The notes beneath the pieces were generated by a model. That model did not search any database and was not told where the DNA came from. It saw only the letters and a program-made list of their open reading frames with translations. Below, in pieces: positions 1-64,000 of a stretch of 64,000 nucleotides of DNA (positions are counted from its first letter, which is position 1; the number at the start of each line of letters is the position of its first letter). The translations under genes and the position numbers were made by a program. Location: contig NZ_AP018207.1 of the NCBI RefSeq assembly GCF_002367995.1, forward strand, positions 6,610,104-6,674,103, read 5' to 3'. The stretch comes from Calothrix brevissima NIES-22 (GTDB lineage: Bacteria > Cyanobacteriota > Cyanobacteriia > Cyanobacteriales > Nostocaceae).

Positions 1-75
1 AAGGAGGACAAGGGGGACAAGGAGGACAAGGGGACAAATGACCAATGACAAATGACTAATGACTAATGACTAATT
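1..75. repeat. STRR tracts (9-mer then 7-mer units)
   Basis: Nonamer units of the form GGAGGACAA / GGGGGACAA are followed directly by heptamer units of the ATGACTA / ATGACCA type. These are the short tandemly repeated repetitive sequences typical of heterocystous cyanobacteria. Nothing coding is visible between here and the uppP start except a leader of about 220 bases. Confidence 0.8.
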
Positions 76-296
76 AGCGATCGCACAAACTTTAAAAGAT
101 TGTCGTCAAGACTTAATCTAATTCAGGGAAACTCTAGCTATTAACCGCTAATCTCTTGGAGAGTGCTAAATTAATGGCGCTTCTTGGTGGGGATAAATGT
201 AGAACCCCACAACTGTGTTTTGTGATTATCCTGGTAGGTTTCCCAGGTAGTTGATTTGTGTAATTGGTTGTATCGTCAGCGATCTCAGGTAACGTA

Positions 297-1262
297 ATGG
301 CTCTAGTGAAACGTCAAAAGTTCTTAATGTTGAGTGCGCTATCTGCTAGCCTCTCGGTAGCTGCATTTCCTCTGCAAGTTCTCAGCACCCAGCCTACCCC
401 AGTGGTGGGTGAGGGGGTGCAACAAATGAATATTTTGCAAGCGATTATTTTAGGTTTTGTCCAAGGAATGACCGAATTTCTACCAATTAGTAGTACCGCT
501 CATTTAAAAGTTGTCCCTGTGGTACTGGGTTGGGGCGATCCGGGGGTAGCTTTTACAGCAATTATTCAACTGGGTAGTATTGCGGCGGTACTGTGGTATT
601 TCTGGCCGGATTTATCACGGATTGTTAAAGGTTCGGTGAGAGCGATCGCTTTAAAAGATTATCATGACTATGACTTACGCTTGGCTTTAGGAATAATTTT
701 AGGCACTGTACCGATTATTTTCTTTGGACTGTTAATTAAAAAATTTATTCCTGATTATGATAATTCTCCCATTAGAAGCTTAAGCGCGATCGCTATTGCT
801 TCTATAGTCATGTCGCTGCTATTGGGATTGGCGGAACAAATGGGTAAGCGGGAACGCAACTTTGAGAAACTGAGCATGAAAGATGGGTTATTGATGGGTT
901 TAGCTCAATCTTTAGCCTTAATTCCTGGTGTATCGCGTTCTGGTTCTACCCTCACCGGGGGGTTATTTATGGGATTAGAACGGGAAACCGCCGCCAGGTT
1001 TTCGTTTTTGCTGGGTATTCCCGCCATTACCTTAGCCGGCTTGGTTGAGCTAAAAAGTGTTGTGGAAGCCGGATTAAGCAACGATCAAATCATTCCCTTA
1101 GTTGCAGGTGTAATTTCGGCTGGGATTTTTTCTTATATTGCGATCGCCGGCTTGCTGCGCTTCCTGAAAACTCGTAGCACCTGGGTGTTTATTTGGTATC
1201 GATTGGCATTTGGTATCGTCATCTTAGGGGCAATTAGTGCCGGTTTGTTGAAAAATAGTTAA
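297..1262 (+). CDS. uppP: Undecaprenyl-diphosphatase UppP/BacA
   Basis: Integral membrane phosphatase that converts undecaprenyl diphosphate to the monophosphate, recycling the lipid carrier for peptidoglycan and other envelope polymers. Both family motifs are visible: the QGMTEFLPISSTAHL segment, and SLALIPGVSRSGST further on, which carries the Pro-Gly and Arg of the active site. Several hydrophobic helices follow and the protein ends in a membrane segment. The ATG at 297 gives 321 residues with a hydrophobic, signal-like extension of about 43 residues before the conserved core. An ATG at 426 would give the usual length of about 278. A TTG at 264 is also open but less likely. It is monocistronic, with the next gene 129 bases away. 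Confidence 0.93.
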   Translation: MALVKRQKFLMLSALSASLSVAAFPLQVLSTQPTPVVGEGVQQMNILQAIILGFVQGMTEFLPISSTAHLKVVPVVLGWGDPGVAFTAIIQLGSIAAVLWYFWPDLSRIVKGSVRAIALKDYHDYDLRLALGIILGTVPIIFFGLLIKKFIPDYDNSPIRSLSAIAIASIVMSLLLGLAEQMGKRERNFEKLSMKDGLLMGLAQSLALIPGVSRSGSTLTGGLFMGLERETAARFSFLLGIPAITLAGLVELKSVVEAGLSNDQIIPLVAGVISAGIFSYIAIAGLLRFLKTRSTWVFIWYRLAFGIVILGAISAGLLKNS

Positions 1263-1347
1263 TAGTCCCTAGTCCGTAGGGGTGGGTTGTGTGAAATGTT
1301 CACAAAAAAACAGATATGTTAGTTAAACCCTCCCCTACTTAAATGGC

Positions 1348-1390
1348 TGTTGACCATTGACTATTGACCCTTGACCCTTGACTCTTAACT
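1348..1390. repeat. Heptamer STRR directly before a start codon
   Basis: Units related to TTGACTA / TTGACCC run to within one base of the next ATG. The radical SAM gene therefore has repeat DNA in the position of its ribosome binding site and no clear Shine-Dalgarno sequence. Confidence 0.75.
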
Positions 1391-1391
1391 C

Positions 1392-2714
1392 ATGAGTACA
1401 ATCCATCCCGCCCGAATTAGCAAAGTATTACCAGATTCCATCGCTGCTGAAATTGGCTTTGAAGCGGGAGATGCGATCGTTGCAATTAACGGTACTCGTC
1501 CCCGCGATTTAATTGATTATCAATATCTATGTGCAGATGAAGTTCTCGAACTCGAAGTTTTAGATGCTGCTGGTAAAACTCATCACCTGGAAATTGAAAA
1601 AGATTACGATGAGGACTTAGGGCTAGAATTTGCATCGGCTTTATTTGATGGGTTAATTCAGTGCAATAACCACTGCCCATTTTGCTTTATCGATCAACAA
1701 CCACCAGGTAAGCGTTCTAGCTTGTACTTGAAAGATGACGATTACCGCTTAAGCTTTTTATATGGTTCTTATTTAACTCTGACTAATTTACCTGAAAAAG
1801 AATGGCAGCGAATTGAACAAATGCGCCTGTCTCCTTTATATGTATCGGTTCATGCTACAGAACCAGAAATTAGAACTCGATTATTAAAAAATCCCCGCGC
1901 TGGGCAAATTTTGTCACAACTTAAGTGGTTTCAAGCAAGAAGATTGCAAATTCATGCCCAAGTTGTCGTTTGTCCGGGTATAAATGATGGTATACATTTG
2001 GAACACACAATCAGGGATTTAGCGTCATTTTATACGGGTGAAGTACCAACGATCGCATCCGTGGCGGTGGTACCAGTAGGGTTAACCAAGTTTCGTCCCC
2101 AAGAAGATGAACTAATCCCAGTAACGCCAGCAAAAGCTCAAGAAGTGATTTCCCAAGTGCGATCGCTTTCTGTTGACTTGCGGCAGAAGTTCGGTTCCAG
2201 TGTGGTTTGGTTAGCTGATGAATGGTTTTTAATTGCAGGTGAGGAATTGCCTAGTGAAGAAGAATATGAAGAATATCCCCAAATTGATAATGGTGTTGGT
2301 TCGATTCGGTTATTTATTAAGCAATTCACTACTGCGGCTCAATCATTACCGTCAGAAATTTCTCCCAATAAAAAATTAACTTGGGTAGTTGGTAATGCAG
2401 TGGAAAAAGCATTTCAACCGCTTCTCCAACAGTTAAATGCTGTGAGGGGTTTGCAGGTAAACATGCGAGCATTAGCTAGCGATTACTGGGGACAGCAGAT
2501 TAGCGTTACAGGTTTATTGACAGGGCACGATCTACTTTTAAATTTACAAGACCAAGATTTAGGTGATGGCATTTTGTTGCCAAGTGTCATGCTAAAACAT
2601 GGTGAATCGTTATTTTTAGATGATATGAGTATTGCAGAAGTCGCCAGCAAACTCGGAACTAAAATCTTTCCTGTAGCCGGAATTGAAGAATTACTTGATA
2701 CCTGTATTGCTTAA
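1392..2714 (+). CDS. PDZ / radical SAM / DUF512 FeS oxidoreductase (cyanobacterial type)
   Basis: The 440-residue protein has three parts. Residues 1-75 are PDZ-like (start MSTIHPARISKVLPDSIA, then a GDAIVAING turn). A radical SAM-like core follows, with the cysteine cluster CNNHCPFCFI at about residues 91-100. The C-terminal part matches DUF512. Length and layout fit the family annotated as a cyanobacterial-specific FeS oxidoreductase, whose reaction is unknown to me. The ATG at 1392 follows an STRR tract directly. There is no operon partner: a spacer of more than 400 bases follows. Confidence 0.88.
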   Translation: MSTIHPARISKVLPDSIAAEIGFEAGDAIVAINGTRPRDLIDYQYLCADEVLELEVLDAAGKTHHLEIEKDYDEDLGLEFASALFDGLIQCNNHCPFCFIDQQPPGKRSSLYLKDDDYRLSFLYGSYLTLTNLPEKEWQRIEQMRLSPLYVSVHATEPEIRTRLLKNPRAGQILSQLKWFQARRLQIHAQVVVCPGINDGIHLEHTIRDLASFYTGEVPTIASVAVVPVGLTKFRPQEDELIPVTPAKAQEVISQVRSLSVDLRQKFGSSVVWLADEWFLIAGEELPSEEEYEEYPQIDNGVGSIRLFIKQFTTAAQSLPSEISPNKKLTWVVGNAVEKAFQPLLQQLNAVRGLQVNMRALASDYWGQQISVTGLLTGHDLLLNLQDQDLGDGILLPSVMLKHGESLFLDDMSIAEVASKLGTKIFPVAGIEELLDTCIA

Positions 2715-3129
2715 ATGATAACTAATCCAGCGATTTTGGATTGTGGCTGAAACATGCCTAAATCTTATAGCTGTTGACTGTTGACTGCGATGCACTGAGC
2801 TTGCCGAAGTGTTGACTGTTGATAGACTAGAAAGCCTGTTATTGTCAGGGTTTTATCTTAGCTTAATGTCATAATCTCTCTGGCTACAGCTATAAATCGA
2901 AAATTTTCCCCTGCAAGGATTTGTTCGACAAAAGCCTTTGCAGGAACCTAAATATTCTAAAATCTAAAATCGAAAATCTCAAATTGCTAAGGTCAAAATT
3001 TCAAAGTCACCAGTATAAAAGGTAACTATTAACTACTAGTTACTTAGTTTTGACTACGCTTGATTGCTGTAAAGCTGAAGCGTTGCTGGTTGACGGTTCA
3101 TAACTAACTAATAAAGTGAGGAGTGGGGA
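2715..3129. other. Spacer with STRR remnants
   Basis: No supported gene. It holds a short heptamer STRR (about 2770-2825, TGTTGACTG units interrupted by a foreign stretch) and AT-rich DNA. The downstream gene starts with GTG shortly after a GTGAGGAGTGGGGAG stretch that can serve as ribosome binding site. Confidence 0.6.
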
Positions 3130-5973
3130 GTGAAGCATCAGAAAGAGCGATTTAAGAACATACAGCGAAAAATTAAAAAAGCCGGATTCTTTATTTTTAA
3201 TTTGCAATTTTTACTATTAAATAGTTTAGGCATTTTACCAGCAAATGCCGCAGATGCAGAACCTGTATTGAGTATTGTTTATAGTCAAGATAATAGTAAT
3301 CAATGGTCAACAATTACTAACCGCTTGCAAACAGCAGGGGTGAAATATTGTGTAATTGCTTTAGATAATGTCAGAAGTCCGGCAGATTGGGGCGATCGCC
3401 GGGTGTTATTTTTACCGAATGTAGAGACATTAACACCAGCCCAAGCGATCGCCTTAGAAGAATGGATGAGTCAAGGTGGACGCTTAATAGCTAGCGGCCC
3501 TGTGGGTAGTTTGTCAGCACCAGGGGTGAGACAATTGTTGCGGACACTGTTAGGCGGTTATTGGGGATTTAGCCTCAGTCAAACTCAGCAGTTACAACCC
3601 AGCAAAACCAAACTCCCCGAAGATTGGCTCAATCAAGATGGACTATTTGGTAAAGTTTATGGCGGTGTTCTCGTAGCCGAAAGCTTGAGTGCACCAGCCG
3701 CAGTGTGGAATGCTCAAGATCAACCAGCCGCCGTTGTCACAACCGATCGTTCTACCTTATTAGGTTGGCGTTGGGGAGTGAACACAGTCACCTCAGCCGA
3801 ATTAGATCGGGCTTGGTTACAAGCAGCGATTCAGCGTCACATGAAATTACCCCCCAGTGCTAGCCGCAAAGTCGAAGGCGGCGCACCTAGCTGCGCTAAT
3901 TCTGCCGAAGTTGCTCTAAAAACTAATCCCCAACCAGGTGTACCCACAGCTTTACAACCAATCATCCCCAAACCAGCGCCATCGCCCACAGATCTACAAC
4001 CAACCACGCCAAAATCGCCCACACCCAGCCCCCAAACCTCACCACCGAAGAATCCCCCCACATCAGGAGCGATCGCCACTGCGCCTCAACCTAGACCCCT
4101 AATAAACGTCATCCCCCAAAATTCCCGGGAAGCAATTGACCAATTAGAAGAAACAGTCAGGTTGGATGTTGTCCCCAATTCCAATGCGCCTATTGGGAAG
4201 GGAGAAGCGATCGCCTTACAGCAAGAGTTAGAAAACCTCATTGGGCGCGTCCAAAGTGCCCATATCGCCGCCGCCGTTTCCGCCAGTGGTAACCCTGAAA
4301 GCACAGCCAGTAACACCCCAGGATTGAAGATAGACCGCGCCGGGTTCATTGCCAGTCGATCTGGTGTTACCATTCCCGATAGCGAGCAAGCGATCGCCCA
4401 AGCTAGGGAAATCGCCAAAAATTTACCCCAATTAGTCGCCCAAGGAAATTACGCTTTAGCGCGTCAGCAGTGGTTGAAAGCTAAAGCTTTGTTATGGAAA
4501 CAGTTTCCCCTCGATCGCCCATTAGCTCAACCAGAAATCCGTTCTGTGTGGTTGGATCGAGGAACAATTGTTCGCGCAGGTAGCGAACAAGGACTGGCAC
4601 AAATTTTCGATCGACTGTCACAAGCAGGCATTAACACTGTATTTTTTGAAACACTCAACGCCAGTTATCCCATTTATCCCAGCCAAGTAGCACCCCAACA
4701 AAACCCCTTAATTCGCGGTTGGGACCCGTTAGCCTCGGCAGTGAAATTAGCTCACGCTAGAGGTATGGAATTACACGCTTGGGTATGGGTATTTGCGGCG
4801 GGTAATCAACGCCATAACGAAATTCTCAACCAACCGTCTAATTATCTCGGCCCAGTTCTAGCGGCTAATCCCGATTGGGCAAATTACGATAATCGCGGTA
4901 ACATCATTCCCCCAGGACAAACCAAGCCATTTTTCGATCCAGCTAACCCCCAACTGCGGCAGTATTTACTCAAACTCTACGAAGAAATTGTTACTCGTTA
5001 CCAAGTCGATGGAATTCAGCTAGACTACATTCGCTATCCCTTCCAAGATCCAGCAGCAGGGCGAATTTACGGTTATGGAAAAGCCGCCAGAGAGCAATTT
5101 CAGCAACGAACAGGCGTAGATCCGTTGAAAATTTCCCCAAGCGATCGCGATTTGTGGCAACAATGGACAGCATTTCGCACCGAACAAGTCAATAGCTTTG
5201 TCGCCCAAGTTTCTCAACAATTACGGCAAAAGCGATCGAATCTCATCATCTCAGTCGCCGTCTTTCCCCTGCCAGAAATCGAACGGGTACAGAAAATTCA
5301 ACAGCATTGGGAAGTTTGGGCGAGACAGGGAGATATCGATTTAGTTGTACCCATGACTTACGCTTTAGATACCCCACGTTTCCAACGCCTCGCCCAACCT
5401 TGGATTATCTCTACCAAATTAGGCGCAACTTTACTAGTCCCAGGAATTCGCCTACTTTCCTTACCCACAGTTGGCGCATTCGATCAGCTGCAATTAGTCA
5501 GAGATTTACCAGTTAGCGGTTATGCACTCTTTGCGGTTGAAAACTTAAATAATGAATTACACCAAGTTTTTAGTAATACCCAAGGTAAAGTACAACCAAG
5601 AACTAACGAACCCATTCCCCACCGCCAACCTTTTCAAACTGCGGCTGTACGTTACGCTGCCTTACAAAAAGAATGGCAGATGATGTCACAAAATGAACAA
5701 CTGAGCATGTCTGCAACAGAAATTGCTGAATTTAATAACCAAGCAAAAGGTTTACAAACAGCATTAACTCAGCTTGCAGATGCACCTTCAGCCAGTAAAT
5801 TTATTGCGGCTAAGGCTTCCCTAACTCGTTTCCAATCTCAATTCAGAATCTGGATGCGCCAAGAAGCCACAGAAAATCCCTATCAAGTCAAAGTTTGGGA
5901 AAATCGCCTAGCAACTATTGAAAGACTATTGCGTTACGGCGAACGCCATATGTTATCGCGTATTGGTCAATAG
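3130..5973 (+). CDS. Family 10-like glycosyl hydrolase (GHL10), secreted, with Pro-rich linker
   Basis: The 947-residue protein has an N-terminal hydrophobic signal segment (FIFNLQFLLLNSLGILPANA). A domain of about 220 residues follows that resembles a glutamine-amidotransferase-like fold (RRVLFLPNVETLTPAQ). Residues of about 267-315 are Pro/Thr/Ser rich. The glycosyl hydrolase-like barrel spans about residues 470-810, with WLDRG, VDGIQLDYIRYP and DIDLVVPMTYALDTP typical of the GHL10/DUF187 family. A helical C-terminal tail of about 130 residues ends it. The family is thought to act on polysaccharide in the envelope, but the substrate is unknown. The GTG start at 3130 is preceded by a purine-rich stretch. 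HIP1 sites are dense within the gene. Confidence 0.85.
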   Translation: MKHQKERFKNIQRKIKKAGFFIFNLQFLLLNSLGILPANAADAEPVLSIVYSQDNSNQWSTITNRLQTAGVKYCVIALDNVRSPADWGDRRVLFLPNVETLTPAQAIALEEWMSQGGRLIASGPVGSLSAPGVRQLLRTLLGGYWGFSLSQTQQLQPSKTKLPEDWLNQDGLFGKVYGGVLVAESLSAPAAVWNAQDQPAAVVTTDRSTLLGWRWGVNTVTSAELDRAWLQAAIQRHMKLPPSASRKVEGGAPSCANSAEVALKTNPQPGVPTALQPIIPKPAPSPTDLQPTTPKSPTPSPQTSPPKNPPTSGAIATAPQPRPLINVIPQNSREAIDQLEETVRLDVVPNSNAPIGKGEAIALQQELENLIGRVQSAHIAAAVSASGNPESTASNTPGLKIDRAGFIASRSGVTIPDSEQAIAQAREIAKNLPQLVAQGNYALARQQWLKAKALLWKQFPLDRPLAQPEIRSVWLDRGTIVRAGSEQGLAQIFDRLSQAGINTVFFETLNASYPIYPSQVAPQQNPLIRGWDPLASAVKLAHARGMELHAWVWVFAAGNQRHNEILNQPSNYLGPVLAANPDWANYDNRGNIIPPGQTKPFFDPANPQLRQYLLKLYEEIVTRYQVDGIQLDYIRYPFQDPAAGRIYGYGKAAREQFQQRTGVDPLKISPSDRDLWQQWTAFRTEQVNSFVAQVSQQLRQKRSNLIISVAVFPLPEIERVQKIQQHWEVWARQGDIDLVVPMTYALDTPRFQRLAQPWIISTKLGATLLVPGIRLLSLPTVGAFDQLQLVRDLPVSGYALFAVENLNNELHQVFSNTQGKVQPRTNEPIPHRQPFQTAAVRYAALQKEWQMMSQNEQLSMSATEIAEFNNQAKGLQTALTQLADAPSASKFIAAKASLTRFQSQFRIWMRQEATENPYQVKVWENRLATIERLLRYGERHMLSRIGQ

Positions 5974-6116
5974 TTAATTGTCAATGGTCAATTGTCAATG
6001 GTCAATTGTCAGAGACGCGATGAATCCTTGTCTGTACAATTGTCCTCCTTGTCTCCCTTGTCTCCCTTGTCTCCCTGCCCCCTGCCCCCTGCCCCCTAGC
6101 CCCTACCCCCCTTGCC
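5968..6116. repeat. STRR tracts after the glycosyl hydrolase gene
   Basis: Heptamers of the form GTCAATG / GTCAATT begin at the stop codon of the preceding gene. They are followed by CTCCCTTGT nonamers and CTGCCCC heptamers up to about 6116. Open frames here are repeat-encoded and not believable as genes. Confidence 0.75.
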
Positions 6117-6639
6117 ATACTTATATCAAGTGGCTACACTTATACAGTGAATTTACTGTACCAATTTCTGTAAAAAAAATACAAATATATTGGTAGGGGC
6201 TTGATTTCTCTATTGATGATGCAATTGAATTATTGATGGTTCAATTACTGCCGATCGACGCGAACAAACGCTAGTATTTATCTGTGTGTATGTAGATTTA
6301 TATTTAATTGACTATCTCGGAAATCAAGCAATACAGGCGTTTTTTTCTTGATAACCATACTTTATGGTTAACTTCAGCATGTCATAAAATTACTATGGCA
6401 ATCCGTTTCTGGATTTGTGAAATATTACATATATTGTCGTTGACTGTTAGCAGTCAAGAGTCAAAACCGATATTTTTCATAATTGAAAGAAGATTGCAAT
6501 AGATAATTATTCGTATCTATAGGAATCCGCTTTGATTACTGACATTATGTGCGTAGGGAGGGAACAGGGAACAGGGAACAGGGAACAGATAAGAAGGAAT
6601 AAAAGTGTACTGTTTTTTTCTCCAAATCAAATATAAGTC
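6117..6639. other. Gene-free AT-rich spacer
   Basis: No supported gene. A short inverted repeat TACAGT-N6-ACTGTA lies near 6143-6160. A GGGAACA tandem repeat lies near 6560-6588. Small frames of 60-70 codons have no recognisable content. Confidence 0.45.
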
Positions 6640-6920
6640 CTAGTAGTCTGTCAGGGTTGAAATGAGGGACAGTAGTGTGAGCGTCTCGCTCACGCGGGCA
6701 AGATGCCCGCACTACCAAAAACCCCTCAAAACAAAATTGACAGAGGGAGCATCCCAAATGTGCAAAAAAGCCCTCACCCTATAAGGGTGGGGCTAGAAAT
6801 ACGAAGCCTGCCTTCTTTTGCTAAAAGTTTGATAGCCTGCGAAGGCAGGCTTTGTTGCTATAGCAATACCCTAGAAGGGTATTGCGTCAAAATTGGGATG
6901 CTCCCTTGACAGACTACTAG
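6640..6920. mobile_element. MITE-like element, 281 bp, nested palindromes
   Basis: The ends are perfect 14-bp inverted repeats (CTAGTAGTCTGTCA at 6640-6653 and its complement at 6907-6920), so the element is bounded by TA as in IS630/Tc1-type insertions. Inside lies a second inverted pair, GGGAGCATCCCA at 6745-6756 against TGGGATGCTCCC at 6894-6905. Further hairpins are a GTAGTG...CACTAC palindrome (6672-6715), an AGCCTGCCTTC/GAAGGCAGGCT stem (near 6806-6852) and a GCAATACCCT/AGGGTATTGC stem. No transposase is encoded, so it would have to be mobilised in trans. The family is not known to me. Confidence 0.6.
6672..6715. repeat. GTAGTG...CACTAC dispersed palindrome, copy 1
   Basis: Reads GTAGTGTGAGCG then two GC-rich arms and ends GCCCGCACTAC. 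It is a diverged relative of the palindrome at 44581-44636, which shares both ends and the AAGATGC core. It lies inside the MITE-like element at 6640-6920. Confidence 0.55.
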
Positions 6921-6975
6921 AGTGCGGTTAATTAGTCATCAGCTAATGTGCATCTAAATTGCATAACTACTAATC

Positions 6976-7030
6976 AGGGCTGTCAACAGTCAACAATCAA
7001 CAGTCAACAATCAACAATCAACAGTCAACG
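6976..7030. repeat. Heptamer STRR (TCAACAG/TCAACAA)
   Basis: Tandem heptamers CAGTCAA / CAATCAA upstream of the sensor kinase gene. About 220 bases of AT-rich leader separate the tract from the kinase start, with no obvious binding site. Confidence 0.75.
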
Positions 7031-7254
7031 CCTATGTAAGTTTATAAAGATTGACACTTTCTGAGGAAAAAAATGCTAAATTCTAAAAACATCATTGATG
7101 GTTCATGGCAATTTTATTGCCTGCCCAAATTTGCCAGATTTACTGCTTGAGAATGATGATTTCTATCTTCATAGCCTGTAAATATCCAAGATATGAGATT
7201 GAGTTGACTTAAAAAAATACAAAATATACAACCAGGATTTGCTTGAAATAACAT

Positions 7255-10200
7255 ATGCAAGCCATACCGCAGCTGCTGTGGATAAAATGCTTAGAGTCAA
7301 TAATTGATTTTTCGCCTTTAACAGTTGAACCAGAAACATTATTGTTAGATGCGATCGCCTTGATGTCGCAGCAAGGTAAAATTGCTGTAGTTGCCTCATC
7401 TACAAGAATATTCGGCTGCTTAACCGAAAAAGATATTGTCAGGTTGTTAGCTTCAGAAATTGACCTCAAAAATACAAAAATTTCTCAAGTAATGCATCCG
7501 GTAACAATCACTTTTAAGCAGTCTCAACTAGAGAATTTAGCAATATTACTGACTCAATTGCGTCAATCACCGTTGAATTTGCTGTTAGTTGTAGATGAAC
7601 AAGAGCGACTCATTGGTACAATCACTAAAGAAAGCAGTTATCAACTGTTAGATAGCGATCTTAACCAACAGCAACCAGCAAATAGCGATCGCCAAGTTAA
7701 CCTAGAAGCACTAAGAAATAGTGAAGAACGGTTTCGTCACTTAGTAGAAACCAGCAGCGATTTAATTTGGGAAGTAGATAAAAACGGACTCTATACCTAT
7801 GTTAGTCCGAAAATACGCGAGATTTTAGGCTACGAACCAGAGGAAGTTTTAGGAAAAAGCCCTCTAGAGTTTATGCTATTGCCAAGGCGATCGCATCTGA
7901 GTGCAGATTTTGCCAAAATTTTTGTGACACCCCAAGCATTCCAATGTTTGGAAAATACCCAGATTCATCAAAATGGTAGTCTAGTAGAGCTAGAAACTAC
8001 TGGTGTACCCTTCTTTGACTCAGCAGGTGAATTCCAAGGCTATCGGGGTATCAGTCGTGATGTTACCCAAAAACAACAAGCAGCAATATCATTGCAAAAC
8101 AGTCAACAGCTGTTAAAAGCAATTTTAGATAATTCCTCAACAGTGATTTACATTGTCGATACTGACAACAAATACTTACTCATTAATCGCCAATACGAAC
8201 AACTGTTTAATATTCAGCAAGCAGAAATATTGGGCAAAAGCATATACGAAATTTGGAGTCCAGAAATTGCCGATCAATTTGCAGCTAATCACCATCGGGT
8301 AATTACTAATGACATCGCCATCACTGTAGAAGAAGTAGTTCCCCAGTCAGATAGATTACATAATTATTTAACAATTAATTTCCCTTTAAAAGATGAGTGT
8401 GGTGTAGCTTATGCTGTTTGTGGGATCTGTACAGATATTACCGAGCGACAATCACAAGAAGAATCATTATTACGTTTTCGCAAAGCTATTGAAAGCGCCA
8501 GCGATGCTATTTCTATGGGTAATATTGCTGGGGAAACTTCTTATATTAACCCCGCATTTATCAAACTCTATGAATACAGTTTAGAGGAACTACAAACCAT
8601 TGGCGGCCTATCTGCAATTTTTACCGAACTAGCAGACTATCAACAGGTAATGCATAGTCTCCAACAGGGTGAATCTTGGCGTGGTGAAGTCACAATGCAA
8701 GTCCGTAGCGGTCAACTGGTGCAGGTATATTTATGTGCTGATGCTATTAAAGATGCTACAAACAAAACAGTGGGTACAGTTTGTATATATACAGATATTA
8801 CCCAACGTAAGCTAGCAGAAGAAAGTTTAAGACTACGCGATCGCGCGATCGCTGCCAGCAGTAATGGTATTATCATTGCTGATGCCAGCATCCCTAACGG
8901 CCCCATCATTTATGTTAATTCTGCTTACGAACAAATGACAGGCTACAGCGCCGCCGATGTCATAGGACAAAGCTTTTGTTTGTTCCAAAATGATGAAATT
9001 CATCCGCAAGATTTACAAGAATTGAATGCTGCAATGCAAGCCGGTCAAGATTGTACCGTGATTCTCCGTAATTATCGCAGAGATAAAGAACTAGCTTGGC
9101 ATGAGTTAAATATTTCTCCTGTTTATGATGCTACAGGTAATCTCACTCACTACATCGGCATTCAAACAGATATTACCAAACGCCAGCAAGCAGAAATAGC
9201 ACTACTTGTCAGTCAACAAAGATTGCAATACCTACTCTCTTCTACCCCCGCCGTCATCTATACTTGCAAAACATCAGGAGATTTTGGCACTACCTTTCTC
9301 AGCGAAAACGTCAAAACAATTATGGGTTATGAAGCCAGGGAATTTCTTGAAGATAGCAGTTTTTGGTTGAGTCATATTCACCCAGACGATATACCCCAGG
9401 TGTTGACTCAACTTTCATCTGCTGTAGAGCGCGGTTACTATAAAGTAAAATACCGTTTTTTACATAAAGACGGCAGCTATCGTTGGATATATGATACTGG
9501 TAGATTAGTCCGAGATAAAACTGGTGAGTTAGTAGAATTTGTTGGTTATTGCGCAGATATTACCGAACAAAAGCAATTAGAGCAAGAACTGATCCTAGCC
9601 TTAGAAAAAGAAAAAGAACTCAACGACCTCAAATCGCGGTTTATTTCCATGACTTCCCATGAATTCCGCACACCTTTAAGCACTATCCTATCTTCTGCCG
9701 AATTATTAGAACATTATCGCCATAAATGGACTGAAGAAAAACAAATTACACACTTGCAACGGATTCAAACTGCTGTGAAGCGAATGACCGATATGTTGCA
9801 CGATGTTTTGTTTATTGGTAACGCTGAAGCGGGAATCTTAGAATTAAAACCCACAGCCTTTGATTTAGTGCAATACTGCCATCAACTTGTAGAAGAAGTG
9901 GGAATAGAACACAACAATCCCCATCTCATCTCTTTTACTAGTCAGTTAGAAGCTATATCATGTTTGATGGATAAAAAATTATTGAAATACATCCTCAGTA
10001 ATTTACTGAACAATGCTATCAAATATTCGCCATCTCATAGCAAAGTTGAGTTCACGCTAAATTGTCAAGGAGGTCAAGTAATATTTGAAGTCCAAGACCA
10101 AGGAATTGGTATCCCTCCCGAAGATATACCATATTTATTTGAATCATTTCATCGAGCCAGCAATGTAGATAATATCCTGGGTACAGGATTAGGACTGGCT

Positions 10201-10317
10201 ATTGTAAAAAAGTGTGTTGATATCCACAATGGGAAAATTTCTGTTGACAGCACATTAGGCGTAGGCACAAAATTTAAAGTTACTATCCCCTTAAATAATC
10301 AAATTACCATAGGTTAA
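7255..10317 (+). CDS. CBS-pair / five-PAS sensor histidine kinase
   Basis: The 1020-residue protein is soluble, with no membrane helix. Order: a CBS pair (about 10-135), five PAS/PAC units (about 155-280, 285-400, 405-515, 520-645, 650-780), a HisKA domain with the phospho-acceptor His802 in SMTSHEFRTPLS, and an HATPase domain (about 905-1015) with N-box LLNNAIKYS, DQGIGIP and GTGLGLAI. The fourth PAS looks LOV-like, but the cysteine position of the LOV motif is Phe (GQSFCLFQ), so flavin photochemistry is not expected. CBS pairs often bind adenine nucleotides, so energy sensing is an inference. The stop is five bases from the REC-EAL gene, which is probably its partner. Confidence 0.9.
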   Translation: MQAIPQLLWIKCLESIIDFSPLTVEPETLLLDAIALMSQQGKIAVVASSTRIFGCLTEKDIVRLLASEIDLKNTKISQVMHPVTITFKQSQLENLAILLTQLRQSPLNLLLVVDEQERLIGTITKESSYQLLDSDLNQQQPANSDRQVNLEALRNSEERFRHLVETSSDLIWEVDKNGLYTYVSPKIREILGYEPEEVLGKSPLEFMLLPRRSHLSADFAKIFVTPQAFQCLENTQIHQNGSLVELETTGVPFFDSAGEFQGYRGISRDVTQKQQAAISLQNSQQLLKAILDNSSTVIYIVDTDNKYLLINRQYEQLFNIQQAEILGKSIYEIWSPEIADQFAANHHRVITNDIAITVEEVVPQSDRLHNYLTINFPLKDECGVAYAVCGICTDITERQSQEESLLRFRKAIESASDAISMGNIAGETSYINPAFIKLYEYSLEELQTIGGLSAIFTELADYQQVMHSLQQGESWRGEVTMQVRSGQLVQVYLCADAIKDATNKTVGTVCIYTDITQRKLAEESLRLRDRAIAASSNGIIIADASIPNGPIIYVNSAYEQMTGYSAADVIGQSFCLFQNDEIHPQDLQELNAAMQAGQDCTVILRNYRRDKELAWHELNISPVYDATGNLTHYIGIQTDITKRQQAEIALLVSQQRLQYLLSSTPAVIYTCKTSGDFGTTFLSENVKTIMGYEAREFLEDSSFWLSHIHPDDIPQVLTQLSSAVERGYYKVKYRFLHKDGSYRWIYDTGRLVRDKTGELVEFVGYCADITEQKQLEQELILALEKEKELNDLKSRFISMTSHEFRTPLSTILSSAELLEHYRHKWTEEKQITHLQRIQTAVKRMTDMLHDVLFIGNAEAGILELKPTAFDLVQYCHQLVEEVGIEHNNPHLISFTSQLEAISCLMDKKLLKYILSNLLNNAIKYSPSHSKVEFTLNCQGGQVIFEVQDQGIGIPPEDIPYLFESFHRASNVDNILGTGLGLAIVKKCVDIHNGKISVDSTLGVGTKFKVTIPLNNQITIG

Positions 10318-10322
10318 AAATT

Positions 10323-11516
10323 ATGACAAAAATTTTAGTGATTGAAGATGAAGAATTAGTCAGAGAAAATATTTTAGATTTACTAGAAGCCGAAGATTTT
10401 GATACGATTGCGGCTGCTAATGGCAAAATTGGGCTAAATTTAGCATTATCAGAAATTCCCGATTTAATTTTATGTGACATGATGATGCCTGAATTGGATG
10501 GTTATGGCGTGTTAACCACATTACGTCAAGACCCTTCAACGGCGACAATTCCCTTTATCTTTCTCACCGCTAAATCTGCTAAAGCCGATTTTCGTCAAGG
10601 AATGGATATGGGAGCAGATGATTACCTAACCAAGCCATTTACCAGGGCTGAATTATTAAGTGCGATTGTCAATCGGCTAGAAAAACAGGCTGCTTTGAAA
10701 AAGCACTTGCTATCAACTCAGTCAGCAACAATGGCTAGCTCACCCAAAATGCAATTGTTAGAAGTTTATTTACAGCGAGTAGTTAAACAAGATAAATTTC
10801 AAGAATTTGAATTATATTATCAACCAATAGTAGATATTAGCTCAGGTAAAATTATTGCTGCCGAAAATGTTCTGATCTGGCAAAGTCCAGAACTAGGTTC
10901 AGTCCCATCTTTAGAATTTATCGAAGTCGCCGAAGCTCAAGGTTTAATTCTCCCCCTAGAAAACTGGGTATTCACCAGCATCTGCGAACAAATTAAAATG
11001 TGGCAGTACAATCTAGATTTCTTGTCATTGACTATTAATATCAATGTTTCCAGCAGTTTATTTTACTGTCCCCAGTTTATTGAAGATATCTCTGCCATTC
11101 TCCTGCAAAAGAAAGTCGCACCAGAACGGATAGAAATAGAAATCAGTGAAAGTATAGTTATGCAGAATTTAAATAGAGCGATCGCAATTTTGCAAAAACT
11201 CAGTGCTTTAGGTGTGAAAATTGCCCTAGATGACTTTGGTATCGGCTATTCTTCCTTAACCAATCTCAAAGAATTACCGATTAATACCTTAAAAATAGGC
11301 AGATACTACATTCATAATGTCAACTCTAATCAAGAGAAAGCCGCACTGACAATAGCTGTCATGGAAATGGCTCATAATCTTAATTTACGAATTATAGCTG
11401 AAGGTGTAGACACAGAAGCAGAACTGGATTTCTTACGCCAAAATAACTGTGATGCTATGCAAGGATTTCTTTTAAGTCGTCCATTACCAGCAGCAGAGTT
11501 AGAAAATTTCTTCTAA
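10323..11516 (+). CDS. Response regulator with C-terminal EAL domain
   Basis: The 397-residue protein has a receiver domain (1-120; acidic pocket EDEE, phospho-acceptor Asp52 in CDMMMPELDG) and an EAL phosphodiesterase-type domain (about 150-395). In the EAL part the signature reads ENV instead of EAL (AAENVLIW), and the usual LKID Asp is Gly (LKIGRYY). The other usual residues remain: EISES Glu, ALDDFG, AEGV Glu and MQGFLLSRP Gln. EAL domains hydrolyse cyclic di-GMP. Here reduced activity or a binding-only role is possible. Five bases downstream of the kinase, so the two are very probably co-transcribed and a cognate pair. Confidence 0.9.
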   Translation: MTKILVIEDEELVRENILDLLEAEDFDTIAAANGKIGLNLALSEIPDLILCDMMMPELDGYGVLTTLRQDPSTATIPFIFLTAKSAKADFRQGMDMGADDYLTKPFTRAELLSAIVNRLEKQAALKKHLLSTQSATMASSPKMQLLEVYLQRVVKQDKFQEFELYYQPIVDISSGKIIAAENVLIWQSPELGSVPSLEFIEVAEAQGLILPLENWVFTSICEQIKMWQYNLDFLSLTININVSSSLFYCPQFIEDISAILLQKKVAPERIEIEISESIVMQNLNRAIAILQKLSALGVKIALDDFGIGYSSLTNLKELPINTLKIGRYYIHNVNSNQEKAALTIAVMEMAHNLNLRIIAEGVDTEAELDFLRQNNCDAMQGFLLSRPLPAAELENFF

Positions 11517-11759
11517 AATTTTTTCTAAATAACACCACTTGTTTAAAATAAAAGCTTCGGCATTGCTCTACAAGGCAAAATATTGTTTAGCAATGCCATA
11601 AGCTAGTTGGGTATGTAGAATTGGCTGACTTGAGACTATTATAAATAAGTCGTCTTCCTAGTTGTGTTATGTTTCCAGTATAAGATTACGTCCAATTTGT
11701 ATAAGTTGTATATTTTGTATACGAAAAACTAAAACAATATCTATTTTTTAATAAAACTA

Positions 11760-14066
11760 ATGGCAAAGCGATCGCTACAAGCATCTGTAGAAGGTATTAG
11801 AAAAGCTAAACAAGCCTTTAAACGTAAAGGCTGGACGCAAGAATATTTAGCCGCAACTGTTGGTTTGGAAACCCGCCAACCAATTTGGAAATTCTTCACT
11901 GGTAAACCCATTGATCGCCAAGCTTTTAATGAAATTTGCTTGGCGCTAGAGTTAGATCCAGCAGAAATATTGCAACATTCTACAGAAGAAGAAGCAGTCC
12001 CAGCAGACAAACCAACCCAGGCGACTTTAGATATTAATAATCTAGTAGACAGGCTCAGGTCTCTGCACTATGGTAAAATCCAAGCCCAGTGCGGAACCTT
12101 GCATCTTTTAGATATCGCCCGTCCCATCGCCTTAAATGAACTATATGTAGATGTGAATATTTTGGAGGAAATGAGTAGTAAAACTTGGATAGATATTCAT
12201 GAATTACAAAACTGTCAATCTGATAAATTTGAGCGCTTCGGCTTAGGTCAAGTCCGACAACAACGGGTAAGCGGACTAGAAGCAGTTGTCCAATATTCTA
12301 AGCTGATGATATTAGGTAAACCAGGCTCAGGAAAAACGACATTTTTACAGTCAGTGGCTATTAGCTGTAATCAAGGATTATTTCAAGCGGACTGCTTGCC
12401 AATTTTTATTAATTTAAAAAATTTAGCGGAAGATACTAAAGATACACCGCAAACTAATTTAGTAAATTATATTCATAACAGTTTTGTACATTTTAATATT
12501 ACTGAACAGCAAATAATTACCATATTATCTCACGGTAGAGCTTTAATTTTGTTAGATGCCTTAGATGAAGTCGCCGAAAAAGATAGCGAAAGAATCACCA
12601 AAATTATCCGCCAATTTCTAGAAATATTTCATCAAAATAAAATTATTATTAGTTGCCGTATCGCTGCCCAGCATTATAGATTCCAAGGATTTACAGAAGT
12701 TGAAATTGCTGATTTTACAAAATTACAAATTATCACCTTTGCCTACAAATGGTTTTTAGTCATTGCCAAGAAAACCCCAGCTAAAGCTCAGGAATTGGCA
12801 CAGAAGTTTATGCAAAAATTGGAACTGCCAGAAAATGCCCCCATTCTCGAATTGGCAGCTACACCAATTTTATTAAATCTCACCTGTTTGTTATTTCAAT
12901 TTGCTGAAGATTTTCCCTCACAACGTGCTGAACTATATAAACAAGGGTTAGACTTACTCTTAGTCCGTTGGGATGAAGCCAGAGGAATTAAACGCGATCG
13001 CCTTTATCGCAATTTATCACTCCTGCAAAAAATTAAACTCCTGAGTCATATAGCAGCAGTTACCTTTGCTCAAGGGCAGTATTTTCTGCCAGAAAATAAA
13101 ATGCGCCAACTGATTGCTGACTATTTATCTCAGCTTCCCCAAGCCATACAAGATACAGATGCCTTAGAATTAGAAAGCGAAGCGGTATTAAAAGCAATTG
13201 AAGCTCAACATGGATTATTAATTGAAAGAGCTAGAGGAATTTATTCTTTTTCCCATTTAACATTTCAAGAATATTTTACAGCCAGAGAAATTTTTGCGAA
13301 TGCTAATAGCTCAACACTGCAAGAACTAGTTAGTCATATTCATGAAGAACGTTGGCGAGAAATATTTTTACTCACTATCGGGATGTTAAAGCCTGCTGAT
13401 GATTTATTGCAGCTCATGCAGCAAAAAATTGCGGCTTTAGCCACAGTCAAGGGTAAATTAAATGATTTTATGAATTGGGTAACAGAAAAATCTGTTGATA
13501 TTCAGCCATCTTATCATCCAGCGAGTATTCGGGCATTTTACTTTACCATAGCCTTGCCACCAGACCATCCTCTAGCTCGCAACCAAATTTTTGCGATATC
13601 TTTAGATGGGCGTTTAGCCGGAAATCTCTGCACTGATTTAGCCTTAGATTTAGCCTTAACTCACGCTTTAGCTGTCAGCTTAACCATGACTGCAGATATA
13701 TTCTTTCAACGGTTGTTTGCTTTAAGTTTAGCCCTGGATTTAAAACATTTGTTGAAGGAAAAGCCTGCTTTACAAACATCGCTGCAAGATTTAAAAAAAC
13801 AGCTACCCTCACAAAAACAAAGTAGAGAAACACTAAAAATTTGGTGGCAGAATAATGGGGAAGCTTGGATTGAACAACTGCGAAAATTGATGATTGATGA
13901 GCGCCAAATTGGACATGATTGGCAGTTTAGTCAACAAGATTGGCAACAATTACAACAGTATTGGTACGCTAATCAACTACTATTAGATTGTCTCAATAGT
14001 TCTGCGGAAATTACCCCCGATGTGTGCGAATCGATTAAGAATAGTTTGCTGTTGCCTTGTAATTAA
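11760..14066 (+). CDS. NACHT-family STAND NTPase with N-terminal HTH-like domain
   Basis: The 768-residue protein starts with a helical DNA-binding-like segment of about 65 residues (RKGWTQEYLAATVGLETRQP, XRE-like). The NACHT NTPase follows: Walker A GKPGSGKT at about 186-193, Walker B LILLDALDE at about 261-269, and an IISCRIA sensor-type segment. The helical C-terminus contains Leu/Ala-rich near-repeats (DLALDLALTHALAVSL) and no WD40 or TPR array. NACHT STAND proteins are signal-dependent switches. In bacteria some give phage defence, while others regulate development. No effector is recognisable, so the role is open. Monocistronic: flanks of 243 and about 170 bases. Confidence 0.85.
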   Translation: MAKRSLQASVEGIRKAKQAFKRKGWTQEYLAATVGLETRQPIWKFFTGKPIDRQAFNEICLALELDPAEILQHSTEEEAVPADKPTQATLDINNLVDRLRSLHYGKIQAQCGTLHLLDIARPIALNELYVDVNILEEMSSKTWIDIHELQNCQSDKFERFGLGQVRQQRVSGLEAVVQYSKLMILGKPGSGKTTFLQSVAISCNQGLFQADCLPIFINLKNLAEDTKDTPQTNLVNYIHNSFVHFNITEQQIITILSHGRALILLDALDEVAEKDSERITKIIRQFLEIFHQNKIIISCRIAAQHYRFQGFTEVEIADFTKLQIITFAYKWFLVIAKKTPAKAQELAQKFMQKLELPENAPILELAATPILLNLTCLLFQFAEDFPSQRAELYKQGLDLLLVRWDEARGIKRDRLYRNLSLLQKIKLLSHIAAVTFAQGQYFLPENKMRQLIADYLSQLPQAIQDTDALELESEAVLKAIEAQHGLLIERARGIYSFSHLTFQEYFTAREIFANANSSTLQELVSHIHEERWREIFLLTIGMLKPADDLLQLMQQKIAALATVKGKLNDFMNWVTEKSVDIQPSYHPASIRAFYFTIALPPDHPLARNQIFAISLDGRLAGNLCTDLALDLALTHALAVSLTMTADIFFQRLFALSLALDLKHLLKEKPALQTSLQDLKKQLPSQKQSRETLKIWWQNNGEAWIEQLRKLMIDERQIGHDWQFSQQDWQQLQQYWYANQLLLDCLNSSAEITPDVCESIKNSLLLPCN

Positions 14067-14075
14067 TAGTTTTGG

Positions 14076-14106
14076 GGCATTGGGCATTGGGCATTGGGCA
14101 TGGGAT
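14076..14106. repeat. GGGCATT tandem heptamer
   Basis: Four units of the GGGCATTG type just after the NACHT gene. The same heptamer family recurs at 20412, 43250 and 49434 in either orientation. Confidence 0.7.
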
Positions 14107-14235
14107 AACAATATTATATTTAGTTTGAATTTTGAATTGCCTTTCCTGAGAGGGATAGATAATCAGGGTATTTTCGCTAAACTCAAAAATAGCGATCGCT
14201 TGTTGTGATTGTGTTGCTACTTTTGGAAGCGTTTC

Positions 14236-15588
14236 ATGATGACATTCCCTCAGCGTTTCTTTCCCCTGCTATTGTTATGGACTGCACTGACAGCTTGTAA
14301 CCAGACTCGCGCTTCCTTGGATGAGTTCACACCGCAACCATCTACATCTCCGGTTCCGGTAGCACAGAATTCCACAGCAGCCAAAAACATTATCCCAACT
14401 GAACCACTATCACCCACACCAATCCGGATTAACCTCAAGAACTTACCAGCGCCTTTTGCGACAGATAGCGCCTCCAAAAGCCCAAAGGTTGTACCCATTC
14501 CCCAAAATCCATTGCTGCGCGTACCACCGGGGTTTACAGTCAATATCTTTGCTGAAAATTTAAATGCACCTCGTTGGCTGGCTTTAACTCCTAATGGTGA
14601 TGTACTGGTAACTGAAACTCGACAAAATCGCATTCGCCTATTACGTGACAGCAACGGTGATGGGGTAGCTGATGTCCGCCAAACTTTTGCAGATGAGAAA
14701 AATGGCGTAAATATTCCTTTCGGTATGGCTTTTGCAGGTAATTCCTTCTTTTTGGGGAATACTGACGCTGTGCTACGGTTTGCCTATAATCCCAATCAAC
14801 AGCAACTTAACGGTACTGGTAAAAAAATTGCTGATTTACCTGGTGGTGGTTATAACCAACATTGGACACGTAACGTAGTAGTTTCACCCGATGGTAACAA
14901 ACTCTATGTTTCTGTGGGTTCGCAATCGAATGTCGATGAAGAATCCTTACCCAGGGCTTCAGTACAGCAGATGAATTTGGATGGTTCGCAACAGCAAACT
15001 TTTGCTTATGGCTTGCGTAACCCAGTGGGATTAGATTTCCATCCGGTAACCAAAGAACTGTACGCTACAGTTAACGAACGTGATGGTATTGGCGATGACT
15101 TAGTACCAGATTATTTGACCAGCCTGCGACAAGGAGAATTTTACGGTTGGCCTTATGCTTATCTTGCGCCAAATAATCTCGACCCCCGCCAGACAACAAA
15201 TAACAAAAGTAAACGCCCTGATTTAGTAGCCCAAACCAAAACACCAGATGTATTGTTTCAAGCCCACTCAGCCGCCTTGGGTTTGCAGTTTTACGATGGT
15301 AAAACCTTTCCTGAAAAATATCGTCACGGTGCTTTTGTGGCTTTTCGTGGTTCTTGGAACCGCGATCGCGGTACAGGTTATAAAGTGGTATTTGTGCCTT
15401 ACGATCAAAATGGGCGATCGCAAAATTACTATGAAGACTTTCTCACAGGCTTCTTACTCAATCCATCCATCCCAACTACTTGGGGGCGACCTGTCGGGTT
15501 ACTGGTATTACCTGATGGTAGTTTATTAGTCACAGAAGAAGCTAATAATCGTATATACAGGATTCAATATACAGGCATTAAAGATTAA
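14236..15588 (+). CDS. PQQ-dependent sugar dehydrogenase-like lipoprotein (sorbosone dehydrogenase family)
   Basis: From the ATG at 14236 the protein has 450 residues. It starts with a lipoprotein signal (hydrophobic stretch, then LTAC with the lipid-attachment Cys). A Pro/Ser-rich spacer of about 60 residues leads into a six-bladed beta-propeller of the glucose/sorbosone dehydrogenase family: GFTVNIFAENLNAPRWLA, RNVVVSPDGNKLYVSVGS, YGLRNPVGLDFHP and FRGSWNRDRGTGYKVVFVP. Such enzymes oxidise sugars with PQQ, but whether this organism makes PQQ cannot be told here. A TTG start at 14209 is open but would put nine polar or aromatic residues before the signal. Not in an operon. Confidence 0.88.
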   Translation: MMTFPQRFFPLLLLWTALTACNQTRASLDEFTPQPSTSPVPVAQNSTAAKNIIPTEPLSPTPIRINLKNLPAPFATDSASKSPKVVPIPQNPLLRVPPGFTVNIFAENLNAPRWLALTPNGDVLVTETRQNRIRLLRDSNGDGVADVRQTFADEKNGVNIPFGMAFAGNSFFLGNTDAVLRFAYNPNQQQLNGTGKKIADLPGGGYNQHWTRNVVVSPDGNKLYVSVGSQSNVDEESLPRASVQQMNLDGSQQQTFAYGLRNPVGLDFHPVTKELYATVNERDGIGDDLVPDYLTSLRQGEFYGWPYAYLAPNNLDPRQTTNNKSKRPDLVAQTKTPDVLFQAHSAALGLQFYDGKTFPEKYRHGAFVAFRGSWNRDRGTGYKVVFVPYDQNGRSQNYYEDFLTGFLLNPSIPTTWGRPVGLLVLPDGSLLVTEEANNRIYRIQYTGIKD

Positions 15589-15678
15589 GGATTGAGAAAT
15601 GGTTTTGATGTTTCTCATCTTTGTAAGCTAAATTAGGAAAAAACATCTAGTCAAAGCGATCGGCTATAAAAATTAGAT

Positions 15679-16080
15679 ATGACAGACCAAGAACGTGAAA
15701 ATCAATCAAATAGCAGCCAATCTTCCCATTCTGGTGCAAGATATTGGGGAAATGTAGAAGTTGTGGAAGAAGGCGATAACTATAGAATTAGTCGCGTAGA
15801 AATCAAGCCAAGACATAGTATTAAACCACAAATTCATTATCACCGTAACGAACATTGGGTAGTCGTCTCTGGTGTCGCCAAGATAACTTGTGGCGAAGAA
15901 GAAATATTCTTGAATCGCAACGAATCTACCTATGTTCCCGCCGCAACACTGCATAAAGTAGAAAATCCTGGTTCGATTCCGCTAGTGATTTTAGAAATTC
16001 AAAATGGCGAATATTTAGGTGAAGATGATATTGAACGTCCTTACGATTTAAATTTAGTTAAACCTGTCAACGAAATTTAA
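15679..16080 (+). CDS. Stand-alone cupin, mannose-6-phosphate isomerase type II-like
   Basis: The 133-residue single-domain cupin matches the C-terminal domain of bifunctional mannose-1-phosphate guanylyltransferase / phosphomannose isomerase. Visible are YWGNVEVVEEG, the metal-binding box HYHRNEHWVVVSG with three His and a Glu, and the second box VPAATLHKVENPG. It may isomerise mannose-6-phosphate/fructose-6-phosphate for sugar-nucleotide supply, or it may only bind a sugar. The first 20 residues are polar and Ser-rich. The leader of about 90 bases from the preceding gene suggests separate transcription. Confidence 0.85.
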   Translation: MTDQERENQSNSSQSSHSGARYWGNVEVVEEGDNYRISRVEIKPRHSIKPQIHYHRNEHWVVVSGVAKITCGEEEIFLNRNESTYVPAATLHKVENPGSIPLVILEIQNGEYLGEDDIERPYDLNLVKPVNEI

Positions 16081-16518
16081 TTAGTAAATAGGTAGAAATC
16101 AATCAAACTATATCTGCAAGGTTACACCCTTGCAACCCTTATACTAATGACCAATGACCAATGACTAATGACCAATCGCTAGTTATCTTTAATTGCTCTT
16201 AGAACATCTAGCACAGAAGTTGAGCTTAACTGCATAGTATCAATTTTCTGTCAATGCGTAAGTTCTAAAAAATAACATTCAAGTCATGACCGTCATGACC
16301 TAAGTTCTGCTGGATATGAGATTTGATGTTTGTAGCGATCGCGTTACTATTAAACGTCAATCGTCAATATAGCAGGCTGGACAATGGCTGATAGATAAAA
16401 AAAATTTTGGCGATCGCATCCACTGGGAATATTTCAAAAATCAGGCAAGAATCCTATAGTGAGAAAAGATGGTAAGCTCATGAGAATGCCTGATTTGTTG
16501 AAGCTGACATAGTTATAA
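16081..16518. other. Spacer with STRR and HIP1 sites
   Basis: A heptamer STRR (about 16143-16176, ATGACCA units) and a CATGACCGTCATGAC inverted motif near 16284-16300 are the only structure seen. No gene is supported. Confidence 0.5.
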
Positions 16519-16530
16519 TTGACATTAGCA

Positions 16531-19500
16531 ATGTTAAACCGTTTGAAGATTGGCAGCAAAATTGGCGCTAGTTTCGCTCTAGGTCTGACAATTTTAACTG
16601 CCCTGGGACTTATTTCTCATCGTACTACTAACGAATTAATCTCTACATCATACCTAGAAAATCATACATACCAAGTTTTAGGATTACTGCAAGATTTAAA
16701 TAGCAAGCTACAACAAGCAGAAACAGGACAGCGCGGTTATATAATTACTGGTGAAAAGCGTTATTTAGAGCCATATCAAGCAGCGATTGAATCTATAGAC
16801 CAACCTCTAACAAAACTCCGCGAGTTCACTGCTGATAATCCCGTTCAACAACATCGACTCGAACGATTACAGCCACTAATTGCTGAAAGAATAACTATCA
16901 TGCAAAAAGTGCTGGAATTGCGAGATAGTCAAGGCTTAGAAGCAGCTAAAAAGCTCATTCTTACCGATGAAGGTAAGCGGTTGATGGATAAAATCCGCTA
17001 CCTGACTGATGAGATGAAATTAGAAGAAAATGAATTATTAACTCAGCGTTCAAACCAAGCAAAAGCTGCTGCTAGAGCCACTATTTCTACTATTACTTAT
17101 GGGATTCCTATATCTTTTATATTGATAGCTTTAATCGGCTATTTGTTATCTCGTGATATTTCCCAACCGCTAGAAAAATTTTCTCGTGTAGCTGCGAAAA
17201 TTTCTGATGGCGATTTATCAGGTAAACTCCCCGATACAAAACGCCAAGATGAAGTGGGTATATTGACACGCAGTTTCAATCAAATGATTGCCAATTTACA
17301 AGAAACTAAGCAAAAAAATGAACAAGAAAATTGGTTAAAATCCAACTTGGCTGAGTTTAGTAATAGCTTGCAAGGACGAAGGAATTTAGTAAATGTGACT
17401 GAGTCAATTTTATCTAAGTTAGCACCTTTAGTTAGCGCCCAACAGGGTGTGATTTATTTAATGGAGAATCGAGAAAATCAGCCAACATTAAAGTTATTTA
17501 GTAGCTATGCTTACAAAGAAAGAAAAAATTTAGCTAATCAATTTCGCTTGGGAGAAGGTTTAGTAGGTCAGTGTGCTTTAGAAAAGCAGAGAATTTTACT
17601 CACCCAAGTACCGCCTGATTATATCCAGATTAGTTCTGGCTTAGGAGAAACACCACCATTAAATATTGTAGTCTTACCTGTATTATTTGAAAAGCAGGTA
17701 AATGCTGTGATTGAATTAGCATCATTGCAAGCTTTTAGCGAACTACATTTAATTTTTTTAGAACAAGTTAGTGAAGTTATTGGTATTGCTTTAAATGCCA
17801 TTAATGCTGATATGCTAACTCAGCAACTCCTCCAGCAATCTCAGGAATTAACGGAAGAATTAAAAGCGCAACAAGCAGAACTGCAAAATAGCAACCAGTT
17901 ATTACAACAACAAGCAGCAGATTTAGAAGCATCCCAACTACTTTTACAGGAACAGCAGGATGAATTAAAACAATCTAACGAGGAATTACAAGCTTTAAAT
18001 GAAGAGTTGGAAGAAAAAGCTGAGTTATTGGCGGTACAAAAGCGAGAAGTTGAGGTAAAAAATCAACAAATTGAACAAGCAAGACTATCTTTAGAAGAAC
18101 AAGCTCAAGCATTAACTTTATCTTCTAAATATAAGTCGGAGTTTTTAGCGAATATGTCTCATGAGCTAAGAACACCGCTAAATAGTCTGTTAATTTTAGC
18201 GCGGTTAATGTCGGAAAATTCTGAGGGTAATTTAACTGCAAAACAAATCGAATATAGTCAAACTATCTATAATGCTGGGACAGATTTATTAGCCTTAATT
18301 AACGATGTTTTAGATTTAGCGAAAGTTGAATCTGGTAAATTTACTATAGAAAGTAAGTCAGTTAATTTTCTTGATTTACAAAGACACTTGCAAGCTAATT
18401 TTCGCCAAGTAGCAGAAAATAAAGGATTAAGTTTTAATCTAGAATTTGACCAAAACTTACCCCCAGAATTTTATACTGATCCCAAACGCTTACAACAAAT
18501 ATTAAATAATTTATTGGCGAATGCTTTTAAGTTTACCGAACAAGGTAGAGTCAGCTTAGAAGTGAGGTTAATATCTCCAGATACAGTGGCTTTTGCTGTC
18601 AGCGATACAGGTATTGGCATTGCAAAAGAAAAACAGCAGTTAATTTTTGAAGCCTTTCAACAAGCAGATGGTACCACCAGCCGCAAATATGGCGGTACAG
18701 GCTTAGGTTTATCTATTAGTCGAGAACTAGCTCATTTGTTAGGTGGGAGAATTGAATTAATAAGTCAACTAGGAGAGGGAAGCACTTTTACGCTTTATTT
18801 ACCACTACAAGAAATGCAAACCAATGTCACAGCTAAAGCAAGTGAAATTGTCAAGCAGAAAAATTTGCTAGTTACACAAATAACTTCTTCTCTTCCCCTA
18901 GTTGCTCCTTCTTTGTCAGTAGTTAATCTTCCTAATTCTCAACCAGAAATTGCCGACGATCGAGAAAATATCCGCGTAGGTGATAAAGTATTGCTGGTGA
19001 TTGAAGATGATGTCAAATTTGCGCGGATTTTGCAAGACATGGCGCAACAACAAGGATTTAAAGTTTTGCTAGCTTTACATGGTCAAGCAGGTTTGGCGCT
19101 AGCACAACAGTATAAACCAGATGCAATTACTTTAGATGTATGTATGCCCGATCTGGATGGCTGGATGGTGTTAGATCGTCTCAAGCATAATGGAGAAACG
19201 CGCCATATTCCCGTACATATATTATCTATTGACGATCGCCAACAACGCGGTTTAGAGTTAGGCGCGATCGCTTATTTACAAAAACCTGTTTCTAAAGAAC
19301 AATTAACAGGCGCGTTAACTGATATTAAAGCTTTTCTGGCACGAAAAGTTAAAAATTTACTCATCATCGAAGACGACCCAGTGCAAGCCCGCAGTATTAT
19401 AGAGTTGATTGGCAATGGTGATGTGCAAAGTACCGCAGTCAATACAGCAGCTGAGGCTTTAGCGACACTGCGATCGCAACGGATTGATTGTATTGTCTTA

Positions 19501-20154
19501 GATTTAGGTCTACCGGATATGAACGGGTTAGAACTAATTGAGCAAATTAAACAACAACCCGATTTAGTCAAGATTCCCATCATTGTCTATACCGGAAAGG
19601 AACTCTCCCGCCCAGAAGAAACCCAATTACGACGGCTAGCAGAGACTATAATTATTAAAGATGTGCGATCGCCTGAACGCTTACTTGATGAAACTGCCTT
19701 ATTTCTCCATCGTATCCAGGCTAATTTACCTCAGTCAAAGCGACAAATTTTAGAGCAACTCCGCAATTCTGATACTATCCTGGCACATAAAAAGATTTTA
19801 ATTATTGATGACGATGTCCGCAATATCTTTGCGATCACCAGCTTGCTAGAAAGTTACCAAATGCAAGTAATTTTTGCGGAAAATGGTAGAGATGGCATAG
19901 CAATATTGCAAGCTAATTCTGATGTTAACGCCGTCTTGATGGATATAATGATGCCAGAAATGGACGGTTATGAAGCCACTCGCGCTATCCGTCAACAGGT
20001 ACAATTCCGTTCTCTACCCATAATTGCTTTAACTGCAAAAGCAATGCAAGGCGATAGAGAAAAATGCATCGCAGCCGGAGCTTCAGATTATCTTACTAAA
20101 CCTGTAGATACAGAGCAATTACTTTCTTTATTACGGGTTTGGCTATATCGGTAA
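16531..20154 (+). CDS. CHASE3-HAMP-GAF hybrid histidine kinase with three receiver domains
   Basis: About 1207 residues from the ATG at 16531. It has an N-terminal membrane segment, a periplasmic CHASE3-type four-helix sensor (about 35-180; QQAETGQRGYIITGEKRYL), a second membrane segment (about 188-208) and a HAMP domain (about 210-265). A GAF domain (about 285-430) and a Gln/Glu-rich coiled coil (about 435-530) follow. HisKA carries His544 (ANMSHELRTPLN); HATPase has GTGLGLS. Three C-terminal receivers carry VCMPDLDG, LGLPDMNG and IMMPEMDG. CheR, CheB and a response regulator follow on the same strand. It probably works with them as a chemosensory-like branch without a classical receptor. 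A TTG at 16519 is an alternative start. Confidence 0.9.
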   Translation: MLNRLKIGSKIGASFALGLTILTALGLISHRTTNELISTSYLENHTYQVLGLLQDLNSKLQQAETGQRGYIITGEKRYLEPYQAAIESIDQPLTKLREFTADNPVQQHRLERLQPLIAERITIMQKVLELRDSQGLEAAKKLILTDEGKRLMDKIRYLTDEMKLEENELLTQRSNQAKAAARATISTITYGIPISFILIALIGYLLSRDISQPLEKFSRVAAKISDGDLSGKLPDTKRQDEVGILTRSFNQMIANLQETKQKNEQENWLKSNLAEFSNSLQGRRNLVNVTESILSKLAPLVSAQQGVIYLMENRENQPTLKLFSSYAYKERKNLANQFRLGEGLVGQCALEKQRILLTQVPPDYIQISSGLGETPPLNIVVLPVLFEKQVNAVIELASLQAFSELHLIFLEQVSEVIGIALNAINADMLTQQLLQQSQELTEELKAQQAELQNSNQLLQQQAADLEASQLLLQEQQDELKQSNEELQALNEELEEKAELLAVQKREVEVKNQQIEQARLSLEEQAQALTLSSKYKSEFLANMSHELRTPLNSLLILARLMSENSEGNLTAKQIEYSQTIYNAGTDLLALINDVLDLAKVESGKFTIESKSVNFLDLQRHLQANFRQVAENKGLSFNLEFDQNLPPEFYTDPKRLQQILNNLLANAFKFTEQGRVSLEVRLISPDTVAFAVSDTGIGIAKEKQQLIFEAFQQADGTTSRKYGGTGLGLSISRELAHLLGGRIELISQLGEGSTFTLYLPLQEMQTNVTAKASEIVKQKNLLVTQITSSLPLVAPSLSVVNLPNSQPEIADDRENIRVGDKVLLVIEDDVKFARILQDMAQQQGFKVLLALHGQAGLALAQQYKPDAITLDVCMPDLDGWMVLDRLKHNGETRHIPVHILSIDDRQQRGLELGAIAYLQKPVSKEQLTGALTDIKAFLARKVKNLLIIEDDPVQARSIIELIGNGDVQSTAVNTAAEALATLRSQRIDCIVLDLGLPDMNGLELIEQIKQQPDLVKIPIIVYTGKELSRPEETQLRRLAETIIIKDVRSPERLLDETALFLHRIQANLPQSKRQILEQLRNSDTILAHKKILIIDDDVRNIFAITSLLESYQMQVIFAENGRDGIAILQANSDVNAVLMDIMMPEMDGYEATRAIRQQVQFRSLPIIALTAKAMQGDREKCIAAGASDYLTKPVDTEQLLSLLRVWLYR

Positions 20155-20197
20155 GATACTCCCATACCTTTAAGGGAACTCCAGATAATTGATAATT

Positions 20198-20272
20198 GTA
20201 GGTTGGGTAGAGCGTCAGCGAAACCCAACAAAGCCGCCTGAGTGTTGGGTTACGTTCCTCAACCCAACCTAC
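20198..20272. repeat. 75-bp GTAGGTTGGG palindromic repeat, copy 1
   Basis: Begins GTAGGTTGGGTAGAGCG and ends CTCAACCCAACCTAC. Internal arms AACCCAAC / GTTGGGTT pair around a GCCGCCTGAG loop. A near-identical copy follows 58 bases downstream. Confidence 0.8.
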
Positions 20273-20330
20273 GCCTTTTTGGATAAATAGGAAACCTGTC
20301 TACGGCAATACAGTTGAGTGCAGGATAAAT

Positions 20331-20405
20331 GTAGGTTGGGTAGAGCGACAGCGAAACCCAACAAAGCCGCCTGAGCGTTGGGTTTCGTTCCTCAACCCAA
20401 CCTAC
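20331..20405. repeat. 75-bp GTAGGTTGGG palindromic repeat, copy 2
   Basis: Same length and same ends as the copy at 20198-20272, with only a few substitutions. Both lie between the hybrid kinase and cheR and could act as a bidirectional terminator or RNA stabiliser. The family is a dispersed intergenic repeat. Confidence 0.8.
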
Positions 20406-20411
20406 GTCTTC

Positions 20412-20441
20412 CCATGCCCCATGCCCCATGCCCTATGCCCA
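20412..20441. repeat. CCCATGC tandem heptamer
   Basis: Four units of CCCATGC / CCTATGC type, complementary to the GGGCATT tracts elsewhere in the window. The remaining bases up to 20764 are AT-rich, without a recognisable gene. Confidence 0.7.
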
Positions 20442-20779
20442 TTTTTAAAGCAGATCTATTGATTAAAAAAAATTGTAAATATGATTTACCGAATAAATTG
20501 GTTGTGATTTTACCTTTGATTGTCTGAAATATTCAATATTTTTAGATTTTATTTATATTAAAGTTGAAAGACTGAAAACATATAACTATTAGAGGATTTA
20601 GCGATCTGACTTGAGGCAGTCGTGACAATAAGGTAAAAATTATAAATTGAAAATGAGTTTTATTAAATAAATTGGGTCTATATTAATGTCTAGTACTTTA
20701 GAAATAGCCAACAACTGTGAGATTTTGACTTTGCTATATTCACAGCAAAATCATTAATTAATAGTTGCTTGTGTCTGTT

Positions 20780-21610
20780 ATGAGTTTACCAAAAATCAAA
20801 TTAGAGGATATCGAAATTCAGTTATTGCTGGAAGGAGTATACCGCTATTGGGGTTATGATTTTCGCAATTATGCCTTATCTTCTCTCAAACGTCGCATTC
20901 ATCATTTTGTAAAAAAAGAGAATTTTACCAGCGTTTCCGATTTACAAGCGCGGGTGTTGCACGATCAAAAATGTTTAGAAAGATTTTTACTGAATCTCAC
21001 AGTAAATGTAACTTCGATGTTTCGCGATCCTAGTTTTTATCTCTCCTTGAGAAATGAAGTCATTCCCCTATTACGCACCTATCCTTTTATTCGCATTTGG
21101 CACGCTGGATGCTCAACAGGAGAGGAAGTATATTCAATGGCGATTTTACTACAAGAAGAAAATCTTTACCAACGTTGCCGGATTTATGCGACTGACTTTA
21201 ATGAAAAAGTACTGCAAACAGCAAAAGCTGGCATTTATTCTTTAAAACTCATGCAAGATTACACCCAACTGTATTTAAAAGCAGGTGGTAAAGCCTCTTT
21301 TTCAGAATATTACACCGCAGCTTATGATAATGCTATTTTCCGCGCATCCTTACGAGAAAATATTATATTTGCTCAACATAACTTAGCGACTGATAGCTCT
21401 TTTAATGAGTTTCATATCGTTATATGTCGTAACGTTTTAATTTATTTCAACCAAGATTTACAAAAGCGCGTACATGAACTGTTTTATCATAGCCTTTGTC
21501 CTTTTGGTATCTTAGGGTTAGGCAGGCAAGAATCAATTCGTTTTACCACTCACGATCAACAATACCAAGAGCTTGTCAAAGGTGAAAAGCTTTATCGGAG
21601 GTTGAATTAG
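20780..21610 (+). CDS. cheR: CheR-type protein-glutamate methyltransferase
   Basis: 276 residues from the ATG at 20780. It has a short all-helical N-domain (YRYWGYDFRNYALSSLKRRI) and the SAM-binding methyltransferase domain with WHAGCSTGEEVYSMAI, IYATDFNEKVL and VICRNVLIYF, as in CheR. Its usual reaction is methylation of glutamates on chemoreceptors, but no receptor gene is present here. In related clusters the substrate may be a hybrid kinase. The stop overlaps the GTG start of cheB by one base, so the two are translationally coupled. An upstream in-frame start at 20765 is less likely. Confidence 0.92.
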   Translation: MSLPKIKLEDIEIQLLLEGVYRYWGYDFRNYALSSLKRRIHHFVKKENFTSVSDLQARVLHDQKCLERFLLNLTVNVTSMFRDPSFYLSLRNEVIPLLRTYPFIRIWHAGCSTGEEVYSMAILLQEENLYQRCRIYATDFNEKVLQTAKAGIYSLKLMQDYTQLYLKAGGKASFSEYYTAAYDNAIFRASLRENIIFAQHNLATDSSFNEFHIVICRNVLIYFNQDLQKRVHELFYHSLCPFGILGLGRQESIRFTTHDQQYQELVKGEKLYRRLN

Positions 21611-22203
21611 TGACGGCTAAAATTGTGGTGATTGGTGCATCTATTGGTGGGTTATCGGCGCTAAAAATCTTGCTAAAAAACATGCCAAAAGATTTAGCAT
21701 GTCCGATTATTGTGGTGCAGCATCGCCATCTAGATTCGCGCGATCGCTTGAGAGATATCTTACAAGAAAATACAGCCTTAAAAATCCGAGAAGTCGAAGA
21801 TAAAGACGAAATTTTACCAGGATATGTTTATCTAGCACCGGCTGATTATCATTTGTTAGTGGAATCTGGTTTCTTCGCACTGTCTACAGATGAGCCTGTT
21901 TCCTATGCTCGACCTTCAATAGATGTTTTATTTGAGTCTGCTGCTGATATTTATGGCGAGCAAGTTATTGGTGTGATATTAACAGGCGCAAATGAAGATG
22001 GAATGCAAGGTTTAAAAATGGTAAAATTAAAATTTGGCCTTGCTATTGTTCAAGACCCAACAACTGCCGAATGCGCTGTGATGCCAAAAGCAGCTATGAA
22101 TGCTGTGGCTGTAGACTGGATTTTACCCCTAGAAGAGATTGCCCAGAAATTAATTTACCTTTGTCATCATACTGGTAAAGGCTCGCTATCTAAATGTCAG
22201 TAA
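21610..22203 (+). CDS. cheB: CheB-type methylesterase, receiver-less
   Basis: The 197-residue protein holds only the CheB catalytic domain. The classical N-terminal receiver is absent. The triad is visible: Ser11 in VIGASIGGLSAL, His38 in VVQHRH and Asp130 in LTGANEDGMQG. The GTG start overlaps the cheR stop. Without a receiver it cannot be switched by direct phosphorylation as in enteric CheB, so control may come from the single-domain regulator at 22481 or from the hybrid kinase. Confidence 0.92.
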   Translation: MTAKIVVIGASIGGLSALKILLKNMPKDLACPIIVVQHRHLDSRDRLRDILQENTALKIREVEDKDEILPGYVYLAPADYHLLVESGFFALSTDEPVSYARPSIDVLFESAADIYGEQVIGVILTGANEDGMQGLKMVKLKFGLAIVQDPTTAECAVMPKAAMNAVAVDWILPLEEIAQKLIYLCHHTGKGSLSKCQ

Positions 22204-22263
22204 ATTCTAACAAAATCGCCTGCAATTTTCTCTGGAATATTCAGTTACCAATTATGAAAAATT

Positions 22264-22296
22264 AGATCCCCGACTTCTTAAAGAAGTCGGGGATCT
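22264..22296. repeat. AGATCCCCGACTTCTT hairpin, copy 1
   Basis: A near-perfect 16-bp stem with AGATCCCCGACTTCTT as its left arm, lying 60 bases after the cheB stop. An almost identical hairpin lies at 47661-47693, also shortly after a gene. No T-run follows, so it is better called a dispersed palindrome than a classical terminator. Confidence 0.75.
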
Positions 22297-22480
22297 AGCA
22301 TGAGAGGATTTTCACAATAATAAATGTCATCTACCCCAGGGTAGAAAATTCGCGTTGAAAACCATAATTTTACAGATATTCAAAGCTTAATTGCCACACT
22401 TTGCTCAGATTTTTTTTATCTGCTAGAATCCTGAAGAAACTATTAACTTTCGGAAAAAAATTTGGAGATAAGAATAAAAT

Positions 22481-22951
22481 ATGCTTTCCGAAAAAAGCCT
22501 TAATCCTACCATTCCGGAAGATTCTCTAATTTTAGAAGGTTTAAGAGTTTTGCTAGTGGAAGATAATGAGGATACACAGCTCTTACTCACTTTTTTACTA
22601 GAGGATGCAGGTGCAAATGTAGTAGTCACAGGATCGGCCTATGAAGCCTTAGCAGCGTTAGAACAAATGCAACCGGATGTCTTGCTGTGTGATATTGGCT
22701 TACCGGAAATAGACGGTTGTACTCTAATGCGGAAAATTAGAGCCATGTACACAAATCAATTCAAGCATATTCCGGCGATCGCTCTGACTGCTTATGCCCA
22801 AGAAACTGTGGAACAAGAAGCACTAGCTTCAGGATTTCAGGCTTACTTTGTCAAGCCCATAGAACCAATGGAATTTGTGAATTCCGTGGTAACCGTGCTG
22901 AATAAAAGCTACCAAGCTCATCCTGCTTGCATGTCGCCTACTGCAATCTGA
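22481..22951 (+). CDS. Single-domain response regulator
   Basis: The 156-residue receiver domain has a 20-residue N-terminal tail. Acidic residues are in LLVEDNEDTQ, the phospho-acceptor Asp71 in LLCDIGLPEIDG, the switch Thr in IALTAYA and the Lys in YFVKPIEP. There is no output domain, so it is a CheY-like or phosphorelay shuttle. It lies 277 bases after cheB on the same strand. The spacer contains a strong hairpin, so it may have its own promoter. Likely partner of the hybrid kinase at 16531. Confidence 0.9.
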   Translation: MLSEKSLNPTIPEDSLILEGLRVLLVEDNEDTQLLLTFLLEDAGANVVVTGSAYEALAALEQMQPDVLLCDIGLPEIDGCTLMRKIRAMYTNQFKHIPAIALTAYAQETVEQEALASGFQAYFVKPIEPMEFVNSVVTVLNKSYQAHPACMSPTAI

Positions 22952-23084
22952 TGTCAAGCATAGTGTTATAAATCTCAACTTTCATCAGAATTTGGCTATT
23001 GACAACCGAAAAAGCCAGCAAATCAGGATTTATAACGGCAAAGTTTTCCCATTTTAATGGCACATATTATATCAGGTTTAAGCA

Positions 23085-23202
23085 TATTTGTACACTACAA
23101 AGAGAAAGATGATCTCTAAGCAGAGTATGTCTAAATTATCTATATATATGGTAAACACCTGGTATATCTGGAGGCTTGGCACAACCAAGCCTTTTTTATT
23201 TT
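23085..23202 (+). ncRNA. Putative small RNA gene, copy 1 of a tandem pair
   Basis: Ends in a canonical rho-independent terminator: an 8-bp stem AGGCTTGG / CCAAGCCT (23172-23192) with loop CACAA, followed by a T-rich run. No coding frame precedes it. A second stretch 215 bases downstream aligns along its whole length (TATTTG at the same distance before GATGATC, then GAGTA.GT.TAAATTAT, then the terminator). Conservation of both the upstream promoter-like stretch and the terminator suggests a duplicated sRNA gene. The exact 5' end is unknown. Confidence 0.5.
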
Positions 23203-23299
23203 CTAATCGTATATAATTATACTGTAATGATAATTTACTTCGCAAAGCTGGGAAAACAGATAATATTTGGCACAATTAGAGCGATAGCAGGTTGTGACT

Positions 23300-23420
23300 T
23301 ATTTGCATACATCCCATAGGATGATGATCTGTCATAAGAGTAGGTATAAATTATTTTAGTACGTTGTTAAGCACAGCAATGATCGAGGTTTGGCTCGCAA
23401 CCAAACCTTTTTTTATTTTT
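23300..23420 (+). ncRNA. Putative small RNA gene, copy 2 of a tandem pair
   Basis: Diverged copy of 23085-23202. The terminator stem here is AGGTTTGG / CCAAACCT (23386-23408), followed by seven T. Paired changes between the two stems (GC in copy 1 replaced by AT in copy 2 on both arms) keep the pairing, which is the signature of a selected RNA hairpin. It does not match any RNA family I can recall. Confidence 0.5.
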
Positions 23421-23444
23421 AGAGACGCGATTAATCGCGTCTCT
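23421..23444. repeat. 24-bp perfect palindrome
   Basis: AGAGACGCGATT followed by its exact reverse complement, directly after the second terminator. AGAGACGCG-type palindromes are common dispersed repeats in Nostocales. A degenerate partial copy (ACGCAATTAATCGC) follows at once. Confidence 0.75.
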
Positions 23445-23589
23445 ACAATTACGCAATTAATCGCATTTCCTCATGTCTTAGCGCCTAATTATTAAATTGT
23501 GTGCATTCTCTGGCTATGGTGATTGAGAATGTTGCAAAATCTCGGTAGACTAGCTGCGCTGGCTGGAGACAAATGTATTTTGGTGCTAT

Positions 23590-24312
23590 ATGGGTTTAAT
23601 TCGCAGTCATCGTCTGCAATTGACAAGGCGTCAATTTTTCCAAATTTCTGGATTGTCTGGTGCGAGTTTTTTACTTGGTGGGTGCGGTACGCCAAGTTTT
23701 GAAGATTTGGTAGGTAAACTTTCCGAACCGCTAAATCAACGCTTAGAAACTTTAATATTTAATCCGCAAAAGCCTGTACCAGAATTTTCCCCTAGCCAAA
23801 TTGAACCAAAGGCGCTAATAGTTAATACTTTTCGCAGTACGCCAATTATCGATCCGCAAAAGTATCGTTTAATTGTTGATGGTGAGGTAAATCATCCCTT
23901 AAGTTTGAGTTTGCCAGAAATTTTTGCTTTACCCCTGACTTCAATGATTATTCGCCATGTTTGTGTAGAAGGCTGGGCAGCAATTGTACAGTGGGGTGGT
24001 GTACGTCTGCAAGAAATAATTGCACTTGCTCAACCTAAAGCTAATGTCAAATATGCTTATTTTAAATCAGCCGATGGCTACTATGAAAGTTGGGATATCG
24101 CGTCAGTATTGCATCCACAAACTTTACTAGCTTATCAAAAAAACGGTGAGCCTTTACCAGTTGATAACGGTGCGCCTTTGCGTTTAGCTTCACCTATAAA
24201 ATTAGGATATAAGCAAAGTAAGTGGGTAACTCAAATTACTCTAACTAATCAGTTATCAATTTTTAAAGGTTACTGGGAAGACCAAGGTTATGAATGGTAT
24301 GCAGGACTATGA
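23590..24312 (+). CDS. Molybdopterin-dependent oxidoreductase, sulfite-oxidase/MsrP-like
   Basis: The 240-residue protein has a Tat-type signal (LTRRQFFQISG) joined to a lipobox-like LGGC, so it is exported folded and perhaps lipid-anchored. The single catalytic domain belongs to the sulfite oxidase superfamily. The molybdenum-ligating Cys125 lies in IIRHVCVEGWAA. PLRLASPIKLGYKQSKW near the C-terminus is typical of the fold. It resembles the catalytic subunit of periplasmic methionine-sulfoxide reductase (MsrP/YedY), but no membrane heme partner is adjacent. The substrate is unknown. Confidence 0.85.
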   Translation: MGLIRSHRLQLTRRQFFQISGLSGASFLLGGCGTPSFEDLVGKLSEPLNQRLETLIFNPQKPVPEFSPSQIEPKALIVNTFRSTPIIDPQKYRLIVDGEVNHPLSLSLPEIFALPLTSMIIRHVCVEGWAAIVQWGGVRLQEIIALAQPKANVKYAYFKSADGYYESWDIASVLHPQTLLAYQKNGEPLPVDNGAPLRLASPIKLGYKQSKWVTQITLTNQLSIFKGYWEDQGYEWYAGL

Positions 24313-24346
24313 AAAAGTCAAGCTATTGAACAATCATAACAAGAAA

Positions 24347-24462
24347 GAGGGACAAGGGGGACAAGGGAGACAAGGGAAGGGGGACAAGGGGGACAAGGAG
24401 GACAAATAAATATCGCCTTCTTGACTATTGACCATTGACTATTGACTATTGACTATTGACCA
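24347..24462. repeat. STRR tracts before pyrF-pyrE
   Basis: GGGGGACAA / GGGAGACAA nonamers (24347-24405) are followed by TTGACTA heptamers (24419-24462), ending seven bases before the ATG of the pyrimidine gene. As at 1348-1390, repeat DNA occupies the ribosome-binding position. Confidence 0.8.
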
Positions 24463-24469
24463 ATTATCT

Positions 24470-25903
24470 ATGAAATTTTTTGATAAACTACATGATAATA
24501 TTGCCCGCAATCAAAGCCTACTATTTGTAGGACTCGATCCCAATCCAGAGATGATGCCCAAACGTTATGCATCTTTAGATATCATGGATGGTTTGTGGAA
24601 TTGGTTGCAATTTATTATTGCCGAAACGGCAGATTATGTCTGTGCTTATAAGCCAACTTTCGGGTTTTATGAAGCTTTAGGTATTCCTGGTTTAGAACTA
24701 TTACACAAAACTTTAAAAGCTATTCCGCCACACATTCCTATTATTTTGGATGCTAAACATAGCGATTTAAATACTAGTACTATTTTGGCGCGGACTGTAT
24801 TTACAGAATGGGGTGTTGATGCTATTACACTCAGTCCTTATACCGGACAAGATCATGTGGCACCATTTTTAGTTTATCCCGATCATGCAGTATTTATTTT
24901 ATGTTGTACATCTAATCCTGGTGCGGAAAGTTTACAGCAATATCCGGTAACCGAAACACCTTTATATTTACAAGTAGTCAAAGAATCAAAAAATTGGGGA
25001 ACCCCAGAGCAATTAGGCTTAGAAGTTGGGACTAATAATCCAGAAGTTTTGGCGTTAATTCGCGCCATTGCACCGGAAAGATTGATTATGGCTCGTAGTA
25101 TTTGGGTAGAGGGTAGCAATCTCAATCAAATTGTCGCTGCTGGGTTGAATGATAATGGTACGGGGTTGATAATTCCTGTGCCTCAAGATATGCTATCTAG
25201 TCCCCAATTATCTCAAAAAATCGCAGATTTACGAGTAGAAATTAATGAATGTAAAAATAATATTAATGATGAGAATTCTACCTGTAATGTCTGGTTACCA
25301 GATGTCAGCGTTTCTAATATACATCCGCAGCAAGATTTAATTTTACAATTGTACGATATTGGCTGCATTATGTTTGGTAGCTTTGTGCAAGCCTCTGGCG
25401 CAACTTTTCCTTATTACATCGATTTACGTAAAATTATTTCTAATCCGCAAGTTTTTAATCAAGTATTGAGTGGCTATGCAACTATTTTAGAAACTCTCAA
25501 TTTTGATCGGATTGCGGGTATTCCCTACGGTTCTTTACCTACAGCTACTGGTTTAGCTTTACGCCTTCATTGTCCAATGATTTTTCCGCGCAAGGAAGTT
25601 AAAGCACATGGAACTCGCAAGGTAATTGAGGGTAACTATAATCCAGGTGAAACTGTTGTGGTTGTGGATGATATTTTGATAAGTGGTAAAAGTGTGATGG
25701 AAGGTGCAGAAAAATTAAAATCTGCGGGGCTAAATGTTCAAGATATTGTTGTATTTATTGACCATGAACAGGGTGTAAAAAATAGGTTAAGCCAACATGG
25801 TTACAATAGTTATGCGGTTTTAACTCTTTCGGAAATTACAGAAACTCTGTATCAAGCTGGACGTATTAATGAGGGACAATTATTAGCTTTTAAAGAAGGG
25901 TAG
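24470..25903 (+). CDS. pyrF-pyrE: Bifunctional orotidine-5'-phosphate decarboxylase / orotate phosphoribosyltransferase
   Basis: 477 residues from the ATG at 24470. The N-terminal half (about 1-285) is a type-2 OMP decarboxylase with LFVGLDPNPEMM, KPTFGFYE and the catalytic DAKHSDLN. The C-terminal half (about 295-477) is an orotate phosphoribosyltransferase with the PRPP loop VVVVDDILISGKS. Together they do the last two steps of UMP synthesis, but the domain order is PyrF-PyrE, the reverse of animal UMP synthase. An upstream start at 24449 is open but falls inside the STRR tract. Confidence 0.93.
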   Translation: MKFFDKLHDNIARNQSLLFVGLDPNPEMMPKRYASLDIMDGLWNWLQFIIAETADYVCAYKPTFGFYEALGIPGLELLHKTLKAIPPHIPIILDAKHSDLNTSTILARTVFTEWGVDAITLSPYTGQDHVAPFLVYPDHAVFILCCTSNPGAESLQQYPVTETPLYLQVVKESKNWGTPEQLGLEVGTNNPEVLALIRAIAPERLIMARSIWVEGSNLNQIVAAGLNDNGTGLIIPVPQDMLSSPQLSQKIADLRVEINECKNNINDENSTCNVWLPDVSVSNIHPQQDLILQLYDIGCIMFGSFVQASGATFPYYIDLRKIISNPQVFNQVLSGYATILETLNFDRIAGIPYGSLPTATGLALRLHCPMIFPRKEVKAHGTRKVIEGNYNPGETVVVVDDILISGKSVMEGAEKLKSAGLNVQDIVVFIDHEQGVKNRLSQHGYNSYAVLTLSEITETLYQAGRINEGQLLAFKEG

Positions 25904-26381
25904 TAAGTCAAAAGTCAAAAGTCAATAGTCAATAGTCAATAGTCAATAGTCAACAGGGATGTATACCAATCATATATGAATTATAAATACTTATCTTCCT
26001 TGTCTTCCTTGTCTTTCTTAGACTTCTTGCATAAATATCTTTTTGTCTCACGCAAAGACGCAAAGAAGAAGCTAAGAATAAGGACTTTTGCAAGAAGTCT
26101 CTTGTCTTCCTTGTCCCTTTTGTTTGCATCTTAAATAGGATTGCTATAGTAGGGTGTGTTGTCATTTAGTGCAACTTACTGTTAAGAATTTATATAATTT
26201 AAGGTGCGTTAGCCTACGGCATAACACACCCTACTCATATTTTATATTTTTTCATATCCATTACATTATATTATTGAGGAGTGTGTTAGTCAGATAACAA
26301 GATAAATTGCACTTTGTTAAATCTCTTGTCATTTGACCTGATTTTTGGGTTGAAATTTTACCTCACTACTGCTGACTAATT
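25904..26381. other. Spacer with STRR and two inverted repeats
   Basis: Heptamers (AGTCAAT, about 25906-25955) follow the pyrimidine gene. An inverted repeat with GACTTCTTGCA at 26021-26031 and its complement at 26089-26099 encloses 57 bases. A second, GTAGGGTGTGTT (26149-26160) against AACACACCCTAC (26223-26234), is another dispersed cyanobacterial palindrome. No gene is supported. Confidence 0.6.
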
Positions 26382-27455
26382 ATGAATGCTTCTCTCAATC
26401 AACTAATCAAAATATTAATTTTTACGCTAATATTTCCTTTGATTTTTCTCAATTTATGGTTAGCATTTAAATTTTTCCATTACTTTGAACCAATAGTGAT
26501 TATTTTAGTATTAGCAAGTTTGTTTGCTTTTATTTTAAACTATCCGGTTTCTAGTTTAGAAAAAGGCGGACTGAAACGTAACTATGCGATCGCATCTGTA
26601 TTTATACCTGCTGTGGTAATTGTAGTTACGTTAGCTATGATATTAGTACCGATTGTTTTAGAGCAGTTTAATGAAATTGCTAAATTACTACCCCAATGGA
26701 TTGATGCGAATGAGACAAAATTTCAAAGTTTAAATGCTTGGAATTTAAGCGAAAATTTGCAAGTAAATATTGGGCAAATATTAACGCAATTAAACGATCG
26801 CTTACCTGATGAATTAGAGTATTTATTTAAACATCTTTTAAGCATTATTATTGATACTATTGATAGTATTTCTGAAGCCATAGTCACAGTAGTATTAACA
26901 TTTTACCTATTAATAGATGGTCAAAGAATTTGGGAAGGAATATTTCAAAAAATACCTTGGGATTTTGCCCAGAAAGTGAAAAATTCCTTGCAGCAAAATT
27001 TTCAAAACTACTTAATTGGTCAAGTTAGTTTAGGACTGCTGATGGGAGTTTCGGAAACTTTAATGTTTTTAGCTTTTCACGTGCAGTTTGCACTACTTTT
27101 TGGCTTGGGAATTGGGGTTTTAAGCTTAATTCCTTTTGGCGATGTTATCAGTCTGATTGTAGTGACTTTAATTATCGCCTCTCATGATTTTTGGCTAGCA
27201 GTCAAGGTGTTTGTTGTAGCTATTGTAATTGACCAGTTAATCGATCAGGCGATCGCACCTCGGTTGTTAGGAAAGTTCACAGGACTAAGACCGGTTTGGG
27301 TGATCCTTTCCTTACTCATAGGTACTTATATAGGCGGATTGTTGGGCTTGTTAATTGCAGTACCTATAGCTGGTTTGATTAAAGACGCAGCAGATGGCTT
27401 TGTATCTGATGTTTCCAGCAAGGCGATTGCGGGGGAAGTTGTAAGTAGACAATAA
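26382..27455 (+). CDS. AI-2E/PerM family membrane transporter
   Basis: The 357-residue multi-spanning protein has two N-terminal membrane helices, a hydrophilic helical loop (about 100-150), and the family's C-terminal half with IGQVSLGLLMGVSETL, LLFGLGIGVLSLIPFGDVISL and DQAIAPRLLGKFTGLRPVWV. Members export small molecules or ions, and the substrate here is not predictable. The gene stands alone. A 20-bp tandem repeat begins at its stop codon. Confidence 0.9.
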   Translation: MNASLNQLIKILIFTLIFPLIFLNLWLAFKFFHYFEPIVIILVLASLFAFILNYPVSSLEKGGLKRNYAIASVFIPAVVIVVTLAMILVPIVLEQFNEIAKLLPQWIDANETKFQSLNAWNLSENLQVNIGQILTQLNDRLPDELEYLFKHLLSIIIDTIDSISEAIVTVVLTFYLLIDGQRIWEGIFQKIPWDFAQKVKNSLQQNFQNYLIGQVSLGLLMGVSETLMFLAFHVQFALLFGLGIGVLSLIPFGDVISLIVVTLIIASHDFWLAVKVFVVAIVIDQLIDQAIAPRLLGKFTGLRPVWVILSLLIGTYIGGLLGLLIAVPIAGLIKDAADGFVSDVSSKAIAGEVVSRQ

Positions 27456-27508
27456 AGTTCTTTACTGGCTCGTAAAGTTCTTTACTGGCTCGTAAAGTCC
27501 TTTACTAA
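27453..27508. repeat. 20-bp tandem repeat at the transporter stop codon
   Basis: About 2.8 units of TAAAGTTCTTTACTGGCTCG. The first TAA is the stop codon of the preceding gene. Each unit contains the inverted pair TAAAG / CTTTA, so the transcript can form a row of small hairpins. The rest of the spacer to 27754 shows nothing. Confidence 0.8.
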
Positions 27509-27754
27509 CTGTCACAGAGTAAAAGTACTTATAGTATATTTTCTTTCAAGTTGATGAAAATTGAATTTCTACTTGATTACTGAATCAACTGCTTGTTTCT
27601 ATTAGAATAGAACTGCGATCGCTAAAATTTTGCTTAATAGATAAATATCCGCTTATTGAAGTAGCTTTTGTGACAGTTTAATGAAACTAAAGATTGAATA
27701 TTCAAACTAATAAGCGGTAACAATTAATACTTAAACTTACATAAAAATGTTTAG

Positions 27755-28477
27755 TTAAGATCCTAGCCAGTTAGCTTCCCAAGATTCGAGACTAGCTTTA
27801 TGTTCTCTCCAATCTGGCATGATGCTACCTAATGCTTTCCAAAAGGCATCTCCGTGATGGCGGTGTAATAAGTGGACTAATTCATGAGCAACTACATATT
27901 CCAACACAGCTAAAGGGGCGTGAATTAACTGCCAATTTATGCGGATTACTCCATCCTTACCGCAGGTTCCCCAAACTCGTTTTTGCTCGGAAAGCTTAAC
28001 ATCTGGGAGATTGACACCTAATTTACGTGCATAGACTTTAGCGAAGTGTTGTATATCTTGCCAAGCGCGATCGCGTTTCCAAGTAATCAACGCCTGCTCA
28101 ATCGCATCCTGTTGTTCATCTTTGCTCAACTGCTGTGGTACTTGGATGTAAAAGCGGCTTTTGCAAGTAATCATTACCTGTTCTACATCGGCTGACTCTA
28201 CCTGCAACATTAAGCGCCGTCCCCGATACATTACCTTTGCGCCACTCACATAACACTGGGGAATTTCTGGGGGATGCTTTGGGCGACAATCTTCTACAGC
28301 ATTAAATAGCCAGCGCCGTTTGCTATCGAGAAAAGCAGTAATTTTTTCTGAGGGAGTATCGGGTGGTGCAACAACTTCCACAGCTTCAGGGGTAACAACG
28401 ATGCGCTGGTTTTTGGTACGCTTACTATAGCGCACAGTGTAGGGGATGCTAGTTTGACCAATTTGCAGAACAGGCAT
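27755..28477 (-). CDS. YgjP-like (DUF45/SprT-type) metallopeptidase
   Basis: The 240-residue protein has the zinc motif VAHELVHLLHRHHGDAFW and the downstream MPDWREHKASLE of the YgjP family. The N-terminal part has beta-rich ARRMPRT-like features (RIVVTPEAVEVVAPP). Members are often found next to type I restriction genes. A role there is unproven, but one can infer turnover of restriction subunits or of stalled DNA-protein complexes. Its start overlaps the stop of the NucS-like gene by one base, so it is the distal gene of a coupled pair. Confidence 0.88.
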   Translation of the reverse strand: MPVLQIGQTSIPYTVRYSKRTKNQRIVVTPEAVEVVAPPDTPSEKITAFLDSKRRWLFNAVEDCRPKHPPEIPQCYVSGAKVMYRGRRLMLQVESADVEQVMITCKSRFYIQVPQQLSKDEQQDAIEQALITWKRDRAWQDIQHFAKVYARKLGVNLPDVKLSEQKRVWGTCGKDGVIRINWQLIHAPLAVLEYVVAHELVHLLHRHHGDAFWKALGSIMPDWREHKASLESWEANWLGS

Positions 28478-29505
28478 CAGCTTGTCTCAGGAAGGGAAGA
28501 ACTTACATCTGCTTCAAGTAATTCCTTGGCACGCTCTGAAAGCGATTTTTCTTCGCCCTCCACGGCCCAGTAGTCAGGGCCAGGGAAAGCTCCAGACCCT
28601 ACGGGAACATTATATTTTTCACAAATAGTTTTACATAACGCGCTTAAGGAATAACTCAACTCATCCAATTCCCACTTAAATTTTTGAGAAGTGAGTTGGA
28701 AAGTAGCTAGTTTGGCTTTTTCCTCAATTTTCTTAAGGTCTAATTCAAGTTTAGGCGATCGCATCAGATAAACTCGTGTGCCTTCCTGGAGAACACCGTA
28801 TTTTATCAAAGTGTTGATAGTTTTTTCTCGTCGCTGTTTAGTAGATGCTTCTCTTACAGCTTGGTTAGTCTTTTCTCTTATTTTAATTTGATAATCGGCA
28901 ACAGAAGGTAAAGGGATTATTTGTTCTAAGTTCAAAAATTGAGAACCATTAATATTGTAAATATTAACTTTTATACAACGTATATCAATTCCTCTTTCAT
29001 TAAGCCATAATACTGTTGTAGTAATCTCTTGAGAAAAGCTTGGCGCAATCAATATTATTCGAGGAGTATTACTAATAAATCCCTCTTCAAACTCTTCAAT
29101 ATCTAAAAAGCGTTTTATTTCTAGTTCTGCATTTGTAAAATCTTTTCCTGACTTAGATAGGAATTGTTCATGAGCATGGACAACAGCCTCAAAGTTCATA
29201 GCTGATACCATCGCAGCGTAGCGAATACTCTGCAATTCCAAGTGTCCGCCATCCTCGACTCGCTTTATTTCAATAACAACTAGGTTGCCCTCTTCATCTA
29301 AACCTAGTAAATCTATTCTGCGCTTACTGTCTTCCCAATTAGAAAATTCCTCGGCAATAATAAATAAACCAGGGTCAATTACTTCGGGGTTATCTCGCAA
29401 AAGTGGTTGTAAATGTTGCCGTTCTCGCCATCTTTCATTGACAAAATCACTGGGATTTATTCTTTGTAATTTCTGCTGGCTCTTATCAATTTCATAAAAT
29501 GGCAT
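28477..29505 (-). CDS. NucS/DUF91-like PD-(D/E)xK nuclease
   Basis: 342 residues. The N-terminal 150 form a restriction-endonuclease-like fold: RRIDLLGLD followed by LVVIEIKR at about 63-83, giving the D...ExK active site, as in the NucS/DUF91 family. The rest is helical with no clear match, perhaps a DNA-binding domain. Proteins of this type cut DNA at mismatches or branched ends in some lineages, but the target here is unknown. It lies 67 bases after hsdR on the same strand and is coupled to the metallopeptidase, so it is probably part of the restriction locus. Confidence 0.8.
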   Translation of the reverse strand: MPFYEIDKSQQKLQRINPSDFVNERWRERQHLQPLLRDNPEVIDPGLFIIAEEFSNWEDSKRRIDLLGLDEEGNLVVIEIKRVEDGGHLELQSIRYAAMVSAMNFEAVVHAHEQFLSKSGKDFTNAELEIKRFLDIEEFEEGFISNTPRIILIAPSFSQEITTTVLWLNERGIDIRCIKVNIYNINGSQFLNLEQIIPLPSVADYQIKIREKTNQAVREASTKQRREKTINTLIKYGVLQEGTRVYLMRSPKLELDLKKIEEKAKLATFQLTSQKFKWELDELSYSLSALCKTICEKYNVPVGSGAFPGPDYWAVEGEEKSLSERAKELLEADVSSSLPETS

Positions 29506-29572
29506 ATAACGCTTATTTTACACAATAGTAATGATTGAATGAATTGGTGATTACATTAATAATTGCAAGATT

Positions 29573-32500
29573 TCATGTTCTGAGATAGTTTTTTAGAGCG
29601 TACTCATCAACCTTACTAGGTATATCTTTCCAATTTTCTAGCTTTAAATTAAACACTAAAGCCCGAACTTTCTGCCGCAGTTCTTTACGTAACTGTTCTT
29701 TCAAATGCCAGCCAGGGGGCGCAGTTTCATCACTGGAGTAGAGTTGATCAATTGCTTGTGCTGCTTTCTCTAGGGGATTTGATTCACGATCGCAGACAGC
29801 ACTGCTAGAATCACTCTGGCTGCTATTGCCTTCACCCTGATTTACTGGCAAGAATGCTTCTAAAATTTTGAGGACACCGTAAGCTTTTTGGCTCAAGCTT
29901 GTTTGTTTATGGGCTTGTTCCGCCACTTGCATATCGCGGACGATTTGCTCATATCGCTTGAGGGTTTCGGCGGCTTCCAGTTGACCTTGTTCAAACTGGC
30001 GTAAAATTTCTAAAACTCTTTCGGAAAATGTCCCATAATATAAGGGATTCTCATCAACTTTCTGCTGCATGACTTTGCGGAGTTCGGCACTTTTGCGGAC
30101 AGCAGCAGTTTTGATTTCCTGTTGGGGCTGATTTACTGCAAAATCCTTCCAAAAATCTGGGTCGGTGATATCATGTAACTTGCAAAGTGTGGTGATGCCT
30201 GTAATATCCAGGTGTTCGTTGAGCATTTCGCGGATTTTGGCACTGACATCACGAGTTAAGGTAGATTCTTGTTTCTCAAAGGTCAGTTTTCCCAAGGGTA
30301 AAAATCCGGCTACCCATTTCAGGTCATTTCTGTAATCGAGAATCAACGGGTCAGGGCTAAGGGCATCGTAAGCTTTAATAAAGGTTCTGGCTAGACGGTG
30401 AAATTCATACCATTTATCCTCGCTTCCCAAATGCTGAATCAGGGTGTCGTATTCTTGGCGGATATCTCCGGTGTTGCGGGGGATGGGTTTAACAATTTTC
30501 ATCACCTCAGAGTGGGCGGCTTTGAGTTGGTTGCGTTCCACATCTAGGTCTTTCATAGCGTTTTTCACGTCGGCTTGGCGGTAGGTGGCTAAAGCTTCGG
30601 TGAGGTTTTTGGTAACGCCGATGTAGTCAACAATTAGCCCAAATTCTTTGTGAGAACCATAGACGCGGTTGGTACGAGCGATCGCCTGAAGTAAGTTATG
30701 TTCTTTTAAGGGGCTATCTAAATACATGACGCTTTCGCGGGGTGCGTCAAACCCAGTTAGCAGTTTATTGCAGACAATGAGGAAATGCACTGGCGGTACT
30801 TCCCCACTCTGAACTTTGGCTTCGTAGTCGGCATTTTCCCCCAGAAATTTGTTGATAGCAGCAACTTCCCCATTTTTATCCAAGGCGTATTTTCTTAAGT
30901 CTTGGCGCAGTGCTTCAATATATTTATCTTCGCTGGGTTTTGCGTCTTCTTGGTTGCTGGAATAAATGGGGACACTCATGGCTTCCGCCCAGGTTTTTGC
31001 TGTGTCTGGGTCAAAACCTTGTTTAATTAAACTTTTAGCAATGATTTTATCTAATGCCCGTTTATAAAGAATTATTGCTTCTCGGTCGATGGCGACAATT
31101 TGTGCTTTAAAGCCTTCTGGGGCTGCATGGCAGGAGAAATGCGCCCAAATGTCGTAGGCTAGTAGTTCAATGCGTTGGCGGTGTTTGACTAAATCCTCAA
31201 CTGTTACGCCTCGCGCTTTGATTTTGTTAACCAGTTCTTCTGGTTCATTCGCAAACCAATTATTAAATAGAATATCTAGTTTTTTCTCATCTACTTGCCA
31301 TTCTGCTTTAAGGCTGGTGTAACGGATGGGAACGGTAGCACCATCTGCCACAGCGTCGTCTATGCTGTAACGGTCGAGATAAGTTTCACCGGGAAGGCTG
31401 AAGTTTTGATAAGTGTCTTTGTCAGTCTTTTTAATAGGTGTACCTGTAAAGCCGATAAAACAGGCATGAGGTAAAGTTTTTTCTAAAAATGCCCCTAAAT
31501 CTTTTTCTTGGGTGCGGTGACATTCATCTACCAAAATAATCCAGTTGTGGCTATTGGCTGCGGCTGTGGCTGACTGGTCAAATTTAAAAATGGTGGAGAG
31601 TAAAGTTAAGCCGATAGGGTTGCAGTGGATGGCTGTTTGTAGTTCTTCACCAGATGTTATATGAGTGGGGTTAGGTAGTCCGCAGGCTTTAAAAGTTTTG
31701 TCTATTTGCTCATCTAAGTCGATGCGATCGCTCAGAACTAAAATGTTAGGATTTTCTAGAACTGGGGAATTGAGAGTTAGGTGGTTTTTGAGTTTGAGGG
31801 TAGCAAACACCATTGTCAGGCTTTTACCTGAGCCTTGGGTATGCCAAATCAGTCCTTTGCGATATTTGCGGTTTGGGTGTTTGGGGTCTGGTTTTAAGGG
31901 GGCAATTACTCGGTCTACAATTTTGTTGACAGCGCGAAATTGCTGATAGCGACAGACTTTTTTAATGATTTTCTGTTCTCGTTTCTCGAAGATAATGAAG
32001 TGTGCCAGGATGTCGAGTAGGCGAGAAGGTTCTAGTAAATACCAAAGTTGTTTCTCTAATTCGTTTCTAAAAGAAACCTCACCCCCTAGCCCCCTCTCCT
32101 TGGAAGGAGAGGGGGAATTTTCTGTTGTTTGGTTCCAGGTTCCCCAATAAGCTGAAGCTGCGCCTGTTGCACCGTAGAGAACATTTACGCCATTGGTGAT
32201 GATGTTGAAGGCGTTGGAGTAGAACAGGCGGGGTATATCGCGTTCGTATTGTTTAATTTGCTCAAATGCTTCTCCGGTTTTGTCTTTGGCGGTAAAGGGT
32301 TTTTTGGCTTCGATAACCACCAGGGGAATACCGTTGATGAAGATGACAATATCAGGTTTACGGGTTTGCTGGGATTGAACTGTCAACTGATTGGTAACGG
32401 TGAAGGTGTTGTTTTCGGGGTGGAGAAAGTCTATGAGGCGGATGGTTTTTTTCGTGGCTTCACCGGGAACGTTACGGCTATAGTTTCCTCGCAGCAGGTT

Positions 32501-32734
32501 TGTCCATTGTTCATTATCGGTGACTGCCAGCATATCCTGGTAGGTAGCGCGGGCGACTTCTTGGGGGATTTTGTTGATGTGTTGGATGGCGGTAATGAAG
32601 ATGTCGCGGAGGATGACTTGGTTTAGGCTGTCTCTGGCGGTTTGGTTTTGTTGGGGTGGTAGCCAAATGTAGCCGAATTTGACTAAGGCATCAATGCAGG
32701 GTTTTTCAACTAGGGTGTATTCGGAGGCTTTCAT
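29573..32734 (-). CDS. hsdR: Type I restriction endonuclease, R subunit
   Basis: The 1053-residue protein has an N-terminal nuclease domain with RKPDIVIFINGIPLVVIEAK (PD-(D/E)xK). SF2 motor domains follow with Walker A HTQGSGKSLT, DECHR, FTGTPI and the later QAIARTNRVYG. A helical C-terminus contacts the methylase core. It translocates and cuts unmodified DNA together with HsdM and HsdS. About 14 residues after GTWNQTTE (SPSPSKERGLGGEV) are encoded by an inserted palindromic repeat (32077-32115) without loss of frame. The start lies 3 bases after the DUF559 stop. Confidence 0.93.
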   Translation of the reverse strand: MKASEYTLVEKPCIDALVKFGYIWLPPQQNQTARDSLNQVILRDIFITAIQHINKIPQEVARATYQDMLAVTDNEQWTNLLRGNYSRNVPGEATKKTIRLIDFLHPENNTFTVTNQLTVQSQQTRKPDIVIFINGIPLVVIEAKKPFTAKDKTGEAFEQIKQYERDIPRLFYSNAFNIITNGVNVLYGATGAASAYWGTWNQTTENSPSPSKERGLGGEVSFRNELEKQLWYLLEPSRLLDILAHFIIFEKREQKIIKKVCRYQQFRAVNKIVDRVIAPLKPDPKHPNRKYRKGLIWHTQGSGKSLTMVFATLKLKNHLTLNSPVLENPNILVLSDRIDLDEQIDKTFKACGLPNPTHITSGEELQTAIHCNPIGLTLLSTIFKFDQSATAAANSHNWIILVDECHRTQEKDLGAFLEKTLPHACFIGFTGTPIKKTDKDTYQNFSLPGETYLDRYSIDDAVADGATVPIRYTSLKAEWQVDEKKLDILFNNWFANEPEELVNKIKARGVTVEDLVKHRQRIELLAYDIWAHFSCHAAPEGFKAQIVAIDREAIILYKRALDKIIAKSLIKQGFDPDTAKTWAEAMSVPIYSSNQEDAKPSEDKYIEALRQDLRKYALDKNGEVAAINKFLGENADYEAKVQSGEVPPVHFLIVCNKLLTGFDAPRESVMYLDSPLKEHNLLQAIARTNRVYGSHKEFGLIVDYIGVTKNLTEALATYRQADVKNAMKDLDVERNQLKAAHSEVMKIVKPIPRNTGDIRQEYDTLIQHLGSEDKWYEFHRLARTFIKAYDALSPDPLILDYRNDLKWVAGFLPLGKLTFEKQESTLTRDVSAKIREMLNEHLDITGITTLCKLHDITDPDFWKDFAVNQPQQEIKTAAVRKSAELRKVMQQKVDENPLYYGTFSERVLEILRQFEQGQLEAAETLKRYEQIVRDMQVAEQAHKQTSLSQKAYGVLKILEAFLPVNQGEGNSSQSDSSSAVCDRESNPLEKAAQAIDQLYSSDETAPPGWHLKEQLRKELRQKVRALVFNLKLENWKDIPSKVDEYALKNYLRT
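32077..32115. repeat. CCTCACCCCCTAG palindrome inside hsdR
   Basis: Reads CCTCACCCCCTAGC, then a 12-bp stem with left arm CCCCCTCTCCTT and a GG loop. It is in frame on the hsdR strand and adds SPSPSKERGLGGEV to the protein. The same unit occurs at 32758, 33321, 37951 and, in a longer relative, near 45470. Confidence 0.85.
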
Positions 32735-32737
32735 GTT

Positions 32738-33421
32738 TTAACTTTTGGGGTTGTGAACCTCACCCCCTAGCCCCCTCTCCTTTGAAGGAGAGGGGGAAGA
32801 GGAAGGGGTGGGGAGATTGGGGTTTTCGGGAGGTAGGGAATAAGGAGAGGGGGAAGAGGAAGGGGTGGGGGGATTGGGGTTTTTAGAAGGTAGTGAAAGG
32901 AGGAAGGATTGAATTTTGTTGAGAACTTCGTTGGTGTTGTAGAGGACGGCTTCGTTTGAGAAGCGTAATATTTTGTAGCCTTGAGTTTCTAGAAATTGTT
33001 GACGAATAGCATCTTCTGCTTGAGTGTATTGGTGTATTGCACCGTCAACTTCAATAATTAATTGGGCTTGGGAACACCAAAAATCAACAATGAAGCGGTC
33101 TATTGAATGTTGACGGCGAAATTTATAGCCCAAAAGTAGTCTATTACGTAGATATTGCCAAAGGTGATTTTCTGCTGATGTTGGTTTGTGGCGCATTTGT
33201 CTAGCCAGTGGCTTCAGCTTTTCCCAAAGTTCTGGTGATGTTTTCCAAATACCAACTTTTACCCTTTCTTCTCCCTCAAATCTTTCTTCTCCCTCTAAAA
33301 ACTCTTCTCCCCCACATTTCTCTTCTCCCCCCTCTCCTTTCAAGGAGAGGGGGCTAGGGGGTGAGGTCAAAAATTCATTAGTGGATGAGATTGACGAACT
33401 ATATTCTCTACGATCTGTCAT
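32738..33421 (-). CDS. DUF559 (VSR-like) endonuclease with repeat-encoded ends
   Basis: 227 residues. The DUF559 core (about 67-165) shows MRHKPTSAENHLWQYLR, FRRQHSIDRFIVDFWC, LIIEVDGAIH and ILRFSNEAVLYN, a restriction-fold nuclease related to very-short-patch repair enzymes. The first 50 residues (TSPPSPLSLKGEGGEE and Glu-rich) and the last 55 (PTPSSSPSPSKERG, duplicated) are translated from copies of the palindromic repeat. The native protein probably began near SPELWEKLKPLAR. It is coupled to hsdR (3-base gap), which points to co-expression with the restriction locus. DNA target unknown. Confidence 0.85.
   Translation of the reverse strand: MTDRREYSSSISSTNEFLTSPPSPLSLKGEGGEEKCGGEEFLEGEERFEGEERVKVGIWKTSPELWEKLKPLARQMRHKPTSAENHLWQYLRNRLLLGYKFRRQHSIDRFIVDFWCSQAQLIIEVDGAIHQYTQAEDAIRQQFLETQGYKILRFSNEAVLYNTNEVLNKIQSFLLSLPSKNPNPPTPSSSPSPYSLPPENPNLPTPSSSPSPSKERGLGGEVHNPKS
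32758..32796. repeat. Palindromic repeat at the 3' end of the DUF559 gene
   Basis: Same orientation as the hsdR copy (CCTCACCCCCTAG first on the plus strand). It is followed by a tandem duplication of GGGGGAAGAGGAAGGGGTGG-type DNA to about 32880, which encodes the Pro/Ser-rich tail. Confidence 0.85.
33321..33367. repeat. Palindromic repeat at the 5' end of the DUF559 gene
   Basis: Opposite orientation to the copy at 32758 (ends GGGGGTGAGG on the plus strand). The DUF559 coding core is therefore enclosed by an inverted pair about 530 bases apart. Confidence 0.85.
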
Positions 33422-33461
33422 AGGTTGAACAGTAAATGGCAGGAAATGGCATTTTTTGCCA

Positions 33462-33475
33462 TACTAAATTTAGTA
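33462..33475. promoter_or_regulatory. Palindrome before parD, candidate operator
   Basis: A perfect 14-bp palindrome TACTAAATTTAGTA lies 19 bases before the parD start in the divergent spacer shared with the DUF559 gene. ParD-type antitoxins repress their own promoters through such sites. The assignment rests on position and symmetry only. Confidence 0.4.
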
Positions 33476-33493
33476 AGCGCATAAGAGACACCT

Positions 33494-33745
33494 ATGAAAA
33501 GTATAAATATTTCTCTGCCTGATGTAATGCGTACTTACGTAGAGGAACAAGTGGCTAGTGGCGGTTATAGCACAGTTAGCGAGTATTTCCGTGAATTGGT
33601 GCGTCAAGACCAAAAGCGCAAAGCTGAAGAACGTTTGCAAACTTTATTATTAGAAGGTTTGAATTCGGGAAGTGCTACACCTTTAACTGACCAAGATTGG
33701 GATGATATCCGTCAAGCTGTGCAGAAAAAAATTTCTCAGCAGTAA
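33494..33745 (+). CDS. ParD-type ribbon-helix-helix antitoxin, without adjacent ParE
   Basis: The 83-residue protein starts MKSINISLPDVMRTYVEEQV with the ribbon-helix-helix pattern, then GGYSTVSEYFRELVRQDQ, typical of ParD/CopG antitoxins. A flexible C-terminus usually binds the toxin. No ParE-like gene follows: the next frame, 62 bases on, is a DUF433 protein of another toxin-antitoxin type. It is either an orphan remnant or acts with a toxin elsewhere. Confidence 0.8.
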   Translation: MKSINISLPDVMRTYVEEQVASGGYSTVSEYFRELVRQDQKRKAEERLQTLLLEGLNSGSATPLTDQDWDDIRQAVQKKISQQ

Positions 33746-33807
33746 GCTTTGAAGTTGAATAGTTACAATAAAAGTCATTATCCCAAGCGTTCCCAAAAAT
33801 CTCGATC

Positions 33808-34053
33808 ATGGATTGGCAGCAGTATATACATTCAGACCCAAAAGTTTTATTAGGGAAACCAACGGTAAAAGGTACTCGTTTATCGGTGGAATTTATACTT
33901 GGGTTGTTTGCTAATGGTTGGACACCACAGCAAGTATTAGAAAATTATCCTACTCTGACACCCGAAGCACTACAGGCAGTGTTTGCCTTTGCGGTTGAGT
34001 GTATGCAAGAAGAATCTTTTTATACTCTACCACTGTTATCTGAGACAGCGTAA
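33808..34053 (+). CDS. DUF433 antitoxin-like protein
   Basis: The 81-residue DUF433 protein has IHSDPKVLLGKPTVKGTRLSVEFIL and FANGWTPQQVLENYPTLTPEALQAV, a winged-helix-like fold found before PIN-type toxins. Its TAA stop overlaps the ATG of the downstream toxin gene. It probably binds and neutralises that protein and represses the pair. Confidence 0.88.
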   Translation: MDWQQYIHSDPKVLLGKPTVKGTRLSVEFILGLFANGWTPQQVLENYPTLTPEALQAVFAFAVECMQEESFYTLPLLSETA

Positions 34054-34409
34054 TGCGATTTTTGGCGAATGAAAATTTCCCGTTGAGGAGTGTTTTAAGT
34101 CTGCGGGATGCTGGTTATGATGTGGCGTATGGTAGCGAAGATGCACCGGGGGCTGAAGATGCGATTGTGTTGGCACGAGCAGTTAATGAGGAGAGAATTA
34201 TACTGACTTTTGACCGTGATTATGGTGAGTTAATTTACCGCTTACGGATGCCTGCCCCCATCGGTGTGGTTTATTTTCGATATTTTCCACCTACGCCAGA
34301 AGAACCAGCGCAGAATTTATTGCGGTTGTTGAGTGTTGAAGGGTTGATTTTAATAGGATATTTTACTGTTTTGGAGCGTACACAGCTGCGTCAGCGTCCT
34401 TTACCTTAA
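34053..34409 (+). CDS. DUF5615 PIN-like toxin
   Basis: 118 residues with the start MRFLANENFPLRSVLSLRDAG, then EERIILTFDRDYGELIYR. Acidic residues are in the places expected for the PIN-like nuclease fold (Asn-Glu-Asn near the start in place of the more usual Asp-Glu-Asn, and Asp-Arg-Asp in the middle). Presumed RNase toxin paired with the overlapping DUF433 gene. The pair lies inside the restriction locus, pointing the opposite way from the hsd genes, and may stabilise the region. Confidence 0.88.
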   Translation: MRFLANENFPLRSVLSLRDAGYDVAYGSEDAPGAEDAIVLARAVNEERIILTFDRDYGELIYRLRMPAPIGVVYFRYFPPTPEEPAQNLLRLLSVEGLILIGYFTVLERTQLRQRPLP

Positions 34410-34417
34410 TGTGACTT

Positions 34418-35719
34418 TTATTTATTAGGTGGTATTTCGACGCGAACGCGACCTGTGAGAAGGTCTTGCATTAGACCATGTTTTACCTTTATTAATCTGT
34501 CAAGAATTTGGTAACTGTATTTAATTGTTTTTTGAATTTCTTCAGTAGCTTGACAAATTTGTTGTTGTTCTAAAATCGGCGGGACGATCACTTGTAATTT
34601 TTCTACTACACTTTTTGTGATTTTAACCATTGAGCCGCTAGTACCAGCAGCAGCGTTTTGTAAATACCCTAAAGCGTTTGATGATGAGAGATAAATTTCC
34701 AAAAAATTATCTAGAATGATATTTTGATTGATGCGAAAACGCATTAATAAATCAGGGTACGAACAATTCTCAATTTCTCCTCTAAATAATGCAGAAAAGC
34801 CAACACGTTCACGAGTATTTGAACGGCTAATAAGGAAATCTCCTGGCTCAAGTGTGAACTCAAATACTTTTGGATCATTTATTGGTGCAGGCTTAATACA
34901 AGTCGGATTAAATCCATCGGGACTTACTGCACCTAGACTAAGAATCCAATGTCCTGTTACCTCATTAGGACAAACAGGTGAATAACCATTTTGGATGCTC
35001 TGAGACAAAAGTTGCTTAAGTTCTATAAGTTTCCAATTCTCTGGAATCTGACCGATCGCACTTTCCTTAAATTTCGTGTGACCAATACCGCGAGTGAGGA
35101 GTTGCTGGAGTAGTCCCTGCTTGACTTTGCGGGTTTGGTCGATGACAGCTTGAGTGGATGCGATCGCTTCATCCACACTGCTCAAAATCTCAGCAATTTT
35201 CTTTTGTTCAGAAAGCGGAGGTAAGGGAATTTTATATCTTAGCCAATCATCAAGTTTAAAAATCATTTTCTCAACATCTACGCCGACACTTGACTGAAAA
35301 CAAGTCTGTTGAAAATAGGTAGTATGTGAGAAATAAGCTAAATATTCTGCTAACAAGCCAGGTTTAGTGATTAATGTAGAATACTCATTTGATACAACTG
35401 CTCCATCAAGTTCTGGCGGAACTAGTCCGCAAGCTCCATGAATAATTTGTCGTCTTGATATTAGAAAGTCACCAGCATTTGTATAATATTGAGTCTTAGT
35501 AAGAATTTGTTCTCCTAAAAGTCTTTCTCTCGGAACTATCCCCCCACGGCTTCTTTTTGCTGTGACAAGTTGATACTCTTGATCATCTTGAAGTTGCGCT
35601 GGTCGTTCTACAACTTCTACTACATCATCGAAAGACTTAAAGTACCACCCTTCGGGAAGATGAGGTTTTTTAGGAATTCCTGGTTTGACGCTAGGCGGAT
35701 ATTGAGATTTACGAGCCAT
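34418..35719 (-). CDS. hsdS: Type I restriction-modification specificity subunit
   Basis: 433 residues from the ATG at 35719 (MARKSQYPPSVKPG). There are two target-recognition halves, each followed by a conserved helix: PLPPLSEQKKIAEILSSVDE near the middle and VPPILEQQQICQATEEI near the end. It sets the DNA sequence recognised by the HsdM/HsdR complex. The annotated frame is open 14 codons further upstream, but that extension is the antisense-phase reading of an hsdM-tail relic. Its start overlaps the stop of that relic by 11 bases, so coupling to it is likely. Confidence 0.9.
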   Translation of the reverse strand: MARKSQYPPSVKPGIPKKPHLPEGWYFKSFDDVVEVVERPAQLQDDQEYQLVTAKRSRGGIVPRERLLGEQILTKTQYYTNAGDFLISRRQIIHGACGLVPPELDGAVVSNEYSTLITKPGLLAEYLAYFSHTTYFQQTCFQSSVGVDVEKMIFKLDDWLRYKIPLPPLSEQKKIAEILSSVDEAIASTQAVIDQTRKVKQGLLQQLLTRGIGHTKFKESAIGQIPENWKLIELKQLLSQSIQNGYSPVCPNEVTGHWILSLGAVSPDGFNPTCIKPAPINDPKVFEFTLEPGDFLISRSNTRERVGFSALFRGEIENCSYPDLLMRFRINQNIILDNFLEIYLSSSNALGYLQNAAAGTSGSMVKITKSVVEKLQVIVPPILEQQQICQATEEIQKTIKYSYQILDRLIKVKHGLMQDLLTGRVRVEIPPNK

Positions 35720-35792
35720 AACCGAGTTCCTCCAAAAATCCCAACATCTTCGCCTCAGCAATATCTTGCTTAACCACTAACTTTGTCACCAC
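35709..35792 (-). pseudogene. hsdM 3'-end relic (27-codon frame) before hsdS
   Basis: A small frame starts GTG-GTG and ends with AEAKMLGFLEELGYGS, which matches the true HsdM C-terminus AEAKMLGFLKELGYE. At DNA level 35717-35759 and 37259-37301 agree at most positions. It ends inside the hsdS start region, as an intact hsdM tail would. It is either a scar of an hsdM duplication or a retained coupling leader for hsdS. Confidence 0.75.
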
Positions 35793-35832
35793 CCTCAACT
35801 TTACCCTGCCAATTTCTCAACCAAACTTTAAA
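35793..35832 (-). pseudogene. Rpn-family gene 3'-end relic
   Basis: Reading IFKVWLRNWQGK in phase, it resembles the end of the intact Rpn gene (DFQIWLGNLQGE). The plus-strand DNA TCACCACCCTCAACTTT continues the match past both ends. Too short to be functional. Confidence 0.6.
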
Positions 35833-35865
35833 TATTAACTAACATCAAAAACCCAAACCTTTTTA

Positions 35866-36282
35866 TCATACCTCTTGAGCAGAATGTAACCTTTCCTCAT
35901 TCCCAATCTCACCAACTATCTTCCCATCTTGCACAAAATAACTTTTAATCACATTCTCCCCTCGGTCATCCAAACTTTTATCACGTTTTTTAAACTCATC
36001 CAGCACCTTAAAAAAACAATTAAACGCCCTACTTTCATCACCTGTAAACAATAAAATAATATTCGCCCAAGAATTAGAAGTCCGCACATTAAAATATCTT
36101 TCTATCCAAGCATGGAAATGCTCATAAAAATCAACTTCCTCATCAGTCAGTTCCAAACCTAACTCACTGCGAGCAAATTCATAACCTGTTAAAAAATGAC
36201 TTAATATAGTAATAGAAGACTTACCAATATACATTCCTGGTTTGTCTTTTATTTTTTCCAAAACTGCATAAATGCCTCCCAT
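35866..36282 (-). CDS. Unrecognised 138-aa protein in the restriction locus
   Basis: MGGIYAVLEKIKDKPGMYIG opens the protein, followed by SSITILSHFLTGYEFA, an acidic helix (LTDEEVDFYEHFHAWIERYF) and a conserved-looking SNSWANIILLFTGDESRAF. No catalytic motif or membrane segment is seen. The KPGMYIG opening recalls small proteins annotated near toxins or as immunity-like, but I cannot name a family. It lies 27 bases after the Rpn gene on the same strand and sits in the stretch that separates hsdM from hsdS, so it is probably cargo of the duplication event. Confidence 0.6.
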   Translation of the reverse strand: MGGIYAVLEKIKDKPGMYIGKSSITILSHFLTGYEFARSELGLELTDEEVDFYEHFHAWIERYFNVRTSNSWANIILLFTGDESRAFNCFFKVLDEFKKRDKSLDDRGENVIKSYFVQDGKIVGEIGNEERLHSAQEV

Positions 36283-36309
36283 TACAACCTCCTAACTTTC
36301 TCACCACCC

Positions 36310-37257
36310 TCAACTTTCCCCCTGCAAATTCCCCAGCCAAATTTGAAAATCTTCCACAGAGGAGAAATCTAACAAAGCCTCACTCAAATCTTCTAACTGC
36401 GCTAACTTCAATTCCCGCACTTGCGCCTCAACTTCCGGGGTAACTTCTCCCAACTTCCGCTTAAGCAGACGAATCACAATAGAAACTTCTCCCTCTCGCT
36501 TCCCTTGCTCAATCCCCTGTTCAATCCCCTGCTCAATTCCCTTTTGCATCCAACTGGTGACAATCTGCATAACTTCCTCCCGTGCTTCTGGTTCAATCCT
36601 ACCAAGTTCCTCTTCAAAGGCTTGTTCCTCTGCATCTGTAAGTTTTAAATACGTATCCACAAAACCTGATATTAACTGCATTCTGGCAGGGTCTAACCGC
36701 AGTGTCACCAACAACCGCAAACATTCGGCTTTGACTTTGGGACGGTCAGCAGGTGCAATCTGCATTTTTGCCATTAATGCACTCGCCACTGGGTTAGCTT
36801 GTCCTAAATAATTACGCCAATTGAGTTGATTTAATTGAATAACCCGATAATTAAAGTTTAATACCTCAAATTCGGGAAATTCTACTTTAAATTGAGTTGC
36901 AGCCGCTTGCTTTGGCTGGTCATAAGAAAACACCACAATCGGATAAATTGGCAAATCGTACTTTTCAAATAAACGCGCAAAATAACGAAACATTCGTTTA
37001 CCAAAATCTGCTTGTGCTTTGGCTTGGTTCTCTACATGAATCAAAAAATAAGATGGTTGACCACGGAACTTTACCTGCACCAGTAAATCCGCCTCATAAC
37101 GTTCCCCTGCTGTTACATCTGTAAATACTTCCTTATCCAAAAACACTAATGTATTTGGTTCTAGATAAGCGATGACATCCGGTACAAATAGCTCAAGAAA
37201 CTCTAGAAAAAAAGTTGAAATGAGTTCTTTAAATAAGCGATCATGATCAATCATCAC
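36310..37257 (-). CDS. Rpn/DUF4351-type PD-(D/E)xK nuclease
   Basis: About 315 residues. The N-terminal nuclease-like domain (DHDRLFKELISTFFLEFLEL, YEADLLVQVKF, FLIHVENQ) belongs to the Rpn / transposase-31 group. A tandem GIEQGIEQGIEQGKREGE stretch leads into a C-terminal DUF4351 (VIRLLKRKLGEVTPEV). Such proteins promote recombination in E. coli relatives and are very abundant in cyanobacteria. Starts GTG 37257 and ATG 37254 both overlap the hsdM stop, giving tight coupling. A relic of a second copy's 3' end lies at 35793-35832. Confidence 0.88.
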   Translation of the reverse strand: MMIDHDRLFKELISTFFLEFLELFVPDVIAYLEPNTLVFLDKEVFTDVTAGERYEADLLVQVKFRGQPSYFLIHVENQAKAQADFGKRMFRYFARLFEKYDLPIYPIVVFSYDQPKQAAATQFKVEFPEFEVLNFNYRVIQLNQLNWRNYLGQANPVASALMAKMQIAPADRPKVKAECLRLLVTLRLDPARMQLISGFVDTYLKLTDAEEQAFEEELGRIEPEAREEVMQIVTSWMQKGIEQGIEQGIEQGKREGEVSIVIRLLKRKLGEVTPEVEAQVRELKLAQLEDLSEALLDFSSVEDFQIWLGNLQGES

Positions 37258-38867
37258 TCATAACCCAATTCTTTTAAAAATCCCAACATCTTCGCCTCAG
37301 CTTTATCCCGCTTCGCCAACAATTCCTTTAAAACCTGCACTTCCGCCGCCACATCAATCTGTTCTTCCTCCTCAGCCGTCTGCACATATCGGGCAATATT
37401 GAGATTAAAATCATTCTTCTCAATCTCTGCTAAATCCACCACCCGCGCAAACCGTTCTGCATCCGCAAACGCCAAAAACGCCTTAACCAACCGTTCCACA
37501 TTCGCCTCAGAGAGAGTATTTTGGTTTTTCCCCTCCACCATCTCCTCAGCACCATTGACAAACAGCACCTTACTCCGCCGCTTGGCTTCCTTCTGCTTGT
37601 TAATAATCAACACACAAGCCGGAATCCCTGTGCCATAAAATAAATTTGGTGCTAACCCAATCACCGCCTCAATCAAATCATCTTGCAAAATTCCCTGGCG
37701 GATTTTCGCCTCCGCACCCCCGCGAAACAGAATCCCGTGCGGTAAAACCACACCCAACTTACCAGTTTCATTCAAACTAGCAATCATGTGCTGCACAAAT
37801 GCCAAATCACCATAGGATTTAGGCGGACAACCATAAGTATCCCGGCTAAACTTATCCCCATTTTTCCAAGCTTCATCTCCCCAATTCTTCAAAGAAAACG
37901 GCGGATTTGCCAGCACTCGGTCAAATTTTTTTAAAACACCTTTTCCTTGCTTCTCTTCTCCCCTCTCCTTACCAAGGAGAGGGGTAGGGGGTGAGGTTTC
38001 TAAATGCTTCGGTTCCCGCAAGGTATCCCCCCGCAGAATAAACGCATCATCAATATCATGGAGAAACAAATTCATCTCACAAATTGCCCAAGTGTTGAGG
38101 TTCATTTCCTGACCGTACAACTGCAACGAATTGGGATTTTTCCCCTGACGCTTGAGATAATTCACCGCCTCCAGTAACATACCCCCAGAACCACAAGTAG
38201 GGTCATAAATGCTCATCCCCTCATCTGGTTGTAAGCACATCACAATTAAGCGAGTCACCATCTTGGGAGTGTAAAACTCGCCTCCCTTCTTCCCTGCATC
38301 ATCAGCAAATTGAGAAATCAGATATTCGTAAGCATCCCCCAGAATATCCGCCTCAACATCACAATTCCGCAGACGATGCTTGCTAAAGTGCTGCAACAAT
38401 AACTCTAATGTCGCATCGGGGAAGCGTTCTTTATTGTTAAAGTCCACATCCTGAAATACTCCCCGCAGCCGAGTATTTGCATCTTCAATTGCCCGGAAAG
38501 CTGCGTTAAGATTTTCACCAATATTCGTGGAATGCTTCCTGATGTCATGCCAAAACGCCCCAGGTGGAATGTGAAAGCGGTGTTCTTCTGGGTCAGCCGC
38601 TAATTCCGCATCTTGATAAAGTTTCAGCCGTTCCTCATATTCTTCTTCCCAGACATCACACAACCGCTTGAAGAACAGCAACCCAAAAATGTAGTGTTTG
38701 AAGTCTGCTGAGTCAATCTTTCCGCGCAAAATGTCCGCCGCATCCCACAGATGCTTTTCTAGCTGCTGTTGGGTGATTTTGCCAACATAGGTCAGGGGTA
38801 GCTCAACAGAGGTAGTAATTTCGACCCTAGATATTTTTCGACTCACTCTTAACGATTTCTCCAGCAC
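37254..38867 (-). CDS. hsdM: Type I restriction-modification methylase subunit
   Basis: 537 residues from a GTG at 38867. The N-terminal HsdM domain (QQQLEKHLWDAADILRGKI) is followed by the N6-adenine methyltransferase with SAM motif DPTCGSGGMLLE and catalytic NPPF. It methylates the site chosen by HsdS to protect host DNA. About 15 residues (TSPPTPLLGKERGEE) between the motifs are encoded by an in-frame palindromic repeat (37951-37997). The first 30 residues before the conserved TQQQLEKHLW are unusual, and the true start may be an internal GTG at 38846. It leads the operon hsdM-rpn-138aa-hsdS. Confidence 0.92.
   Translation of the reverse strand: MLEKSLRVSRKISRVEITTSVELPLTYVGKITQQQLEKHLWDAADILRGKIDSADFKHYIFGLLFFKRLCDVWEEEYEERLKLYQDAELAADPEEHRFHIPPGAFWHDIRKHSTNIGENLNAAFRAIEDANTRLRGVFQDVDFNNKERFPDATLELLLQHFSKHRLRNCDVEADILGDAYEYLISQFADDAGKKGGEFYTPKMVTRLIVMCLQPDEGMSIYDPTCGSGGMLLEAVNYLKRQGKNPNSLQLYGQEMNLNTWAICEMNLFLHDIDDAFILRGDTLREPKHLETSPPTPLLGKERGEEKQGKGVLKKFDRVLANPPFSLKNWGDEAWKNGDKFSRDTYGCPPKSYGDLAFVQHMIASLNETGKLGVVLPHGILFRGGAEAKIRQGILQDDLIEAVIGLAPNLFYGTGIPACVLIINKQKEAKRRSKVLFVNGAEEMVEGKNQNTLSEANVERLVKAFLAFADAERFARVVDLAEIEKNDFNLNIARYVQTAEEEEQIDVAAEVQVLKELLAKRDKAEAKMLGFLKELGYE
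37951..37997. repeat. Palindromic repeat inside hsdM
   Basis: Stem CCCTCTCCTT / AAGGAGAGGG with loop ACC, followed by GGGGGTGAGG. Orientation is opposite to the hsdR copy, so it is read in another phase and encodes TSPPTPLLGKERGEE. It falls just before the catalytic NPPF motif, evidently in a tolerant loop. Confidence 0.85.
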
Positions 38868-39166
38868 TTCAGACCCGTAAACTTACCTCAGAGGCAATAA
38901 TCATTTATATCGTATTTAAACTGCCTTAGTAGCAGTGATTATGTTTAAAAACCAACGTAAACCAAAAAATCATTTAGGTAAGCGTAAACTATTTTACATA
39001 TACTAGGATTCTTCCATACTAAACCTTTAGTAGTACAATTGTTCTTGTAAGGATTTTGTGAACTATAGTGCGTAATCTAAATCTCCAATACAAACAACTT
39101 GTACAGTTGTAAAGAGAGATATTGAGTGTTTAAGAGTTTGAGATACCTGTCCAGATTAAATGCCTT
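38868..39166. other. Divergent spacer, promoter region of hsdM
   Basis: AT-rich spacer between the hsdM start and the truncated ATPase gene. No confident operator or terminator seen. Confidence 0.4.
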
Positions 39167-39325
39167 ATGTCAACAGCACGCCATGTTATTGCGCTCTTAA
39201 AGAGCTATCTGGAAGGTGAGGAGCAGCAATTTTTCTCAATTGCGCTTCAGATGGCTGCACATGAGGCACGGCAAGGACACACCAAAGTTGCTCAAGAAAT
39301 TCAAAATCTCATTGATAAAGCTAGG
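39167..39325 (+). pseudogene. 5' fragment of an AAA-family ATPase gene
   Basis: MSTARHVIALLKSYLEGEEQ and AAHEARQGHTKVAQEIQNLI match the N-terminus of AAA ATPases that in accessory regions pair with subtilisin-like proteases or transposon genes. The frame breaks off at about codon 53, where it runs into tnpB-end DNA. The Walker motifs and the rest of the gene are missing, so the fragment cannot be functional. Confidence 0.65.
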
Positions 39326-39487
39326 ACTCCGTACCGTGGGGCACACGGGAACGTTAAACGCCTCTGGAGACATCGACCTCTGCTTGGGTGGAGAAATCCC
39401 CCCAAGTAAGTCGAGTCGCAGAAAGAGGAAACTTAATCCGGCAACGGATTAGAATCCCCGCCCTTTAGGGCTGGGGTAAATGTCAAA
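39323..39487 (+). mobile_element. IS200/IS605-family tnpB 3' end and right-end hairpin (relic)
   Basis: A frame ending at 39452 reads RTVGHTGTLNASGDIDLCLG then GGEIPPSKSSRRKRK, the characteristic C-terminus of cyanobacterial TnpB proteins of the IS1341/IS605 group. It is followed by the GC-rich right-end hairpin CCCCGCCCTTTAGGGC...GGGG at 39456-39476. In this group the right end overlaps the guide (omega) RNA. No left end, tnpA or RuvC-like core is present, so this is a remnant that truncated the ATPase gene. Confidence 0.75.
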
Positions 39488-39525
39488 GGAAGCTGTACCG
39501 GAGATAGAGACTAGAGGCTAGGGGG

Positions 39526-39852
39526 TTACAACTCCTCGAATAATTCGCCAAATAATTCTCGTACTTTTTCTTTAGCAGTTTCTAGAGTCACTTTGCCTAA
39601 ATCAGTGGCTTGGTAAAGTCGTCGGTTTTGTCGCCCTACTCGCTCCTCAACAGAATACAGGTATCCCTTGCGTTCCATATCGTGTAACATCGGGTAGAGT
39701 GTTCCTGCACTAAGTTTGTAACCGTGACGCGCCAGTTCTTCAATAATACCTAGACCAAAAATTGGCTCCTTTACTGCATGATGTAGAATATGCAGCCGAA
39801 TCAAACTTGAATAGAACTCTCTACCATCCATCACCCAAGGCTTTGGCAACAA
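39526..39852 (-). CDS. PadR-family transcriptional regulator
   Basis: The 108-residue winged-helix protein has LHILHHAVKEPIFGLGIIEEL, SAGTLYPMLHDMERKGYL and RRLYQATDLGK, the PadR signature. The C-terminal helix is short, so dimers of the small PadR subfamily (PadR-s2) are likely. These repress efflux or stress genes, but no target is adjacent. Signal unknown. Confidence 0.9.
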   Translation of the reverse strand: MLPKPWVMDGREFYSSLIRLHILHHAVKEPIFGLGIIEELARHGYKLSAGTLYPMLHDMERKGYLYSVEERVGRQNRRLYQATDLGKVTLETAKEKVRELFGELFEEL

Positions 39853-40185
39853 TAAGTTAAGATTTTATTTTCCCCTATATTGAGAGACATTCAAGAAAGT
39901 TGGTAAATGGGCATTGGGCATAGGTTGGAGAAGATTTAACTTTTGTCAAATTGCTACGTGGGGCAAGCTATTTGGTAGTTTGGTTAATAACCCTCTTCTA
40001 AGAAACCAGATTTTCTGAGGGCTGAGGGGACTTCCAGAGAATAACTTACCCAATTTATTTAATGAGATTTTTCTTTATTCCCTATGCCCCATGACGCCAC
40101 TTGCTTCAAGCCGGGAGACCCGTCCAACGCAGTGGCTCCCCCATGCCCCATGCCCTTGTACAATTGATCCTGATACATCAATGCT
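39853..40185. other. Spacer between PadR and DUF72 genes
   Basis: Contains CCCATGC heptamer tracts at about 40080-40157, split by an inserted stretch (ACTTGCTTCAAGCCGGGAGA and what follows to the next heptamers). No gene. Confidence 0.5.
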
Positions 40186-41055
40186 TTGGGCGTAAAGCTG
40201 GTGAATTTTTTTATTGGTTGTGCAGTTTGGGCTTATAAAGGATGGGTGGGGGAACTTTACCCCCAAGGTACTCGCACAGCTGAGTTTCTTTCTCTTTACA
40301 GTCGGCGGTTTACTACTGTTGAGGGTAACACCACTTTTTACGCTATCCCTAATCAAGAAACTGTCACTCGTTGGCGTACAGAAACGCCCGCAGGTTTTGA
40401 ATTTTGTTTGAAATTACCGCGAATTATTACCCATGAGGGTTTATTGCAACCTCAAATTCCGGCGGCTTTAAAATTTCTTGAGGGAATGCAAGTTTTAGGT
40501 GGGCGTTTAGGGCCGATATTTGCCCAATTACCACCAAGTTATGCACCTACATTGATGACAGATTTGGTGAGTTTTTTAGAAGCTTGGCCGCACAGTGTAG
40601 CACCTCTGGCTTTAGAAGTTCGCCATCCTGACTGGTTTACAGAACCCCACGCGAGTAATTTGACAGCTTTGTTAGAAAAGTTAAAAGTGGGGAGAGTGTT
40701 GTTAGATTCACGCCCTATCTATACAGGAGATGACGATCCACAGTTGCAATCGGAGCGCCGCAAACCGAAATTACCTGTACAATTTAGCGTGACTGCGCCT
40801 TTTAGCCTGATTCGGTTTATTTCCCATCCGAATTTAGCTGTGAATCAACCTTTTATGGAAGAGTGGGTGACGCAGATTCAGCAATGGTTACAGGCGGGAG
40901 TGCGAATTTACTTCTTTGTTCATTGTCCGATAGAAGAGCGATCGCCTAACACCGCCCGTCATTTTCAAAATTTACTAGAACAGCATGGTGTCGCAGTTCC
41001 GCCTCTACCTTGGAATCACTTGGAACAACCGCCAAACCAGTTAAGTTTATGGTGA
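40186..41055 (+). CDS. DUF72 protein
   Basis: The 289-residue TIM-barrel-like DUF72 protein (YecE-like) has FFIGCAVWAYKGWVGELYP, TTVEGNTTFYAIPNQETVTRW, FCLKLPRIITHEG, LALEVRHPDWF and a terminal YFFVHCPIEERSPNTA. Its function is unknown. The start is TTG at 40186 or GTG at 40201, since the ATG nearby (40181) is out of frame. No Shine-Dalgarno sequence is visible at either. Confidence 0.88.
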   Translation: MGVKLVNFFIGCAVWAYKGWVGELYPQGTRTAEFLSLYSRRFTTVEGNTTFYAIPNQETVTRWRTETPAGFEFCLKLPRIITHEGLLQPQIPAALKFLEGMQVLGGRLGPIFAQLPPSYAPTLMTDLVSFLEAWPHSVAPLALEVRHPDWFTEPHASNLTALLEKLKVGRVLLDSRPIYTGDDDPQLQSERRKPKLPVQFSVTAPFSLIRFISHPNLAVNQPFMEEWVTQIQQWLQAGVRIYFFVHCPIEERSPNTARHFQNLLEQHGVAVPPLPWNHLEQPPNQLSLW

Positions 41056-41502
41056 TTTTTCAGATTTAATATTAATTTTTTTTATGCAATCTATCGAGAT
41101 GCGCAAAATAAATTACCAATTCCCCAAGCTAATTAAGAAATTGCGATGAGATATTATACCAATATTTGACAAGAAAGTAACAAATTTAAATCAATTAACC
41201 TATATTAAATCAGCTTTTCAGAGTTATTAATTAATATTAAGGAATTCAATTCAGGATTTTTTGACTTTTGCAATATATCTCATGGTTGCTTATTTTCAAT
41301 AAGATGGATAATGGTAGTTATACATTTTTGTGTTCCAACACTATTCTTTCTATTTTTTCCAAAAAGAGGGGTGATAACCCCCTTTGCAAAAGGATGACAT
41401 AGTTATATGCATCCTAACATTAACTGACAGAAAAATATCATCTGTTAGTATAGAAAGAATGCCAGAAAAACTCAGGGAGCAGTTACACCAAAGGAGGTTG
41501 AG
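41056..41502. other. Gene-free spacer before a strong ribosome binding site
   Basis: Only one hairpin is seen (GGGGT...ACCCC near 41369-41383). At its end, AAAGGAGGT lies 7 bases before the ATG of the next gene, a stronger Shine-Dalgarno than most genes in this window have. Confidence 0.6.
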
Positions 41503-41964
41503 ATGAGTCGTCTTCTTTATGAAAACTCAGTGTCATATAAAGGATATCTCATCATTCCATTCGTTTTTGGTAAAGCCGATAATTACGAAATCTATTCCTA
41601 TAAATTATTGGCAGAAATTGGAGATAAGAGCCAATTTCACAAAGCAGAGAATCCAGCAGGAATTTACGGCAGTAGCATCAGTAATATTATTGAGACTGCC
41701 AAGGAGCATATTAACAAACATGCAGATTTCATCAATTGCGGGGATAGCTTTAAATCTCGCTATCTTTACCGCTACAATTTGATAATTATCTCTCAACAGG
41801 AGGGTAAATATTTTTACGATCATTACCCACCAGAGTTGCTGAATAATATTGCAGCACCAAAATTATTCAAATCCGAATTTGAATGCATCAATTGGATTAA
41901 ACAAGGTCTAGAAGGTCAATATAAAGGAGTTGACCGCCAGTATATTAGACCAAGAGTAAATTAA
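41503..41964 (+). CDS. Unrecognised 153-aa soluble protein
   Basis: Begins MSRLLYENSVSYKGYLIIPF, is rich in Tyr and Lys, has no signal peptide or membrane segment, and includes YGSSISNIIETAKEHINKHA and a C-terminal FECINWIKQGLEGQ. I do not recognise a family. It looks like small cyanobacterial hypothetical proteins with a beta-rich start and helical end. A consensus AAAGGAGGT ribosome binding site suggests high translation. Stands alone, followed by an STRR tract. Confidence 0.75.
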   Translation: MSRLLYENSVSYKGYLIIPFVFGKADNYEIYSYKLLAEIGDKSQFHKAENPAGIYGSSISNIIETAKEHINKHADFINCGDSFKSRYLYRYNLIIISQQEGKYFYDHYPPELLNNIAAPKLFKSEFECINWIKQGLEGQYKGVDRQYIRPRVN

Positions 41965-41991
41965 CAATACTCTTTAGGAAAATTCTATTGG

Positions 41992-42042
41992 CTGTTGACT
42001 GTTGACTGTTGACTGTTGACGGTTGACGGTTAACGGTTGACA
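41992..42042. repeat. Heptamer STRR (TGTTGAC)
   Basis: Seven or so TGTTGAC / GGTTGAC units in the spacer between convergent genes. Confidence 0.8.
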
Positions 42043-42059
42043 GCCAAAATTGGTATTTT

Positions 42060-43181
42060 TCAGAACTGAGGGTTATACAGGGATAAGGCATTTTCGCGTA
42101 AAATTGCTGTAGCGATCGCAAAAGCTTCATCCCCTGTTAAATCCCCATCTTGAATTGCTTGTTCTAGCACTTCTTTTAATAACTGACGCCCCCATTTAGC
42201 CCCTAAATAATATAATTCGGGAATTGAATGTGCATCGGAGGAATACATTAATTTAGTAGTTGGCGTTAATTCCAGTAATTGCCCAATAGCTGCTCGCATT
42301 CCCGATACACTTAAAGATGGTATTGCCAAACCAAAATCTAAATAAACTTGGGGATAGACAGCAGCTAAATATCCAGCTTCTTGCATGTAAGGATAAGAAG
42401 CGTGTAGTAATACCAATGGTGCATGACGATACTGGGGTTGTTCTAAAAGCGATCGCAAATTGAGAGGATTAGCTAAACGTAAATCTAAATCAGGATCGCC
42501 AAAGCCTGTATGTAACTGTACTGGTAAGCGATATTTCGCCGCAATTAATAAAGCTTGTTGTAACAAAAAATCAATCAGAGGTTTATCAACTAAGCGTAGT
42601 GGTTGATTATTTAACTGTTGTTTAATTTCGTCAAAGCGAGATGCAGCCAGTTCAAAAGTTACAGGTTGCACATTCAAGCCAGTACGATAACAAACAATAC
42701 TCTTAAAGCCAATAACCCCCGATGGTGGGGGATCGATTTCGCTGTGAAATCTAGCCAAGAAAGAAGCAAAATCTTCGCTTTCGGGAATTAATTGTTCTGC
42801 TAGCACCTCCAACCGCAAAATTCTGCGGACAGGAATTAATTTTTCGTGCCAGGATATCGGTAAAATACTTTCAGTTTCTAAACCATCATCGAGATAAATC
42901 GCTTCTAAATTTGCCGCTTGAAAATAAAGCTGGGTAAGCTTTTCTAAGCCTAAACTATCTCGTCGCGCGGCGATCGCACTTTCTGTAGCATCACATTCCA
43001 ATAAAGCCGCAATTTCCCTCAGACTGCGCCGATAAAATAAAGTATGACGCGCATGATGATTAACTATTTCCTCGTCATATCCTTCTGTAAAAGCAGCTGC
43101 AAAAGGATAACGCGCCGCTACCTCCGGGCGTAACACATTGTGGGCGTGTTGATCGATTAAGGGAATGTCAGCCAAATTCAT
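42060..43181 (-). CDS. Amidohydrolase-family protein (FluG-like N-domain)
   Basis: 373 residues with metal-binding DQHAHN near the start, VQLHTGFGDPDL, LVLLHASYPYMQEAGYLA, VYLDFGLAIPS and MYSSDAHSIPELYYLGA. These are the His and Asp clusters of a metal-dependent TIM-barrel hydrolase of the amidohydrolase_2 group, resembling the N-terminal part of FluG and glutamine-synthetase-linked hydrolases. The substrate is unknown. Not coupled to neighbours. Confidence 0.85.
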   Translation of the reverse strand: MNLADIPLIDQHAHNVLRPEVAARYPFAAAFTEGYDEEIVNHHARHTLFYRRSLREIAALLECDATESAIAARRDSLGLEKLTQLYFQAANLEAIYLDDGLETESILPISWHEKLIPVRRILRLEVLAEQLIPESEDFASFLARFHSEIDPPPSGVIGFKSIVCYRTGLNVQPVTFELAASRFDEIKQQLNNQPLRLVDKPLIDFLLQQALLIAAKYRLPVQLHTGFGDPDLDLRLANPLNLRSLLEQPQYRHAPLVLLHASYPYMQEAGYLAAVYPQVYLDFGLAIPSLSVSGMRAAIGQLLELTPTTKLMYSSDAHSIPELYYLGAKWGRQLLKEVLEQAIQDGDLTGDEAFAIATAILRENALSLYNPQF

Positions 43182-43188
43182 ACTAATT

Positions 43189-43291
43189 TGTCAGTTGTCA
43201 GTTGTCAGTTGTCAGTTGTCATTAGTAAGGCTTTCAAGTCTAATAATCCCATGCCCCATGCCCAATGCCCAATGCCCCATGCCCCATGCCC
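43189..43291. repeat. STRR tracts (TCAGTTG; CCCATGC)
   Basis: TTGTCAG heptamers (43189-43221) lie upstream of the amidohydrolase, and CCCATGC / CCCAATG heptamers (about 43250-43291) end at the stop codon of the L,D-transpeptidase gene. Confidence 0.8.
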
Positions 43292-43292
43292 A

Positions 43293-43805
43293 TTACTTAT
43301 GAATAAATACTGCTGTGCCTACTGATGCCCAATCAAATAACCATTTTGCATGATTTGGGGCAACATTGATGCAACCGTGACTGACGGGAGTACCAAATCT
43401 GCGATGCCAATAAGCACCGTGAATTCCGTAATTACCCTGGTAAAACATGGCATAGGGAACGTTAGGTACATCGTAGTCTCTACCACGCATTCTGGTAGAT
43501 TTCAGTTTGGTTTGAATTTTAAACGTACCTACGCGGGTAGGAGTAGATTGTTTACCTGTGGAAATAATAATTGCATAAACAGGCGTTTTACCTTCCCAAG
43601 CAATTAGCTTTTGTTTTGTCAAATCTATTTGAATCCAACGTTTCTCAGATTTTTTTAGTGTCTCGATGCTTTGGGTAGTGGTATTATCTTTTGCTTTGGC
43701 GGAAACTCCGCACAGTCCTACATCTGCTACGCCTAGAGTGAGTGATATACTGGCAAGCATTATACTTAGACGGCGCATCCATTGATGATTAATTAAGCTT
43801 TTCAT
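43293..43805 (-). CDS. L,D-transpeptidase (YkuD/ErfK family)
   Basis: The 170-residue exported protein has an N-terminal signal (MKSLINHQWMRRLSIMLASI, then a hydrophobic stretch) and a YkuD domain with WIQIDLTKQKLIAW, IHGAYWHRRFGTP and the catalytic SHGCINV. It forms 3-3 cross-links in peptidoglycan or attaches proteins to it. It lies 23 bases after the aldolase gene on the same strand and could share its transcript, though a functional link is not obvious. Confidence 0.9.
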   Translation of the reverse strand: MKSLINHQWMRRLSIMLASISLTLGVADVGLCGVSAKAKDNTTTQSIETLKKSEKRWIQIDLTKQKLIAWEGKTPVYAIIISTGKQSTPTRVGTFKIQTKLKSTRMRGRDYDVPNVPYAMFYQGNYGIHGAYWHRRFGTPVSHGCINVAPNHAKWLFDWASVGTAVFIHK

Positions 43806-43828
43806 CGTAAATACACTTAAGAGAAAGC

Positions 43829-44491
43829 TTAGGATAAAGTTTCGGTTTTTACCCTAAAGTATTCTAACTGTTGTATCAATCTTTGCACTTTTTCGCCAAT
43901 CGCCAGCCAATTACCCTGGGTAACTAAATGCTTGGGAAATAATTGACTACTTAAACCGATCGCGATCGCACCTGCTTGTAAAAATTCTGGGGCATTATCG
44001 ATATTAACTCCTCCCGTGGGGATTAAAGGAATTTCGCCTAATGGCCCTTGGAGGCTTTTGATATAATTAGCGCCGCCCATTGCTTCCACGGGAAAGACTT
44101 TCACACAGCTAGCGCCATAATTCCAGGCGGTAACAATTTCTGTAGGCGACAGCGCACCGGGAATAATCGGTACATCTTGCGCCACTGCGGCTTTAATCAT
44201 TGCTAAATCTACATGGGGTGTAAAGAGAAATTGCGCCCCAGAAGCGATCGCATCTTCTAGCTGAGTGACGTTAAATAAAGTCCCCGTACCAATTGTACAA
44301 TGTGGTAATTCTTGACGCAGTTGGCTAATTAATTGCCCAGCGCGATCGCTATTCCAGGTAATCTCAATCAGCTGCATTCCCCCAGCTGCGACAGTCAAAG
44401 CCATTTGCTTTGCCAATTCTAACTTTGACGCCCGGATAACTGCGATCGCCCGGTGTTGTTGCAATTGTGATAACCAAACTAGATTAGACAT
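43829..44491 (-). CDS. eda: KDPG/KHG aldolase family (Eda-like)
   Basis: The 220-residue class I aldolase has the Schiff-base Lys in SCVKVFPVEAMGG, the Glu in IEITWNSD, GTGTLFN and PTGGVN. The position of the phosphate-contacting Arg of E. coli Eda (LRT) is Asn here (WNS), so substrate preference may differ. The family also decarboxylates oxaloacetate and cleaves hydroxy-oxoglutarate. No edd or glucose-6-phosphate dehydrogenase gene is nearby, so Entner-Doudoroff function is only inferred. Confidence 0.9.
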   Translation of the reverse strand: MSNLVWLSQLQQHRAIAVIRASKLELAKQMALTVAAGGMQLIEITWNSDRAGQLISQLRQELPHCTIGTGTLFNVTQLEDAIASGAQFLFTPHVDLAMIKAAVAQDVPIIPGALSPTEIVTAWNYGASCVKVFPVEAMGGANYIKSLQGPLGEIPLIPTGGVNIDNAPEFLQAGAIAIGLSSQLFPKHLVTQGNWLAIGEKVQRLIQQLEYFRVKTETLS

Positions 44492-44493
44492 TA

Positions 44494-44535
44494 CAATTCA
44501 AAATTCAAAATTCAAAATTCAAAATTCAAAATTAA
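44494..44535. repeat. AATTCAA tandem heptamer
   Basis: Five to six units of ATTCAAA just upstream of the aldolase gene start. Confidence 0.8.
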
Positions 44536-44580
44536 CAAAGCTAGATATGGGACTTACAAAAAATAAATTACCAAAATTCC

Positions 44581-44636
44581 GTAGTGCGAGCATCTTGCTC
44601 GCTGGTGTTCCAAAGCGAGCAAGATGCTCGCACTAC
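44581..44636. repeat. 22-bp-stem palindrome GTAGTGCGAGC...GCTCGCACTAC
   Basis: Two perfect 22-base arms (44581-44602 and 44615-44636) flank a 12-base loop. Related to the palindrome at 6672-6715. It sits in the divergent spacer between the aldolase and CYTH genes. Part of a dispersed family. No transposase adjacent. Confidence 0.85.
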
Positions 44637-44816
44637 AAATTGATTGGGTATTTAAAAAATTGGATGTCCCTATCATCAGGTTTTAGTAGTATACTTGCCC
44701 CATTCTTTTTGCAAATTTAGTATTAAATTAGGATTACCATATATAACAATCCGTTTATTAGTCACAAATACTTGTCCCCCTTGTCTCCCTTGTCCTCCTT
44801 GTCCCTTTAAATTACA

Positions 44817-45281
44817 ATGGCAGCAGAGATAGAGCGCAAATTTTTAGTCAAAGACGATAGCTGGAGAAAGCTAGCTGAAGGTAGTCGATATGTTCAGGGA
44901 TATATTTCGACAGCCAAACAAGCTACTGTTCGCGTTCGCATCGTCGGTAACCAAGGTTACTTGACAATTAAAGGAGCGACTGTCCAATATAGCAGATCGG
45001 AGTTTGAGTACCCTATCCCTGTAGCAGATGCACAAGAAATGCTCGATACTTTATGCGATCGCCCTTTAATCGAGAAAACGCGCTACAAAATCGCATACGG
45101 TAATCTAATTTGGGAAATCGATGAATTTGAAGGTGTCAACAAAGGGCTAATAATTGCAGAAGTTGAACTCACTAACGAAAAACAGCAAATTGAACTACCA
45201 GATTGGATTGGTGAAGAGGTTTCTGATAATCCTAAGTATTACAACAGTAATTTAGTCAAACATCCTTTTTCACAATGGTAA
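44817..45281 (+). CDS. CYTH-domain phosphatase (triphosphate tunnel enzyme)
   Basis: The 154-residue CYTH domain opens with the AEIERKFLV signature (ExExK). Basic and acidic strands follow: VRVRIVGNQGYLTIKG, FEYPIPVADAQEMLD, IEKTRYKI, WEIDEFEGVNKGLIIAEVEL. Bacterial members mostly hydrolyse inorganic tripolyphosphate. CyaB-type adenylate cyclase activity is possible but less likely. A GTCTCCCTTGTCCTCC STRR tract ends a few bases before the ATG. Confidence 0.92.
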   Translation: MAAEIERKFLVKDDSWRKLAEGSRYVQGYISTAKQATVRVRIVGNQGYLTIKGATVQYSRSEFEYPIPVADAQEMLDTLCDRPLIEKTRYKIAYGNLIWEIDEFEGVNKGLIIAEVELTNEKQQIELPDWIGEEVSDNPKYYNSNLVKHPFSQW

Positions 45282-45394
45282 TTGTTGACGGTTGACTGTT
45301 GACTGTTGACTGGAAATACATATTATTTGAGCAATAGGGAATTTCCAAATAAAAAAATATTCCAATTATCAACTTACCAAACCCGCAACTCGTA

Positions 45395-45619
45395 GGGGCG
45401 AGGTTACCCCCATTAGTGTCAACTTAAGCTAAAAGCTATATACGGCGCGTGTTGTACAAAAACTTTCGCCCTCATCCCCTAACCCCTTCTCCCCCAGGAG
45501 AAGGGGAATTAAATCTCTTGCTCCCCTCTCCCGGTGGGAGAGGGGCTGGGGGTGAGGGCAAAAAGCTTGCTACAAAGCGGGTTTCACGTTAAGTTGACAC
45601 CTATGGGTAACCCCGCCCC
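45395..45619. mobile_element. Nested palindromic element (MITE inside a hairpin repeat)
   Basis: Outer arms GGGGCGAGGTTACCC (45395-45409) and GGGTAACCCCGCCCC (45605-45619) are halves of one hairpin separated by about 190 bases. The insert is itself bounded by 12-bp inverted repeats GTGTCAACTTAA (45416-45427) and TTAAGTTGACAC (45589-45600), with TA on each side. Inside it lies the CTCATCCCCTAACC...GGTGAGGG palindrome family also found in the hsd genes, in two stems. No coding capacity. Confidence 0.65.
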
Positions 45620-45638
45620 CTTTAGGTTGGCGATAAAT

Positions 45639-46664
45639 CTAAGATAAAGCCTGAATAAACTTTTCTACTTTTTCGAGTAATGGTTGATATTCGATTTGTT
45701 TAGCTAATTCCTGAGCGTTGTTGTAGCAAGAGAGAGCCAATTTTTTACGTCTTCTTTTGGCGTACAGGCTACCCATATTTAACAAAGTAGAACCTTCGCC
45801 TAAGCGATCGCCTAATTCTTGATAAATGGCTACAGCTTGTTTATAGCATTTCAGCGCTTGCCAGTGATTTGCGACATTATTGTAGGCAAAACCAAGGTTA
45901 TTGAGGGTTGTGGCTTCTCCGGCTCTGTCTTTTAATGCTCTACGTGTTAATAGCACTTGATGGTAAATCAACAGTGCTTGTTTAGGTTGCCCTAAATCGC
46001 TATACATAGAAGCAATATTATTCATGGTGGTAGCTTCGCCAATTAAATTTTTGACGGCGCGTTGAATTGGTAACGCAGCTTCAAAATATTCTAGAGCTTG
46101 CTGATAATCGCCTAAAGTACTGTAGGCAAAGCCAATTCCATTGAGTGTAGTTGCTTCACCAGAAAAGTCTCCCAGTAAGCGCCGCATTCTTAAAATTTGG
46201 TTTTGCAGTAATAGCGATCGCTTTGGTTCTCCTAATTTGGTATAAATCAACGCCACATCATTGAGTGTGGAGATTTCACCTTGAGGATCTTCTAATTTGC
46301 GGAAAATTTGCAGCGCACCTTCAAAATACTCGAGTGCGGGTGAAAACATGCCTAAGCGGCTGTAGGTAGAACCTAAATTGCTCATTGCTGTGGCTTCAGC
46401 TCGCAAATTGCCAAATTCCCGCGCCACTTCCAAAGCCTCAGTAAAACAATCTAATGCTCTTTGAGTTTGCCAGCAACCGAGGTGACCTAAACCTATGTCA
46501 TTTAATGTATGACCTTCTCTGGCTCGATCGGGAATAATCCGAGCTAACTTAAGATTTTCGGTAGCTAGTGCGAGATATTCTTGAAATTCCCCCCGCTTAT
46601 AATAGCGGCTTGCCCGATTGCGACGTTGTTCCCATTCGCTAACTGGATTTAAAGGTTGCGTCAT
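45639..46664 (-). CDS. Tetratricopeptide-repeat protein
   Basis: 341 residues made of seven to eight TPR units with the recurrent pattern GDRAGEATTLNNLGFAY / QQALEYFEAALPIQR. No signal peptide, membrane segment or catalytic domain. TPR stacks are protein-docking scaffolds, related to the Kinesin-light-chain / LGN-like groups common in cyanobacteria. Partner unknown. It overlaps no other gene and the upstream spacer is 480 bases. Confidence 0.9.
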   Translation of the reverse strand: MTQPLNPVSEWEQRRNRASRYYKRGEFQEYLALATENLKLARIIPDRAREGHTLNDIGLGHLGCWQTQRALDCFTEALEVAREFGNLRAEATAMSNLGSTYSRLGMFSPALEYFEGALQIFRKLEDPQGEISTLNDVALIYTKLGEPKRSLLLQNQILRMRRLLGDFSGEATTLNGIGFAYSTLGDYQQALEYFEAALPIQRAVKNLIGEATTMNNIASMYSDLGQPKQALLIYHQVLLTRRALKDRAGEATTLNNLGFAYNNVANHWQALKCYKQAVAIYQELGDRLGEGSTLLNMGSLYAKRRRKKLALSCYNNAQELAKQIEYQPLLEKVEKFIQALS

Positions 46665-47144
46665 CTGACCTCGGTTGCACTAAAGATAAAGATAGGCTGT
46701 TTTGATTAAGCAAATTGATTTGAGAATTAACCTCTCTCAAGTAATAATTCCCAAATTTAAGTTAACCATTATTCTCTATCTTTAGATATAAGACGTAAAT
46801 AGAGGTGATATGGTATAATTGCATACTTATTTTAAATTCCTCAAAAAAGCCCTAGCTAAAAACCACAAATCCTTACAGGGCAAGGTTTATCAGAATTCAT
46901 AGCAGTTCCCAGCTTTCAGGATTAAGAACCAGCAAAATATGATTGTTTTAAGTTTAATCTTGGTTTTATTTGGCGATCGCTCACAAATACTGTTGGCTAT
47001 TTGTAATCTATAATACAGTCAAATATTTTATTGCTGAGTGTCTAAATTAACAGCAAAATAAATTTTGCAGGGAATAAACTCAAGCAGGAACTTTCACGAC
47101 TTTACCCAATTCTCATAACTTACAAATTCAATCTATCTATCTAT
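46665..47144. other. Divergent spacer
   Basis: AT-rich promoter spacer between the TPR and DUF6174 genes. A HIP1-like site (GGCGATCGCT) is present near 46972. No repeats or hairpins stand out. Confidence 0.45.
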
Positions 47145-47639
47145 ATGCGTTTACCTATTTTTATAAGTGCAGGGTTATTACTAACACTGAGCTTAAATGC
47201 GCCAGTACTGTCTCTACCTGCAAGTCCAGCACCGCAATCAGCAACAATTGCTAACTCACAGTTAAAGCAATTAACAGCGAATCGTCAGTTATGGAAAAAG
47301 CAAAATATTCGTAACTATCGGTATACATTTAGCCGCAGTTGCTTCTGCGCACCCAAAGCTAGCGGGCCGATTAGCGTCACGGTAAGAAAAGGACGCAGCA
47401 TTTCTCTCACAGATGCGACAGGTAAACCTGTAGAGCGAGAATTGTTCCAACAATACGATACAGTGCCCAAGCTATTCAATATCATTGAAGATGCGATCGC
47501 CAAAAAAGCATCTAACCTGACTGTGCAGTACGATCCTAAATTGGGCTATCCCACCCAAATTAACATTGACTACAACAGTCAAATAGCTGATGAAGAAATC
47601 TATCTAACAGTCGAGAATTTGCAAAAAATTAATAGATAA
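47145..47639 (+). CDS. DUF6174-like exported protein
   Basis: 164 residues with an N-terminal signal peptide (MRLPIFISAGLLLTLSLNAP) and a DUF6174-type domain: NYRYTFSRSCFCAPKASGPI, FNIIEDAIAKKASNLTVQYD and GYPTQINIDYNSQIADEE. The paired cysteines CFC near residue 66 are a family feature. Periplasmic or outer-membrane-facing, function unknown. Followed by a strong palindrome. Confidence 0.8.
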   Translation: MRLPIFISAGLLLTLSLNAPVLSLPASPAPQSATIANSQLKQLTANRQLWKKQNIRNYRYTFSRSCFCAPKASGPISVTVRKGRSISLTDATGKPVERELFQQYDTVPKLFNIIEDAIAKKASNLTVQYDPKLGYPTQINIDYNSQIADEEIYLTVENLQKINR

Positions 47640-47660
47640 TTTGATGAGTCGCGGATGTTC

Positions 47661-47693
47661 AGATCCCCGACTTCTTGAAGAAGTCGGGGATCT
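47661..47693. repeat. AGATCCCCGACTTCTT hairpin, copy 2
   Basis: Same sequence as the hairpin at 22264-22296 except for the loop. Located 22 bases after a stop codon, again without a T-run. Confidence 0.75.
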
Positions 47694-47826
47694 CGCAGTA
47701 CCGCAAAATTAATGAAACAAAGAACTAGGAATTACACAACTGTCACCAAAAATTAAAGTCTTTCTTTGAGTAATAAATTGCTCGCCACAAACTTAAAATA
47801 ATCTGCCAGTTGTGTAAATCCCGTTA

Positions 47827-47860
47827 ATTACGAATTACGAATTACGAATTACGAATTATT
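47827..47860. repeat. ATTACGA tandem heptamer
   Basis: Five units of AATTACG. The TAA stop codon of the radical SAM gene lies inside the last unit, so the repeat borders and supplies the end of that gene. Confidence 0.8.
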
Positions 47861-48482
47861 CTGACTTCTCCCATAAACTTTGATAGCCAGTCACAATCCG
47901 GCTACCATCTTTGAGGACATGAATCTCTATTTGATCGCTAGCCCAAGAAATTTTATCTTGGAACTCAGGATTAAAGATATGTACTCGTTGATTGCTAGAA
48001 GAAACGGGAGAAGTTGGCGAATGAATTGCTAAAGACTCGACAAAAGGCCCGTCAATTAAAATATCTAGTTGTTCTAATAAATCTTGCGTGCCTGGTGGAG
48101 CCGATTCCGATTGTAATAACTTCAGAGTAAATCCTGTAAAAGACATGACATTTAACCCAGCAGCTTTGAGCTTTTTAGCTAAAGCTGCTAATGCAGGTGC
48201 TTGCCAAAATGGTTCACCACCAGAAAAAGTTACACCTGTATTTTTGGGGTTTTTGAGAATATTTTCTGCCAGAGTATCAACAGTAATTAATTGATTAATT
48301 TCAAATGGCCAAGAAGCCGTATTAAAACAACCAGGACATTCTCTCAGACAACCTTGTACCCAAACCACTGCACGACAACCAGGCCCGTTGACTTCTGATT
48401 CATCAACATAACCCATGATGTTTAAATACTCAGGGGGAATTTCTATTAGTGGTAGCGATGGGCTGCTAAATTTTGTTTCCAT
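47856..48482 (-). CDS. Radical SAM activating-enzyme-like protein (NrdG-type)
   Basis: 208 residues with a 4Fe-4S cluster motif CLRECPGC (CxxxCxxC) preceded by RAVVWVQG, and TGVTFSGGEPFWQAP typical of activases such as NrdG. It generates a 5'-deoxyadenosyl radical from SAM, perhaps to activate a glycyl-radical enzyme, but none is in this window. It lies 29 bases after another radical SAM gene, so the two are likely an operon. Its stop codon lies in a repeat tract. Confidence 0.88.
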   Translation of the reverse strand: METKFSSPSLPLIEIPPEYLNIMGYVDESEVNGPGCRAVVWVQGCLRECPGCFNTASWPFEINQLITVDTLAENILKNPKNTGVTFSGGEPFWQAPALAALAKKLKAAGLNVMSFTGFTLKLLQSESAPPGTQDLLEQLDILIDGPFVESLAIHSPTSPVSSSNQRVHIFNPEFQDKISWASDQIEIHVLKDGSRIVTGYQSLWEKSE

Positions 48483-48511
48483 CTCTTTCCTCCTTCAAAG
48501 CGTTAATAAAG

Positions 48512-49324
48512 TTAAGCCATAGCCGGGTAACTTACCGGGATATTGATGGCGTCATGAATTTGAGTAGCAAGAGCCGCCAGGATGTCAGGGCTGACACATT
48601 TGAGGTTTTGCACCAGGTAAGGACTAGATGGGGCAATATTATTACCACGTGCTTCTAATTTCCTGACCAAAACGCGCGGACGGGAAGGCAGATTAATTTG
48701 AATTTCATCGGGTTTTAGATGCTGAATAATTTCGATATAATCCTCTACCATGTCGGGTGTCCAACGAGACAAAACCATTGTTTGAATAGCCAAATGTCCT
48801 GAGTATTCTTGCCGAAATTGCTCGATTCCCGCTAATATATCTGGTAGATTAATTGTCTCTACAGGACGATTAATTCGCTGCAATTGATTTGACGAAACTG
48901 CATCTAATTTTGCGGCTACTATATCTGCTACTTTTAACGCATTCCGAACTGTTGGATCGTGCAACATCGTACTATTAGTTAAAACTACTGTCGGTAGTCT
49001 AGTAATTTTCTTAACAACCCCAATAATTTTTTCTAAATTTAATGCTAGGGTAGGCTCGCCACTACCGCTTAAAGTCACTACATCTACCCGATCTAAAGGT
49101 AATCTTGTGCGCAGATCGTCAAAAATTTGCATTGTCGGCACAAAAACTTGGCGTTCAGCAGTACTGGCTTGAATTTTCCCCAGCTGACAATAAACACAGT
49201 TAAAAGAACAAGTAGATACTGAACAAATGGGATCGATCCCTAGCGATCGCCCAAATCGCCAAGAATTTACCGGGCCGTAAACCGTACAATCATGGGGTTG
49301 TGGTTGAGATAAAGTTGTACTCAT
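48512..49324 (-). CDS. Radical SAM protein (COG0731-like)
   Basis: The 270-residue radical SAM protein has CSFNCVYCQLG (CxxxCxxC), VTLSGSGEPTLAL and DIVAAKLDAVSSNQLQRINRP. It resembles the group that includes wyosine-related Fe-S oxidoreductases, but cyanobacterial members have no assigned reaction. First gene of a pair with the NrdG-like protein. The paired arrangement suggests a shared maturation task. Confidence 0.87.
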   Translation of the reverse strand: MSTTLSQPQPHDCTVYGPVNSWRFGRSLGIDPICSVSTCSFNCVYCQLGKIQASTAERQVFVPTMQIFDDLRTRLPLDRVDVVTLSGSGEPTLALNLEKIIGVVKKITRLPTVVLTNSTMLHDPTVRNALKVADIVAAKLDAVSSNQLQRINRPVETINLPDILAGIEQFRQEYSGHLAIQTMVLSRWTPDMVEDYIEIIQHLKPDEIQINLPSRPRVLVRKLEARGNNIAPSSPYLVQNLKCVSPDILAALATQIHDAINIPVSYPAMA

Positions 49325-49433
49325 ACTTGCCGCTTCCTAAAATCAAACATACACTGGTATCAAAAATCTATTTAAAATTTAGATTCACTACAAATTTATC
49401 TCCAGAATTTGAGGAACTTGTGAGGGTATGGGC

Positions 49434-49490
49434 ATAGGGCATTGGGCATTAGGCATGGGGCATGGGGCATGGGGCATTGGGCATTGGGAA
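49434..49490. repeat. GGGCATT/GGCATGG tandem heptamers
   Basis: Seven to eight units, the longest tract of this heptamer family in the window. The rest of the spacer to the kinase start holds nothing recognisable. Confidence 0.75.
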
Positions 49491-49623
49491 TTTTGAATTA
49501 TTTTTATGCCTTTTCTGCCTTTGCCATCTTGATGCTGTCCCAGGGTTTTATGTACTGCTAATTAGCTACTCCTGATGGCAATCAAATCTGGATCGATGAT
49601 GGGAAATTCACTAAACAATTGGT

Positions 49624-52600
49624 ATGGCGAATAATAATCAGCAATTTACAATCTTGTTGGTAGATAGCAAGCCCGAAACCGGGATTTTTTTGGCAAATAT
49701 TCTTGCTGCTCCAGATTATCGATTGCAAGAGGTAACTTCTGGGAATTTAGCTCTTACAGCAGCGCTTGCTTCTCCTCCTCAGATGATTTTGCTGGATGTG
49801 GTTTTGCCAGATATGCATAGTTATGAAGTCTGGCAACAGTTGCAATCTCACAAAGCAACTAAGTATATACCAGTAATTTTTTTAGGTTTTGATGCAGAAT
49901 TAGTGAAGAAAATCCAGCCGAATAAAATAGATTTAGTTGATTTTATTGCCAAACCACTGCGTCGTGAAGAAGTTTTATTACGGCTACACAAACAATTAAA
50001 TTTGCAAAAAGTTAAAGCTAGATTTCACGAACATCATCAGCAACTCATCCAAAGAAAACAGCAAGCCATCAAACAAAATCGCCATAATCAATCTATTTTA
50101 GATGCTACCAAAGTTGGTATCTGCCTCACCGATGAAAATGGCTATTTTGTCGAAGTCAATCAGGATTATTGCCAGATGTATGGCTGGGAACGGGAGGAAC
50201 TGATAGGGCAGCCATTTACAGTACATTATGGCAATTTAACATTTAGCGAGAAAGCCCATTTAATTCAGCAATATAAAAATTTTCTGGCTTTGAATACCCA
50301 ACCAGAAAAACGAGAATTTACTATTACTCGTAAAGATGGTTCGCGGTTAAATGTTGAGATGATTCAGGCGATTTGTCAAAAGGATTATAGTAAATTTGTG
50401 GTGACAACGCTGATTGATATTAGTACTCATCAAGCAACACAAACTAGACAAAAATCTCGCGAACGTTACTTAGCCGCCTTGGGACAAATTCAACACCAGT
50501 TATTAAGTTTTGATGGTAGCAATAAATACTACAAAAAAATTGTAGAAATTCTCGGGCCAATCACTAAAGCTAGTCGTGTATATATTTATGAGCAGCGTCC
50601 AGGAATTGCGAGTAACTTTGCAATTAGCCAATGTGGGGAATGGTGCGCTCCCGGAATTCCGCCGAAAATTCTCCACCCAACCCGCAAAACTGTGTCTGCT
50701 GAGGATTTTTCGCTGCGGTGGGCGACTTTATTAACTCAAGGAGAAGCGATCGCGGAAATTGTCACCGAATGTCCAGACTTAGAACGGGGAAAGTTAGAAC
50801 TGCAAGGCGTTTTCGCGATTTTGATGTTACCGATAATTGTTAACGGTGAATTTGTTGGTTTGATTGGCTTTGATAACTGTGTAGAAGTTCGCAGTTGGGA
50901 AACTGCGGAGATTTCTATATTACAAGCAATCGCCAACGCGATCGCCATCGCTCACCAACGCAAACAAGCCGAAGATCACTTAAAAGCCCAAATCATCCAA
51001 CTTCAGCAAGAAATTAGCGTCAGCGAAGCTTCCCGCAAAGCGCGTCTCGTCGCTCTCAAATCTAGCGAAGGTAAATATCGGCAGCTAGTTGAGACATCCC
51101 AAGATATGATTTGGTCTGTGGATGTGGATGGTGTGATTAATTTTGTCAATCCGGCGGTGAAACAGTTTTTTGGTTACGAACCGGAACAGATGATTGGGCG
51201 GAACTTTACTGATTTTATTTTGCCAGAGCAAGTGGCACTGATTCAACAAAAGTTCGCCAGTCTCTTGGGCGGAGAGTCTATTTTTCACGAGGAAGTTAGC
51301 TGTTTTGCCCAAGACGGGAACATTTTATATTTAACAATTAATGCGATCGCTGTCCAAAATCATGATGACTCTGTTGTTGGGATCACAGGTACAGCCAGTA
51401 ATATTACTGAGCGCAAACGCGCCGAACAAGCATTGCATACCAGCGCCCTCAAACTTTTGCAGCATAACTTAGTGTTAACAGAGTTAGCTAAAAATCAAGT
51501 GCTTTATCAAGAAGACTTGAAAGCAGCTGTGAGAGAAATTACCGAAGTCGGTGCGAGAAATCTGGAAGTAGAACGCGCTAGCGTTTGGCTATATGGGGAA
51601 AACGATAATATATTGCAATGTGTAGATTTATTTACCCACTGTCAACAGCAACATAGTCAAGGAAATTCCCTGTGCGCCACAGATTATCCGAATTATTTTC
51701 AAGCTTTGCACTCAGATCCGATTATTGTTGCCCATGAAGCAGCTACAGATCCGCGCACCAAAGAATTTTTAGATGCTTACCTGACGCCATTTAACATCAC
51801 TTCCATGCTGAATACACCTATCAGGCTAGGAGGTAAAACTGTTGGCGTTTTATGCTTAGAAGCAGTGGCAATTCCCCATCATTGGACATTAGAAGACCAA
51901 AATTTTGCCCGTTCTTTAGGTAATTTAGTTTCTTTAGCCCTAGAAGCCAGGGAACGCCGCCGTGCAGAAGCAGCTAGGCGCATGTCCGAAGAGAAATTAG
52001 GCTCGGCTTTGCGCTCCTCTCCCGATCCGATTAGCCTCAGTACATTTCCTGATATGCGCTATATCGAAGTTAACGATAGTTTTTGTACATTTTTTGGCTA
52101 TTCTCGCTCTCAGGTAATTGGACATACCAGCGCCGAATTAGGGATTTGGGCGAATCCGGAAGAGTCTAATTTCCTGCGGCAAATGTTAGAACAAACAAAG
52201 GTACTCCGCAACCATGAAGTAGATATTCGCACTGCAGGCGGGGAAATCAAGACAACGCTGTTAAGTGCGGAAATGAGCGAAATTGATGGACAAAAGTACA
52301 TCCTGGGTACAGCCAAAGACATCACTGAGCGCAAGCAAGCAGAAAACGAAAGTCGGTTATTGCTGTTGACAACTCAAGCTATGACGCGCGCCATTGATGT
52401 TAACAGCGCTTTATCTATGGTTTTACGCCTAATTTGCCAAAATATCGACTGGGATTTTGGTGAAGCCTGGATACCCAGCGATGACGGCGCAATTTTAGAA
52501 CATAGTTTAGGTTGGTATGGCGATCGCAACAATTTAGAAGAATTTTGCTTAGAAAGTAAAAGCCTGAAATTAGCTTTGGGTGAAGGTTTACCAGGGAGAG

Positions 52601-55600
52601 TTTGGCAAAGCAAGCAGCCAGAATGGATTGAGGATATTTCTCGTGTCGCTCAACCGATTTTTTTGCGATCGCCCCAAGCAACTAACATTGGATTAAAAGC
52701 TGTTTTTGGCGTACCGATTATCGCCGCTAACAAAGTCTTAGCCGTGTTAGTCTTCTTTAAAAGTACCGCCATGTCAGTGGATAAGCGGTTGCTATTGTTA
52801 GTCGGTGCGGTAGCTTCTCAATTAGGCGGATTAATTCAACGCAAACAAGTAGAAGCAGCCCATAGAAAAAGCGAAGAACGTTTACAGTTAGCCTTAGAAG
52901 CTAGCGATTTGGGTTTGTGGGATTGGGATTTTACCAGTGGGAGAATCTATCGAGATTGGCGCTGGAAAAAAATGCTCGGTTATACAGAAGATGAAATTGA
53001 AGAAAATCAACAAGCTTTTGAAGAATTAGTTCATCCCGAAGATTTAGCCGCAGTTAAATCAGCTTTAGAAAACCATCTTCAAGGCGCTACTTCTGTTTAT
53101 GAAGCAGAATTTCGGATGCGTTGCGCTTCCGGGATTTGGAAGTGGATTCAAACACGCGCCCAAATATTTGAACGCGACGAACAAGGTATACCCCTGCGGA
53201 TGACAGGTACTCACAAAGATATTACCGAACGCAAAACCTTAGAAAGAGAAATCGCCCTCAGAGAAGCGCGCCTCAACGCTTTTTTCTCTGGTGCGCCTGT
53301 GGGGATGGATATTTTAGATAAACAACTGCGGTTTGTGCAAATTAATGAATTAATGGCAGAAATTCACGGAAAACCGCAAAAAAACCACGTTGGCAGAACT
53401 ATATATGAAGTTGTGCCCCAAATGGCTCCGTTTGTTGCCCCATTTTACAAACAAGTACTACTCACCGGTCAACCAATTCTCAATTTAGAAGTCAGTATTC
53501 CCTCAGCGAAAAAACCAGAGATTGTGCGTCACTTTTTGGTTTCTTATTTTCCCATTCCCGGCGAAGACGATCGCCCCTTGGGTGTGGGAACGGTAATGGT
53601 AGAAATTAGCGATCGCAAATATGCAGAACAAAAACTGCGGTTAGCCAACGAACGCTTACAATATCTGCTGACTTCTAGCCCTGTAGTTATCTATAGCAGC
53701 AAAACCTCCGGGGATTTTGGGCATACATTTATGAGTGAGAACGTGAAAACCATGCTTGGCTATGAAGCGCGGGAATTTCTCGAAAATCCCAATTTTTGGT
53801 TGCGTCACGTTCATCAAGAAGATGTTGAATATATCTTGAGCAAATTTTCTCTGTTATTTGAGCAAGAATACAGTTCCTATGAATATCGCTTTTTACATGC
53901 TGATGGTACATATCATTGGTTATACGAGCAAGTCAGGTTAATTCGCGATGAAGCCGGAAAGCCGATAGAATGTGTTGGTTACTGGGCAGATGTAAATGCG
54001 CGAAAATTAGCAGAATTAGCTTTACAAGCCAGCCAACAACGCTATCAACTCTTAGCTGAAGCCTCGCCAGCTTGTATTTTTCATACCGATGTTGATGGCA
54101 ATGTTTTATATTTAAATCAACGCTGGACGGAAATTACTGGACTTTCCTTAGCCGAATCTCTGCGCAAAGCTTGGACAAAAGCCATACATCCTGAGGATCG
54201 GCGGCGCGTTGTCAACAAATGGAAGCAAGCCAGAGCCGCTAAAAACGGTTATAAATTAGAATATCGAATTTTACGCACAAATGGGGCGATTGTCTGGGTA
54301 TTATCTCAATGTTTGCCGGAAATGGGCGATGATGGCGAAATTAAAGGCTATATCGGTACAGTGACAGATATTACCGAGAGAAAACTGGCAGAAGAAGCCT
54401 TAAAAGAAAGCGCAGAAAGAGAAAAAGCGATCGCCCAAGTAATTCAAAGAATGCGTCAAACCTTGGATTTAGAGACAATATTTGCCGCTACCACCCAAGA
54501 ATTGCGCCAAGTTTTAGATTGCGATCGCGTCGCTGTTTACCGTTGCGATTTAGAAAATAATGGGGAATTTGTCTCTGAATCTGTAGAAGCTGGTTGGATT
54601 TCCCTAATTGAACTCCAAGCCAACTACCCCAATCTTAAACTAGAGAGCGATCGGGGAATAATGACATTATTAATGAATGCAGATATCCTACCCAATACCG
54701 ATTTATCCACAGAACAAAACCTAACTTATCAATGCGTAGAGGATATTTATCACGCCGGATTTACCCCAGAAACCATCAATTTATTAGAGCGCTTTCAAGC
54801 CAAAGCTTATATTACAGTACCCATATTATGCGGCGATAAACTTTGGGGATTATTAACAAGTTATCAAAATTCTCACCCCCGCCAATGGAAAACCGAAGAA
54901 ATTAATATTGCTGTGCAAATTGGTAATCAATTAGGAGTGGCTTTACAGCAAGTACAACTATTAGCCCAAACCCAAAGTCAATCACAAGCATTACAAGCAG
55001 CCGTTGTTGCGGCTGATGCAGCCAATCGTGCTAAAAGCGAATTTCTCGCTAACATGAGTCATGAATTGCGCACCCCTCTCAACGCCATTTTAGGTTTCAC
55101 GCAAATCATGAGCCGCGAAAATTCTTTATCTCACGAACATCAGCAACATTTAGCCATTATTAATCGTGCAGGTGAACATTTATTGAGCTTAATTAATGAC
55201 ATTTTAGAAATGTCAAAAATTGAAGCCGGGAGAAGCACTTTAAATATTAGCAGTTTCAACTTAATCAACCTGTTAAACAGCTTAGAAAAAATGTTGAATT
55301 TGCGTGCATCTGCTAAAAATCTAGAGTTAATATTTGAATATGCTCCTAATATTCCCCAATACGTACAAACCGATGAAAGTAAACTGCTACAAGTTCTCCT
55401 CAATCTCTTAGGTAACGCTATCAAGTTTACTAATCAAGGCAGCGTCATCTTACGAGTTTATAGTACATCTTTAGAAGCAGCAGAAAATCCCCCTCATCCC
55501 CCTCAACCCTCCCGTATCTTCTTTGAAGTCGAAGATACCGGACTCGGTATTGCACCCCAAGAAATCAACTTATTATTTGAAGCCTTTGGACAAACTGAAA

Positions 55601-56493
55601 CCGGGAGAAAATCCCAACAAGGAACCGGATTAGGGTTAGCAATTAGTCGAAAATATGTAGAAATGATGGGGGGAGATATTACTGTTACCAGTATTTTAGG
55701 TGAAGGTAGTAAATTTACCTTTGATATTGAAATTCATCCCGCCTCAGCCAGCGAAATTCAGCTTCAACCAACAAAATCTTTAGTCATTGGTTTAGAACCG
55801 CCCCACAAAGAATATCGCATTTTAGTAGTTGACGATGCCGCCGAAAGCCGTCTGGTACTGGTGCAACTACTGACATCTATCGGGTTTAGAGTATGGGAAG
55901 CTACTAATGGTGAAGAGGCGATCGCGCTTTGGCAACAATACCAACCCCAGCTAATTTTAATGGATATGCGAATGCCCGTCATGGATGGTTATGAAGCCAC
56001 AAGAGTCATTAAAGCTACCGAATCTCAAAATCCCCCAGCCCAGCAGCAGACAATTATTATTGCCTTAACCGCCAACGCTTTTGAAGAACAACGAGCCGCC
56101 ATAATCGAAGCTGGCTGTGATGACTTAATTAACAAACCATTCCGCGAAGAAATTCTCCTAGAAAAACTCAGCCAATATTTACGAGTCAAATATCTTTATC
56201 AACAAGAAAACCATCAATTAACAACAGCAAGGCAAACATCAGCGCAAATGCTACCACCTGCTGATTTAATTCCTTTATTAGCACAAATGTCAACTGCATG
56301 GTTAAAAGAACTCTACCATGCCGCCGCTCAATGTAGTGACGATATGATTTTAAATTTACTCAATCAAATTACCTCAGATAACGATGAATTAAAAAACTAT
56401 CTCAGTGACTTAGCAAATAACTTTCAATTTGAGAAAATTATGGAGTTAACAGAGAAAGTAGATATCCAAGATGTCAAAACAATTCTACACTGA
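49624..56493 (+). CDS. Giant REC-PAS/GAF hybrid histidine kinase
   Basis: The 2289-residue protein is soluble. Order: receiver (1-125; Asp58), PAS (150-270), GAF (290-450), PAS (485-605), GAF (620-780), PAS (790-910), GAF (915-1070), four PAS units (1080-1595), GAF (1610-1780), HisKA with His1813 (ANMSHELRTPLN), HATPase (1930-2040; GTGLGLAISRK) and a C-terminal receiver with Asp2114 (DMRMPVMDG). The last 90 residues are helical. The GAF domains lack an evident bilin-binding Cys in the expected motif, so phytochrome-like photosensing is not supported. One PAS unit (about 1345-1465) closely resembles the fifth PAS of the kinase at 7255. Single-gene unit, no adjacent regulator. Confidence 0.92.
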   Translation: MANNNQQFTILLVDSKPETGIFLANILAAPDYRLQEVTSGNLALTAALASPPQMILLDVVLPDMHSYEVWQQLQSHKATKYIPVIFLGFDAELVKKIQPNKIDLVDFIAKPLRREEVLLRLHKQLNLQKVKARFHEHHQQLIQRKQQAIKQNRHNQSILDATKVGICLTDENGYFVEVNQDYCQMYGWEREELIGQPFTVHYGNLTFSEKAHLIQQYKNFLALNTQPEKREFTITRKDGSRLNVEMIQAICQKDYSKFVVTTLIDISTHQATQTRQKSRERYLAALGQIQHQLLSFDGSNKYYKKIVEILGPITKASRVYIYEQRPGIASNFAISQCGEWCAPGIPPKILHPTRKTVSAEDFSLRWATLLTQGEAIAEIVTECPDLERGKLELQGVFAILMLPIIVNGEFVGLIGFDNCVEVRSWETAEISILQAIANAIAIAHQRKQAEDHLKAQIIQLQQEISVSEASRKARLVALKSSEGKYRQLVETSQDMIWSVDVDGVINFVNPAVKQFFGYEPEQMIGRNFTDFILPEQVALIQQKFASLLGGESIFHEEVSCFAQDGNILYLTINAIAVQNHDDSVVGITGTASNITERKRAEQALHTSALKLLQHNLVLTELAKNQVLYQEDLKAAVREITEVGARNLEVERASVWLYGENDNILQCVDLFTHCQQQHSQGNSLCATDYPNYFQALHSDPIIVAHEAATDPRTKEFLDAYLTPFNITSMLNTPIRLGGKTVGVLCLEAVAIPHHWTLEDQNFARSLGNLVSLALEARERRRAEAARRMSEEKLGSALRSSPDPISLSTFPDMRYIEVNDSFCTFFGYSRSQVIGHTSAELGIWANPEESNFLRQMLEQTKVLRNHEVDIRTAGGEIKTTLLSAEMSEIDGQKYILGTAKDITERKQAENESRLLLLTTQAMTRAIDVNSALSMVLRLICQNIDWDFGEAWIPSDDGAILEHSLGWYGDRNNLEEFCLESKSLKLALGEGLPGRVWQSKQPEWIEDISRVAQPIFLRSPQATNIGLKAVFGVPIIAANKVLAVLVFFKSTAMSVDKRLLLLVGAVASQLGGLIQRKQVEAAHRKSEERLQLALEASDLGLWDWDFTSGRIYRDWRWKKMLGYTEDEIEENQQAFEELVHPEDLAAVKSALENHLQGATSVYEAEFRMRCASGIWKWIQTRAQIFERDEQGIPLRMTGTHKDITERKTLEREIALREARLNAFFSGAPVGMDILDKQLRFVQINELMAEIHGKPQKNHVGRTIYEVVPQMAPFVAPFYKQVLLTGQPILNLEVSIPSAKKPEIVRHFLVSYFPIPGEDDRPLGVGTVMVEISDRKYAEQKLRLANERLQYLLTSSPVVIYSSKTSGDFGHTFMSENVKTMLGYEAREFLENPNFWLRHVHQEDVEYILSKFSLLFEQEYSSYEYRFLHADGTYHWLYEQVRLIRDEAGKPIECVGYWADVNARKLAELALQASQQRYQLLAEASPACIFHTDVDGNVLYLNQRWTEITGLSLAESLRKAWTKAIHPEDRRRVVNKWKQARAAKNGYKLEYRILRTNGAIVWVLSQCLPEMGDDGEIKGYIGTVTDITERKLAEEALKESAEREKAIAQVIQRMRQTLDLETIFAATTQELRQVLDCDRVAVYRCDLENNGEFVSESVEAGWISLIELQANYPNLKLESDRGIMTLLMNADILPNTDLSTEQNLTYQCVEDIYHAGFTPETINLLERFQAKAYITVPILCGDKLWGLLTSYQNSHPRQWKTEEINIAVQIGNQLGVALQQVQLLAQTQSQSQALQAAVVAADAANRAKSEFLANMSHELRTPLNAILGFTQIMSRENSLSHEHQQHLAIINRAGEHLLSLINDILEMSKIEAGRSTLNISSFNLINLLNSLEKMLNLRASAKNLELIFEYAPNIPQYVQTDESKLLQVLLNLLGNAIKFTNQGSVILRVYSTSLEAAENPPHPPQPSRIFFEVEDTGLGIAPQEINLLFEAFGQTETGRKSQQGTGLGLAISRKYVEMMGGDITVTSILGEGSKFTFDIEIHPASASEIQLQPTKSLVIGLEPPHKEYRILVVDDAAESRLVLVQLLTSIGFRVWEATNGEEAIALWQQYQPQLILMDMRMPVMDGYEATRVIKATESQNPPAQQQTIIIALTANAFEEQRAAIIEAGCDDLINKPFREEILLEKLSQYLRVKYLYQQENHQLTTARQTSAQMLPPADLIPLLAQMSTAWLKELYHAAAQCSDDMILNLLNQITSDNDELKNYLSDLANNFQFEKIMELTEKVDIQDVKTILH

Positions 56494-56848
56494 AGATGAT
56501 ATTTTTGAGCCAATACTTGAGCAATTTCACCTACTTCATCATGTTTGATACTGAAAAGAGCATGGAGAAGATTAGGGAAAATGTCTGGTGTGATAGTATC
56601 CTGAGTAATGATAGGATACCTTGCCTCTACCATCTGTTGCCTTATTTTTGCAAATTATTATTACCAACTCTAGAAACTTGAACAGACATATTGCTTGAGT
56701 TCAGTTACTCTATCCTCAATAGCTCTCAAGCTAGTTGATTGAGGAATTTCTGCTGAGTTCCAATTTTCCTCTTTATCCCCCTTGACACTCCAGTTCACTG
56801 GAGGATTCAAGATGAAATTAATCTTGAACACAATTTCATAATTGGAGC
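56494..56848. other. Spacer carrying the copA control region
   Basis: No gene supported. Its last part contains the MerR-type promoter listed separately. Confidence 0.5.
56782..56813 (+). promoter_or_regulatory. MerR-type metal-responsive promoter of the ATPase gene
   Basis: TTGACA (-35) is separated by 20 bases from CAAGAT (-10-like). The spacer is filled by the perfect inverted repeat CTCCAG-TTCA-CTGGAG (56788-56803). Overlong spacers with an embedded palindrome are the hallmark of promoters untwisted by MerR-family activators. The ATPase ATG follows 42 bases later. Confidence 0.75.
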
Positions 56849-56854
56849 TTGCAT

Positions 56855-59119
56855 ATGGAAAATGCCACATTAAAGTTACGCGGTATGGGTTGCGCAGCCT
56901 GTGCTAAAAGTATAGAAGATGCTATTCGTTCTGTCCCTGGTGTGAATGAATGTAGCGTCAATTTTGGAGCAGAACAAGCAACTGTAGATTACAATCCCAA
57001 AACCACAGATTTACAAGCCATTCAAGATGCGGTGGATGCAGCCGGTTATGCTGCTTATCCCCTAGAAGCACAAAACTTGCTGGCGGGAGAAGATGATGAA
57101 GAAAAACGACATCGACAGCAAGAATCTAGCGAATTGCGGCGCAAGGTGACGCTAGGCGGCATTATTAGCGCTGTATTGCTCATTGGCTCTCTCCCGATGA
57201 TGACAGGCTTAAATCTGCCTTTTATCCCTACATGGTTGCATAACCCTTGGTTGCAATTAGTTCTTACCACTCCCGTACAGTTTTGGTGTGGTTACTCGTT
57301 TTACGTTAACACCTGGAAAGCATTAAAGCGTCATGCGGCAACAATGGATACTTTAATTGCTTTGGGTACAAGTGCCGCATATTTTTATTCTCTATTTGCC
57401 ACATTAGTTCCCGGCTTTTTCATGGCTCAGGGATTGATGCCAGATGTATATTATGAAACAGCAGCGATTGTCATTACCTTAATTTTATTAGGGCGATTGT
57501 TTGAAAATCGCGCTAAAGGAGAAACTTCCGCAGCCATTCGCAACTTAATCGGCTTACAGGCGAAAACTGCGCGGTTGATTCGCAACGGTAAAGAAATCGA
57601 TGTACCGATTGAGCAAGTAGCCATTGGTGATGTCGTATTGGTGCGCCCTGGTGAAAAAATTCCCGTTGATGGCGAAGTAGTTGCGGGGATATCTACAGTT
57701 GATGAAGCGATGGTAACCGGGGAAAGCGTAGCAGTGAAAAAGCAACCGGGGGATGAAGTTATTGGTGCAACTATCAACAAAACTGGAAGTTTTCAATTTC
57801 GCGCTACCAGGGTAGGGAAAGATACTGTCTTGGCGCAGATTGTGCAGTTAGTACAGCAAGCCCAAGGTTCAAAAGCACCTATTCAAAGATTAGCAGACCA
57901 AGTTACCAGATGGTTTGTGCCGGCAGTAATTGCGATCGCGCTTTTTACCTTTATAATTTGGTACAACATCATGGGTAATATCACCCTGGCGTTGATGACT
58001 ACAGTTGGGGTGTTAATTATCGCTTGCCCTTGTGCTTTGGGTTTAGCTACACCCACATCGGTGATGGTGGGAACGGGTAAAGGTGCAGAAAACGGGATTT
58101 TAATTAAAGGTGCAGAAAGCTTAGAACTAGCACATCAAATTAAAACCATTGTCTTAGATAAAACCGGCACTATTACCCAAGGTAAACCAACAGTTACAGA
58201 TTTTCTCACAGTTAATGGCACAGCTAACAGTAACGAAATTCAGTTAATTCAATTAGCTGCATCCTTAGAACGAAATTCCGAACATCCTTTAGCCGAAGCA
58301 GTTGTCAGATATGCTCAATCTCAAGAAGTACCATTAACAGAGGCGAGAGATTTTGAGGCAATTTCTGGGAGTGGCGTACAAGGTATTGTTTCTCACAAAC
58401 TAGTGCAAATTGGTACCCAACGCTGGATGGAAGAATTAAAAATTAACACCCAAGCCTTGCAAACAGAAAAAGAACGCTTAGAATATTTGGGTAAAACCGC
58501 CGTATGGTTAGCAGTTGACGGCGAAATTCAAGGATTAATGGGAATTGCGGATGCAATTAAACCCACTTCCACCCAAGCGATAAAAGCATTGCAAAAACTC
58601 GGTTTAGAAGTTGTTATGTTAACAGGTGACAACCGCCGCACCGCCGAAAGTATAGCGCGAGAAGTGGGAATTAAACGAGTATTAGCCGAAGTGCGTCCCG
58701 ATCAAAAAGCGGCTACAGTCCAAGCAATCCAAGCAGAAGGTAAAATTGTAGCAATGGTTGGTGATGGAATCAACGATGCACCAGCTTTAGCTCAAGCCGA
58801 TGTGGGTATAGCCATTGGTACAGGTACAGATATTGCGATCGCTGCTAGTGATATTACCTTAATATCTGGTGATTTACTAAGTATAGTCACAGCAATTCAA
58901 CTCAGCCGCGCCACAATTCGCAATATCCGCCAAAATCTCTTCTTTGCCTTTATTTACAACGTCGCCGGAATTCCCATCGCCGCCGGAATTCTCTTCCCCT
59001 TCTTCGGTTGGTTGCTAAATCCCATCATCGCCGGTGCAGCAATGGCTTTTAGTTCAGTTTCCGTAGTGACTAACGCTCTGCGTTTGCGTAACTTTCAAGC
59101 TAAAGGGGTTAGAGGCTAG
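56855..59119 (+). CDS. copA: CopA-type copper-translocating P-type ATPase
   Basis: 754 residues from the ATG at 56855. One N-terminal metal-binding domain ([14 protein letters not shown], CxxC), eight membrane helices, the CPC motif in [12 protein letters not shown], phosphorylation site [10 protein letters not shown], the HP motif SEHPLAEA and [11 protein letters not shown]. The YN in TM7 and the [14 protein letters not shown] end fit the Cu(I) P1B-1 class. It exports Cu(I) or delivers it to thylakoid or periplasmic cuproproteins. An upstream TTG (56849) is open. Operon with the small membrane protein 68 bases downstream. Confidence 0.93.
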
Positions 59120-59187
59120 ACAAATTGTACAGACAAGGGTTATCGCGTCTTTAAACAAGCCAAGCGCAATAAAACAGGAGGTTTTTT

Positions 59188-59472
59188 ATGGTGAAGAAAA
59201 CAGCATTGATCGGTAGTATAGTTAGTTTTGGGATATTATTCGGAATTACATCTAGTCAAGCAGTTGCGCAAACATCCCACGCAGTGCATTCATCGCCAAC
59301 AGTTCAAACCCAGCAATTTCAAAGAATTGAACAACCATTAGGAAATAAAATCGCCGTTACTCTTGGCGGATTGGGATTAATAGGCTTAGAAATTTGGTGG
59401 TTTTTGCTGAGTAAACCCAAATTTCAGACAGCAGTGGCTAAAGATGAGAATCTGAAAATAATTCGTAATTGA
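59188..59472 (+). CDS. Small exported/membrane-anchored protein, copA-linked
   Basis: 94 residues. The signal-like N-terminus (MVKKTALIGSIVSFGILFGI) ends SQAVAQ, then a His/Ser-containing stretch, one membrane segment (KIAVTLGGLGLIGLEIWWFL) and a short charged tail. It resembles the N-terminal anchor of membrane-bound cupredoxin-domain proteins that often follow copA in cyanobacteria, but the cupredoxin domain is missing, so it may be a truncated form or a separate small protein. AGGAGG ribosome binding site. Confidence 0.7.
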   Translation: MVKKTALIGSIVSFGILFGITSSQAVAQTSHAVHSSPTVQTQQFQRIEQPLGNKIAVTLGGLGLIGLEIWWFLLSKPKFQTAVAKDENLKIIRN

Positions 59473-59520
59473 TAATTATGTTGAATTAATATTCACAACC
59501 AAATGCGATCGCTTTCCTGC

Positions 59521-59552
59521 TTGACTCTCCAGTCAAATGGAGAGTCTATCAT
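59521..59552 (+). promoter_or_regulatory. MerR-type operator before the merR gene
   Basis: TTGACT (-35), 20-base spacer, TATCAT (-10). The inverted repeat ACTCTCCA / TGGAGAGT (59524-59545) fills the spacer. It aligns base for base in layout with the copA promoter at 56782, so one regulator probably binds both. Confidence 0.75.
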
Positions 59553-59590
59553 AAAATCGATAATCATATCGCACTCAGGGTTTGGTAAGT

Positions 59591-60004
59591 ATGTTAGCTC
59601 AAGCAGAAGCAAAGCAGATAGGTGTAGTTGCCAAAGAAAGCGGCGTACCAATTAAAACTATTCGCTATTATGAAGAACTTGGTTTACTCAAATCATCAGG
59701 AAGAACAGAAGGCGGATTTAGATTATTTAACGCTGATGTTTTAGAACGACTGCACTTTATTAAACGTGCCCAAAGTTTAGGATTAAGTTTATCGGAAATT
59801 AAAGAATTTTTAAACGTTCATGATAGCGGTGAATTACCTTGCGAACATATCAAGATGAGACTGGAAGATAAAGTAAAAGCTATTGATGAACAAATTCAGC
59901 AATTAATGATTTTGAGACAAGAATTATCAGGTTTGCTTTCCGGATGGGAAATTAAACCAGATAAACATCATTCCACTATTTGTCCTATTATTGAACATGA
60001 ATAA
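59591..60004 (+). CDS. MerR-family metal-responsive regulator
   Basis: 137 residues from the ATG at 59591. A winged-helix DNA-binding domain (KTIRYYEELGLLKSSGRTEG) is followed by the dimerisation helix and two metal-ligand regions, LPCEHIK and STICPIIEHE, the CueR/ZntR-type layout. The Cys in LPCEHI sits where CueR has Ser and ZntR has Cys, which usually favours divalent ions, in contrast to the Cu(I)-type ATPase it appears to control. Probably activates its own gene and copA. TTG start at 59582 is an alternative. Confidence 0.9.
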   Translation: MLAQAEAKQIGVVAKESGVPIKTIRYYEELGLLKSSGRTEGGFRLFNADVLERLHFIKRAQSLGLSLSEIKEFLNVHDSGELPCEHIKMRLEDKVKAIDEQIQQLMILRQELSGLLSGWEIKPDKHHSTICPIIEHE

Positions 60005-60106
60005 TCAAAGTTACCAAATAATACAAGTAGAGTGGGCAATCCCCACCCTACTTTAATTTGAGAAATCAAATATGAGTTGTTTTATCAATTGAGAGATAAT
60101 GCTATT

Positions 60107-60340
60107 TTATGCAGCAACTTCATCTTGGTTTAGCACCTGCAACCATTCGACAATTGTTTGACGTTGAACAGCATTTACCTTGATACTTGCACAGCGTAGC
60201 GCCACTCTGGGGAAGATAGCGCGTAAATCAGCTAACATTTCCATTGTCTCGCAAGCTTCTAAGCAATCAGCAATATAATCAATAGATTCTAGGGTGAGCC
60301 ATTCGGGTGTCGCTTCTTTGTCGCAAATATGATACTTCAT
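60107..60340 (-). CDS. Unrecognised 77-aa acidic protein
   Basis: MKYHICDKEATPEWLTLESI and DCLEACETMEMLADLRAIFP with several Cys, no signal or membrane segment. A helical small protein of a kind seen as hypothetical in cyanobacteria. Codon use is like the neighbours'. Function unknown. Confidence 0.6.
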   Translation of the reverse strand: MKYHICDKEATPEWLTLESIDYIADCLEACETMEMLADLRAIFPRVALRCASIKVNAVQRQTIVEWLQVLNQDEVAA

Positions 60341-60804
60341 GATATGTCAGATTAGGCGATCGCATTTTCTATTCCCCAAAAGGGGATAAATTTTCCCAAT
60401 ACAAGTTTAACTAGTATAACTTACTACCATATAATTTCTCACCAGCCAGTCTAGTCTTCAGTTTTCTTCAGCTATCTGCTGATGATGCTTTATTATAGCC
60501 CTCACTCCAGTCAGCGAACACAAAACAGTGGTTCGTCATTAGCCAAGCTGCTTTGAAGCGCTGTAAATCTCTAATTTTAGATATTGGTAATGAGTAATCT
60601 AGCGCAATTTATATTCGGGTTTACCGAACCGTAAAATTCGCGGAAACCGTAATATATTTTCCCGCGTAATTAAGTTCGGTAATCATCATGAGTGCAGTGA
60701 TAAAAACCGAATTTACACAAGTTTTCATCGTGATTAATATAAGAATCAAAGCAACGAATTAAATCGTAACTCCAGTAAATAAACAATTAGAGGTTAGAAA
60801 CAAT
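60341..60804. other. Spacer with possible Hsp20 leader structure
   Basis: AT-rich, with no repeat tract. Scattered GGTTTACCGAACCG- and AAACCG-type motifs are present without clear order. The last 40 bases can form the hairpin described for the hsp20 leader. Confidence 0.4.
60767..60796 (+). promoter_or_regulatory. Candidate RNA-thermometer hairpin before hsp20
   Basis: TAACT (60767-60771) can pair with GGTTA (60792-60796), covering the AGAGG ribosome binding site eight bases before the ATG. The stem is short with one G-U pair. Cyanobacterial small heat-shock genes are known to use such hairpins (the Synechocystis hsp17 thermometer), but this assignment is inferred. Confidence 0.3.
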
Positions 60805-61224
60805 ATGGCTATTTTACGTTACAACCCATTTGCTGAAATCACTACAGTGCAACGTCAAATTGATAAAATATTTGAAGATTTACAAGCACAAACCTTGAAG
60901 ACTCCAGCAGCAGAATTGACGGAAACTGATGATGCTTTGTATCTCAGACTCGAACTACCTGGAGTAGCAGCAAAAGATGTAGATATTGAAGTAACTGAAA
61001 ATGCTGTTAAGGTAGTAGCAGAACGGAAAACTGAAAATCAAGAGCGGACTCGTTCTGAATTTTATTACGGTAAATTTCAGCGTGTAATTCCCCTAAAAGC
61101 GAGAATTCAAAATACCAATGTTACCGCAGATTATCAAGATGGTATTTTGACTTTGACATTGCCCAAATCTGAGCAAGAAAAGAACAAAGTTGTCAAAGTT
61201 AATCTAGAACAACCTACTGCTTAG
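60805..61224 (+). CDS. Small heat-shock protein, Hsp20/alpha-crystallin
   Basis: The 139-residue protein has a short N-terminal arm (LRYNPFAEITTVQRQID), the alpha-crystallin domain (LYLRLELPGVAAKDVDIEVT) and the conserved GILTLTLPKSE. It forms oligomers that hold unfolding proteins and protects thylakoids under heat. A single gene with its own leader. Confidence 0.94.
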   Translation: MAILRYNPFAEITTVQRQIDKIFEDLQAQTLKTPAAELTETDDALYLRLELPGVAAKDVDIEVTENAVKVVAERKTENQERTRSEFYYGKFQRVIPLKARIQNTNVTADYQDGILTLTLPKSEQEKNKVVKVNLEQPTA

Positions 61225-61402
61225 TTTGAAGCTTTTTCCTCCAATGGTTGATTGAGATAAATTAGAGCTTGGTGATATTATTACCAAGTTCTTTTTTTCT
61301 ATGATAGTACAAGCTTTGGGGCATGGCAGTGCCAGTTCCCCTACAATCAACGCTTATCTATACCTCACCAACTGGCAATTTGCTGTAATTACGAATTACA
61401 AA

Positions 61403-61717
61403 TTATTCTGCTTTATTGTTACTCTGAGATTGCTCTTGAATAGTAGCTATTCCATGTATACCAAGTCCCATAATTAGTCCGCCAATTAATCCCCAAGTAC
61501 CATCAGCGAATACATTAATCCGATGAGCTAAAGTGCGATGATAAGCATAATCTAATTGTCTATCACTCGCTTGCTTATTTCGTGCTAACTGTTCTATATA
61601 ATTTTCCGCTTTTCCTAATGCTGCATAATCTAAAATAAACCAATAAAGCGATACCCCTATCACTGCTAAACCGGGGATAACCAAAGTAATTAAAAGAATT
61701 ATTTTACGTGTATTCAT
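61403..61717 (-). CDS. Small two-helix membrane protein
   Basis: 104 residues. One membrane segment near the N-terminus (IILLITLVIPGLAVIGVSLY), a charged central helix (AENYIEQLARNKQASDRQ), then a second glycine-rich membrane segment (GTWGLIGGLIMGLGIHGI) and a polar tail. No family recognised. Common as a hypothetical in cyanobacteria. Confidence 0.7.
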   Translation of the reverse strand: MNTRKIILLITLVIPGLAVIGVSLYWFILDYAALGKAENYIEQLARNKQASDRQLDYAYHRTLAHRINVFADGTWGLIGGLIMGLGIHGIATIQEQSQSNNKAE

Positions 61718-61786
61718 TTAACTGTAAAACTTACAAAAAAATAGGTTGAGCAAAATTCAAAACTTCTTGAAACGCACAGTAACCAC

Positions 61787-61856
61787 AATCAACAGTCAAC
61801 AGTCAACAGTCAACAATTTTCACCATTGACCATTGACTATTGACTATTGACTATAA
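61787..61856. repeat. Heptamer STRR after the peroxiredoxin gene
   Basis: TCAACAG units then TTGACTA / TTGACCA units, ending two bases before the stop codon complement of the peroxiredoxin gene. Confidence 0.8.
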
Positions 61857-61857
61857 A

Positions 61858-62592
61858 CTATCCTTCACCAAAATAAGCTGCTAAAGCTTCCGAACCACCA
61901 ATTAATTGTCCATCAATAAATACTTGGGGTACTGTTGTTGCACCTGTAACTGCTTTTAAAGAATGAGTAGTTACATCTTTACCTAAGACAATTTCTTCAT
62001 AGTTTAAGCCATGTTCTTTGAGTAAAGCTTTAGCGCGCGCGCAGTAAGGACAACCTACTTTAGCAAATAAAGACACTAGTTTCGGCTTCACTGCTTGGGG
62101 ATTAATATATCTGAGCATGGTTTCTGCATCAGATACTTTAAAGGGATCTCCTGGTTCTTCTGGCTCGATAAACATGTTATCAATTACACCATCTTTAACC
62201 AGCATGGAATAACGCCAAGAGCGTTTACCAAAGCCCAGGTCTGATTTATCTACAAGCATTCCCATACCTTCAGTAAATTCACCGTTACCATCAGGTATTA
62301 AAATGATATTACTAGCTTCTTGGTCTTTTGCCCATTCATTCATCACAAAGGCGTCGTTGACAGAAATACAAACAATGTCATCAACACCATTTTCTTTAAA
62401 CACATTCGCCAACTGGTTATAACCTGGTAGGTGGGTAGAAGAACAAGTTGGAGTAAAAGCGCCTGGTAAGGAGAAGACAACCACTGTTTTATCAGCAAAC
62501 AAATCGTCAGTGGTGATATTTACCCACTGATTGTTTTGACGAGTACGGAATGTTACATTGGGGACTCTTTGTCCTCGGCGATTTGACAGCAT
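61858..62592 (-). CDS. Peroxiredoxin-glutaredoxin fusion
   Basis: 244 residues from the ATG at 62592, preceded by GGAGGT. The N-terminal 160 residues are a Prx5-type peroxiredoxin with the peroxidatic Cys in [13 protein letters not shown]. The C-terminal 75 are a glutaredoxin with the CPYC active site in [14 protein letters not shown] and [14 protein letters not shown]. The fusion reduces peroxides with glutathione directly and is common in cyanobacteria and some pathogens. Confidence 0.94.
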
Positions 62593-62673
62593 AATACCTC
62601 CGAAAATTATCAATCAATGGATAGTATGAGGCGATCGCTAGTCTAAATGTCAATAAGTGTACAATTTTACTAG

Positions 62674-63594
62674 CTAGGAGCGGCTACCAGCAGGTTCAGT
62701 GATAAAAGGTGCGATCGCGGCTACAAATTCAGCAGTCGATTCATATGGTAGAACATTACGCCCAGTTAGTTTGATTCCTCGTCCATGAGGTAAACAGGCG
62801 AGGTAATCTGCTAGGCGTTCGTCTGGGGTTTCGGCTTTACCTTCGCGGCTAATACTTGAGGCTTGTTCCCCAACGACAACTAATGTCGGTTGATGAATAG
62901 ACGCAATTTCTTGACTATAATCTTGTCGCCAAAATCCCGCTAAAAATGAAAAGACGGCATGGCGATTAGCAGTATTTGCTGCACCCGCTAATAAAGCATT
63001 TAACCATTCTGCATCTACAGTATCGCCGGTAGCAAAAAGTTGCCGGGTAGAAAAAGAGCGCAAAAATTTTGGCGTGCGTGCATAAAGATAAAAAGCTTTA
63101 CCAAAAGGTGAGTCAAACAAATTCCAAGCAAGTTTTTGTTGCCATTTTGGTGCTATTTTCGTAATAGTAGCCCAAGCTGGAGGGCCAGCAAATATTAAGG
63201 AGTGAATTAACTGGGGTGATTTTTGCACTAACTTAATAGCAATCGAGAATAAAGCACCTTGTACTAAGATAATTACGGGTTTTTGAATTACATTTTGCAA
63301 AAAGTAATTTAACTGCTCTGCCCAATCATCGGGATTGTAGGCGACATGGGGCATATCGCTTTCACCACATCCCAATAAATCAGGATTATAAATTTGGTTT
63401 TGCTGTCCAGATTGATACCATTCTCGACAAAATCTTTGCCAAAATTGCCGCGATAAACCTACACCAACAGGATGAATTAGTAATAAAGGTATACCTTGAG
63501 GTGAAGAATTATTTGGTTGCTGAATTTCGTAAGCACAGCGATAATTTTGCCAAGTGTAAAATTGGGTATTAGATTTGTCATTTTTCATTGTCAT
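62674..63594 (-). CDS. Alpha/beta-hydrolase-fold protein without the usual nucleophile
   Basis: About 307 residues from the ATG at 63594. The fold is clear: PLLLIHPVGVGLSRQFWQRF with the oxyanion HPVG, NPDLLGCGESDMP, a cap region and LVVVGEQASS near the acid strand. The nucleophile elbow, normally GxSxG, reads VQGALFS, with Ala where Ser is expected. It may be a pseudo-hydrolase or use another residue. The open frame extends upstream to 63738, but the extra 48 residues do not look native. Confidence 0.8.
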   Translation of the reverse strand: MTMKNDKSNTQFYTWQNYRCAYEIQQPNNSSPQGIPLLLIHPVGVGLSRQFWQRFCREWYQSGQQNQIYNPDLLGCGESDMPHVAYNPDDWAEQLNYFLQNVIQKPVIILVQGALFSIAIKLVQKSPQLIHSLIFAGPPAWATITKIAPKWQQKLAWNLFDSPFGKAFYLYARTPKFLRSFSTRQLFATGDTVDAEWLNALLAGAANTANRHAVFSFLAGFWRQDYSQEIASIHQPTLVVVGEQASSISREGKAETPDERLADYLACLPHGRGIKLTGRNVLPYESTAEFVAAIAPFITEPAGSRS

Positions 63595-63796
63595 TAGATT
63601 TGTCAGTAACAACTCGTAGGGATAGGGTAACTCCACACATACAATTTGGAATAATTCATTCCAGCTACCATTAATAGATTGGCGATCGCATCTATCTAGG
63701 TGCGTAAAAGTGCTTATATAAATCGTGACAAAGGACAAATAGGACTTTTTGTAAATCTTTGATACTAACAGCGCCTAAATCGACTAAGCTTATGTT

Positions 63797-63838
63797 ATGA
63801 GCAAAAAACTTCTCAAAGAATTGCCTTTACTTCTGTAA
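63797..63838 (+). CDS. 14-codon frame overlapping the next start
   Basis: ATG-initiated MSKKLLKELPLLL with a stop that overlaps the following ATG as TAATG. It could be a coupling leader peptide or a chance frame. Too short to judge. Confidence 0.2.
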   Translation: MSKKLLKELPLLL

Positions 63839-64000
63839 TGTCTAACAGTGTTGATGATTGGCACCCGCCAAATCCAGTCATTCTTTCAGAGCCGCCATTG
63901 GATGAAAGAATCAGGTGGTGTGTTCGAGAAGTCCATTTAGACAGTGAAGAAGCACAACAAGCCAGGGAAGAAGCGAGAAAAATTACTCAGGTAACTCAGC
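63838..64000 (+). CDS. Unidentified protein, 5' part cut by the window edge
   Basis: 54 codons visible, beginning MSNSVDDWHPPNPVILSEPP then an acidic helix DSEEAQQAREEARKI. Hydrophilic, no signal peptide. The coding pattern looks real, but no family can be named from so little. Confidence 0.5.
   Translation, partial: MSNSVDDWHPPNPVILSEPPLDERIRWCVREVHLDSEEAQQAREEARKITQVTQ

What the first reader, a model, noticed from the sequence alone, without database searches (positions are those of the whole stretch)
32077..37997. One palindromic repeat has entered three restriction genes in-frame
Copies of a CCTCACCCCCTAG...CTCTCC/GGAGAGG palindrome lie inside hsdM (37951-37997) and hsdR (32077-32115) and at both ends of the DUF559 gene (32758-32796, 33321-33367). 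Frame is kept in every case, in both orientations, adding SPSPSKERGLGGEV- or TSPPTPLLGKERGEE-type peptides. This is analogous to the Rickettsia palindromic elements that live within coding genes. Four copies in 6 kb suggest recent activity limited to tolerant loops.
Basis: partly seen in the sequence, partly recalled or inferred. Interest (0 to 1): 0.75.

Follow-up and report, generated by a model that had tools for sequence, protein, structure and literature searches.

The report
Palindrome-bounded DUF559 nuclease entering genes in-frame
Short palindromes found inside bacterial restriction genes look like the ends of a selfish DNA element built around a small DNA-cutting gene (DUF559), which can insert itself, reading frame intact, into other genes, and this offers a testable candidate for what moves such palindromes.

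Summary
They are insertions: a congener's type I R-M island (Nostoc carneum, 93-96% DNA identity in its main blocks) lacks all four; 0 of 57 HsdM and 0 of 59 HsdR orthologues carry the peptides. DUF559 genes often sit between such palindromes: both sides in 13 of 28 Nostocaceae loci against 0 of 30 DUF433 controls; likewise in other cyanobacteria, plasmids and viral contigs. Whole units lie in-frame in R-M methyltransferases, PriA and IspE; one PriA pair gives a 432-bp (net) occupied/empty site with 90 identical upstream bases. Besides DUF559 itself (3hrl), the only solved relative found by profile is a mobile-intron protein. Best reading: the palindromes are terminal repeats, or leftover halves, of a DUF559 homing-like element. 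That DUF559 drives movement is inferred, not shown; 11 of 28 loci lack qualifying hairpins. The exact palindrome occurs nowhere else in this 9.26 Mb genome, so recent activity in this genome is unproven.

The parts
32077..32115 (+). Half element (CCTCAC... tag plus hairpin) in-frame inside hsdR; encodes SPSPSKERGLGGEV on the hsdR strand
32732..33417 (-). Whole inserted unit: palindrome - DUF559 gene - palindrome, absent from the N. carneum island. L102 aligns to window 32731 and resumes at 33418; ends approximate
32757..32803 (+). Left inverted palindrome of the unit, CCTCAC tag outward; 47-nt arms 91% complementary to the right one; DUF559 C-terminus
33321..33367 (-). Right inverted palindrome of the unit, tag outward; DUF559 N-terminus
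32738..33421 (-). DUF559 (PF04480) nuclease gene, 227 aa; domain residues 68-174; E-x-D-G..H motif intact
32785..32897 (+). Two 56-nt tandem copies (91% alike, 57 apart) in the DUF559 C-terminal coding end, each starting with the palindrome's right arm
   Evidence: D3
37951..37997 (-). Half element (variant) in-frame inside hsdM, just before the FDRVLANPPF motif; encodes TSPPTPLLGKERGEE; 15-residue net insertion
29573..32734 (-). hsdR, 1053 aa (HSDR_N, SWI2_SNF2, T1R_D3-like)
34418..35719 (-). hsdS (Methylase_S)
37254..38867 (-). hsdM, 537 aa (HsdM_N, N6_Mtase); start codon uncertain
45468..45559 (.). 92-bp two-hairpin element with CCCTCA/TGAGGG ends: one copy of the host's own related dispersed family

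Best explanation
The palindromes are terminal inverted repeats of a mobile unit whose coding part is a DUF559 nuclease: tag + hairpin - DUF559 - hairpin + tag, about 430-830 bp. The unit inserts beside or in-frame inside genes, often R-M methyltransferases. Single halves (as in hsdR and hsdM here) and two-hairpin copies without nuclease are non-autonomous derivatives or leftovers after the nuclease is lost. SHOWN: palindromes and DUF559 co-occur far beyond controls; gene plus both palindromes are present or absent as one block (window vs L102; PriA L307 vs L306); several units are in-frame in conserved genes; halves occur in-frame in the same kinds of genes. INFERRED: DUF559 cleaves an empty site, or single-stranded hairpin DNA, and repair copies the unit in, homing-style; the hsdR and hsdM halves came from the neighbouring unit by local spread or decay. 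In-frame copies persist because only frame-preserving ones leave the host gene working.
For: Association: Nostocaceae DUF559 loci have hairpins (arms >=9) within 300 bp on both sides in 13 of 28 and on any side in 17 of 28 (shuffle expectation 0.003 and 0.35); DUF433 controls 0 and 2 of 30; the same loci shifted 900 bp 0 and 2 of 27. Other sets, both/any: phylum 9 and 14 of 25; plasmids 4 and 8 of 12; viral contigs 8 and 18 of 25 (shifted control 1 and 2 of 26). Looser test: 14 of 28 both sides against 0 of 30. Block insertion: window vs N. carneum. PriA: L307 vs L306 have 90 identical upstream bases and a 432-bp net insertion ending CCCCTCACC...GGTGAGGGG; other net gains 438 and 444 bp, all multiples of 3. 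Outermost CCTCA-type tags face outward on both sides in 11 of the 13 loci that have them on both sides, of 65 examined. 23 long open frames holding DUF559 match, beside it, DNA methyltransferase/R-M families (13), PriA (5), IspE (2), radical SAM (2), a UvrD-type helicase (1). Seven PriA-lodged DUF559s separate from nine others at 97/94 support, while two genomes with identical 330-residue PriA stretches differ in carrying the unit. Profile hit to PDB 3r3p 'Mobile intron protein', E 3.1e-6; 15 columns are invariant in 30 aligned domains. Host: of 5 DUF559 matches 4 were listed, and 3 of these lie beside palindromes.
Against: No movement was observed, and I read no nuclease assay of these proteins. 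11 of 28 Nostocaceae DUF559 loci show no qualifying hairpin, so the link is not universal. Orientation varies: some DUF559s lie between two whole two-hairpin copies in direct orientation, and one host copy has tags facing inward. Most copies of the host's own family are far from DUF559: of 42 sampled loci only L004 holds one. 32 of 36 core sites elsewhere have no DUF559 within 500 bp. Empty sites are not base-perfect: about a dozen bases of L306 have no counterpart in L307. No target-site duplication was recognised. The PriA tree has a row cut short by my script (L269) on the PriA side.
Confidence: 0.68

Rival explanations
1. The palindromes are independent MITE/REP-like elements moved by some other enzyme; DUF559 genes are a favoured landing place or a passenger between two copies.
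For: 32 of 36 core sites have no DUF559 within 500 bp; some DUF559s lie between two whole elements in direct orientation, as passenger capture would leave.
Against: Occupied/empty pairs show gene plus both ends present or absent as one block; outward tags in 11 of 13; controls rarely show such flanks; no Y1 (RAYT-type) gene of the host lies within 6 kb of the palindromes listed (one search listed 50 of 77).
Confidence: 0.2
2. One reading: an RPE-like palindromic element recently active on its own in this genome, limited to tolerant loops.
For: In-frame copies in loops, missing from a 93-96% identical island.
Against: The exact sequence occurs only here in 9.26 Mb and in none of 7 other genomes of the genus; two of the four copies are the ends of a nuclease unit.
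Confidence: 0.08
3. Ordinary proline-rich linker sequence or terminator-like hairpins, ancestral to the proteins.
For: The HsdR loop is variable and tolerates indels.
Against: Absent from 57 of 57 HsdM orthologues and from all 11 cyanobacterial HsdR loci examined; near-identical DNA in unrelated genes and both orientations.
Confidence: 0.02

Closest known systems
REP elements with RAYT transposases (REPtrons, REPINs; PMC3733652 passages and section 16 read, PMC3116915 listing and abstract start only)
   Same: Short palindromes dispersed in genomes, single or paired in opposite orientation, flanking a small nuclease/transposase gene; some inside genes
   Different: Enzyme is DUF559, not an HUH tyrosine transposase; no GTAG in the 39-nt core or the 92-bp host element; no Y1 gene within 6 kb of the listed host palindromes
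Rickettsia palindromic elements (as described in PMC3733652 passages)
   Same: Palindromes inserted in-frame in genes that likely encode functional proteins
   Different: Sequence relation not tested; here a candidate mover gene is found inside the ends. That paper states that CGTC repeats, which include Rickettsia families, are not associated with transposase genes
EDxHD homing endonucleases such as I-Bth0305I, PDB 3r3p (PMC3943268 passages; PMC9403480 passage assigns a DUF559 gene to EDxHD; that 3r3p is I-Bth0305I is recalled)
   Same: Profile similarity E 3.1e-6; occupied and empty alleles at one fixed site
   Different: Most units here are bounded by palindromes and lie in the host protein's frame or stand free, with no splicing domain recognised; only profile positions 35-104 align
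VsrA of Caulobacter, a DUF559 protein (PMC12907096 passages)
   Same: DUF559 protein on which a DNA-damage response depends in vivo
   Different: Read there as mismatch repair; 'palindrom' is not found in that text
Cyanobacterial MITEs and small dispersed repeats (Nezha named in a PMC3733652 passage; Elhai 2008 recalled)
   Same: Non-coding short inverted-repeat elements
   Different: No link to DUF559 in what I read

Membership tests
REP/RAYT (REPtron) | Palindrome with GTAG tag | tested here: not met
   39-nt core and 92-bp host element hold no GTAG or CGTC on either strand; the hsdM variant holds one GTAG inside GGGGTAGGGGG
REP/RAYT (REPtron) | Flanks or lies near a Y1 tyrosine transposase gene | tested here: not met
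   7 Y1_Tnp matches in the host, nearest listed palindrome about 6.5 kb away; one search listed 50 of 77 palindromes
Rickettsia palindromic elements | In-frame palindromes inside coding genes | tested here: met
Rickettsia palindromic elements | Sequence homology to RPE families | not tested
EDxHD homing endonuclease | Sequence relation to I-Bth0305I | tested here: met
   hmmsearch of A1 hits 3r3p at 3.1e-6 over positions 35-104 of 106
EDxHD homing endonuclease | Fold match | not tested
   structure prediction switched off
Homing endonuclease element | Site-specific invasion of an empty allele | tested here: inconclusive
   Same PriA site, one nuclease group, occupied and empty siblings; gain versus loss not distinguished
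Homing endonuclease element | DNA cleavage of the empty site | not testable with these tools
   needs biochemistry
Terminal-inverted-repeat mobile element | Terminal inverted repeats at both ends | tested here: met
   47-nt arms 91% complementary in the window; outward tags in 11 of 13 loci with tags on both sides, of 65
Terminal-inverted-repeat mobile element | Target-site duplication | tested here: inconclusive
   None recognised by eye; no systematic search
Intein | Hint splicing domain around the nuclease | tested here: inconclusive
   Only L280 reads intein-like, by eye; no Hint or intein family matched it at E 1e-5 in Pfam or NCBIfam

The most novel reading that the evidence does not exclude
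DUF559 proteins, found here in several bacterial phyla and in viral contigs, are the movers of a so far unnamed class of selfish element: a homing-type nuclease with palindromic hairpin ends that inserts in-frame, without a recognisable splicing domain, into conserved genes (R-M methyltransferases, PriA before Walker A, IspE), recurs at the same site in related lineages, and decays to leave in-frame palindrome scars. Many in-frame palindromic repeats whose mover is unknown would then be the remains or riders of such nuclease units.
Probability: 0.45. Interest if true: 0.9.

Novelty: new variant of a known kind. Interest (0 to 1): 0.8.

Why it matters
What moves palindromes that live in-frame inside bacterial genes is open at least for some classes: PMC3733652 reports that CGTC repeats have no associated transposase gene. 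A concrete, widespread candidate enzyme with a solved relative, occupied/empty allele pairs and a defined unit makes that testable at the bench. It would also give DUF559, which Pfam still calls a protein of unknown function, a biological role, and explain odd proline-rich inserts in restriction enzymes and in PriA.

Tried and rejected
Rejected: (1) 'The palindrome is generally active in this genome': exact core only at this locus. (2) A high-copy donor as the simple source: the exact core is in 25 of 388 class genomes (own included), at 1 to 9 copies except 47 in G344; no donor was identified. (3) RAYT partner: no Y1 gene near the listed palindromes. (4) A single-protein scan of viral contigs found no relative; the alignment scan kept 80 loci, of which I tested the 30 best; 25 were usable.

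Limits: DUF559 loci L159-L188 and L239-L263, and the DUF433 controls, are best-scoring matches, not random samples; L178 and L179 were dropped as contig ends. Plasmids: I fetched 12 of 39 records, chosen for taxon spread, leaving out E. coli, Neisseria and Pseudomonas. The tag count sees only CCTCA-type tags. In one search, 36 of 37 core loci were usable (<=1 mismatch); its 19 genic sites are fewer genes (L062 and L082 lie in one frame, L067 and L084 in one gene). The 20 frames given to Pfam are 16 of those 19 (L052, L077, L082 left out) plus 4 frames cut by contig ends (L050, L059, L063, L078). The 42 host sites are about 32 distinct elements. R-M background: 231 Eco57I matches in 24 genomes of about 114 Mb, roughly 0.7% of DNA if 3.5 kb each (my assumption), against at least 8 of 28 core loci in such frames. 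The 23 in-frame DUF559 hosts were chosen because their frames are long; they are examples, not a rate. PriA reading: 29 of 30 loci read (L299 not parsed).

Searches behind 'not found in print': open PMC subset only. 15 papers there hold DUF559; I read passages of two of them, the others by listing alone.

Full report
WHAT WAS CLAIMED AND WHAT IS THERE. The window is G000:C1:6610104-6674103 of an unnamed 9.26 Mb genome in the same genus as Nostoc carneum NIES-2107, since congener G001 has the coordinates of that record (lineage). The palindromes are at the stated places, in open frames that Pfam calls HsdR, DUF559 and HsdM. Shuffled windows give none.

THEY ARE INSERTIONS. The N. carneum island (L102) aligns to window 27766-38800 in blocks of 93.5, 96.4, 90.1 and 95.3% identity, with 33750-35031 and 35235-35721 unaligned, and lacks every palindrome. 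HsdM: 0 of 57 orthologues spanning the site have the peptide, and the insert is 15 residues. HsdR: 0 of 59 loci have it. One sphingomonad HsdR (L139) has a different palindrome pair in the same loop, so that loop accepts such elements independently.

THE DUF559 GENE IS PART OF THE ELEMENT. L102 aligns up to window 32731 and resumes at 33418 with two bases between. So the DUF559 gene and its two palindromes form one block with 47-nt, 91% complementary ends, placed at the start of hsdR.

COPY NUMBER. The exact core is found 3 times in the genome, all here; among 8 genomes of the genus only here (<=1 mismatch); in 22 of 217 family genomes, own included (<=1 mismatch); and exactly in 25 of 388 class genomes, own included. 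The host also has a related family, 59 tag sites at 3 mismatches and 77 hairpins in all; 0 of 42 sampled sites are inside genes. The four in-frame copies are therefore a local matter, not a genome-wide burst.

ASSOCIATION WITH DUF559. Palindrome and DUF559 searches were separate, yet places coincide. Tested formally: hairpins on both sides of DUF559 in 13 of 28 Nostocaceae loci (expected 0.003 by shuffling) against 0 of 30 DUF433 loci from the same set of 118 genomes and 0 of 27 shifted windows; on any side 17 of 28 against 2 of 30 and 2 of 27. Phylum set 9 of 25 both sides; plasmids 4 of 12; viral contigs 8 of 25 with 1 of 26 in the shifted control. Of 44 hairpins counted in the looser test, 38 lie within 250 bp of the domain. 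Plasmid loci with bracketing hairpins include Sphingomonas, Novosphingobium and Deinococcus. Against it: 11 of 28 Nostocaceae loci have none, and 2 of 12 plasmid loci have none at the threshold.

ARCHITECTURE. Two layouts recur: DUF559 between two halves with tags facing out (window, L159, L166), and DUF559 between two whole two-hairpin elements in direct orientation (L162, L173, L182, L188). Of 65 loci, 13 have CCTCA-type tags on both sides: 11 out/out and 2 in/out. Ends of the form CCCTCA(C/T)CCC...GGG(A/G)TGAGGG occur from Nostocaceae to the distant family f45 (probably Gastranaerophilaceae, my inference).

IN-FRAME UNITS. I read 23 DUF559 loci chosen for their long open frames. Pfam and NCBIfam find beside DUF559: DNA methyltransferase or R-M families in 13 (Eco57I L219, L220, L221, L273, L275, L279; MmeI L271, L277; type ISP L272, L274; DUF1156 L278; N6_N4_Mtase L280, L281), PriA in 5 (L264-L268), IspE in 2 (L269, L283), radical SAM in 2 (L270, L282, DUF559 at the C-terminus) and a UvrD-type helicase in 1 (L276). 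In L219-L221 and L279 the bracketed DUF559 lies upstream of the DPACGSG motif. Synechocystis plasmid loci show DUF559 splitting PglX and DUF1156 genes (annotation and reading frames). L280 looks intein-like by eye, but no Hint family matched.

OCCUPIED AND EMPTY ALLELES. In f45 PriA (190 of 191 genomes matched) siblings are empty, occupied or carry short remnants (29 of 30 loci read). G776 and G785 have identical 330-residue PriA stretches, but only G776 has the unit; upstream DNA is identical for 90 bases and the net insertion is 432 bp, with about a dozen bases at the empty site unmatched; L304 and L284 give 438 and 444. The seven PriA-lodged nucleases fall apart from nine others (97/94), with one row cut short by my script as caveat. 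Gain and loss are not told apart.

SINGLE PALINDROMES IN GENES. Outside the host, 19 of 36 core sites are at least 60 codons inside open frames and 4 of 36 are within 500 bp of a DUF559. Of 20 frames scanned, 12 match R-M methyltransferase families (L061, L062, L063, L067, L068, L069, L074, L076, L078, L080, L084, L085), three of which also hold DUF559; the others are a helicase, two NACHT proteins, biotin carboxylase, a Mu portal, two AMP-binding enzymes and MnmE.

THE ENZYME. Thirty aligned domains share 15 invariant columns, among them E, D, G, H, F and Q positions. Against the PDB the profile finds 3hrl 'Endonuclease-Like Protein' (5e-37) and 3r3p 'Mobile intron protein' (3e-6); the next row is at 0.056. 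PMC9403480 (passage) places a DUF559 gene in the EDxHD homing family; PMC12907096 (passages) shows a DNA-damage response that depends on a DUF559 protein in Caulobacter.

READING. Shown: palindrome-bounded DUF559 units present or absent as blocks, in-frame in several genes, and strong association. Inferred: DUF559 drives it by cutting, and halves are derivatives. The hsdR copy is 98% identical to the DUF559 left copy over 43 nt, which fits local spread from the unit, in this or an earlier host.

NOVELTY. No paper in the searched library was found to link DUF559 with palindromic repeats; most subscription journals are absent. The parts (homing nucleases, REPtrons, MITEs) are known kinds; their combination as a palindrome-ended, in-frame element without a recognised splicing domain appears new.

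Noticed in passing
L139, HsdR site: A Sphingomonadales HsdR has two CCCCTCCCCTTCAGGGGAGGGG-type palindromes around a short spacer in the same loop as the window's insert: independent use of one loop.
   Followed up: partly
L280 (G240:C1:48500-55500): DUF559 inside what looks by eye like an intein in a DNA methyltransferase at its CGSGT motif; no Hint family matched.
   Followed up: partly
window 33494-34409: ParD-like gene and a DUF433/DUF5615 pair between hsdR and hsdS; the ParD-like gene aligns to the N. carneum island, while 33750-35031 does not.
   Followed up: no
window 35717-35776 and 37259-37318: 82% identical 60-nt repeat, one copy at the hsdS start region and one at the hsdM 3' end (D2).
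   Followed up: no
L346, L347 (Synechocystis sp. B12 plasmids): DUF559 genes split PglX (after DPTMGSGAF) and a DUF1156 gene, i.e. fractured methyltransferases.
   Followed up: partly
G627, 8 DUF559 matches in about 2.0 Mb: Some genomes of family f45 carry many DUF559 copies, a possible place to catch active spread.
   Followed up: no
L050-L052: Related genes of three genomes carry the palindrome peptide at the same place; L050 and L051 match NACHT.
   Followed up: no
L271, L273, L274, L275, L278: R-M genes with a DUF559 unit also carry further in-frame palindrome-type peptides at other sites.
   Followed up: no
L269: One open frame holds two DUF559 domains around an IspE.
   Followed up: no
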